Of a stretch of 25,789 bases of DNA, positions 1-25,789 are shown one piece after another. The notes under the pieces were generated by a model. That model was not told the DNA's origin, did no database searches, and saw nothing but the letters and a program-made list of their open reading frames with translations. The stretch spans positions 1 to 25,789 of the IMG/VR virus record IMGVR_UViG_3300045117_000253. One strand, given 5' to 3'. The position numbers and the translations under genes are program-made. Numbering within the stretch: the first letter of the stretch is position 1; the number at the start of each line of letters is the position of its first letter. The stretch comes from a virus.

Positions 1-388
1 TCTTCCACTTCACTTCTCCAACAGTCTCATAATTATGCATCCCCATATATTCATGTGGTGGTTTTCCACAGATTTTACAGCAAGGGTTTATTCTCTCAAT
101 CCTCACCACTTTTCCGAGGGAGGGCTTGAACTTGTAGCACTTGCAGGTGGTGAAATAACACACACGTTTGTCTAAATGGTAGCTTTCTTTGTGTTTGCAC
201 TCGCACAATCCCGTCGGGAAGGTGTCGCCGAGGGAGAGGATTGTTATCATCTCATGCCCCCATGAGTGGTTGTGCTCTCCTTGTAGCCGACCTGATATAA
301 CTACGAACTTGTCAAATCTGTTCATATCAAATCTCCTTCCAAGCTCCTTTGCGATTTCCTCTGCGGTTAGGATGCGTTCAAGTTTCAT
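1..388 (-). CDS. Cys-rich zinc-binding protein, partial (runs off window start)
   Basis: The frame is open from the ATG at 388 to the window edge with no stop, so the C-terminus is missing (129 codons visible). The N-terminus MKLERILTAEEIAKELGRRF is helical. The rest is rich in Cys and His: CECKH, then CYFTTCKCY, then CCKICGKPPHE, which would form one or two zinc sites. The start overlaps the stop of the upstream gene as ATGA and sits in the AAAACCATGA version of the start cassette used repeatedly in this operon. I do not recognise the family. A nucleic-acid-binding or host-interaction role is the usual guess for small viral zinc proteins, but that is inference only. Confidence 0.75.
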   Translation of the reverse strand, partial: MKLERILTAEEIAKELGRRFDMNRFDKFVVISGRLQGEHNHSWGHEMITILSLGDTFPTGLCECKHKESYHLDKRVCYFTTCKCYKFKPSLGKVVRIERINPCCKICGKPPHEYMGMHNYETVGEVKWK

Positions 389-615
389 GGTTTTGCCTCG
401 TTTGGAACGCTCATCACCTTCTGCGCGTCCACCCTTATCCTGTAGCCTGGAGCGTTCTTGTTAGAGTCGCTCCATACGGTTCGGTCTATCTTCTCGTTGC
501 CCACCACGTCCGCCATGTACGCGAGGACTATGCACATGCTCGAGAGCGCGAGGTCGTAGTCCCCAGGCAGGGCGGCGATTATCCTCTCTTGGATTTCCTT
601 GTCTATTTCATTCAT
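385..615 (-). CDS. Hypothetical protein, 76 aa
   Basis: Begins MNEIDKEIQERIIAALPGDY and continues with a helical segment (LALSSMCIVLAYMADVV) that is moderately hydrophobic but short for a membrane span. It ends in the tripeptide AKP. The ATG follows GGTGAAACC, a good SD with fixed spacing, and overlaps the stop of the upstream gene as ATGA. Its own stop overlaps the next ATG in the same way. It is clearly part of the polycistronic accessory operon. No family is recognised. Confidence 0.75.
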   Translation of the reverse strand: MNEIDKEIQERIIAALPGDYDLALSSMCIVLAYMADVVGNEKIDRTVWSDSNKNAPGYRIRVDAQKVMSVPNEAKP

Positions 616-794
616 GGTTTCACCTTCTTTGGCTTTTCGGGCTTGGGTTCAAGATGCTTCTGATTAGACGGTGATGTGCTAATAGAAGCCCCCAAGCTTT
701 CCGAAGCCTTTTTGCATATCTCTGCTATCTTCAACATGCGATGCCATATATTGTTCTCCTTTGCAAGCCAAGGCTCTTCCTCGTCGGTTGTCAT
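612..794 (-). CDS. Hypothetical protein, 60 aa, Lys/Pro-rich tail
   Basis: The N-terminal half is acidic to amphipathic (MTTDEEEPWLAKENNIWHRM). The C-terminal half is low-complexity with repeated KPEKPKK and ends VKP. Those last residues are encoded by the GTGAAACCATGA cassette that starts the next gene. The gene begins with an ATG overlapping the stop of the PD-(D/E)XK nuclease gene, behind GAGGCTAAACC. Reality is supported by tight coupling on both sides. The function is unknown. Confidence 0.65.
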   Translation of the reverse strand: MTTDEEEPWLAKENNIWHRMLKIAEICKKASESLGASISTSPSNQKHLEPKPEKPKKVKP

Positions 795-1228
795 GGTTTA
801 GCCTCCTCGTAGCATAAGCAGTCCTTCGGGACGTAGTTGAGCACGTTCACGCGCTCGGGCGGCTTGTGCTTGCTTTGCCAGTCGCACCAACATAGCCACA
901 GCTTGACAAACTGCTCGAAGTCGATTATGGCATAGCGCCTCTGTTTCTTCTTTTCGTGGATCACCAGAGCCCATGGCTTGTTTTTTTTGCATTCCTTGGC
1001 GGCTTCCTTGAGCGCGAGGGTTTCCGTCTTCCCCAAAAGCTCGAGGAATTTCTTCCCGAGGTTGTGGGCGTTCTGGCTCTTGACCTCTATGTAGAGTTCT
1101 GCGTTCCTCCCATCAGGCAGCATGGTGTCGGATGTGCCGATGTGCGCATAGGCGCCGCTTCCTGGCCTGCGGATGTGACCGAAGTAGGATGCTATCCTCG
1201 CTTCCTCCTCCTTCCATGCCTTGCTCAT
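791..1228 (-). CDS. PD-(D/E)XK nuclease, Holliday-junction-resolvase-like, 145 aa
   Basis: Seen: an N-terminal helix (KEEEARIASYF), then RRPGSGA around residues 20-26, then a TSD motif with D34 and ELYIEVK with E48 and K50. This is the E...D...ExK order of Hjc-like or VRR-NUC-like resolvases and phage PDDEXK endonucleases. The C-terminal half is basic with Trp- and Cys-containing strands (WLCWCDWQSKHK). The start was chosen at ATG 1228 because it overlaps the previous stop as ATGA; a longer frame to 1300 would overlap the neighbour by 75 bp. By family, such enzymes resolve branched DNA before packaging or degrade host DNA. Which applies here is inference. Confidence 0.75.
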   Translation of the reverse strand: MSKAWKEEEARIASYFGHIRRPGSGAYAHIGTSDTMLPDGRNAELYIEVKSQNAHNLGKKFLELLGKTETLALKEAAKECKKNKPWALVIHEKKKQRRYAIIDFEQFVKLWLCWCDWQSKHKPPERVNVLNYVPKDCLCYEEAKP

Positions 1229-1422
1229 TTCAGTCCCCTCCCGAACTTCAGTTTTTCTTTGTTGAGGTGCTTCTCCCATTTGTTGTCTTCCACTTGCCAC
1301 AGCCGCGAGTCTGCCGCCAGCCCAAGGTTTATCAGCAGCTGGCCAAGCCTCTGGTCAGGCATCATCTCCCAAATCTCCGTTATTTTCGCCATTATTCTGC
1401 GAATTCGTGTTGGTTTTCTCAT
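1225..1422 (-). CDS. Hypothetical basic protein, 65 aa
   Basis: A short helical protein beginning MRKPTRIRRIMAKITEIWEM and ending KFGRGLK, with overall positive charge. The ATG at 1422 was chosen because GGGTGAAACC lies immediately upstream, matching the SD cassette seen at other genes of this operon. An in-frame ATG 12 bases upstream lacks that spacing. The stop overlaps the nuclease start (ATGA), so it is probably co-translated with it. No family is recognised. Confidence 0.6.
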   Translation of the reverse strand: MRKPTRIRRIMAKITEIWEMMPDQRLGQLLINLGLAADSRLWQVEDNKWEKHLNKEKLKFGRGLK

Positions 1423-1426
1423 GGTT

Positions 1427-1639
1427 TCACCCATCCAGCTTGGTCTGCCTCTTGTCAGTGTCAGCGCTTATTGTGTCGCCGATTTCTGGGGCGCCGTCCG
1501 CGTCGCGCAGGTCGAGCTTGAGCTTTTCCCCCGCCTCGTTTTCGCACGAGATTAACAGCCTGTGCTCCTCGCACTCATTGCCCTGCTTGCCCTTGTATGT
1601 GCGCTTGATGCGCTTGATTTCCTTTACCTCGAATTCCAT
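1427..1639 (-). CDS. Hypothetical small beta-rich protein, 70 aa
   Basis: Sequence begins MEFEVKEIKRIKRTYKGKQG and continues in alternating strand-like segments (HRLLISCENEAGEKLKLDL) to EIGDTISADTDKRQTKLDG. This suggests a small beta-barrel, possibly OB-like. The ATG at 1639 has GGAGGCGGGAAA directly upstream. It overlaps the 3' end of the zinc-finger gene by 65 bp in another frame, a longer overlap than usual here. The stop lies inside the GGGTGA of the next gene's SD. The function is not recognised. Confidence 0.65.
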   Translation of the reverse strand: MEFEVKEIKRIKRTYKGKQGNECEEHRLLISCENEAGEKLKLDLRDADGAPEIGDTISADTDKRQTKLDG

Positions 1640-1841
1640 TTTCCCGCCTCCTCTCCCTGTATTTCCTGTTCCTCTCGATTTCATGCTGCCGGAATGCCCT
1701 GTCCCTGTTGTAGCGGGCGCGCCTGTCAACATCCAGCGCGCACTGCGGGCAGAAGTTTGTGCTGAGCCTTCTGATGAACCTCCCGCAGCGCAGGCAGTTC
1801 GATTTTACCGCCAGCCTGCCCCTAATCCTGATGAATTCCAT
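1575..1841 (-). CDS. Small zinc-finger, Arg-rich protein, 88 aa
   Basis: Two CxxC pairs (CLRCG near residue 16 and CPQC near residue 31) form a plausible treble-clef or zinc-ribbon site. They are followed by a very basic helix (RRARYNRDRAFRQHEIERNR). The last ~20 residues, rich in Gln/Ala/His/Gly, are encoded in the overlap with the next gene and may not be under independent selection. The ATG at 1841 has GAGGAGGGGCAACG upstream and overlaps the 3' end of the glycosyltransferase gene by 20 bp. The layout resembles small viral transcription or DNA-binding factors. The exact role is unknown. Confidence 0.65.
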   Translation of the reverse strand: MEFIRIRGRLAVKSNCLRCGRFIRRLSTNFCPQCALDVDRRARYNRDRAFRQHEIERNRKYRERRRENGIRGKGNQAHQAHIQGQAGQ

Positions 1842-2460
1842 CGTTGCCCCTCCTCTTGTTGAGCTCCTGCTTTTGCAGCCAGCGGACGACGTCGAGCGGC
1901 TTCCAGTGCGAGCAGAGCACCCGCGTCTCCACGTGGATTTTGTAGCCGCATTCCTTAGCCATCTCGCAGAAGTGCAGGTCTTCGCTCAGCTCGAAGCCGT
2001 CGCCAAGCCTGTTGTATATGTGCGTGAACCAGGGGATTTTGCCCTTCTCCTCCATGGTCGTGAAGACCTCCCGCTTGGCCATCATGCAGCCGGTTCCGGC
2101 GCGCTCTGCCACCATGCCGTCCTCGGTCGGCTTGGCGCGCATCACCACCGGCACGAAGTCCTGCTCGTCGTTGTCCCCGAAGCGGAAGTAGACGCCCGCC
2201 AGCAGGGGCAAGTCCTTGGCGACCATCAAATCCACTGCCCCCACCGGCGGGATTACGTCAGCGTCGAGCATAAATAGGAAGTCCATGCCCGATTTCAGGA
2301 ATTCCGTGACTATGGCGTTCCTCGAGCGGCACAGGTCGTTCCTCCCCTCAAAGTGGACGCTCACCGTGTTCTTGCTCTGCGTCACCTCGTGCAGCAGGTA
2401 GTTGGCGAGCTGCACGTGGATGCTTCCCCTATGCGGGATTGCTATCAGCACAGTCTTCAT
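1822..2460 (-). CDS. GT-A fold glycosyltransferase, 212 aa
   Basis: The N-terminus MKTVLIAIPHRGSIHVQLAN has the first beta strand of GT-A glycosyltransferases. RNDLCRSRNAIVTEFL and FLFMLDADVIPP follow, the latter carrying a DxD-type motif at residues 66-68 that would bind metal and nucleotide-sugar. Further on are AGVYFRFG, a GTGCMMAKREVF segment, and a SEDLHFCEMAKECGYKI acceptor-side helix, as in viral family-2-like enzymes. The ATG at 2460 was chosen because GGAAGTGAAACC precedes it; an in-frame ATG at 2508 lacks a site. By family it transfers a sugar to a protein, glycan or DNA base. Given the sequon-rich viral proteins upstream, virion or host-surface glycosylation is a tempting but unproven role. 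Confidence 0.85.
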   Translation of the reverse strand: MKTVLIAIPHRGSIHVQLANYLLHEVTQSKNTVSVHFEGRNDLCRSRNAIVTEFLKSGMDFLFMLDADVIPPVGAVDLMVAKDLPLLAGVYFRFGDNDEQDFVPVVMRAKPTEDGMVAERAGTGCMMAKREVFTTMEEKGKIPWFTHIYNRLGDGFELSEDLHFCEMAKECGYKIHVETRVLCSHWKPLDVVRWLQKQELNKRRGNDGIHQD

Positions 2461-2504
2461 GGTTTCACTTCCATCGCTTTGTTCTCCTTTTTCTTCCAAG
2501 TGCA

Positions 2505-2843
2505 TCACTTTTTCTTCATTCTCTCCATCCCGACCGACCTTGCTTTTTCTTGGTCATATTCGTATTTTTCTGGATTTCTGTCGAGGTAGATTTTTCTTTG
2601 CCCGCTTGCGCCACATATTGGGCAGCTTAAATAAAAATAGAGGTCGAATGCTCCGACTCTCCGATATTGTCGCATCTCTACCTGTATCACATCAACAAGC
2701 CCACCACATAGCATGCACTCGAACTCCATGTGGTCTGTTCCGTCGTAGATTGGCTTGAATGTGTCCATCCTTATGTACGTTTCATCCCGAAGAACTTGGA
2801 TGAAGAGCGTGCCTTGCTTGCCTCTTGGTTTTATTTTTTTCAT
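2505..2843 (-). CDS. Zinc-ribbon protein, 112 aa
   Basis: Begins MKKIKPRGKQGTLFIQVLRD and carries two CxxC knuckles, CMLCG near residue 44 and CPICG near residue 74. They are separated by a beta-rich stretch (VDVIQVEMRQYRRVGAFDLY), the arrangement of a rubredoxin-like zinc ribbon. The C-terminus is charged (EKYEYDQEKARS...MKKK). The ATG follows the previous gene's TGA directly (TGAATG). The family is not recognised. A nucleic-acid or basal-transcription interaction is plausible for a zinc ribbon in an archaeal virus, but this is inference. Confidence 0.7.
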   Translation of the reverse strand: MKKIKPRGKQGTLFIQVLRDETYIRMDTFKPIYDGTDHMEFECMLCGGLVDVIQVEMRQYRRVGAFDLYFYLSCPICGASGQRKIYLDRNPEKYEYDQEKARSVGMERMKKK

Positions 2844-3239
2844 TCAATCAACTCCGAAGGTCATCTGCATGCCCCCGTAGATTTTCTCCTGTTTCCTATT
2901 GATGTTCCACCGCTTTATGAATTCCCACATTGCAATCGTGTGGCTGCACGATGGGGCGCTGTTGTTGATGGGGTCTTCCATGTGCTTTTTCATTTTTGAT
3001 TGGAAGCCTTGGCATGTGCAAGTCCACCCCCACACCTTGTGGCTCTTGATTTCGTACGTCGTCTTGTTGTATGGCGTGCCGTCCTGGTTCATGATGGGCT
3101 TGCAGATGAAGTGGTTGTTCCCCTCCTCACGCACGTACTCAATGCAGCCTTGGGCGAGGATGGCGCGTATCTTCGCGTCCGTCTTCCCGACCAGTTCACG
3201 CGCGTGGGTGCTGTAAAATAAAAGGGTGTTATGGCTCAT
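2844..3239 (-). CDS. SWIM-type zinc-binding protein, 131 aa
   Basis: A CxC (WTCTCQG, residues 72-78) is followed about 24 residues later by CSH (98-100) in APSCSHTIAMWEF. This CxCx(n)CxH order is that of SWIM zinc fingers. Upstream is a strand pair (YEIKSHKVWGW) typical of the SWIM beta hairpin. The N-terminus MSHNTLLFYSTHARELVGKT is helical. The ATG at 3239 overlaps the previous stop as ATGA after GGGTGAAGCC. SWIM domains occur in DNA-associated proteins including archaeal and viral ones, where they bind DNA or protein partners. The precise function is unknown. Confidence 0.7.
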   Translation of the reverse strand: MSHNTLLFYSTHARELVGKTDAKIRAILAQGCIEYVREEGNNHFICKPIMNQDGTPYNKTTYEIKSHKVWGWTCTCQGFQSKMKKHMEDPINNSAPSCSHTIAMWEFIKRWNINRKQEKIYGGMQMTFGVD

Positions 3240-3475
3240 GGCTTCACCCGCCTGCGCTTTCCCAACAGGAAGCCCTCGGTTTTGAGGGTTGCTTCGCACG
3301 CCTCCATTATCGTGGCAGCTTGGGCATGCACGTATGAGCAGTCGTTCGCAGTCATCGGATAGCCGTTGATTCCGATTTCTATGATTTTCCCGCCCATGTT
3401 CCTGTGGGCTTCCCTGATGAGGCTGTACTGCGCCTGCGCGGTGAGTTTGGCGTAGTGTGTTGTCGGCTCCTTCAT
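3236..3475 (-). CDS. Hypothetical protein, 79 aa
   Basis: Starts MKEPTTHYAKLTAQAQYSLI behind GAGGCGGTGGT, overlaps the OB-fold-like gene by 4 bp, and ends KRRRVKP. It consists of alternating helix and short strand (GGKIIEIGINGYPMTANDC) with two Cys residues too far apart for an obvious zinc site. The terminal VKP is encoded by the start cassette of the next gene. It is not recognised. Its position between the OB-fold-like and SWIM genes suggests a DNA-metabolism neighbourhood. Confidence 0.65.
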   Translation of the reverse strand: MKEPTTHYAKLTAQAQYSLIREAHRNMGGKIIEIGINGYPMTANDCSYVHAQAATIMEACEATLKTEGFLLGKRRRVKP

Positions 3476-4155
3476 ACCACCGCCTCGATTGGCTCCCCTT
3501 TCTTTTGGGCATTCTCGCGAGAATAGGCTGCCTCCGCAGGCAACCTTTTCTGGACCACCGCCTCAGCCTGCCGTAGTATGGTGTCGAATGTGTTCTCGAA
3601 GCCGTGCTCGTCCAGCTCCTTGCGCACCTGGCTCTTTGAGTTCATCGCCTCGTTCGCCATGAAATAGAGCACGCCCGTGCTCAGGTTGACCGCGTTGATG
3701 TAGGGCAGGCGCAGCTCGTATATGCGCTTCTCCTCCAGCTCGCGCTTCTCCCTCTCGGCCCAGTACGCCTCGCGCGAGTCGGTGTCCTTCCGGCCTGGTT
3801 GGGGCGTGTAGCTGCTCACCTTCGTGTTGGTGGCTTCGGTTGGCTTCGGCTCGAGCGTGCCCTGCTTTTGGGGCTTCCCGAGCGAGTGTATCTTGAACGG
3901 GGCGTCCCGGCCGGTTCTGGCCAGGTTGTGGTAGAACTTGCCGTCTTTGGTCGGGACGTGCTCCACCTCGTAGCTGTAGTTCTCGCCCATGACCAGCTCC
4001 GTCAGCTGCATCATCGGCTCGAACGCGCTGTATTTGCGCGGGTTCGCCTCCCCCTCGTCGAAGGTCAGCACGTACCGCTTGGCCTCCTTGGTCATGCCCT
4101 GGTAGACACCCTCTCTGGTCTCGAATCTCTCCATTTTTTCACTCCGAGGAGTCAT
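3472..4155 (-). CDS. OB-fold-like putative ssDNA-binding protein, up to 227 aa
   Basis: Residues ~8-85 form a strand-rich unit. It starts QGMTKEAKRYVLTFDEGE, continues KYSAFEPMMQLTELVMGENY and ends SYEVEHVPTKDGKFYHNL. This is the strand/charged-loop rhythm of small OB folds that bind ssDNA in archaeal and phage replication modules. A low-complexity linker follows, then a charged helix (YWAEREKRELEEKRIYEL), then a C-terminal helical domain to VV. Two starts are possible: ATG 4155, with GAGGAG only two bases away, and ATG 4134, with GGAGTG at better spacing. I favour 4134 for the mature N-terminus. The family assignment is by fold pattern only. Confidence 0.6.
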   Translation of the reverse strand: MTPRSEKMERFETREGVYQGMTKEAKRYVLTFDEGEANPRKYSAFEPMMQLTELVMGENYSYEVEHVPTKDGKFYHNLARTGRDAPFKIHSLGKPQKQGTLEPKPTEATNTKVSSYTPQPGRKDTDSREAYWAEREKRELEEKRIYELRLPYINAVNLSTGVLYFMANEAMNSKSQVRKELDEHGFENTFDTILRQAEAVVQKRLPAEAAYSRENAQKKGEPIEAVV

Positions 4156-4161
4156 CGCTCC

Positions 4162-4227
4162 TCAATGTTTGTTTTTCCCAAAAGCAACCAGATAAACACT
4201 GTTGCAGTTGTCGCAGTTTATTTTCAT
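4162..4227 (-). CDS. Micro-ORF, 21 aa with CxxC
   Basis: A 21-codon frame, MKINCDNCNSVYLVAFGKNK plus His. Its ATG overlaps the stop of the upstream zinc protein (ATGA), and it fills the otherwise empty gap before the OB-fold-like gene. CDNCNSVYLV looks like a single zinc knuckle, half of a ribbon, which would need a partner or dimer to bind metal. It could be a translated micro-protein or a coupling leader peptide. Confidence 0.4.
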   Translation of the reverse strand: MKINCDNCNSVYLVAFGKNKH

Positions 4228-4547
4228 TTTTCTTCGCCCCTGTTGGTGCGCGGGAATATCTCCCGCACCCATTCTCGCATGATGTCGCTCATCCTTTTCC
4301 TCAGTTTCCGATCCTTCCTTTCCGGCACCACCACCTGAACGTCAGGCAGGTCTCCGCCCCTGTTCAGGTACGGCAGCCCGTCTACCTCTGCCTCCTGCAG
4401 CACCGCCTCGATGAGCCTGTCCAGCAGATCTTCGTTGGTCGGTGGAGCCCGCGCCTCGATTTCTGCGCAGACTCCACAGTTGCGGCAGTCGTGTGTGTCC
4501 TCTGTCACGAAGATGTTGTGGTCGTGCCCGTGTTCGCAGATTGGCAT
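4224..4547 (-). CDS. Zinc-binding N-terminal domain protein, 107 aa
   Basis: The N-terminal 30 residues are rich in metal ligands (MPICEHGHDHNIFVTEDTHD then CRNCGVCAE). They are followed by a helical middle (NEDLLDRLIEAVLQEAEVDG) and a basic C-terminal helix (RKDRKLRKRMSDIMREWVRE). The ATG at 4547 has GGAGGCGGTTTGA upstream. It may be a small regulator: zinc head, helical linker, basic tail. No family is recognised. The 63-bp gap upstream of it shows nothing clear beyond its SD and a short A-run on the coding strand. Confidence 0.7.
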   Translation of the reverse strand: MPICEHGHDHNIFVTEDTHDCRNCGVCAEIEARAPPTNEDLLDRLIEAVLQEAEVDGLPYLNRGGDLPDVQVVVPERKDRKLRKRMSDIMREWVREIFPRTNRGEEK

Positions 4548-4610
4548 TCAAACCGCCTCCTTCAGATTGTTCTTTTTTTCGTGATAATAGCGCTCCAAAA
4601 GTTACACATT

Positions 4611-4922
4611 TCAATACCACCCTCTTGCCCTGAAATTCGACGCGCTTATGCACCTGTTTGCGCTGAGTTGCTGCGCTGCGCTCAGGGTGATTTTTCTCCA
4701 TCGCTTTTCATTCATGAGGTAGGCGCGCGTGGTGTCCACCATGCCCATGTCGCGCGTGTCCACGATGAGCCCGTCGAGGTCTGTTTTGATTGGCTCGTCG
4801 TCGAAGTCCTCGGCTTCCCATTCGTCGTCCGCGCGCTCCGCCTCGCTCGCGGCGTTCTCGCTTTCCGCGTACGCTTCCTTGTCTGCCTCGGACATGCCGA
4901 GGATGTCGTCCGTCATGCTCAT
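4611..4922 (-). CDS. Acidic hypothetical protein, 103 aa
   Basis: The first half is strongly acidic (MSMTDDILGMSEADKEAYAE, then SEAERADDEWEAEDFDDEP). The second half is basic with amphipathic helices and ends RARGWY. Charge segregation of this kind is seen in DNA-mimic or chaperone-like viral proteins, but no family is recognised. It is the first gene after a gap that carries a TATA-like box about 66 bp upstream, so it is probably the promoter-proximal gene of the following operon. Two ATGs (4922, 4916) are equally placed. Confidence 0.65.
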   Translation of the reverse strand: MSMTDDILGMSEADKEAYAESENAASEAERADDEWEAEDFDDEPIKTDLDGLIVDTRDMGMVDTTRAYLMNEKRWRKITLSAAQQLSANRCISASNFRARGWY

Positions 4923-4986
4923 TTTCTCATCCGGGTCTCGGGGGTCGTCGCCCCCTTTGCCCTTGTGACAGGTATTACGCGGGCAA

Positions 4987-4998
4987 CATTTAAATACC
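4987..4998 (-). promoter_or_regulatory. Putative archaeal TATA-box promoter
   Basis: On the minus strand GGTATTTAAATG lies in an AT-rich stretch after the micro-ORF cluster and about 66 bp upstream of the acidic gene's ATG. TATTTAAAT is a good archaeal TATA match. A start site ~25 bp downstream would leave a leader of about 40 nt. The surrounding non-coding stretch 4923-5056 shows no gene. Not experimentally supported. Confidence 0.45.
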
Positions 4999-5056
4999 TA
5001 TGCTTCGTTGCTTCGACGTGAGCTGTTTTTAGTGGGAAATTATTAACTTATTTCTG

Positions 5057-5110
5057 TTACAGTGGCAGGAAGTGATATGTCCTCGTATTCCACATTATGG
5101 TCAGCTTCAT
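5057..5110 (-). CDS. Micro-ORF, 17 aa
   Basis: MKLTIMWNTRTYHFLPL, starting with an ATG that overlaps the zinc micro-protein's stop (TGATG) behind GGCAAGG. It is the third member of a chain of coupled micro-ORFs after the HNH gene. It is too short to assign a function and could be fortuitous. It is included because the stop/start coupling repeats three times in a row. Confidence 0.25.
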   Translation of the reverse strand: MKLTIMWNTRTYHFLPL

Positions 5111-5205
5111 CCTTGCCACCCCCCGCATTTGCATGGCTCTGGTTCGCCCTTCTCGTCGAAGCCGTTGCGCTTTCCGCATAGGCCGCATTGCCACCATTTC
5201 CTCAT
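5107..5205 (-). CDS. Zinc-ribbon micro-protein, 32 aa
   Basis: Begins MRKWWQCGLCGKRNGF and ends CKCGGWQG. CGLCG and CKCG are spaced about 17 residues apart, giving four cysteines suited to one zinc ion. The ATG at 5205 follows the preceding TGA directly, with GGAGGGAGG about 8 bases upstream, a strong SD. The four-Cys pattern in 32 residues and the SD argue that this is real despite its size. The role is unknown. Confidence 0.55.
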   Translation of the reverse strand: MRKWWQCGLCGKRNGFDEKGEPEPCKCGGWQG

Positions 5206-5271
5206 TCAACCCCTCCCTCCGACGTACTTCGCCCCTTTTGCGAGGGGTATGCTCTTCCTGAATCTTTTCAT
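5206..5271 (-). CDS. Basic micro-ORF, 21 aa
   Basis: Begins MKRFRKSIPLAKGAKYVGGR; its ATG overlaps the HNH gene's TGA (ATGA) and its stop directly precedes the zinc micro-protein start. Highly basic. The last codons coincide with the purine-rich SD of the next gene. It may serve mainly to couple translation from HNH to the zinc micro-protein. Confidence 0.35.
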   Translation of the reverse strand: MKRFRKSIPLAKGAKYVGGRG

Positions 5272-5591
5272 GAAATCGCCCCGATTGCGTATTCCTCCTC
5301 TTTTCCATATGGCACGTCATACAGATTTTTTGTTCTGAGTGCCTCTCTGAATCTCTGCTCTCTGAGAAACATTCTGATTCTACAGAGTTTTGCGTGTTCT
5401 CGCCTGTGGCATGATGGGCATAGAGTTATGAGATTTTGTGGTGTGTTGTTTTTGCGGTTCATGTCTTTGTGGTGGATGTTGAACCTCTTCACCAGTGATT
5501 GCGTGCCGATGAGAATCTTTCCCGATATGCCGCATCGCATACAGCGCCAATCGTCGCGCTCGAGTATTTGTGTACGTAGTTCTGGCTTCAT
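5268..5591 (-). CDS. HNH endonuclease, 107 aa
   Basis: Clear HNH architecture: a zinc knuckle at C17-x2-C20 (WRCMRCG), IHHKD with H40/H41 (the general base and metal site), N53 in NTPQNLITL, then CPSC-H (C58, C61, H62) closing the zinc site. HNH proteins are metal-dependent DNA nickases or nucleases. In tailed viruses they act in packaging (next to terminase) or as free-standing homing endonucleases. Here it sits in the accessory operon, far from any visible terminase, which favours a homing or DNA-processing role (inference). The ATG at 5591 overlaps the upstream stop and is preceded by GGGGCTGATAAA. Confidence 0.88.
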   Translation of the reverse strand: MKPELRTQILERDDWRCMRCGISGKILIGTQSLVKRFNIHHKDMNRKNNTPQNLITLCPSCHRREHAKLCRIRMFLREQRFREALRTKNLYDVPYGKEEEYAIGAIS

Positions 5592-5959
5592 TTTATCAGC
5601 CCCTTCTTCTGCAGCGCGTTCATCGCTTCGGTGTCCTGCTTATTCTCTATTAGAGCGAGGAGCTTTTCCGTGCTTGCAAAAAATTCCGAGTACGCCTCGC
5701 AGATTTCGTGGCGCAGGATGTAGAACTTTGGGTAGGTGTTGGTTTCCATCACCCCATTCTTTCGGAGGTGCTTTCGGGCTTGCGACAGCCTTGCTGCGGA
5801 TAGCTGCCAACCCATCCTACGCAGGCGGTGCGCTATTTCCTTGTTTCCCACCGTCCCCTCAGCCTTCACGGTTTCCATCAGGACGAGCCATTCTGGGACT
5901 CCGTTGCGGAGCAGGTCGCGCATGGACTCGAGCTTGCGCTTGTCGAATTCAGTCCACAT
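5588..5959 (-). CDS. Winged-helix-like DNA-binding protein, 123 aa
   Basis: The middle of the protein reads as a helix-turn-helix/wing: TVGNKEIAHRLRRMGWQLSA then ARLSQARKHLRKNGVMETNT and PKFYILRHE, where the two helices precede a short hairpin. N- and C-terminal helices flank it, and the C-terminus is ENKQDTEAMNALQKKGLIK. Starts at GTG 5968, ATG 5965 and ATG 5959 are all in frame. GGGTG lies at the right spacing only for 5959, so I chose it. It overlaps the end of the upstream Tudor-like gene. It may be a transcription or replication regulator, being second after the regulatory block at 6204-6606. Confidence 0.6.
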   Translation of the reverse strand: MWTEFDKRKLESMRDLLRNGVPEWLVLMETVKAEGTVGNKEIAHRLRRMGWQLSAARLSQARKHLRKNGVMETNTYPKFYILRHEICEAYSEFFASTEKLLALIENKQDTEAMNALQKKGLIK

Positions 5960-6203
5960 GCGCATCACCCAATTTCCTAAAGGACTTGATGTTGTCCTTG
6001 TCCACGCCGCATGTCTGGCCGTTCTTGTCTGTAAAGTAGATTAGGTTCCCTTCGACGCGCAGTATCGTTGCCGTCCAGAGCTGCCCGTTCTTCTCTTCGA
6101 TTTTGAAGCGGGCTCCCGGCACCCAGACCTCGCCCCCAATTTCCTTTTCCAAGTCCTCATCTCCGCCGACGCTTGGCGCGCGGCATCCGTCTTTCTCGGA
6201 CAA
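5949..6203 (-). CDS. Small Tudor/SH3-like protein, up to 84 aa
   Basis: The core (WVPGARFKIEEKNGQLWTAT, then ILRVEGNLIYFTDKNGQTCG) is a five-strand SH3/Tudor-like barrel pattern, with a helical end at IKSFRKLGD. The start is uncertain. The frame opens at TTG 6203 without an SD. TTG 6152 has GGAGATGAGG close upstream, and GTG 6122 has GGGGGCGAGG. A TTTAAA box at 6206-6211 would put transcription start near 6180, favouring one of the two inner starts. It is first in the accessory operon. Confidence 0.55.
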   Translation of the reverse strand: MSEKDGCRAPSVGGDEDLEKEIGGEVWVPGARFKIEEKNGQLWTATILRVEGNLIYFTDKNGQTCGVDKDNIKSFRKLGDAHVD

Positions 6204-6205
6204 GG

Positions 6206-6211
6206 TTTTTA
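6206..6211 (-). promoter_or_regulatory. Possible TATA box (TTTAAA)
   Basis: TTTAAAAA on the minus strand, just before the Tudor-like gene and inside the regulatory block. The spacing fits a start site near 6180 and translation from TTG 6152 or GTG 6122. Single-motif evidence only. Confidence 0.3.
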
Positions 6212-6242
6212 AAGGGCGAGGTGATTAGGGGAAGTTAACGGT

Positions 6243-6438
6243 TTCTATTAAAATGTCATATAGGGACGTGCGGCTGCCCGCCCACCCCCCACTTCCACTA
6301 TTCCTATCTTCTTCTATTATCTTCTTTAATAGTTTCTATTAATGTATTAATTTAATAGATTTTGCAACTTCCTTCTGTCGTTCTGTCTGTGTCTTTTGAA
6401 CTTGTCGCGCAGCATCCCTATATGACAATTTAATAGAA
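6243..6438. repeat. 24-bp inverted repeat flanking AT-rich block
   Basis: The arms at 6243-6266 (plus strand) and 6415-6438 (minus strand) match at 23 of 24 positions; both begin TTCTATTAAA and end GTCATATAGGGA. The spacer is 148 bp. It contains further TTCTATTA copies at 6312 and 6334, a hyphenated palindrome at 6326-6342 (TTAATAG-TTT-CTATTAA), and TTTAATAG near 6352. Such clusters mark replication origins, operator arrays or paired promoters. The block divides the late from the accessory gene set. No ORF with coding features is found in 6204-6606. Confidence 0.75.
6326..6342. promoter_or_regulatory. Hyphenated palindrome TTAATAG-TTT-CTATTAA
   Basis: A perfect 7-3-7 inverted repeat at the centre of the 24-bp inverted-repeat region. 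It shares the CTATTAA core with both long arms, so one protein could recognise all copies. A good candidate operator or origin-binding site. Confidence 0.5.
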
Positions 6439-6507
6439 TGTGTTAAAATCTTTGCGTTCGTAGTATGCTCAGTCCAGCTTTCATGGGCATGGAAGCGGCC
6501 GAGCGGT

Positions 6508-6573
6508 GCCGGGCAGGGATGGACTCCTGCATGAATGCGCCGCGCCTATTGAATGATGAGCGGAGCCCCCGGC
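6508..6573. other. GC-rich potentially structured segment
   Basis: GCCGGG (6508-6513) can pair with CCCGGC (6568-6573), enclosing a GCAGG...CCTGC hairpin (6513-6517 with 6526-6530). The segment is sharply more GC-rich than the adjacent AT-rich block. It is 66 nt long like a small RNA, but has no T-loop or anticodon loop typical of tRNA. It may be a terminator-like or non-coding RNA element after the last late gene. A 29-codon frame (6443-6532, minus) has no SD. Confidence 0.25.
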
Positions 6574-6606
6574 CGGCAGAGCTGTATTGCACCGCAGCGG
6601 AAGCAC

Positions 6607-6840
6607 CTACACGGAATCTGGCTGCGCCTTGGCGCGGAGCCTCTTTGCGGTCTCGACGATTTCCTCACCATAGCGCTCACATTCCTCCCTTAATTCTCTT
6701 TTCAGCCTGCGGTCGTTGCTTTCCATCAGCCTGTCCCAGAACGCCTTATTCGGCTTGTTGGCGCGGTTCTTGCGCCTGTTCATGTATTCTCCGAGCTGGA
6801 TGTAGCGTTCTATGACCTCCCCCCGCCTAAGCTGCCTCAT
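6607..6840 (-). CDS. Hypothetical highly charged helical protein, 77 aa
   Basis: Almost entirely charged and helical: MRQLRRGEVIERYIQLGEYM, then NRRKNRANKPNKAFWDRLME, then the helix RLKRELREECERYGEEIVET and a basic end. The ATG at 6840 overlaps the stop of the gp10-like gene (ATGA). It is the last gene of the late operon. No family is recognised. A dimeric coiled coil or DNA/RNA binder is possible. Confidence 0.65.
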   Translation of the reverse strand: MRQLRRGEVIERYIQLGEYMNRRKNRANKPNKAFWDRLMESNDRRLKRELREECERYGEEIVETAKRLRAKAQPDSV

Positions 6841-7310
6841 TTGAGGACCGCCCGCCGCTTGTAGGTGGCGACCACAGTATAGACGGAATCGCGCAGGAAC
6901 GGGCGCGCGGTGGTGCCCTCCTGTTGGATTTTGACCTTCACCGCCCAGGCTATTTTCATGGCGTCCTTTCTGGCTATTCCGAGCTTGCGGCTCACCCACC
7001 TGGCGAGTATTTCGGCTGGTGGACCTGGGGTTCCTGGCGGAAGCCCGTATTCTATGTATGATGCGTAGGGCGCGCTGAACGCCACCATGGCGCCGTCCTT
7101 GCGCCGCTCCACGCTTCCGCTTCCGAGGAGCTCGCCGGTGTCGGTGATTATGCTCGAGTATGAGCCGTCCGTCCCGTGCCCGATCCACTCCCGCTCGGCT
7201 ATGTTCGACTGCGCCTCGGAGTAGATTCTGTCGGCTATTTCCCAGCATGCCTCAATCAGCGCCTTTTCGAGCTGGGCTTTGCCCTTTGCCGTAATTTGCA
7301 GCCGAAGCAC
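6837..7310 (-). CDS. HK97 gp10-like tail-completion/neck protein, 157 aa
   Basis: Matches the HK97-gp10 family pattern: an N-terminal helix (KAQLEKALIEACWEIADRIY), a strand region with GELLGSGSVERR, the characteristic APYASYIEYGLPPGTPGPP segment in mid-protein, and TARPFLRDSV near the C-terminus. Length is typical. In tailed phages this protein sits at the head-tail interface or tail terminator and is encoded with the connector genes. Here it lies ~11 kb downstream, after the lysis-like genes. This is an unusual position, suggesting rearrangement or a second-site copy. Confidence 0.7.
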   Translation of the reverse strand: MLRLQITAKGKAQLEKALIEACWEIADRIYSEAQSNIAEREWIGHGTDGSYSSIITDTGELLGSGSVERRKDGAMVAFSAPYASYIEYGLPPGTPGPPAEILARWVSRKLGIARKDAMKIAWAVKVKIQQEGTTARPFLRDSVYTVVATYKRRAVLK

Positions 7311-7313
7311 GGT

Positions 7314-7535
7314 CTACCCTCCGAGTATGTGCATCGTGAGAAACCCTGCCACCCCGGCTGCAAACCCAAGCGCGGAGGTGGCTATCCAAAAATTCAGGGA
7401 TGCCTTTCCCGCGAGCCTTGCCACGTACTCGTTGGTCTGCTCGTGGTTTGCCGCCACCGTCTCCTCAAGCTTCGCAAGCTTCTCGTAGATGTCGCGGTTG
7501 GTTATTCGCATGAATGTTTTGTTGCCGTTTGGCAT
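7314..7535 (-). CDS. Small membrane protein, XhlA/holin-accessory-like, 73 aa
   Basis: The N-terminal amphipathic helix (MRITNRDIYEKLAKLEETVA, with NHEQTNEYVARL after it) is followed by one C-terminal transmembrane span (NFWIATSALGFAAGVAGFLT). This is the coiled-coil-then-TM layout of XhlA-type haemolysin/holin-associated proteins. It is next to another small membrane protein and the transglutaminase-like peptidase, which suggests a lysis or membrane-breach module. Assignment is by topology only. Confidence 0.6.
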   Translation of the reverse strand: MPNGNKTFMRITNRDIYEKLAKLEETVAANHEQTNEYVARLAGKASLNFWIATSALGFAAGVAGFLTMHILGG

Positions 7536-7547
7536 GATTGCCCTCCT

Positions 7548-7781
7548 TTAGCGTTTTTTCTTGCCTGCTCCGACTATTGGCCACGGCTCGAGCGGGTTCA
7601 GCAGCTTGAACTTCTCGTTCAGGTACGCCAGCGCCATGGTTGCGAATGCGTAGTATTCCGGCGGAACCTGCGCTATGTCCGCGGTCGCGTAGGCGAGCAC
7701 GATGCCCCCCGCGCACAGGAATGCGTACTTGCACAGCAGTCTTTGGTCGGTGTGCCCGTCGAAGTATTCTTTGATTCCCAT
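7548..7781 (-). CDS. Holin-like membrane protein, 77 aa
   Basis: A short cytosolic head (MGIKEYFDGHTDQRLL), a hydrophobic span (CKYAFLCAGGIVLAYATADI), a second weaker hydrophobic helix (EYYAFATMALAYLNEKF), and a basic tail GAGKKKR. Small size, one or two spans and a cationic C-terminus are holin-like. Start ATG 7781 was chosen over ATG 7787 because GAGGAGGTTG is at better spacing. It lies between a 110-aa orphan and the XhlA-like gene. Confidence 0.55.
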   Translation of the reverse strand: MGIKEYFDGHTDQRLLCKYAFLCAGGIVLAYATADIAQVPPEYYAFATMALAYLNEKFKLLNPLEPWPIVGAGKKKR

Positions 7782-7795
7782 TTTCATCAACCTCC

Positions 7796-8128
7796 TCACC
7801 ACAGCCCGAGGCGTATTTTCGTCACGTCGATGAGCTGTTTGAGTATGAACAGAAACCGCGTGCCTGCGGAGCCTGTCGAGTTCGGGCAGAGGACGCGCCA
7901 GTATTGCGTGCCCTGCCAGTTCTTCAGGTAGTAGGTGGTGGCGTTCGCCTGCTCGCTCCGCCTGCGCACGCACCTGGAAATGTCGTCGCCGTCCGCGCCT
8001 ATTACCTTGAGCATGTCGTCCGCGCTTAAATATTCGGCGTCCTTGTCGCTTCCCGGCACGAACAGCGTCGGCGCCACGAAGTAAAAGCCCCCGGTCACAA
8101 GCGTCATCTCGAACTCGTTCGAATTCAT
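7796..8128 (-). CDS. Hypothetical protein, 110 aa
   Basis: ATG 8128 overlaps the peptidase stop (ATGA). The sequence starts MNSNEFEMTLVTGGFYFVAP and later has DDISRCVRRRSEQANATTYY and QGTQYWRVLCPNSTGSAGTR. It is beta-rich with two Cys and ends IRLGLW. Translational coupling to the transglutaminase-like gene suggests a partner or inhibitor of that enzyme. No family is recognised and the role is inference. Confidence 0.6.
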   Translation of the reverse strand: MNSNEFEMTLVTGGFYFVAPTLFVPGSDKDAEYLSADDMLKVIGADGDDISRCVRRRSEQANATTYYLKNWQGTQYWRVLCPNSTGSAGTRFLFILKQLIDVTKIRLGLW

Positions 8129-9162
8129 GGTCTCCCTCCGTTTATGCGTATGAACTTGAAGAACGGCTGCCTCTGCAGCCTCCTCGCCTTTGTGCGCTGG
8201 GCATCCGTCCCGAACCAGTTGAACGTCTTGGTGTCGGTCGAGGAGAACCAGGGCTGCGCTATGTTGAGACTTTCCGAGCCGTCCCCGGTCAGCGGCAGGC
8301 TCTTGGCGTCCTTCCCGGCGGAGTAGTTCGTCGTGCTGTTCCGGTGGTGCCACTTCAGGTCTGATGCGAGGTAGAACGTGGTCGCGTGCCCCTCGTTGCT
8401 GAACGTCATGCCTGCGGTGACGCGCAGCAGCTCGTAGGGTATGCCAGCAATCCTCGCCCCGACGTGGTTGAGGATGGCTTTGTCCTCGCAGTCGCCCGTC
8501 TTCATGATGCGCGTTTCGGATGCAAATTGCCAAAACTCGTTCTCTCCCCAGCTCCGGTCGTCGAATTGGTACGGGATGGAGTCGCCGAGGGCGTGCGTCA
8601 CCCTCATGAAGGCGATGTCGCATGCCTCGTGGAAGCCGATGTCCGGCTTTTCCGCAAGCACGTCCTGCACCCTTCCCTTGGCGGCCTTCACCATGCTGAC
8701 TATTTCCCAGTCGTTCTGCCCTTCGAGTAGCCACACCTTTGCGTCCAGCCTGTAGCGGTTCCGGTTGGTGCCCCAGTAGCGGCCGCCATAGGTGACGTAT
8801 GCCTCCGGGTACTTGTTCATGTAGGCGGTTGCCAGGGCCTGGGTGCCTGCTGGCAGGTAGCCGAAGGTCAGCGACTGCTTCGGGTCAATCGGCTGCTGTG
8901 AGTTGAGCTGCGCCCTGAGCCGGCTTATTTCAGAGGTCAGGTCGCTGACCTCCTTGCTCAGGGAGGCTATTCTTGCGAGGTTCTCCTGCTTGCTTTGGGC
9001 GGCCCCCGCGACCAGCTCGTTCATCTCGCGCTGCAGGTTCTGCTTGTCTGCCTCGAGAACGGCTATTTGCTGCCCGAGTATGGCGTTGGTCTGCTCGTTC
9101 GCGTCGCGCGTCCTGATGAGCCTTCCGCAGAAGACCCGTTCGAGAAGGGAGTCGGATTGCAT
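8125..9162 (-). CDS. Coiled-coil + transglutaminase-like cysteine peptidase, 345 aa
   Basis: Residues ~20-88 form a long coiled coil (AILGQQIAVLEADKQNLQRE and on to SEISRLRAQLNSQQ). Residues ~160-280 carry the transglutaminase-like core: RIMKTGDCEDKAILNHVGAR with candidate nucleophile C225, GIPYELLRVTAGMTF, then GHATTFYL with H259. The position where the third catalytic Asp usually lies (KWHHRNST) holds N275; D268 is nearby. In archaeal viruses pseudomurein endoisopeptidases belong to this superfamily, so a tail- or lysis-associated envelope-degrading role is likely. Start ATG 9162 follows AAGGTAATACC. It opens a module that also holds two small membrane proteins. Confidence 0.75.
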   Translation of the reverse strand: MQSDSLLERVFCGRLIRTRDANEQTNAILGQQIAVLEADKQNLQREMNELVAGAAQSKQENLARIASLSKEVSDLTSEISRLRAQLNSQQPIDPKQSLTFGYLPAGTQALATAYMNKYPEAYVTYGGRYWGTNRNRYRLDAKVWLLEGQNDWEIVSMVKAAKGRVQDVLAEKPDIGFHEACDIAFMRVTHALGDSIPYQFDDRSWGENEFWQFASETRIMKTGDCEDKAILNHVGARIAGIPYELLRVTAGMTFSNEGHATTFYLASDLKWHHRNSTTNYSAGKDAKSLPLTGDGSESLNIAQPWFSSTDTKTFNWFGTDAQRTKARRLQRQPFFKFIRINGGRP

Positions 9163-9175
9163 AAGGTATTACCTT
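9163..9175. promoter_or_regulatory. Palindrome AAGGTATTACCTT over the peptidase gene's SD
   Basis: A perfect 6-1-6 palindrome immediately upstream of ATG 9162 that includes the AAGGT ribosome-binding sequence. In RNA it could hide the SD; in DNA it could bind a dimeric regulator. It lies in the 54-bp gap after the tail-fibre genes, which also has ATTAAAAA on the minus strand (a weak TATA-like run). Confidence 0.35.
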
Positions 9176-9216
9176 CAAACTTGTTTTTAATCTATCGCAT
9201 CAGACGTGTATGACCA

Positions 9217-9609
9217 CTATACCATTTCATCAATCTGCTCGTAGACCACCTGCACGTAGCTGTTCTTCGTGATTGCCACGTGCGTGTCCCGGCTGTACAT
9301 GAGCGGAGTTCCGTCGGTGTTGAATATGCCGAATTCGGTCAGGCTGTTCCCGTTTGCCTCGGTGCTTGCGAGCACGCAGCGGATTGTCATCTGCTTGCTT
9401 GCCTCGGTCAGCACCGGGTAGCCGCTTGCGAACGCCTTGGTGTAGACGCCCGTGGTTATTTCCACTGCGGTTTCGAGGTCGGTGTCCGACTCGGTCGGGT
9501 CGGTCGTCCCAGTGCCCACCTTGAACAGGCTCGGCACGGTCTTGCTCGTGCCTATGAGCCTGTAAAGCATCAGGTTCTTCCCGTTCTTCGTGATTGCCCC
9601 AGCCACCAT
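9217..9609 (-). CDS. Tail/baseplate structural protein, 130 aa
   Basis: Beta-rich protein beginning MVAGAITKNGKNLMLYRLIG, with SLFKVGTGTTDPTESDTDLE early and LTEFGIFNTDGTPLMYSRDT near the end, then VAITKNSYVQVVYEQI. The last two segments are a familiar pattern in tail-fibre or baseplate-associated proteins of many tailed phages. Start ATG 9609 is preceded by GAGGCGATAAAC, the same SD used at 22779. It probably attaches fibres or caps the baseplate. The exact role is unknown. Confidence 0.6.
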   Translation of the reverse strand: MVAGAITKNGKNLMLYRLIGTSKTVPSLFKVGTGTTDPTESDTDLETAVEITTGVYTKAFASGYPVLTEASKQMTIRCVLASTEANGNSLTEFGIFNTDGTPLMYSRDTHVAITKNSYVQVVYEQIDEMV

Positions 9610-9619
9610 GTTTATCGCC

Positions 9620-10129
9620 TCAATATGTTGTCGTCGTCTCAGTGTACGTCGTCACGCGCTGCCCGAGCCCGTTCAGCCCTATGATGTCCCCGCTCCCGAT
9701 TGTGAGGTAGTCCAGCACCATCTGCGCGTCGGCGCGCGTGCTCACGATCTCTATTCTCAGGTAGTCGACCGCCGTCCAGTCGGGTGTGCCGGTTTCCGTG
9801 GCGTTCTTGAGCCTGAAGCACCAGTAGTTCCACCCATCCTGCACGTCGGTTCCGTCGGTGTATGTCTTCACTCCTGCTATTTGGGAGTAGTCTGAGGCCC
9901 CCGAGCCTATGCGCAGAGTGATGCTCGTCAGCTCGTCGTTCGCGCAATAGACCCAGAGCCCGACCGTTCCGCTGGTCGGGCTTCCCGAGTTGACGAGGGT
10001 GTATGCGCTCAGGTTGCCGAAGCTCTGTGTGGTCAGGATTGAGAAGGTGGCTGCGCTGGCGACCACCTTCAGGCTTTTGCTGCCTGTCAGCACAAGGCTG
10101 TCGTTGATGACGTAGCTTCCGGATGGCAT
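9620..10129 (-). CDS. Carbohydrate-binding-like jelly-roll protein, 169 aa
   Basis: Begins MPSGSYVINDSLVLTGSKSL and continues KVVASAATFSILTTQSFG, with SGTVGLWVYCANDELTSITL and GWNYWCFRLKNATETGTPDW further on, ending in a Thr/Tyr tail. The GSKSLKV...W...LR rhythm is that of CBM-like jelly-roll modules in tail fibres and surface proteins. The expected first strand of such a module is missing here but is found at the C-terminus of the hub gene (see findings). The ATG follows the previous stop within 3 bp. Likely receptor glycan binding. Confidence 0.6.
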   Translation of the reverse strand: MPSGSYVINDSLVLTGSKSLKVVASAATFSILTTQSFGNLSAYTLVNSGSPTSGTVGLWVYCANDELTSITLRIGSGASDYSQIAGVKTYTDGTDVQDGWNYWCFRLKNATETGTPDWTAVDYLRIEIVSTRADAQMVLDYLTIGSGDIIGLNGLGQRVTTYTETTTTY

Positions 10130-10131
10130 GT

Positions 10132-10944
10132 CTAACTACCCCTCATCTTTTTCCATGAAAATCCATTCACAAATGCCGTCGACCCACAGTTCACGTTGGT
10201 CAAGACAATGGCGATTGCGGTTATGTTTGGAAATGAAATTGCTTCAGTTATTGTTGAGAACGAATTAGCCGCGAGTGTCGTTGCGATGTTCATGGTTGAT
10301 TGCTTCGCGTCCTTTATGTTCATTATGACCAGGCGGTATGTTAACTCCGTGATTCCGTTGCCTGACCACAAGGAGAAGTTGTGATCTCCGCCGTTGTCGG
10401 TTATTCTGACCGTGCAACCGTAGCTTCCGTTTGACGCTTGGCTTCCGGCAGCTCCCTCAAGCGTCAGTTCCAGACCGTCTCCGGTGTTGAAACTTCCGAC
10501 TTGGAGGGTTTTTGACAGAGTTCCGCTTGTCTGTCGTTCGCTGTAGACCCAGTCTATTTCTTCCACCCGAAGCTGGGTGTTGCTGAAGAAATGCGTGATT
10601 AGCCCCGCGCTGTCTATCCAGCAGAGGGCCACCACCGTGGATGGCGCCATAGAGCTTTTGGAGGTCACTGCCACGCTGGAAAGGGTTGCGGTTCCGCCGG
10701 ACAGGGTGGCAATCACGAACGTTCCTCTCCAATCGGCTCCACTGTTGCTTGCTGACAGTGTGTAATCAGTGGCACCGATAGAAATTGTCCCCGCTGTCCA
10801 GTAGAGGTATCCTGTGAGGTCGCTGCACGTCAATTTTGTTGTTTTGACCTGAACTTGAGCTATCTTGTCGTAGTTGAACGTGTTGCTCTCGCTTGCGTAG
10901 AATACGTCGCCATTTACCTTTGGGAATGTTCCTTCTGCTGTCAT
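10132..10944 (-). CDS. Tail fibre/receptor-binding-like protein, 270 aa
   Basis: Starts MTAEGTFPKVNGDVFYASES then NTFNYDKIAQVQVKTTKL, typical of the short N-terminal attachment segment of viral tail-fibre proteins. Ser/Thr/Gly-rich beta repeats (SIGATDYTLSASNSGADWRG) and a C-terminal jelly-roll-like part follow. There is no signal peptide, unlike its upstream neighbour. ATG 10944 is preceded by GGAGGCGGTTAAAA; the longer in-frame extension to 11112 would overlap the upstream gene and was rejected. Probably a host-binding fibre. Confidence 0.65.
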   Translation of the reverse strand: MTAEGTFPKVNGDVFYASESNTFNYDKIAQVQVKTTKLTCSDLTGYLYWTAGTISIGATDYTLSASNSGADWRGTFVIATLSGGTATLSSVAVTSKSSMAPSTVVALCWIDSAGLITHFFSNTQLRVEEIDWVYSERQTSGTLSKTLQVGSFNTGDGLELTLEGAAGSQASNGSYGCTVRITDNGGDHNFSLWSGNGITELTYRLVIMNIKDAKQSTMNIATTLAANSFSTITEAISFPNITAIAIVLTNVNCGSTAFVNGFSWKKMRGS

Positions 10945-10946
10945 TT

Positions 10947-13127
10947 TTAACCGCCTCCAAACGTAATGTTCAGGTTCGCGCTTTTCGTCGCTGGGAAATA
11001 AAAGTCTGCCCAGCACCAGACGCTTGAGTTGTTTGCCGCCGAGAGGTTGAAGAGCACCGGGGCGCTTGCGTTGCATGGCGTCGCGGCGCTTGCGTTGTAG
11101 CTCGTCGCGCACTTCACCGAAAAGCCGGTTATTGCCGGGCTTTGGTTGCAGGTGATGTTGGTTGTTGTGTTGCAGTTCATGGTGCAGTTCACGAAAAACA
11201 GGGCGGTTGCCACGCTTTGGTTTGAAGCGCTCACGTTCTTGCTTATGAATGTTGAGGCGTTGAACAGTATGGAATTTATTCCATTCCCGAGCGTAGTACT
11301 GATGACTGGTATTGTGGTCAAGTTGGCTGCCGTCACCGCCCCAGTTGAGCTTGATTGTAAATATTCTGCCTTGAGCCAGTCGTCTGAGCGCGAAAAGTTG
11401 GTAAGCCTGAACTCATCCAAAGCCGCGCCTGCTCCGTCTGTCGCCCAGTATTGCCCTGCGGCGTCTGCGTGTCCGATATTGAACGCATGCCCAGATGGGG
11501 ATGTCGCAAGAGTTCCAGACGTATTTGTGCTTGCAGTTCCGTTGCTGACTGTGTAATGAGTTCCGTTGTATCTCATGGCATAGAATTTAGGAGTGTTCCT
11601 CGCGGTTGTGTCAGACAGGGTAGCTGATATTGTGCTGCCCCAGTTCTCCACGTTAATTATGGTGCTGTTTGACCAAGCTATCCTTGCGAGATTTATGCCC
11701 CCGCCCCCTATTATGTAGAGTGACCTCATTGTAGCACCGAGATTGGCGTTATATCCCCAAATTGTCGTCGTGGAATTGTTCGCTCTATTTGGAAGCCCAC
11801 CGTAGTTGGTGCTTGTCAGATAAGACGATGTAGTGTCAAAGCTGAAGCATAGCCCGACTTTGCACTTTGATTGGTTGTCGGTTATTGACACTGTTCCAGA
11901 CGCGGAGAAGTTGTTGCGCAGCATCAAATCCGTGAAGGTGTCGCCATGCATGACTGTGGTGTATTCTGACCATACATCAGTGGCGTTCTCGCCGCTTGTG
12001 GCATTGACGTTCCCAAGGTATGCGTATATCGTGGTGCTTACATTTCCAGTGTAGTTGCCCTTCACCCAGAATGTAGCGTTGTTGGTGGCGTTGCCGCAGA
12101 AGGAAGCATTGTTCGTGTCAAGGTTGTAGTTCAATAATGTTGCTCCATCAGCATCAACGAACCTGACGTTTGTGCAGGTAGTGGTATTCCAAAGGGTAGT
12201 GTTGCTCGTGTTCAGGCTCACTCTTGCTGGGAAGTTGGTTAGGTTGCTCTCAACTGTCGTGTTTATGTAAATGGGCATTGTGTAGTTCCAAGTTAAGTTC
12301 CACCAAGGGTCTAGCTTCAGGACAATATTTCCAGTCCCCTCTATCACGTCGCTTGGGCTGCCTGTATGGACTACAACATCAAATTTGCCACTGCTGCCTG
12401 CTGGAATATCATAGACAAACCCGGTCTGGTAATTGGTTGGGTTTTCAAATTCAACGTCGTTTATCGTGTAGAGCTTCTTGCCGTTGTATTCCATTGCGCT
12501 GAACTTGTGCTTTATGCTCACGAATTTCTCAACTGTCACGTTTTGCTCCACATAGACTGTGCCGTTGAGTTGGTAATTGAAGGTGTAGTTGTCGCCGTCT
12601 TTTACCCATTTATTGAAGCATCCAGTAAGGTTCGTGCCGTTGGCGTAATAGAGCCTTCTCCTGTAAAAGTTTTGCAAGTCGCCGAAGTCGCAGGGGGAGC
12701 TTGATGAGCTATTCGCCACAAGACCATAAAGGGTAATCTCATAATCAACCCTGCCCTGTGTTGGCACGCTTTGGAGTTCTGTCACGTTTCTGAGCAGCAA
12801 GACATCTCTACCTTCTGATTGCAGGTCAAATACAAAGGTGAGGTTGAACGTTCTTGGGGTTTCATTTGTGTAGGTGAAATTGCAGAATGTATGCTGGGTT
12901 ATGAGTTCGGTTGCGACAACGGGTGTGCATGTAATCCTTGCTCCTTTTCCGTTGTCCCAGTAGACGTGGTCGCCTCCGAGCACCCACCCGCTTTCGGGCT
13001 GGGACATTGTGGTCTGGAAGGGCTGCTGCTGGACGCAGCCGGTCAGAATAAAGATTGCGAGGCTTATGGCCGCCAATGCGAGGAACGCAAGCATCCCCAT
13101 AAGCCATTCCTTTGTTTCCTTTTCCAT
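10947..13127 (-). CDS. Lipobox adhesin with DUF2341 and LamG domains, 726 aa
   Basis: A hydrophobic N-terminus (residues 10-30) ends in LTGC with Cys31, a lipoprotein-type lipobox. An N-terminal beta region with Cys pairs follows. From about residue 274 (DPWWNLTWNYTMPIYIN) comes a DUF2341 module, then a LamG/ConA-like lectin domain (~400-615) with LDEFRLTNFSRSDDWLKAEY, and a Cys-rich C-terminal domain. N-x-S/T sequons are very dense. DUF2341+LamG is characteristic of archaeal surface proteins, especially in DPANN-like genomes. ATG 13127 was chosen over 13175, which lies inside the hub gene. A signal-bearing adhesin inside a tail operon suggests host-surface display, host-gene capture, or an unusual membrane-routed virion protein. 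Confidence 0.8.
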   Translation of the reverse strand: MEKETKEWLMGMLAFLALAAISLAIFILTGCVQQQPFQTTMSQPESGWVLGGDHVYWDNGKGARITCTPVVATELITQHTFCNFTYTNETPRTFNLTFVFDLQSEGRDVLLLRNVTELQSVPTQGRVDYEITLYGLVANSSSSSPCDFGDLQNFYRRRLYYANGTNLTGCFNKWVKDGDNYTFNYQLNGTVYVEQNVTVEKFVSIKHKFSAMEYNGKKLYTINDVEFENPTNYQTGFVYDIPAGSSGKFDVVVHTGSPSDVIEGTGNIVLKLDPWWNLTWNYTMPIYINTTVESNLTNFPARVSLNTSNTTLWNTTTCTNVRFVDADGATLLNYNLDTNNASFCGNATNNATFWVKGNYTGNVSTTIYAYLGNVNATSGENATDVWSEYTTVMHGDTFTDLMLRNNFSASGTVSITDNQSKCKVGLCFSFDTTSSYLTSTNYGGLPNRANNSTTTIWGYNANLGATMRSLYIIGGGGINLARIAWSNSTIINVENWGSTISATLSDTTARNTPKFYAMRYNGTHYTVSNGTASTNTSGTLATSPSGHAFNIGHADAAGQYWATDGAGAALDEFRLTNFSRSDDWLKAEYLQSSSTGAVTAANLTTIPVISTTLGNGINSILFNASTFISKNVSASNQSVATALFFVNCTMNCNTTTNITCNQSPAITGFSVKCATSYNASAATPCNASAPVLFNLSAANNSSVWCWADFYFPATKSANLNITFGGG

Positions 13128-13129
13128 AG

Positions 13130-14617
13130 CTACACATCCGTCTGCTCGGATAGGGTGCAGTTTGTGCCCGCCCACCCAGTCGTCCCGTCCTCCCAGTCCT
13201 CAAGAACCTGCCCGCGCCCGAGCACCCCGTTGAGCTCGTGCCCGAGGATGAAACTGTCGTTTATGCGCTCTATTGTCCTCTTCAGGCTGTAGCGCGCGAG
13301 CTCCGGCGAATGCTTGAACTGCTTCAGGATGTTTGCGAATGCCGCATCCTTGTAGCTTTCCTCCTCCAGCTTTTTAATGCGGTATTCCATGTCGAATGCC
13401 ATCCACGCCTCGAACCTAAATTCCTTGTCCCCAAGCTCGAGCCGGTCGCTGTATGTGCGGAAGTTGCGGATTATGGAGCGTATGGTGTAGTTCCCGGTCT
13501 GCGATGTCCACGGGTCGGTTATTGTCACCTGCTGCCCGACCTCGTAGCCGTAGTTTGTCGCGTTTTTCACTTCGACGTTTTTGACTATTTGGAATGGGTA
13601 TGAGTAGAGCGAGAGGGCGTTGGTGAGCCTGGTCTGCAGGTCGTCCACGGTCGCCGTCTCGAGCAGTGTGATCACTTTCTCGTATGTGCCGTATGTGGTT
13701 ATGCTTGCGTCGTCCGTGGCTGTGAGTGGGAGTGGGGAGCTGAAGACGTAGTCCACGACTATGGTGCTGCTCGATACCGTGAAATATACCTTTTTCGTCT
13801 CCTTGTCGTAGTAGTAGTCTGTGCCGCTGTCGCCCTGCTGCCCTCCGAGCTTCAGAACCCCCCCGACCGTCACCTTCATGCTCTCCGGCTTGTATGCGAG
13901 CGTCACGGACGTCGCCGGTCCTGCGAAGCTCTCGCTTGTCTGGGTTTGGATGCGCGCTCCCTTGATGGTGATGCTGTTCGCCAGCTCGCTCTTGTCCTCT
14001 TCCCAGTTTGGGGTGCTCACTATGTTCACCGAGTCGAGGGCGTTGGTGTTCGTAGAGTAGCGTATGGGCTCGAAGTTGACCTTTCCAGTTGGGGCGTCGT
14101 AGTAGAAGCGCCAGTTGAGCGCCTGGGCGAGCTTCTTGCAGCGCTCGTAGATGTAGGCGTCGAGGCAGCGGAATTGCGAAATGGTGCGCGTGGTGCCGCT
14201 GTCCTGCACGCTTGTCGCGTCTGCCGAGAGGTCGGTGTAATCCGTGATGAGGCTAATGAATATTTCCGACAGCTTCCCTGCCTCGGCGTCCGTGTCCAGG
14301 TAGACGTGGCTGACGGTGCTCGCCTTAGCCTTGGAGAGCTGGTCGAGGCAGGTGATTTTGTATTGGTAATTCATGAGCTCGATGGTCTCTATGAGCCCGT
14401 CGAATATCAGGTCTGAGTCGGTGAACGAGCCGTCGTAGTCGCGCCATACCTTGACCCGCTGCCCGCTGGTGAGGGTGACGACGTCGTCCAGTCCGGCGTT
14501 CGCCATGAATTCCGCCTTGCCTATCTCGTAGGATAGGCTGTCCGTCGAGTAGCCCTCGGTCACGTATTCGGTCACGTCAATCGACGCCACCGTCACCTTG
14601 AGCGTGAATCCGGTCAT
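13130..14617 (-). CDS. Baseplate hub / tail protein (gp27/GpD-like), 495 aa
   Basis: Begins MTGFTLKVTVASIDVTEYVT and has DSLSYEIGKAEFMANAGLDD, SGQRVKVWRDYDGSFTDSDL and FDGLIETIELMNYQYKITCL. This is the hub-domain pattern of gp27/late-control-D-like tail proteins. EVGQQVTITDPWTSQTGNYT and a GDKEFRFE strand follow, then a helical region (MEYRIKKLEEESYKDAAFA). The C-terminus ends GRGQVLEDWEDGTTGWAGTN plus CTLSEQTDV, which looks like the opening of a carbohydrate-binding domain cut short by the stop. ATG 14617 overlaps the preceding stop as ATGA. By position it anchors fibres at the tail tip. Confidence 0.75.
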   Translation of the reverse strand: MTGFTLKVTVASIDVTEYVTEGYSTDSLSYEIGKAEFMANAGLDDVVTLTSGQRVKVWRDYDGSFTDSDLIFDGLIETIELMNYQYKITCLDQLSKAKASTVSHVYLDTDAEAGKLSEIFISLITDYTDLSADATSVQDSGTTRTISQFRCLDAYIYERCKKLAQALNWRFYYDAPTGKVNFEPIRYSTNTNALDSVNIVSTPNWEEDKSELANSITIKGARIQTQTSESFAGPATSVTLAYKPESMKVTVGGVLKLGGQQGDSGTDYYYDKETKKVYFTVSSSTIVVDYVFSSPLPLTATDDASITTYGTYEKVITLLETATVDDLQTRLTNALSLYSYPFQIVKNVEVKNATNYGYEVGQQVTITDPWTSQTGNYTIRSIIRNFRTYSDRLELGDKEFRFEAWMAFDMEYRIKKLEEESYKDAAFANILKQFKHSPELARYSLKRTIERINDSFILGHELNGVLGRGQVLEDWEDGTTGWAGTNCTLSEQTDV

Positions 14618-15093
14618 ATCGTCCCACCGACCCCCTTGCCCTCCTTCATGTCGAGCGTGAAGTGGACGACCACCGCGCCCTGGCCACCGCTGAAGTATTC
14701 CTCGACCTCGGTGCTGCTCACCCCGAAGTGGGTGACCATGACGTCGAAGTACGCCTGCCCGGAGTATACGTTGTAGAGTGTGAACGGGTAGTAGCGGGAG
14801 GATGTCAGCTTGGTGCCCTGCCATAGGGCGTCGAGCCGCTGGCAGAACGTGTCCTTGTCGGTGTAGGAGCTGAACTTCTTGACCCCGGAGAGGGTTATTG
14901 AGCGCTCCCCGGAGAGCAGCGCCGCGAGCTGCACGTCCTTGGTGTTGCCGCCCGTGTCGGCAAGGTTGATGAGCGTCCTGCTGCCGTCCATGGCTTCGTT
15001 TTCGACCTGCCCGAGGTCGACGTCCCCGGTGTAGTCCTCCGGGTCGCCGTTCGCTATGCTCAGGCTGATGTAGAGGTATGGCCTGTTAGTCAT
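14614..15093 (-). CDS. Distal-tail-like protein, 159 aa
   Basis: Lies directly between the tape measure and the hub, where siphoviruses encode the distal tail protein. Beta-rich: MTNRPYLYISLSIANGDPED, GSRTLINLADTGGNTKDVQL, SGERSITLSGVKKFSSYTDK and HFGVSSTEVEEYFSGGQGAV. No enzymatic motif is seen. The ATG overlaps the preceding small gene by 8 bp, and the stop overlaps the hub start. Call is by position and fold pattern. Confidence 0.6.
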   Translation of the reverse strand: MTNRPYLYISLSIANGDPEDYTGDVDLGQVENEAMDGSRTLINLADTGGNTKDVQLAALLSGERSITLSGVKKFSSYTDKDTFCQRLDALWQGTKLTSSRYYPFTLYNVYSGQAYFDVMVTHFGVSSTEVEEYFSGGQGAVVVHFTLDMKEGKGVGGTI

Positions 15094-15238
15094 TTTTCCC
15101 CTCCTTTGCCTTCTTCGTGGCGTAGTATGCGAGTATGCGCAGGTAGTCTATTATCTGCCTGTTCTGCGCCTGGATTGCCTCAAGCTGGCGCTCCAGCTTC
15201 TCGGTTGGGCTCCTGGGATTCTCAATATCCGGTGGCAT
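15086..15238 (-). CDS. Small helical protein, 50 aa
   Basis: MPPDIENPRSPTEKLERQLE begins a helix that runs through AIQAQNRQIIDYLRILAYYA to TKKAKEGKND. It overlaps the end of the tape measure (17 bp) and the start of the distal-tail gene (8 bp). A purine-rich GGAGGGG near its 3' end provides the next gene's SD. An amphipathic coiled-coil candidate; the function is unknown. Confidence 0.55.
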   Translation of the reverse strand: MPPDIENPRSPTEKLERQLEAIQAQNRQIIDYLRILAYYATKKAKEGKND

Positions 15239-16844
15239 AGTTCCCCCCTCTCTTGAGCTCGCTTGCCATCTCGCGCTTGAGCAGCTCCAGCATGCGGCGC
15301 ATGTCGGAGTCGCTCTCGAAGCGCGGGTTGTTTATGGTGACGTTGACGGTTCCCCCGCCGAGGCTTCCCGGGTTTTTCGTGGCGAATATGTAGTCCGCTG
15401 GGTCGGTTTTGATGATTTGCCCGCTCGGAGTGATGATGGCATCTTGGATGGGAATCAGTCGGTCGCGCAATTCCTTGGGAAGGGAATTAAAAATCGCCAC
15501 TATGCCGGATGTGGCTTTTCTCAGCATTTCGAAAAGGTTGGAGAGAGACGAGCCGATGCTCTCCCAACCAGAAACGAGCTTGCTTTTGAAGCTGTCTGGG
15601 TCGTCGCTAAAAAGAATGTTGTATGCATCGCCTGCAAAAAGTTTAAAGCCGGTTTCGAGCATTCCACCTTTGGCAAAAAAGCCTATTCCGGTTCCAAACA
15701 AGGCAACATCCACAAGGTCACTGGCTTTTTTAAAATTCGTTTCAAACTCGCCTCCTTTTCCAAAAACAGCGCCATCCCCAAAGAGAAAATCAAGCATCCC
15801 TGGTTTTGAGGTGAGTGTTGTGTTAAACCCAAACGCTTCTCCTTCCCCCCAAGCGTTTGCTTGTGTCGTTCTGAATCCAAGCGCTTCTCCCTGTCCGGGC
15901 CATTTTTCCCCTTCTTTTGGTGACTCCGACTCCCATGGCCATCTAAACGTTGTGCCTTCCCATGGCCATTTAAAGCCTTTGTCCCATGGCCACTTGAAGC
16001 CTTTGTCCCATGGCCAAGTGATTGTAAGCCCATCCCAGGGCCACTTGAAGCCACCTCCCTCTTCCCAGGGCCACTTGAAGCCACCTCCCTCTTCTGTGCT
16101 TTCCCAGGGCCACTTGAAGCCTTCGAGCAGCTTGCCGCCGAGATAGCCAATCACGCCTCCTTTGGAAAGGTCGAACATTCCATAGCCCAATCCGCCAGCG
16201 GGCTCTTCTTCGGATGGAGCCGCAGCCCATTTGTCGATTTCTTTCACGAAGGTGTCCGTGAAGTTATCCATAATGGCATTAAAGTTGTCAAGTCCCTCGA
16301 ACATCACTTTCATGAAGTCGGTTGAGAGGTCGCTGATGTCCATCTTCGAGGTGTCCACCCCGAACAGGCGCATGAGGAAAAGCACGAAGCTCGTCAGGAT
16401 TTTGAAAATTGAGCCGAGCAGCTTCGTCCAGAATTTGATGGCTATTATGACGAGCACGAGGACTGGCTTCAGGAGCGTCTGCAGCACCATCGCCAGGGGA
16501 AGCACGAGCAGTTGTATGATTAGGCTTATTTGCCCGAGTATGGGCTCGAGGATGTCCTTGACCGCGCCGATTACGACGCTTACGACGGCGAGCGTGGCAA
16601 CCGCCTTGGTGACGAGCCCTGCGATAGCATCCATGGCTCCGCCGCCTGTCTCTGTTTTTATGTTGAATTTCACGTCTTCTATGCCTTCGAAGGCGTCCTC
16701 GAACTTGTCGGCTATCTTGTCGAGCCGGTCAAGCCCGGCAAGCGCGGTTTCCAGGGTGTCTGCTGACCTTTGGAATGACTTCTCGAGCTTCTTGCCTGCT
16801 TCCTCGAGTCCTGTGAGTTTCACGAGTACGTCCATGCCTGCCAT
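15222..16844 (-). CDS. Tail tape measure protein with WPW repeats, 540 aa
   Basis: The N-terminus is helical with heptad character (residues 1-60). A long hydrophobic block (about 76-162) follows, as in phage tape measures. Seven WPW motifs occur between residues 245 and 304 (245, 258, 268, 277, 285, 293, 302), mostly as GFKWPW(E/D), with a degenerate KWPG at 314. The C-terminus has a phage tape-measure ending (IITPSGQIIKTDPADYIFAT, then TVNVTINNPRFESDSDMRRM). It follows the tail assembly chaperone pair directly. Length would fit a tail of very roughly 80 nm using the usual ~1.5 angstrom per residue. It acts inside the tail tube and may insert in the host membrane. Confidence 0.9.
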   Translation of the reverse strand: MAGMDVLVKLTGLEEAGKKLEKSFQRSADTLETALAGLDRLDKIADKFEDAFEGIEDVKFNIKTETGGGAMDAIAGLVTKAVATLAVVSVVIGAVKDILEPILGQISLIIQLLVLPLAMVLQTLLKPVLVLVIIAIKFWTKLLGSIFKILTSFVLFLMRLFGVDTSKMDISDLSTDFMKVMFEGLDNFNAIMDNFTDTFVKEIDKWAAAPSEEEPAGGLGYGMFDLSKGGVIGYLGGKLLEGFKWPWESTEEGGGFKWPWEEGGGFKWPWDGLTITWPWDKGFKWPWDKGFKWPWEGTTFRWPWESESPKEGEKWPGQGEALGFRTTQANAWGEGEAFGFNTTLTSKPGMLDFLFGDGAVFGKGGEFETNFKKASDLVDVALFGTGIGFFAKGGMLETGFKLFAGDAYNILFSDDPDSFKSKLVSGWESIGSSLSNLFEMLRKATSGIVAIFNSLPKELRDRLIPIQDAIITPSGQIIKTDPADYIFATKNPGSLGGGTVNVTINNPRFESDSDMRRMLELLKREMASELKRGGNYATGY

Positions 16845-16845
16845 G

Positions 16846-17010
16846 TCACAACCCCATGAGCTTCCCAGCCGCCCTCGCCCCAGCGAGCTTGGCGTTCTTG
16901 TTCAGGCTGTCGAGCAGCCCGAGGACGGTGCCGACCTCCATCTCATCCACATCGCGCGGCAAAAAGCCGAAAAAAAACGCCATTGGGAAGTAGACGTCTT
17001 CGGCACCCAT
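16846..17010 (-). CDS. Tail assembly chaperone extension (gpT-like), 54 aa
   Basis: A 54-codon frame beginning MGAEDVYFPMAFFFGFLPRD and ending AGARAAGKLMGL, in the -1 frame relative to the upstream chaperone gene and ending two bases before the tape measure. The size, position and frame are those of the T part of lambda-type gpG/gpGT chaperones. If read through by -1 slippage, the fusion is 163 aa with one Ile codon (ATA) between the parts. It also has its own ATG in TAATG, with only a weak AGGA upstream, so re-initiation is possible. Confidence 0.7.
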   Translation of the reverse strand: MGAEDVYFPMAFFFGFLPRDVDEMEVGTVLGLLDSLNKNAKLAGARAAGKLMGL

Positions 17011-17336
17011 TATTTTTTTTCCTTTTTTTCGCCCACCCCGTTCAGCTCCATGAGCGCGTTGCTCAGTTCAAGCGCGAGGTCGAGCCCCTCGAGCGTGTCG
17101 AGCGCGGTGTTGTTGTCCTTGATGTCGAACGGCGCGGCGACTATGCTCTTCGGGAGCACCGCCAGCATCATAGCCCCTATTTTTATGTCCGTCCCGCCCC
17201 CGGCCCTCACGGTCATGAACTCGTCGAGCGAATACGCCCATTCGCGGAACTTCAGCTTCCGCAGGACGAGCTCGCCCTCCTTCCCCTCGTGCACTATCTT
17301 CACGAAGGCTTTCCCCTCGCGTATCTCGTATGTCAT
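17010..17336 (-). CDS. Tail assembly chaperone (gpG-like), 108 aa
   Basis: Begins MTYEIREGKAFVKIVHEGKE and includes KLKFREWAYSLDEFMTVRAG and DTLEGLDLALELSNALMELN, ending GEKKEKK. A small strand-then-helix protein immediately upstream of the tape measure is the hallmark of the first tail assembly chaperone in siphoviruses. It coats the tape measure during tail tube polymerisation. Start ATG 17336 has GGAGGTGTAGGC. Its last codons form an A-rich run directly before TAA, a candidate frameshift site. Confidence 0.75.
   Translation of the reverse strand: MTYEIREGKAFVKIVHEGKEGELVLRKLKFREWAYSLDEFMTVRAGGGTDIKIGAMMLAVLPKSIVAAPFDIKDNNTALDTLEGLDLALELSNALMELNGVGEKKEKK
17013..17019 (-). promoter_or_regulatory. 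Candidate programmed -1 frameshift site (A_AAA_AAA)
   Basis: On the coding strand the chaperone gene ends GAA AAA AAA TAA. The heptamer A_AAA_AAA sits directly before the stop. A slip of -1 gives ATA ATG GGT..., fusing to the 54-aa downstream frame. A second A7 run lies 3 bases upstream. This parallels the lambda G/GT slippery site. Transcriptional slippage on the A8 run is an alternative. Confidence 0.6.
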
Positions 17337-17353
17337 GCCTACACCTCCAAACT

Positions 17354-17433
17354 AACTTACTACAGGTTAGTGTAACTTACTACAGGTTAGTGTAACTTAC
17401 TACATGTTAGTGTAACTTACTACAGGTTAGTGG
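17354..17433. repeat. Four tandem 20-bp direct repeats (iteron-like)
   Basis: AACTTACTACAGGTTAGTGT occurs four times back to back. Copy three has AT for AG and copy four ends GG. Each unit contains a TAAC...GTTA inverted pair (CTAAC...GTTAG in the first), so each could also form a small hairpin. They lie in the only sizeable gap of the structural operon (17337-17491), between the tail tube gene and the tail chaperone gene. Next to them 17432-17440 (GGGGCTGCG) can pair with 17464-17477 (CGCAG, bulge, CCCC), giving a possible terminator-like stem. Confidence 0.85.
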
Positions 17434-17491
17434 GGCTGCGACCTCCCTTTACAGAGATTGAGCCGCAGGAGTTCCCCATCTAACCACTTTC

Positions 17492-18478
17492 TTAAACGGG
17501 TTGTGTGCTGACGTTATCTATGGCGAGCAGCTTCGTGAGCTGCCTTACGCTGAACCCGACCTCGGCAGCCATCATTTCATCCGCGCTCGCGCTTGTCCCG
17601 AAGGTGTTTATGAGATTCCCAGCCAGGTTGATGTCCACCTGCCTGTTGGCGGTGGTTGCCGCCCCGTTGTTCAGCAGCAGGCGCATGGTTGCGGTTTCCG
17701 TCATGAGCGCGTCCGGGCTCACCGAGGTGCTGCTGCCGTATGCGTAGAGCAGGAGCGTCTTGATGTCGAACGGCAGGCTCAGCTTGCAGTCGTAGTCGCT
17801 TTGCTTGGTCAGGACGAACGCACCAGTCCTGCTGCCCAGCCCGCGCTTTATCTCCGGGTTCCTGCTTATTGTCAGGTCGCAGCTCTGCACCTTGGTCAGC
17901 GTGGTCGAGAGCGGAAACTCCACGCTCGCGTAGGCGAAGGTGTAAGCGGCGTCTGTCGGGTTCACGCGCGTTGTCAGCGCCGACTCAGACCATGCGGCAT
18001 CCGCGAAGCTCATCTCGGCAGTGCAGACCACGGGCTCGTCAACCGCCAGCTTCGTGGAGAAGCTGTCGAGCACGCACCCCTTCAGGGTGTGGTGCGATGC
18101 CGTGCTGAAGTCGTATGAGAGGTCAATCGTCATGGACTTCATCGCCGCGAGAGCCGCTGGCGAGCCCGCGCTGTTCACGAACGTGTGGGTGTACGGCCCT
18201 GCGCCAGTGGTCGTGGCTATGTTTCCAGTTATTGCCGAGAACAGCCACGGGTCGCCCAGGATGAACTCGAAGCCAACCTTGCCGGTGAAAGCCATGCCGG
18301 TCTGGGACTGGCTCTCGTAGTTCCCTATGCCGTAGTACTTCTTGCAGTTGTTGTTGAGCTCGAACGACGTGACCTTGAGGTCGTGCCCCAGGTTCTTGTA
18401 GTTCGACTCGGTTGTCGTCTTGTATGTCGAGCCCTCGTACTTGTAGAGGGCGAAGACATTCGCTCCTGTCTTAGTCAT
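17492..18478 (-). CDS. Major tail tube protein, 328 aa
   Basis: Starts MTKTGANVFALYKYEGSTYK, contains KVTSFELNNNCKKYYGIGNY, YESQSQTGMAFTGKVGFEFI, MTIDLSYDFSTASHHTLKGC and SCDLTISRNPEIKRGLGSRT. These are repeated beta-sandwich strands typical of long siphovirus tail tube proteins. It lies just upstream of the tail chaperones and downstream of the neck genes, the standard position. ATG 18478 has GGAGG at 9 bases; ATG 18484 is too close to it. Expected to be the most abundant tail protein. Confidence 0.75.
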   Translation of the reverse strand: MTKTGANVFALYKYEGSTYKTTTESNYKNLGHDLKVTSFELNNNCKKYYGIGNYESQSQTGMAFTGKVGFEFILGDPWLFSAITGNIATTTGAGPYTHTFVNSAGSPAALAAMKSMTIDLSYDFSTASHHTLKGCVLDSFSTKLAVDEPVVCTAEMSFADAAWSESALTTRVNPTDAAYTFAYASVEFPLSTTLTKVQSCDLTISRNPEIKRGLGSRTGAFVLTKQSDYDCKLSLPFDIKTLLLYAYGSSTSVSPDALMTETATMRLLLNNGAATTANRQVDINLAGNLINTFGTSASADEMMAAEVGFSVRQLTKLLAIDNVSTQPV

Positions 18479-18695
18479 TTCCATCTACCTCCTTTTTTGC
18501 CCCCAATTTCCCGAGTATTTCGGGCTTGAGCATGAAGAAATCCATGAGGCTGCCCGTGCCCTCGAGCCTTGCCGCGAAGGCGCCGTCCGTCTTGGCAACC
18601 TCATCCACGATTTTTTTCTTCCATCCGTAGAAGTCGGCTGCGCTGTTTATTCCAACAAGCGCGCCGAAGTCCGTGTCCTGCGTTTTTTTCGCCAT
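18471..18695 (-). CDS. Small protein between neck and tail tube, 74 aa
   Basis: MAKKTQDTDFGALVGINSAA then DFYGWKKKIVDEVAKTDGAF and SLMDFFMLKPEILGKLGAKK, mostly helical and soluble. ATG 18695 has GGGGGATTGG. A longer frame to 19085 lies inside the neighbour and was rejected. Genes here often encode neck accessory or tail-terminator proteins, but no family is recognised. Confidence 0.65.
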   Translation of the reverse strand: MAKKTQDTDFGALVGINSAADFYGWKKKIVDEVAKTDGAFAARLEGTGSLMDFFMLKPEILGKLGAKKEVDGND

Positions 18696-18706
18696 CCAAT
18701 CCCCCT

Positions 18707-19141
18707 TTAGCTGGGCGTCGTGTCCAGCACCTTCCTGAGCCTCACGTCCACAACCATCCGCCAGAGCATTATCGACCTGTCGGACAAGTCCTGCACGTGC
18801 GTGATGCTCGCAAGCCTGTAGCCACCGAGCGTCGTCTTGAGCGAGTAGACGCACCTCCTTACCTCGTCGCGCAGCTTTATGAGCCTCGCTCGGGATGCGC
18901 TCGTCCTTATGTCCACGCTCACCACTTCCTCGTAGTCGATTTCCGAGTAGCCTATGCTCGCTGGCCGCTCCGTGTGGTTTACGGAGTACAGGAGCACGAA
19001 GTCTCCGAACCGCGTGTCCACGCGCTTGTAGTTGTAGACCGGCCCTATGGTCGGGGTCGTGCTGTCGACGCTCGCTGCCGTCCATGCCCCTGATATTGCG
19101 CTCGAGAGAGCGGTCACTGGGTCTTCTATAAAATCACCCAA
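18707..19141 (-). CDS. Tail-completion/terminator-like protein, 144 aa
   Basis: DPVTALSSAISGAWTAASVD near the start, VYNYKRVDTRFGDFVLLYSV, then DYEEVVSVDIRTSASRARLI and a C-terminal WRMVVDVRLRKVLD. This strand-helix-strand pattern fits tail terminator or head-tail joining proteins, and its place after the adaptor agrees. The start is uncertain. The frame opens after a stop, and the most upstream usable codon is TTG 19141, immediately after GGAG; a GTG at 19117 is an alternative. No ATG is available. Confidence 0.55.
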   Translation of the reverse strand: MGDFIEDPVTALSSAISGAWTAASVDSTTPTIGPVYNYKRVDTRFGDFVLLYSVNHTERPASIGYSEIDYEEVVSVDIRTSASRARLIKLRDEVRRCVYSLKTTLGGYRLASITHVQDLSDRSIMLWRMVVDVRLRKVLDTTPS

Positions 19142-19162
19142 CTCCTTTCTCTTGTATCCATG

Positions 19163-20083
19163 TCAATTCCTCTTCATGTAGCGGATTTCCGCCCTGTTCT
19201 TCATTATGCGGTCTGCCTCCTTGCGCATCAGCTCGACCTTGCTCCCGAGCCCGATGTTGTCCGTGCCTGTTGGGAGGATGACGCTCCGGTCGTCCGACAT
19301 TATGGCATCCATTGCCGTCATGAGGGTGCATGCGCGCTCTATGTCCTTCGGGACGTATGTGTCACCGTAGCGGTATTTTATCCTAACCGCCCGCTTGTAG
19401 GTCGATGGTATGTCGTATATGTAGAGCACGCCCCTGTCGTAGTCCATCCACCAGTCGCTTGCCCTTCCCTCGGTTTTGCTCGCTATGTAGTCGGTGTACG
19501 AATCTCCGTCCCAGACCTCGAGGGCATCGCCCGAGCCTGCGGCGAGCGTCCTGATTTTTCTGTGGTTGAGGAATATTTTCGCCCCTTCGGTGGTGTCGTA
19601 GATTTCCGGGGCGTCGTAGTATTCGTAGGTTGCGGCGGTCGCCTCGTTTGTCTCCGTCCCGGAATAGCGCACGCGCCACGCGTGGTTGGTCTCGCGGTCG
19701 ATGGCATCCTCGTTCTGGCTTATGAGCTGCAGGATTTGAAAGACCGTCGGCTTGGTGTTCCCGTCGAAGCCGACGAAGCTCTGGCTGTTGAAAACCTGGA
19801 GGTATTGAGCCACGTCGTCTGGCTGGCAGTAGGTGACGGTCGTGCGGGTGGCCGGAAAGGCGTCCGACTGCTCGCTCTCCACGAGGCTGCCGTTGTTGTA
19901 GTAGCTGTATTTGTACCAGTCGCTGCTGATGCCGCTCTCGTCGTAGTATGTGGTGTCGGCTATGGCCTGCTGCACTATTTCGGAATATGCCCCGGCTTCG
20001 GTCGAGCTGCGGTAGAGCTTGGTGTGCGTCCACGAGCTTTCGGTTATGGGTTTGCTCCAATATGTCCAGTTGCCCAATTCCAT
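19163..20083 (-). CDS. Head-tail adaptor with N-terminal Fn3-like domain, 306 aa
   Basis: Residues ~1-75 (MELGNWTYWSKPITESSWTH, LYRSSTEAGAYSEIVQQAIA, YESGISSDWYKYSYYNNGS region) form an Fn3-like beta sandwich. RTTVTYCQPDDVAQYLQVFN then begins the adaptor proper, followed by FQILQLISQNEDAIDRETNH and a beta insertion. The C-terminal helices (ERACTLMTAMDAIMSDD, LGSKVELMRKEADRIMKNRA) are as in gp6-type connectors. ATG 20083 overlaps the upstream stop as TGATG; upstream in-frame codons fall inside the preceding gene. It seals the portal and recruits the tail. Confidence 0.7.
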   Translation of the reverse strand: MELGNWTYWSKPITESSWTHTKLYRSSTEAGAYSEIVQQAIADTTYYDESGISSDWYKYSYYNNGSLVESEQSDAFPATRTTVTYCQPDDVAQYLQVFNSQSFVGFDGNTKPTVFQILQLISQNEDAIDRETNHAWRVRYSGTETNEATAATYEYYDAPEIYDTTEGAKIFLNHRKIRTLAAGSGDALEVWDGDSYTDYIASKTEGRASDWWMDYDRGVLYIYDIPSTYKRAVRIKYRYGDTYVPKDIERACTLMTAMDAIMSDDRSVILPTGTDNIGLGSKVELMRKEADRIMKNRAEIRYMKRN

Positions 20084-20313
20084 CACCCTATCAATATTGC
20101 CTTCCCTTCCTTGATTGGCTCCGTGCGCGCCCAGGCTTCCTTTGGAGGCTCGGTTCTCGCGCACGCCTTCCTTGCGGGTTCTGCCCTCGCGGATGCCTTC
20201 TTTTTCGGCTCGGCGCGGGCTTCCGCGTATTTCACGGCTTCCGCGTTCGCCTTTGCCTTCTGCGGCTTCCCGCGAAGCTCAATAACTACAATCGGTTCAT
20301 CTTCAAACGGCAT
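20083..20313 (-). CDS. Lys/Ala/Glu/Pro decapeptide-repeat protein, 76 aa
   Basis: A short head (MPFEDEPIVVIELRGKPQKA) is followed by a degenerate unit (21-30) and four exact-length decapeptides at residues 31-70. Each fits xAR(A/T)EPxKx(A/G): EARAEPKKKA, SARAEPARKA, CARTEPPKEA and WARTEPIKEG. The protein is very basic with alternating acid. It may bind nucleic acid in the capsid or act as a flexible linker; neither is established. The ATG is preceded by GAGTGAGAAA. Confidence 0.65.
   Translation of the reverse strand: MPFEDEPIVVIELRGKPQKAKANAEAVKYAEARAEPKKKASARAEPARKACARTEPPKEAWARTEPIKEGKAILIG
20104..20253 (-). repeat. 30-bp coding repeats (decapeptides)
   Basis: Codons for five consecutive 10-residue units (four clear at 20104-20223, one degenerate at 20224-20253) in the small basic protein. 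The DNA copies have diverged at synonymous and first positions while keeping the protein pattern, suggesting an older expansion under selection. Confidence 0.6.
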
Positions 20314-20317
20314 TTTC

Positions 20318-21280
20318 TCACTCTATGTAAAGCTTGTATCTTGGGGATGTCCTCGTGCAGTTGTTTCCAGCATAGTCCATCCACGCCCAGATAAATTCTT
20401 CTTCTGTTGAAATCTCCCCCAGCGATTGGTTTGACGTGTTGATTTTTATGCCATCCACGCATTTGTCGTGTCCGAGGGCAAGCGTCAGGTTGTAGCATGG
20501 CGCGATTGAAGCGTTTATGCGTGCTGACACTGGAAGAGGGGGGCTTCCTGCGTTGGAGTGCCTCACCCTATAGACCCCTGTTCCGCTTTCTGTTTGGTTT
20601 GTGGCTGGAAAACAAGTTGTCCCGTTCCAAGGAAGCGTTGCGAATGTGGCGTTTGTGTCAAAGGTGTGGGTGACTGTGATGTATGCGTCTGGGGCTTCGC
20701 CATACCAATCAACCCCTTCCTCGTATGCGGTTGCCGTGGTAATATTTTCCCTGAGAATATTGCCACTGCAAGACCATCTGGCATATCTTAGGACTGGGGG
20801 GGTGTTCAGAAGGCTTACTGTGAGAGTTAGCGTGGGAGGCTCCACTTCTTCATCTACAGGGCACTCTTCAAGTGAAAGGTTTGCATAGCCACCTCCGTCC
20901 CTTATTCTCCACAATGAGCCAGTCCCCATTACCCCCCCTTCGTGCGTCACGTTGTCTGGGAGAGCATAGACTATTATAAGCTGTGCGCCAACCACATTTC
21001 CGCTTTCAGCCATGCCCCAAGTCCCCCAGTTATCATCATAGACGTTTGCGCATGTTCTTGTCCTGTCCCAGTTTCCTGTGCAAGTGTATGAGCCTACCCC
21101 TTCAGCCGTGCATACGGGATTTCTTGCATTTTCGTCGTAGCAGAACGAGGTTGCCCCTGTTTCGTATATGGTGGGCTTTGGAAACAGGAAAAAGGCGGCG
21201 ACGAGTGAAACGATAAACAGCGCAATTGCCGCGAGCGTAAAGCCTGCTTTGTCCTGCGCAACGCCGTCCATCATTTTCAC
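20318..21280 (-). CDS. TM-anchored, sequon-rich secreted protein, ~320 aa
   Basis: An N-terminal hydrophobic anchor (about residues 13-33, AGFTLAAIALFIVSLVAAFF) is followed by a long extracytoplasmic part. That part has many Cys and at least ten N-x-S/T sequons (DNVTHEG, ANLSLEE, RENITTA, TNATFAT, NGTTCFP and others), ending YAGNNCTRTSPRYKLYIE. There is no enzymatic motif. It resembles archaeal surface proteins, not virion structural proteins. The first codon is probably GTG 21280, with ATG 21274 as an alternative. The downstream gene starts 5 bp after its stop. The GC-rich 88 bp upstream (21281-21368) contain two GCGCACTG copies but no clear promoter. Confidence 0.7.
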   Translation of the reverse strand: MKMMDGVAQDKAGFTLAAIALFIVSLVAAFFLFPKPTIYETGATSFCYDENARNPVCTAEGVGSYTCTGNWDRTRTCANVYDDNWGTWGMAESGNVVGAQLIIVYALPDNVTHEGGVMGTGSLWRIRDGGGYANLSLEECPVDEEVEPPTLTLTVSLLNTPPVLRYARWSCSGNILRENITTATAYEEGVDWYGEAPDAYITVTHTFDTNATFATLPWNGTTCFPATNQTESGTGVYRVRHSNAGSPPLPVSARINASIAPCYNLTLALGHDKCVDGIKINTSNQSLGEISTEEEFIWAWMDYAGNNCTRTSPRYKLYIE

Positions 21281-21368
21281 TCACTCACTATGCCAGTGCG
21301 CGCCGCGCCCGCGCATGGCTTCGCAGTGCGCCCCATGACGCGCGGGTCGGCGTCAGGTCGTCTCCGGC

Positions 21369-22505
21369 TCAGTATATGTTCCCAATGCGCACCGTCACAA
21401 TCTTGATGAGGATGTTGGTCGGCTTCGACATGTTGTAGACGTATGCTACCTTCGCTGGCGTCAGGCTTTCGTTGAAGTACATGATGCTGTCGTAGCCGAC
21501 TGGGGCGTATTTGTTCGTTGCGGTGGAATAGCTGTAGTTGTAGCCGTCGCCGAAGTAGTTCGCCGCCCCGCTTGTCCAGTTGGCGAACTCCTGGTTCGTG
21601 TGGGCTCGGGTGTAGTTCAAGACCAGGGAGCCATTGACGAATATGCTCAGGTTCGTGGTGTTCCAAGCGACCGCGTAGTGCGTCCAGCCGGTCGTGTTGA
21701 ACAGCCCGGCTGCGTTGGTGTATGTCTGGTTCCAGCTCGAGTTGTTCGTGGCGAGAACTACCATGAGCGTCGTGTTGTTGTATGCGATTATGGAGGTGTT
21801 GTTGACGTGGCTTGTGGGCGTGCCTCCGAGTGCCGCGCCCTTGTGCCACAGGTACCACGAAACGTTGGTCGGGATTGACGAGTTCGTGTAGAGCCAGAAG
21901 GCGATGGTGAAGTTCTTGTTGCTCGTGATGTTCATGGTTGAGCTGTCGTTCACGCGCATGAAGCTCGTGTTCGAGCCGTTGAGGAACGTGGCGTTGTAGA
22001 TTTTCCCAGTCATCCAATTGGTGACGTAGGTGTTGTTGATGACAGCTGGCAGTTCGAGGGTGTCGGCCCCTATGGAGTTGGTGGTGCTGTTCCCGGTGCC
22101 TGCGTCAAGCTTCCACCAGTGCAGGACGTTCGCTGGCGTGAGGGAATAGCCTCCGGTCGAGTTATCGTTGCAGGTGATGTTCAGGTTGCCGTAGTTCGTG
22201 TAGTTTGCGGTGCTCCGGTTGAGGAACGTCACTCCTGCCGCCGTGGTATTGTGCGTCCATAGCGTGTTGTTTTCATTGTAGATTGAGCAGGTGAAGTCAG
22301 CCCCGGCTCGGTTCTCTATGCGCAGGTATTTGATTACCCCGTAGACGTTCGAGAACACGACCGTGGTGTTGTTGTATTGCCCGGTGAATATGTTCGCCTG
22401 GCGCATGTCGTAGCCTGCCCCGAAAAAGTCGGCGTTTGTGGTGACGTCGGCGCAGGCAATTGCGCCAAGCATTATGAGCGCGAAAAGCGCCGAGTTCCAC
22501 TTCAT
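21369..22505 (-). CDS. Secreted LamG-like lectin, sequon-rich, 378 aa
   Basis: Signal peptide MKWNSALFALIMLGAIACAD, with a Cys near the cleavage region (a possible but imperfect lipobox). Domain 1 (~20-125) is beta-rich. From about residue 127 (NVLHWWKLDAGTGNSTTNSI) runs a LamG/ConA-like fold with NFTIAFWLYTNSSIPTNVSW, GWTHYAVAWNTTNLSIFVNG and ESLTPAKVAYVYNM, the usual LamG core. I count 34 N-x-S/T sequons in 378 residues. In archaea these would be AglB-type glycosylation sites if secreted. It lies between the small capsid decoration-like genes and the anchored protein gene. Likely glycan or host-surface binding. Confidence 0.8.
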   Translation of the reverse strand: MKWNSALFALIMLGAIACADVTTNADFFGAGYDMRQANIFTGQYNNTTVVFSNVYGVIKYLRIENRAGADFTCSIYNENNTLWTHNTTAAGVTFLNRSTANYTNYGNLNITCNDNSTGGYSLTPANVLHWWKLDAGTGNSTTNSIGADTLELPAVINNTYVTNWMTGKIYNATFLNGSNTSFMRVNDSSTMNITSNKNFTIAFWLYTNSSIPTNVSWYLWHKGAALGGTPTSHVNNTSIIAYNNTTLMVVLATNNSSWNQTYTNAAGLFNTTGWTHYAVAWNTTNLSIFVNGSLVLNYTRAHTNQEFANWTSGAANYFGDGYNYSYSTATNKYAPVGYDSIMYFNESLTPAKVAYVYNMSKPTNILIKIVTVRIGNIY

Positions 22506-22518
22506 TTTAATCCCCCCT

Positions 22519-22779
22519 TCAGTTGCTTCCCTCGAAATAAACGGTTATGTAGCCCGTGTCGGTCGTGGTGAGCGCAGCGAGCGTGCATGTCCCTGGCGTC
22601 GTCGTCCAGTTTATGGTGGCGCTTGCCCTGACCGTGGATGGCGTCCATGCCACAAACACCGTGCTCTTCGGGATTGTGATGTTCCCTCCGGTCGTCGGGT
22701 TGGTTGTCGCATACGAGTATACTTTGTAGGAGAGGCTGCCCAATACCCCGCGCGCCACGAGTGTGCTTGAGAATGCCAT
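22519..22779 (-). CDS. Small decoration-like protein B, 86 aa
   Basis: MAFSSTLVARGVLGSLSYKV then NITIPKSTVFVAWTPSTVRA and SATINWTTTPGTCTLAALTT, ending GYITVYFEGSN. It is a paralogue of the preceding gene: both share an xVxWTPxTxRASATIN core and DxGYxxV near the end. Start ATG 22779 aligns with the paralogue's MAF start and has GAGGCGATAACA upstream. An upstream in-frame ATG at 22800 overlaps the paralogue and lacks an SD. Probably a capsid surface or minor tail component. Confidence 0.7.
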   Translation of the reverse strand: MAFSSTLVARGVLGSLSYKVYSYATTNPTTGGNITIPKSTVFVAWTPSTVRASATINWTTTPGTCTLAALTTTDTGYITVYFEGSN

Positions 22780-22789
22780 TGTTATCGCC

Positions 22790-23047
22790 TCAGAAGCCAC
22801 CCTTGGCTATCACCATCACATACCCTGCATCGGATGCGGTCAGGCCGTTTAGGACGATGTCGCCTGCGGTCGACGTGAAGTTTATGGTCGCGCTCGCGCG
22901 GATCGTCGCAGGCGTCCACAGCACGTCGATTATTCCCTTGACGGTCGTGATGGTGTCGTTCGTGCCAGTCGCGCCGGTGTAGTTTATAACGGCGTAGCTC
23001 AGGTCGCCCATTACCCCAGTCTTCCTGACGGTGTATGCAAATGCCAT
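22790..23047 (-). CDS. Small decoration-like protein A, 85 aa
   Basis: MAFAYTVRKTGVMGDLSYAV, DTITTVKGIIDVLWTPATIR, then ASATINFTSTAGDIVLNGLT and ASDAGYVMVIAKGGF. A small beta-rich protein close to the major capsid gene, a type frequent in tailed viruses of this size and usually interpreted as capsid decoration. SD GGAGGGATAG lies directly before the ATG. A tandem duplicate follows. Confidence 0.7.
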   Translation of the reverse strand: MAFAYTVRKTGVMGDLSYAVINYTGATGTNDTITTVKGIIDVLWTPATIRASATINFTSTAGDIVLNGLTASDAGYVMVIAKGGF

Positions 23048-23065
23048 TCTATCCCTCCTTCATGC

Positions 23066-23371
23066 CTATTTGTCCTTCCTTTTGCCGAGGATTTTCTCCT
23101 TCAGCTGCGGGTATTTCTCAGCCGCCTCCTTCACGACCGCCGCCGTGTACTGCTCGATGTTCTTTTTGTACCTCTCCGGCCATTTGTTCTCTGCCACAAC
23201 GGAGAGCTCGTCGGGGTGCATCTTGAGGAGGCCTTCGGCATGGACGTCGTTCTTGACCAGCTCCATGCCGTCGCAGTTGGGGTTGGCATCGCCTGCAAAA
23301 AATGTGTATGTTGCATCCCCGACGCTGTACTGCACGGTTTCCCCGCGCTTCGTCTTCAATACCTTTGCCAT
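23066..23371 (-). CDS. Hypothetical head-region protein, 101 aa
   Basis: MAKVLKTKRGETVQYSVGDA then TYTFFAGDANPNCDGMELVK in the first half, and a charged helical C-terminus (YKKNIEQYTAAVVKEAAEKY, ending KRKDK). Encoded directly after the major capsid gene with SD GGTGATCGG. It could be a head fibre, cement or connector-accessory protein. No family is recognised. Confidence 0.65.
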   Translation of the reverse strand: MAKVLKTKRGETVQYSVGDATYTFFAGDANPNCDGMELVKNDVHAEGLLKMHPDELSVVAENKWPERYKKNIEQYTAAVVKEAAEKYPQLKEKILGKRKDK

Positions 23372-23413
23372 CCGATCACCAACTGCTATTACCCCATCAA
23401 GCTGTAAAAGCCT

Positions 23414-24595
23414 TTATGCTATTACAGCCAAATCTCTGGCTTTTCCTTGAACATTGAACCTGCTGCAGTGCAGCTCCATTGAGCTGTACAGGAGGTACTC
23501 GTTGCCGAGCTTTGCGTGCGCCGGGTAGTTCACCAGGTTCGTCTGGGCGATTATTGGCGCCTGCAGCACCTTTATGCCGAGCACCGGCTCCTTGTAGACC
23601 GGGTCGTACTGCCCTGTGAGCAGGTAGAGGTTGCTTATGTCGCCGTTCGCCGTGACAGCGCCTGCGGGTGCGATGTACACTGGGCGCCCGTAGAGCGTCG
23701 CCATTTCCTTGCCGACGTTGATGCCCTGCCCCTTGCCGTCCGCAGTGGGGTTGGTCAGCCCGGTCGCTTCCGGCTGGACGTACCTCACCTGGCTGTCGTA
23801 GAGCAGCATGAGCTGCGCCCATGTGTCGCTGCCTGTGTACCAGAATTGGTCGGTCGGGACTGCGCCCGCGCGCACGGTCTGGTCAACGAGGCCCGCCACT
23901 ATTTTCTTGGAGAGCGCCCTTGCCGTGCTGCTGTTGTGGTCGACGTATGCGTCGCACCAAGAAGCCGCAGCGTCCCTGTCCTGGCTGTAGATGTCCGCGT
24001 CGTTTGTGTGCACGTCTCCAGTGCAGTTGGCCACCTCAGCATAGGAGGACACGACCCTGTCTATGCTCTCGACGCTCGTGCTTGCGACGGTCGTCACGTC
24101 CTCGTTGAGCTTGGCGTTGATGAGGTACATGAAGTTCTGCTTCGCGTACTCAAGCTCGTTCGCCACGTCCATGGCAATGTCGTCGTTCTTGGTCGCAAGA
24201 AGCCTCATCCTCTCGGAGATTTCTATTGCGAGCGCCTGCTCCTTGGTGCCGACGGTGACCTCAAGGGTGTCCGATGCCACGCTGTCTGGCACCGCCCCGT
24301 TTTCCGAGACCGCGACGGTGGCTTCCGAGCCTCCGGCGCTTGTCACATAGCGGGATTTCCTCACCCTGAAGCCGGAGCGCGAATACGCGAACTTCGGGAG
24401 CGCCCCGAACAGCACGCTGCTTGTCTGCAGCTGCTGGAAGAGCGCCGCGCCGAACACCGCGTTGTAGCGGCCTCCGTCGGGCGAGCTCGTCGTGTGCGGC
24501 AGGTCAGTCTTCGCCATGTCGGCTGACGTTATGCCCTGGTATTGCTTTTCCCACAGCTCGTTGTAGAGCCGAAGGTTTTCACCACTCATTCCCAT
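23414..24595 (-). CDS. Major capsid protein (HK97-like), 393 aa
   Basis: Pattern of HK97-fold capsids: N-arm (MSGENLRLYNELWEKQYQGI), GAALFQQLQTSSVLFGALPK, a glycine/serine E-loop region (SAGGSEATVAVSENGAVPDS), and the spine helix (AIEISERMRLLATKNDDIAM, LEYAKQNFMYLINAKLNED). The P/A-domain strands are KEMATLYGRPVYIAPAGAVT and YLLYSSMELHCSRFNVQ near the end. Length is normal. It follows a scaffold-like gene and precedes small decoration-like genes. Start ATG 24595 has GGAGGTAAAAAC. Confidence 0.85.
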   Translation of the reverse strand: MGMSGENLRLYNELWEKQYQGITSADMAKTDLPHTTSSPDGGRYNAVFGAALFQQLQTSSVLFGALPKFAYSRSGFRVRKSRYVTSAGGSEATVAVSENGAVPDSVASDTLEVTVGTKEQALAIEISERMRLLATKNDDIAMDVANELEYAKQNFMYLINAKLNEDVTTVASTSVESIDRVVSSYAEVANCTGDVHTNDADIYSQDRDAAASWCDAYVDHNSSTARALSKKIVAGLVDQTVRAGAVPTDQFWYTGSDTWAQLMLLYDSQVRYVQPEATGLTNPTADGKGQGINVGKEMATLYGRPVYIAPAGAVTANGDISNLYLLTGQYDPVYKEPVLGIKVLQAPIIAQTNLVNYPAHAKLGNEYLLYSSMELHCSRFNVQGKARDLAVIA

Positions 24596-24610
24596 GTTTT
24601 TACCTCCTGT

Positions 24611-25789
24611 TTAGCTCCGCAACGCGCCGGGTTTCGTGAAGTATTCCTTCACAAAGTCCAACGTGTCGAGCTTTGCTCCCTTCATTATTTCTGCCGGGGT
24701 CGGCAGTTTCGTGTTCTTCCCCGCATGCTTTTCGGGGTTGAATGGCATCTCGTTGACCGGAGGGCGGGGCGTTGAAGCGGGTTCGGCGGACTTCTGCATG
24801 TCCGCGACGGCCGCCTTGCCCATGTCCTCCTTCTTTTCCTCCTCCGTCTTTTCCTTTGGCTTTTCCTCTGCTTTTGCCGATTCGGGCGTCTTTGGCTCCT
24901 CTGGTTTGGCAGGAGCTTCGGGCTTCACCGCCTCGGCTGGCTTTTCCTCCTTGACGGGCGCGGTTTCCTTCACAGGGGCTGCCGCCGCGCTTGCCTCGGT
25001 CGCCTTCTGCATGAACTCGAGCACCTTCTGCATGTTGCTCTCTATTGACGCAAGCCTCGATTCGAAGTCTGGGGCATCCGGCTTTGGTGCCTCGCGCGCC
25101 TCCGGCGCCTTCTCGCGCGGGACTTCCGCTGGGGGCGTGTCCGACTTCTGCTCGGGCGCATGTTCCTCCTTCCCTTCCTTGGCTTCCTGGGCCTGCGCCG
25201 CCGGGGGCTCCTTCTTTTCGTCTGTGACCGTGACGGTTGCCTTTTCCATTTCGCTCTTGCCCATTTTCTCCCCCTCCACTGAGCGCATGATTGTGGCGCA
25301 ATATGCCTTCGGGTCTTCCTTGTCCTTGTTTGCCGCGACGCACCCGGCAAAGTCTTTGTAGCCTGCAAACGGCTTTTCCATATCCGCCTTCCCCAGCTTC
25401 CCACGGTCTTCCACTATTTTGTCGATTGTTTCCTTGGGGAGTTCAGGGTGTTCCTTGGATTCTTTTTCCTTTTCTCCTCTTGGCGTGAGGTCGCTTTTGT
25501 TAAGATTGGCATCAATCCATTTCTTTGCGCCTTCGATGCCATTGGAATCTTCCCAAATAGCCATATTGGGATTCTTTGCACTATAAATTACATATTGAAA
25601 CCTTGTTCTGAGCCATATCTCATGTCCCTTGTAATTGTGATACTCTTCAGACTTGTTCATCTTTTCCTTGGGGAGTTCAGGGTGTTCCTTGGATTCTTTT
25701 TCCTTTTCTCCTCTTGGCGTGAGGTCGCTTTTGTTAAGATTGGCATCAATCCATTTCTTTGCGCCTTCGATGCCATTGGAATCTTCCCA
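24611..25789 (-). CDS. Scaffold-like E/K/P/A-rich protein, partial, with duplicated N-terminal domain
   Basis: The frame is open to the window edge; an ATG at 25660 is internal to a longer frame. A ~78-residue unit (EYHNYKGHEIWLRTRFQYVI through WEDSNGIEGAKKWIDANLNK to HPELPKE) is present once fully and again partially upstream, in frame. Next is PFAGYKDFAGCVAANKDKED/AYCATIMRSVEG, a short motif common in phage head-module proteins. A long low-complexity E/K/P/A region follows, with a coiled-coil segment (ESRLASIESNMQKVLEFMQK) and a C-terminal helix (LDTLDFVKEYFTKPGALRS). Its location before the capsid gene suggests a scaffold or delta domain. The missing N-terminus may hold a protease or portal part. 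Confidence 0.65.
   Translation of the reverse strand, partial: WEDSNGIEGAKKWIDANLNKSDLTPRGEKEKESKEHPELPKEKMNKSEEYHNYKGHEIWLRTRFQYVIYSAKNPNMAIWEDSNGIEGAKKWIDANLNKSDLTPRGEKEKESKEHPELPKETIDKIVEDRGKLGKADMEKPFAGYKDFAGCVAANKDKEDPKAYCATIMRSVEGEKMGKSEMEKATVTVTDEKKEPPAAQAQEAKEGKEEHAPEQKSDTPPAEVPREKAPEAREAPKPDAPDFESRLASIESNMQKVLEFMQKATEASAAAAPVKETAPVKEEKPAEAVKPEAPAKPEEPKTPESAKAEEKPKEKTEEEKKEDMGKAAVADMQKSAEPASTPRPPVNEMPFNPEKHAGKNTKLPTPAEIMKGAKLDTLDFVKEYFTKPGALRS
25429..25555. repeat. 127-bp direct repeat, copy 1
   Basis: Identical to 25663-25789, with a period of 234 bp (78 codons, in frame in the scaffold-like gene). The left edge is defined by a mismatch (25428 G, 25662 T). The right edge of copy 2 is the window end. 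Confidence 0.95.
25663..25789. repeat. 127-bp direct repeat, copy 2 (window end)
   Basis: Exact copy of 25429-25555, ending with the window. The length equals a k-mer size often used by assemblers, so an assembly-graph end is possible. A real tandem domain array of unknown copy number is the alternative. Confidence 0.95.

Follow-up and report, generated by a model that had tools for sequence, protein, structure and literature searches.

Little is known about how tailed viruses of archaea recognize their hosts and keep competitors out. A closely comparable arrangement is that of T5 and BF23: next to the receptor-binding gene lies llp, which encodes a receptor-blocking lipoprotein, and the two form an exchangeable module (PMC9586334, PMC4728585). 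Archaeal tailed viruses are reported to produce exported proteins that mimic those of the host surface, the sheath-like (SH) proteins, for which a role in egress has been proposed (PMC11576556). Proteins containing a DUF2341 domain are listed among the genes that hot-spring viruses acquired from cells (PMC11003980), and a DUF2341 gene located near archaeal pilin genes in M. maripaludis was found in a transformation-defect screen (PMC10133366). In a Methanofastidiosa virus, two DUF2341 proteins, vir519_00031 and vir519_00032, are encoded in the tail gene region and are likely real virion parts. Here, we analyze a 25,789-nt stretch of viral DNA (IMGVR_UViG_3300045117_000253, positions 1 to 25,789; henceforth termed the window), an incomplete genome in which the gene for an apparently exported DUF2341/LamG-like surface protein, P0001, interrupts the C-terminal domain of a tail hub (Table 1). 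Distant relatives of the capsid protein occur in archaeal viruses alone (haloarchaeal and Methanofastidiosa), on which basis the virus probably infects archaea.

Several features set this locus apart from the described systems. Like the pb5/Llp pair of T5, it links the gene for a predicted lipoprotein to a gene for receptor recognition, a role that the hub domain would presumably fill here. The P0001 module is, however, unrelated to that pair by sequence. Llp is small and acts on an outer-membrane transporter from the periplasmic side; llp adjoins the recognition gene of T5, whereas the P0001 gene lies inside the presumptive one. At 726 aa (161 aa in the version of a distant relative, L028), P0001 is about 10 times larger than excluders of the Llp/Cor type, is rich in N-glycosylation sequons and belongs to a probable archaeal virus; searches of Pfam, PHROGs, NCBIfam and PADLOC gave no match to known Llp/Cor-type excluder families. 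With viral SH proteins it shares the status of an exported host-type surface protein in an archaeal tailed-virus genome (PMC11576556), but these have 159-288 aa, a range that includes the L028 version and excludes P0001, and an amyloid-like fold instead of a DUF2341/LamG-like architecture embedded in a hub domain. Archaeal DUF2341-LamG surface proteins (PF10102) resemble P0001 in its apparent domain content and export signal; P0001 differs in being encoded in the tail operon of a tailed virus and in carrying a C-terminal domain of narrow occurrence. The two vir519 proteins also contain DUF2341 and are encoded among the tail genes of a tailed virus of archaea, yet lack a signal sequence and sequon excess.

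Table 1. Coordinates in the window of the split hub gene, the genes inside the split and a second exported protein.
Feature	Coordinates	Strand	Details and basis
P0001, exported DUF2341/LamG-like surface protein (predicted)	10947..13127	-	726 aa; start ATG 13127, TAA 10947
P0001 residues 1-31: signal sequence plus lipobox (LTGC with Cys31)	13035..13127	-	sequence and hydropathy
P0001 DUF2341 domain, residues 318-392	11952..12176	-	Pfam PF10102, 29.3 bits vs cut-off 23.4
P0001 C-terminal domain, ~residues 600-726, common to the L028 161-aa protein	10950..11330	-	46-48% identity; tblastn 1e-23
Tail hub gene, upstream part, ends mid-domain at ...WAGTNCTLSEQTDV (stop)	13130..14617	-	ATG 14617; PHROG tail protein 1.1e-5
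Putative fibre protein inside the split beside P0001, 270 aa	10132..10944	-	ORF reading; no family match
Detached remainder of the hub C-terminal carbohydrate-binding-like domain, 169 aa	9620..10129	-	profile positions 41-191, 171 bits
Second exported sequon-rich LamG protein (predicted), 378 aa, not part of the split	21369..22505	-	Pfam Laminin_G_3 2.3e-9

The original prediction had described the reading frame at 10947-13127 as a 726-aa host-type surface protein with a signal sequence, a lipobox, DUF2341, LamG and dense sequons. The coordinates are correct, the strand being minus. The N-terminus (MEKETKEWLMGMLAFLALAAISLAIFILTG/C31) peaks at a hydropathy of 2.66 across 18 residues and continues into a canonical LTGC lipobox, identified by eye. 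P0001 thus has the sequence attributes of a lipoprotein, a hydrophobic signal followed by a lipobox cysteine, and would presumably be lipid-anchored at Cys31. DUF2341 is likewise confirmed, as the only family that Pfam assigns. LamG received indirect support: no LamG family in Pfam matched P0001, but residues 186-613 align (27%, E 3e-20) with the DUF2341 and LamG-like stretch of a 2085-aa membrane-anchored protein encoded on the tailed-virus contig 3300032516_000202 (L035). The gene for this protein, whose sequon profile has a peak at +2, follows shortly after a distal tail gene, in a slot that resembles that of P0001 in general; the contig ends there, so that the hub falls outside it. The C-terminal domain of P0001 gives a weak, colinear alignment with the L035 protein that is not significant. 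PHROGs, NCBIfam and PADLOC contained no family for P0001, and a sequence search matched no solved structure. A structure model of the 726-aa protein was discarded at a pLDDT of 35.6, and no fold, LamG or amyloid-like, can be read from it.

The sequon density was borne out and proved the most informative property of P0001. It contains 45 sequons, against 15.9 +/- 3.3 (z 8.7) in shuffles that preserve the composition of each protein. As a control for mere richness in Asn, Ser and Thr, we profiled Ser/Thr at offsets of -5 to +5 around Asn and counted 48 at +2, compared with 11-19 at each other offset. Hub, fibre, domain gene, tape measure, tube and capsid proteins have sequons at expectation, and the offset profile of virion proteins is flat. 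The +2 enrichment is confined to proteins whose N-terminus is hydrophobic: besides P0001, it occurs in the 21369-22505 and 20318-21280 proteins and in such proteins of related viruses. The first of these (34 sequons vs 11.0 expected), similar in kind to P0001, is encoded in the structural region after the head genes, and L006 (35%) and L019/L020 (41%) have relatives of it in the corresponding position; the second (minus strand, 320 aa) has an N-terminal membrane segment, 11 sequons vs 3.1 and no family match. Huge exported sequon-rich proteins also occur in the structural regions of relatives (L006:5228-8974, 1249 aa, with beta-helix matches; L019:13502-16693, 1064 aa). The vir519 DUF2341 tail-region proteins, which have no signal sequence, show neither sequon excess nor a +2 spike. 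Assembly of tailed virions takes place in the cytoplasm, a compartment without N-glycosylation. Among the available sequence evidence, the +2 pattern is the strongest that P0001 is routed outside the cell and N-glycosylated there and is not a tail part. Together with the hydrophobic N-terminus and LTGC, DUF2341 and the sequon excess, this pattern, absent from virion proteins, makes it almost certain that P0001 is a surface protein, exported and anchored in the membrane. The prediction of a host-type surface protein is upheld in this sense, with a sequon signature that points to selection for glycosylation. More generally, testing for Ser/Thr at +2 from Asn offers a simple means to tell which proteins of uncultured archaeal viruses are exported to the surface and which belong to the virion.

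The original prediction had also placed the gene between hub and fibre genes, which is true but incomplete, as it missed that the P0001 gene splits the C-terminal domain of the hub. The hub ORF terminates at ...LEDWEDGTTGWAGTNCTLSEQTDV, and the gene that starts at 10129 opens with MPSGSYVINDSLVLTGSKSLKV. In a domain profile built from three intact domains (L008, L009 and L029), the last 41 aa of the hub cover positions 1-37 and the downstream gene covers positions 41-191, with no overlap. Hub and domain are contiguous in L008/L030, L009 and L029, three relatives with an uninterrupted ORF; in L008 (contig 3300045738_000288) they form a single ORF of 679 aa, and the L029 hub body is 51% identical to that of the window. 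The intact fusions and the complementary profile coverage place ca. 3.0 kb, comprising P0001 and the fibre gene, within a hub-plus-domain gene. Stop and start codons are spaced by 2 nt throughout, which suggests that P0001 is co-produced with hub and fibres. No transposition-type direct repeats flank the insert. We considered and set aside an intein, a self-splicing intron and translational bypass: ORFs with 2-nt spacings fill the 3-kb gap and leave no space for a ribozyme. The near-identical contig IMGVR_UViG_3300045116_000401 from another metagenome (99.5% identity over 18 kb) carries the same gene in the same order, so the layout is not an artefact of a single assembly.

A related gene occupies the same break in a distant virus, L028 (contig 3300045117_000212), another finding that the original prediction did not contain. 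The L028 hub body is 30% identical to that of the window, and its hub stops at ...TGTSCTLSEQTA, the same alignment position at which the window's hub domain is broken. This stop overlaps the ATG of a gene for a 161-aa protein, and the gene for the domain remainder starts 1 nt further on. The 161-aa protein, predicted to be exported and membrane-anchored, has a hydrophobic N-terminus, a cysteine in the context TFGC, a non-canonical lipobox, and 16 sequons vs 4 expected. It matches the last ~120 residues of P0001 and lacks DUF2341 and LamG; only the C-terminal domain is kept. This domain is so far known only from the virus of the window, its near-identical strain and L028. The fibre gene, which lies inside the split in the window, follows the domain gene in L028. 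An N-terminal extension, INDSLVL, is common to both split domain genes and absent from the intact versions. The recurrence of a P0001-related gene at this break in a distant relative suggests that surface protein and hub domain work together.

Sequence identities between the window and L028 are unevenly distributed, with 63% for the hub end, 48% for the C-terminal domain and 66% for the domain gene, compared with 27-36% for hub body, fibre, gp9217 and protease gene. The last of these (8125-9162, minus strand) encodes a transglutaminase-like cysteine protease (C93-like, just below the Pfam cut-off) with a coiled coil; its L028 relative at the same place is 36% identical, and the protein could be a cell-wall enzyme. 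In a tree of hub bodies, the window groups with the unsplit L029, and a pairing of window and L028 is rejected (p-AU 0.0002). Window and L028 lie 0.57 apart in the domain and 2.95 apart in the hub body. A quartet tree limited to the domain leaves the sister pairing unsettled (p-AU 0.13-0.18). The distances and the hub-body tree indicate that hub end, surface protein and domain have been exchanged as a module between lineages, in one or more events. The split is known from two viruses only, both assembled from metagenomes, as are all contigs of this virus and of every split relative.

The detached domain gene is under purifying selection as judged from codon comparison of window and L028 (dN 0.34, dS ~2.5). 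In the 99.5% identical contig, the gene differs by a 43-bp patch (9665-9707), in which 13 of 20 changes fall at third positions and, of the 13 codons affected, 9 are synonymous; the flanking contig is almost identical. With changes that are mostly synonymous and at third positions, the patch resembles a conversion tract from a donor under purifying selection, and diversity-generating hypervariation was rejected in favor of gene conversion. Between the same two contigs, the tape-measure gene also varies by indels and substitutions in WPWE-type repeats (15922-16061). AlphaFold predicts a beta-sandwich for the domain gene from about residue 18 (mean pLDDT 73), preceded by 17 residues below 50; the core of the domain thus seems able to fold even though one strand stays behind on the hub. 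Structural matches are marginal, the best being the HFTV1 turret (1e-3); a xyloglucan-binding protein ranks next, together with several carbohydrate-binding modules. On these matches, the domain may bind sugar; it is also the presumptive receptor-binding part of the hub.

For the function of P0001, receptor masking, i.e., the superinfection exclusion that had been among the predicted roles, is our best guess. We tentatively propose, as a possibility that falls somewhat short of probable, that a receptor-recognition module is paired with a receptor-masking surface protein in a tailed virus probably of archaea, in a manner akin to pb5/Llp of T5. The hub would end in a carbohydrate-binding-like domain, into which the gene for an exported, N-glycosylated surface protein has been inserted; what was detached of this domain is retained as a separate gene under purifying selection. 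P0001, presumably co-produced with hub and fibres, would be held by its anchor on the outer side of the membrane of the infected cell. Its lectin-like domains may there cover or occupy the very surface ligand recognized by the domain of the hub. Progeny and competitors would then fail to adsorb to infected cells or debris. Classical excluders act early. The place of P0001 in the structural operon suggests late expression, which speaks against masking of the classical kind; P0001 may instead shield progeny from infected cells or debris more than it excludes early competitors. The size of P0001 relative to excluders of the Llp/Cor type, the non-canonical TFGC of L028, the marginal structural matches behind sugar binding and the occurrence of the split in just two viruses also weigh against masking. 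We regard as doubtful a wider version of the proposal, according to which the recognition domain of archaeal tailed-virus hubs is a landing and exchange site: the hub would be made as two polypeptides, with the first domain strand on the hub and the rest separate, the gene in the gap would encode an exported glycoprotein masking that domain's ligand, and the whole would move between viruses as one self-contained cassette. If masking holds, a surface-protein gene nested in the recognition domain and inherited with it would allow receptor-masking proteins to be found by a rule of sequence, and the paired hub domain would lead to their ligands.

Among the alternatives, P0001 could remodel or weaken the cell envelope late in infection and thereby aid virion exit, as proposed for the exported surface-protein mimics of archaeal tailed viruses (PMC11576556). 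Late co-expression with virion genes, as its operon position suggests, would suit such a role, and relatives hold further exported sequon-rich proteins in their structural regions. We nevertheless rate it as unlikely, since it accounts neither for the placement of the gene in the recognition domain nor for its inheritance along with that domain, and since viral sheath-like proteins, at 159-288 aa, are unlike P0001.

It is similarly unlikely, in our estimate, that P0001 is a captured host adhesin that changes the adhesion of infected cells, for example by clumping with neighbours or a partner organism, and leaves adsorption unblocked. Control searches found DUF2341 proteins in cellular archaea, the M. 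maripaludis gene near pilin genes (PMC10133366) being one example; together with the listing of DUF2341 among cell-derived genes of hot-spring viruses (PMC11003980), this makes capture of the gene from a host plausible, and the domain order is common to the anchored L035 protein. The claim of capture nevertheless gained no support from host genomes: two narrow scans, one with a capsid alignment and one with the P0001 C-terminal domain, found no relatives, and annotated phages contained none of the hub or P0001. Moreover, a role in adhesion alone does not predict the linkage with the hub domain, and the L028 version consists of the C-terminal domain without DUF2341 and LamG.

A passenger gene without particular function that landed in the hub by chance would account for a split seen in two known viruses, with inserts as different as a 726-aa protein plus fibre and a 161-aa protein alone. 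This we consider improbable, given the same break and a related C-terminal domain despite 30% hub-body identity, the tight stop/start spacing in both split viruses, and a domain gene that carries its own N-terminal extension in both split versions and is under purifying selection. Least probable by our assessment is that P0001 is itself a virion component of the tail tip or fibre, with a hydrophobic N-terminus for assembly or membrane penetration, as its location among hub and fibre genes and the DUF2341 of the two vir519 tail-region proteins might suggest: the vir519 proteins lack the signal and the strong sequon excess that P0001 shares with other proteins with hydrophobic N-termini, and virions assembled in the cytoplasm would miss N-glycosylation. 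The predicted membrane-routed receptor-binding protein is likewise disfavoured.

Further observations concern the remainder of the window. A small ORF outside the tail operon (5268-5591, minus strand) is HNH-endonuclease-like by eye. After the capsid gene, two adjacent, related small genes on the minus strand (22519-22800 and 22790-23047) possibly encode head decoration proteins. The end of the window contains an exact 127-bp direct repeat (25429-25555 and 25663-25789), which gives rise to a repeated stretch in the encoded protein.

Follow-up and report, generated by a model that had tools for sequence, protein, structure and literature searches.

Layout of the tail genes and of the two frames ahead of the tape measure

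The window, which is the whole 25,789-base IMG/VR record analysed here, carries all of its named head and tail genes on the minus strand. Two frames, referred to here as G and T, lie between the genes for the tail tube and the tape measure, as a pair of the G/GT type demands. In the direction of transcription, the genes and frames are:

23414..24595, minus strand: major capsid protein (phrog_24667, E 1.1e-16; tblastn matches to archaeal virus major capsid proteins only)
19163..20164, minus strand: neck-region protein, related to HCTV-16 gp121 (phrog_17057, E 3.4e-42; tblastn 34%, E 3e-30)
17492..18484, minus strand: tail tube protein, the upstream neighbour of G, 330 aa (PF18906 Phage_tube_2, E 1.6e-8)
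17010..17336, minus strand: G, a gpG-like predicted tail assembly chaperone and the 0-frame product, 108 aa; an ORF with the tail tube gene on one side and the tape measure gene on the other
16846..17013, minus strand: T-like extension in the -1 frame, beginning IMGAEDVYFPMAFFFGF, 55 aa, followed by TGA at 16848-16846
17010-16846, minus strand: T ORF as read from its ATG, -1 relative to G, 54 aa
15222..16844, minus strand: tape measure protein, 540 aa; matches the tail length tape measure family PHROG 305 (E 1.9e-5)

The 3' end of G reads GGC GAA AAA AAG GAA AAA AAA TAA, with the stop at 17012-17010 overlapping the ATG of T as TAATG. The first-pass annotation of this DNA had described a gpG-like gene ending GAA AAA AAA TAA with a 54-aa frame in -1, and both coordinates and codons were verified on the minus strand. 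Between its flanking stops the T frame has 73 open codons and hence spans the whole A-rich end of G. Its stop at 16846 lies 1 nt ahead of the tape measure ATG at 16844, confirming that the downstream frame ends beside the tape measure gene. Assuming the usual archaeal anti-Shine-Dalgarno (SD) sequence, G has a strong predicted SD (GGAGGTG, -13.2 kcal/mol) and the T ATG a weak one (-4.0 kcal/mol), again as first annotated. Scanning the window for Rfam families and for tRNAs gave no matches.

Between the tube gene and G, a 20-bp unit, TAACTTACTACAGGTTAGTG, is repeated four times in tandem at 17353-17432 (96% matches); no such repeats were seen in the equivalent gap of L005, a related virus described below. 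Within the tape measure gene, at 15958-16094, short in-frame tandem repeats encode units of the (F)KWPW(E/D) type.

Fold of G and affiliation of the virus

No family recognises G or T in Pfam and PHROG searches, and a direct sequence search of annotated phages with the G-T fusion found no match. An AlphaFold2 model of G was considered at the level of fold; it was built on an alignment of three sequences and has a pLDDT of 66. Structural alignment placed YqbN first (3klu; Z 7.5, rmsd 3.1, 89 aligned residues), followed by the HK97 tail assembly chaperone (2ob9; Z 6.4, rmsd 3.4, 85 aligned) and 3fgx (Z 6.3, rmsd 4.1, 86 aligned), and then by 5ir0 (Z 5.0) and others below 3. Scores of Z <8 can be generic and would be weak if taken alone, but the match is more convincing because 2ob9 is titled a phage tail assembly chaperone and YqbN, of the XkdN/YqbN family, is another. 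G also hits several viral library entries named as tail assembly chaperones, in each case at E >0.001. Together these comparisons give moderate support for a tail assembly chaperone fold in G, in line with the gpG-like label of the first-pass annotation.

The affiliation of the virus was examined against 50,697 annotated phage records. There the capsid protein has matches in Haloarcula viruses and in a Methanofastidiosa virus and nowhere else; matches to the neck-region protein (34%, E 3e-30) are confined to haloarchaeal viruses, and those to the tail tube, by tblastn, to the tubes of HCTV-1 and HCTV-16. HCTV-16 has the same gene order, running from capsid through neck protein, tube and chaperone to tape measure. 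These matches support the assignment, from sequence comparison, to an uncultured archaeal tailed virus (Caudoviricetes) that is probably a relative of the Druskaviridae, and the archaeal origin proposed in the first-pass annotation is upheld by the capsid, tube and neck-region proteins alike, which match archaeal tailed viruses only.

Two tube-based scans of bacterial and archaeal genomes found no provirus; the sole match, on an alphaproteobacterial MAG contig (L013), covers 39 residues and was too short to use. The Methanofastidiosa virus vir519 (BK063666) was considered as a relative and set aside, since it shares the capsid protein but has no recognisably related tube or tape measure. Its presumed G gene (6328-6612) overlaps a tape-measure-like frame (6587-8419) in +1, and no -1 T frame was seen at that junction.

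Slippery heptamers and their conservation

Two slippery heptamers lie in the G frame near its end:

17022..17028, minus strand: first heptamer, A_AAA_AAG; the two close relatives presumably shift at this heptamer too
17013..17019, minus strand: second heptamer, A_AAA_AAA; abuts the G stop TAA and falls at the junction of the fusion alignment, in a column free of gaps

The -1 frame is open through both and continues for 58 codons from the first or 55 from the second. Slippage at either would give a fusion of 163 aa (108 + 55 from the second site), the two products being distinguished by a single residue, with KKGKK or KKEKK ahead of IMGAEDV; past the junction, the tryptic peptide of the fusion starting at Ile would be IMGAEDVYFPMAFFFGFLPR. 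The first-pass annotation had predicted the 163-aa product from A_AAA_AAA, which the codon count confirms, and missed the other in-frame heptamer, A_AAA_AAG at 17028-17022. Slippery heptamers as such are no rarity in the window, and these genes contain them at other places too. The exact -1 phase, also put forward in the first-pass annotation, is present, but with TAATG it is weak evidence alone because coupled genes share that phase, so that relatives are needed.

The close family consists of three distinct viruses, namely the window, L005 (tube 67% identical, fusion 40%) and L010 (tube 42%, fusion 50%). In L005 G ends CCA AAA AAG TGA and in L010 GGA AAA AAG TAG, with T in -1 in each, such that both keep A_AAA_AAG, a stop directly following it and the -1 phase, although the surrounding sequence differs. 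The three fusions (163, 163 and 162 aa) align without gaps at the junction, where KK is invariant. Pairwise changes in the T frame peak at the third codon position (23/19/31, 25/20/34 and 26/26/36), as expected for a coding frame. It is this conservation, more than the phase or the presence of a heptamer, that carries weight. The first-pass annotation had named as evidence against its proposal any relatives in which the two frames were separated or differed in phase, or in which the A-run was interrupted but the downstream frame survived; L005 and L010 favour the proposal.

These observations are best explained by a programmed -1 frameshift of the lambda G/GT type in the tail-assembly chaperone gene of this virus, a prediction to which we assign a probability of about 0.92. 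The comparisons show how the frames are arranged and that this is conserved, along with the gene order, a predicted chaperone-like fold and an affiliation with archaeal viruses. Most ribosomes would make the 108-aa G and halt at TAA, while a minority would slip by -1 at the paired Lys codons of A_AAA_AAA, or at those of the upstream A_AAA_AAG, and translate 55 codons more to give a 163-aa GT. By analogy with lambda, the tape measure protein would be coated by G, while recruitment of tail-tube subunits would fall to the T extension, and because of such roles the ratio of G to GT would matter in tail assembly. That slippage takes place, how often, at which heptamer and with what functions for G and GT is our inference.

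One candidate element that might promote slippage lies downstream of the heptamers:

16927..17007, minus strand: possible stimulatory hairpin, starting 5 nt past the second heptamer, with an 8-bp outer stem GGUGCCGA/UCGGCACC

Folded as a single sequence, this hairpin has an MFE of -40.3 and a z of -2.6, and the sequence downstream of the heptamer gives z of -1.3 in L005 and -1.7 in L010. When a conserved downstream stem was sought across the window, L005 and L010, however, the consensus fold was unsupported (z -0.24), and a stimulatory RNA structure after the heptamer is therefore regarded as no more than possible. Upstream, L010 has a strong SD-like GGAGGT a few bases ahead of its heptamer, which could act as a stimulator of slippage; weaker candidates occur in the window and L005.

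A variant of this mechanism, which we hold to be rather unlikely, is that the site represents a distinct, stop-adjacent kind of archaeal -1 shift, in which a lysine heptamer abuts the stop of G (and is doubled here), slow termination and not a fixed RNA structure drives slippage, and the junction may also allow reinitiation, so that free T is made alongside G and GT. Both the window, with ATG, and L005, with GTG, do have a start codon at the junction, and some reinitiation is thus possible there.

Pure translational coupling, with G terminating at TAA, a restart at the overlapping ATG and T made as a separate 54-aa protein without any frameshift, would explain some of the same features, since the window (TAATG) and L005 (GTGA) both have a classic coupling overlap, which falls in the -1 phase regardless. 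However, the T frame of L010 has no start at the junction and carries a TGA separated from the shift point by just three codons; its first ATG, GTG or TTG is at codon 18 past that point, beyond the conserved AFFFGY motif, and its T sequence is still kept. Because of this upstream TGA and the lack of an early start, the T segment of L010 would by normal rules be made only via entry from G. In many wider relatives, too, the first start sits well within the T frame. The weak SD of the T ATG compared with that of G is a further difficulty, and coupling leaves the retention of the heptamer unexplained. On this evidence coupling is improbable, and the programmed frameshift proposed in the first-pass annotation stands as by far the best explanation, with relatives keeping phase and heptamer and L010 having no usable start.

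Stuttering of a viral or host RNA polymerase on the A-run, adding or dropping an A so that part of the mRNA carries the fused frame, is more improbable still. Runs of 7 and 8 A in the window, and of 9-10 in several wider relatives, would suit such transcriptional slippage, but L005, L010 and L046 have just 6, and two wider relatives have the heptamers G_GGT_TTT and C_CCT_TTA without a long homopolymer; the feature kept is an in-register slippery heptamer and not a long run. Homopolymers are error-prone on some sequencing platforms, but an indel splitting one continuous ORF is a very remote prospect, since a second IMG/VR contig of the same virus (L003; 99.5% identical over 10.5 kb) is identical to the window over the whole G/T region, and L005 and L010 are split alike within different surrounding sequence and at shorter runs.

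Wider occurrence and known frameshift systems

Beyond the close family, viral contigs were scanned with an alignment of the tape measure protein, which gave 49 loci, a choice by homology that samples viruses unevenly. In 22 non-redundant contigs (window, L005 and L010 included) a heptamer lies near the end of the ORF preceding the tape measure gene and is followed by a -1 extension of 42-75 codons that stops where the tape measure gene starts or close to that point; the stop comes directly after the heptamer in 9 of the 22. The heptamer is A_AAA_AAN in 20 of these contigs and of a non-A type in the other two, L015 (G_GGT_TTT) and L021 (C_CCT_TTA), whose -1 extensions are 64-65 codons long. These two suggest that what is kept is slipperiness, and not lysine or poly-A. 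Among the 382 ORFs of the collected loci, a set that includes spurious ORFs, 25 carry an in-frame AAAAAAN within their final 15 codons, and in 20 of these cases the ORF is the one preceding the tape measure gene. L050 and L056 have an open -1 frame but no A-type heptamer, and several other screened loci have no recognisable G/T pair; the layout is thus common among the screened loci, not universal. The tube of one wider contig (L051) has its best matches in bacterial phages, and so the wider set is not all archaeal. The screen yields about 20 further G/T junctions, mostly in unassigned viral contigs.

The heptamer A_AAA_AAG of L005, L010 and the first site in the window is also that of Escherichia coli dnaX, a cellular gene that has an SD-like element defined upstream of its shift site and a hairpin downstream of it. 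Besides being cellular, dnaX differs in these two elements, for which the window family offers only candidates.

The lambda tail assembly chaperones G and GT are produced by a -1 frameshift (PMC5009743). The window resembles lambda in having two overlapping frames immediately before the tape measure gene, a -1 heptamer near the end of G, and a predicted short G and extended GT; the fold predicted for its G is that of the HK97 chaperone 2ob9. It differs in its tandem heptamers, A_AAA_AAG and A_AAA_AAA, the second abutting the stop, and in that G and T match no family by sequence.

The remark in the first-pass annotation that lambda-type G/GT frameshifting is little documented in archaeal viruses was partly right. 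Such frameshifting has been reported since 2013 for HVTV-1 and HCTV-1/2/5, with A_AAA_AAC as the heptamer of HCTV-2 (PMC5009743, PMC8211752). Among records of haloarchaeal viruses (MZ334524, KC117377), a putative programmed -1 frameshift is annotated at the same place in the chaperone of HCTV-16, and the HVTV-1 record has a joined chaperone CDS there. In HVTV-1 and HCTV-1/5/16 (Druskaviridae and relatives) the major capsid and neck proteins are related to those of the window and follow the same order, with an annotated or predicted -1 G/GT arrangement at the same place. HCTV-16 differs in its heptamer, G_GGA_AAC, which lies well ahead of the stop and so gives a longer G/T overlap, and its chaperone sequences cannot be confidently aligned with those of the window (profile comparison with G was not significant). 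In Hardycor1, a site G_GGA_AAT was predicted in 2021 for HrrHc1_110/115 (PMC7911831); this is likewise an X_XXY_YYZ site in an archaeal-virus chaperone pair before the tape measure gene, with another heptamer and in a different virus. The mechanism has therefore already been reported for archaeal viruses, and what is new is a predicted member in an uncultured archaeal lineage. Predicted G/GT frameshifting now reaches a lineage of uncultured archaeal tailed viruses beyond HVTV-1, the HCTV viruses and Hardycor1, at an A-rich, stop-adjacent site whose position and tandem heptamers are worth the note of specialists.

Two other proteins of the window have domain matches. The product of 8125-9162 matches a transglutaminase-like cysteine protease (PF06035, E 8e-6, slightly below the curated cut-off) and is perhaps an entry or lysis enzyme. 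That of 21369-22505 has a Laminin_G_3/concanavalin-like domain (PF13385, E 2.3e-9) and is encoded between the genes for the capsid and neck proteins, where a surface-binding domain is unexpected.
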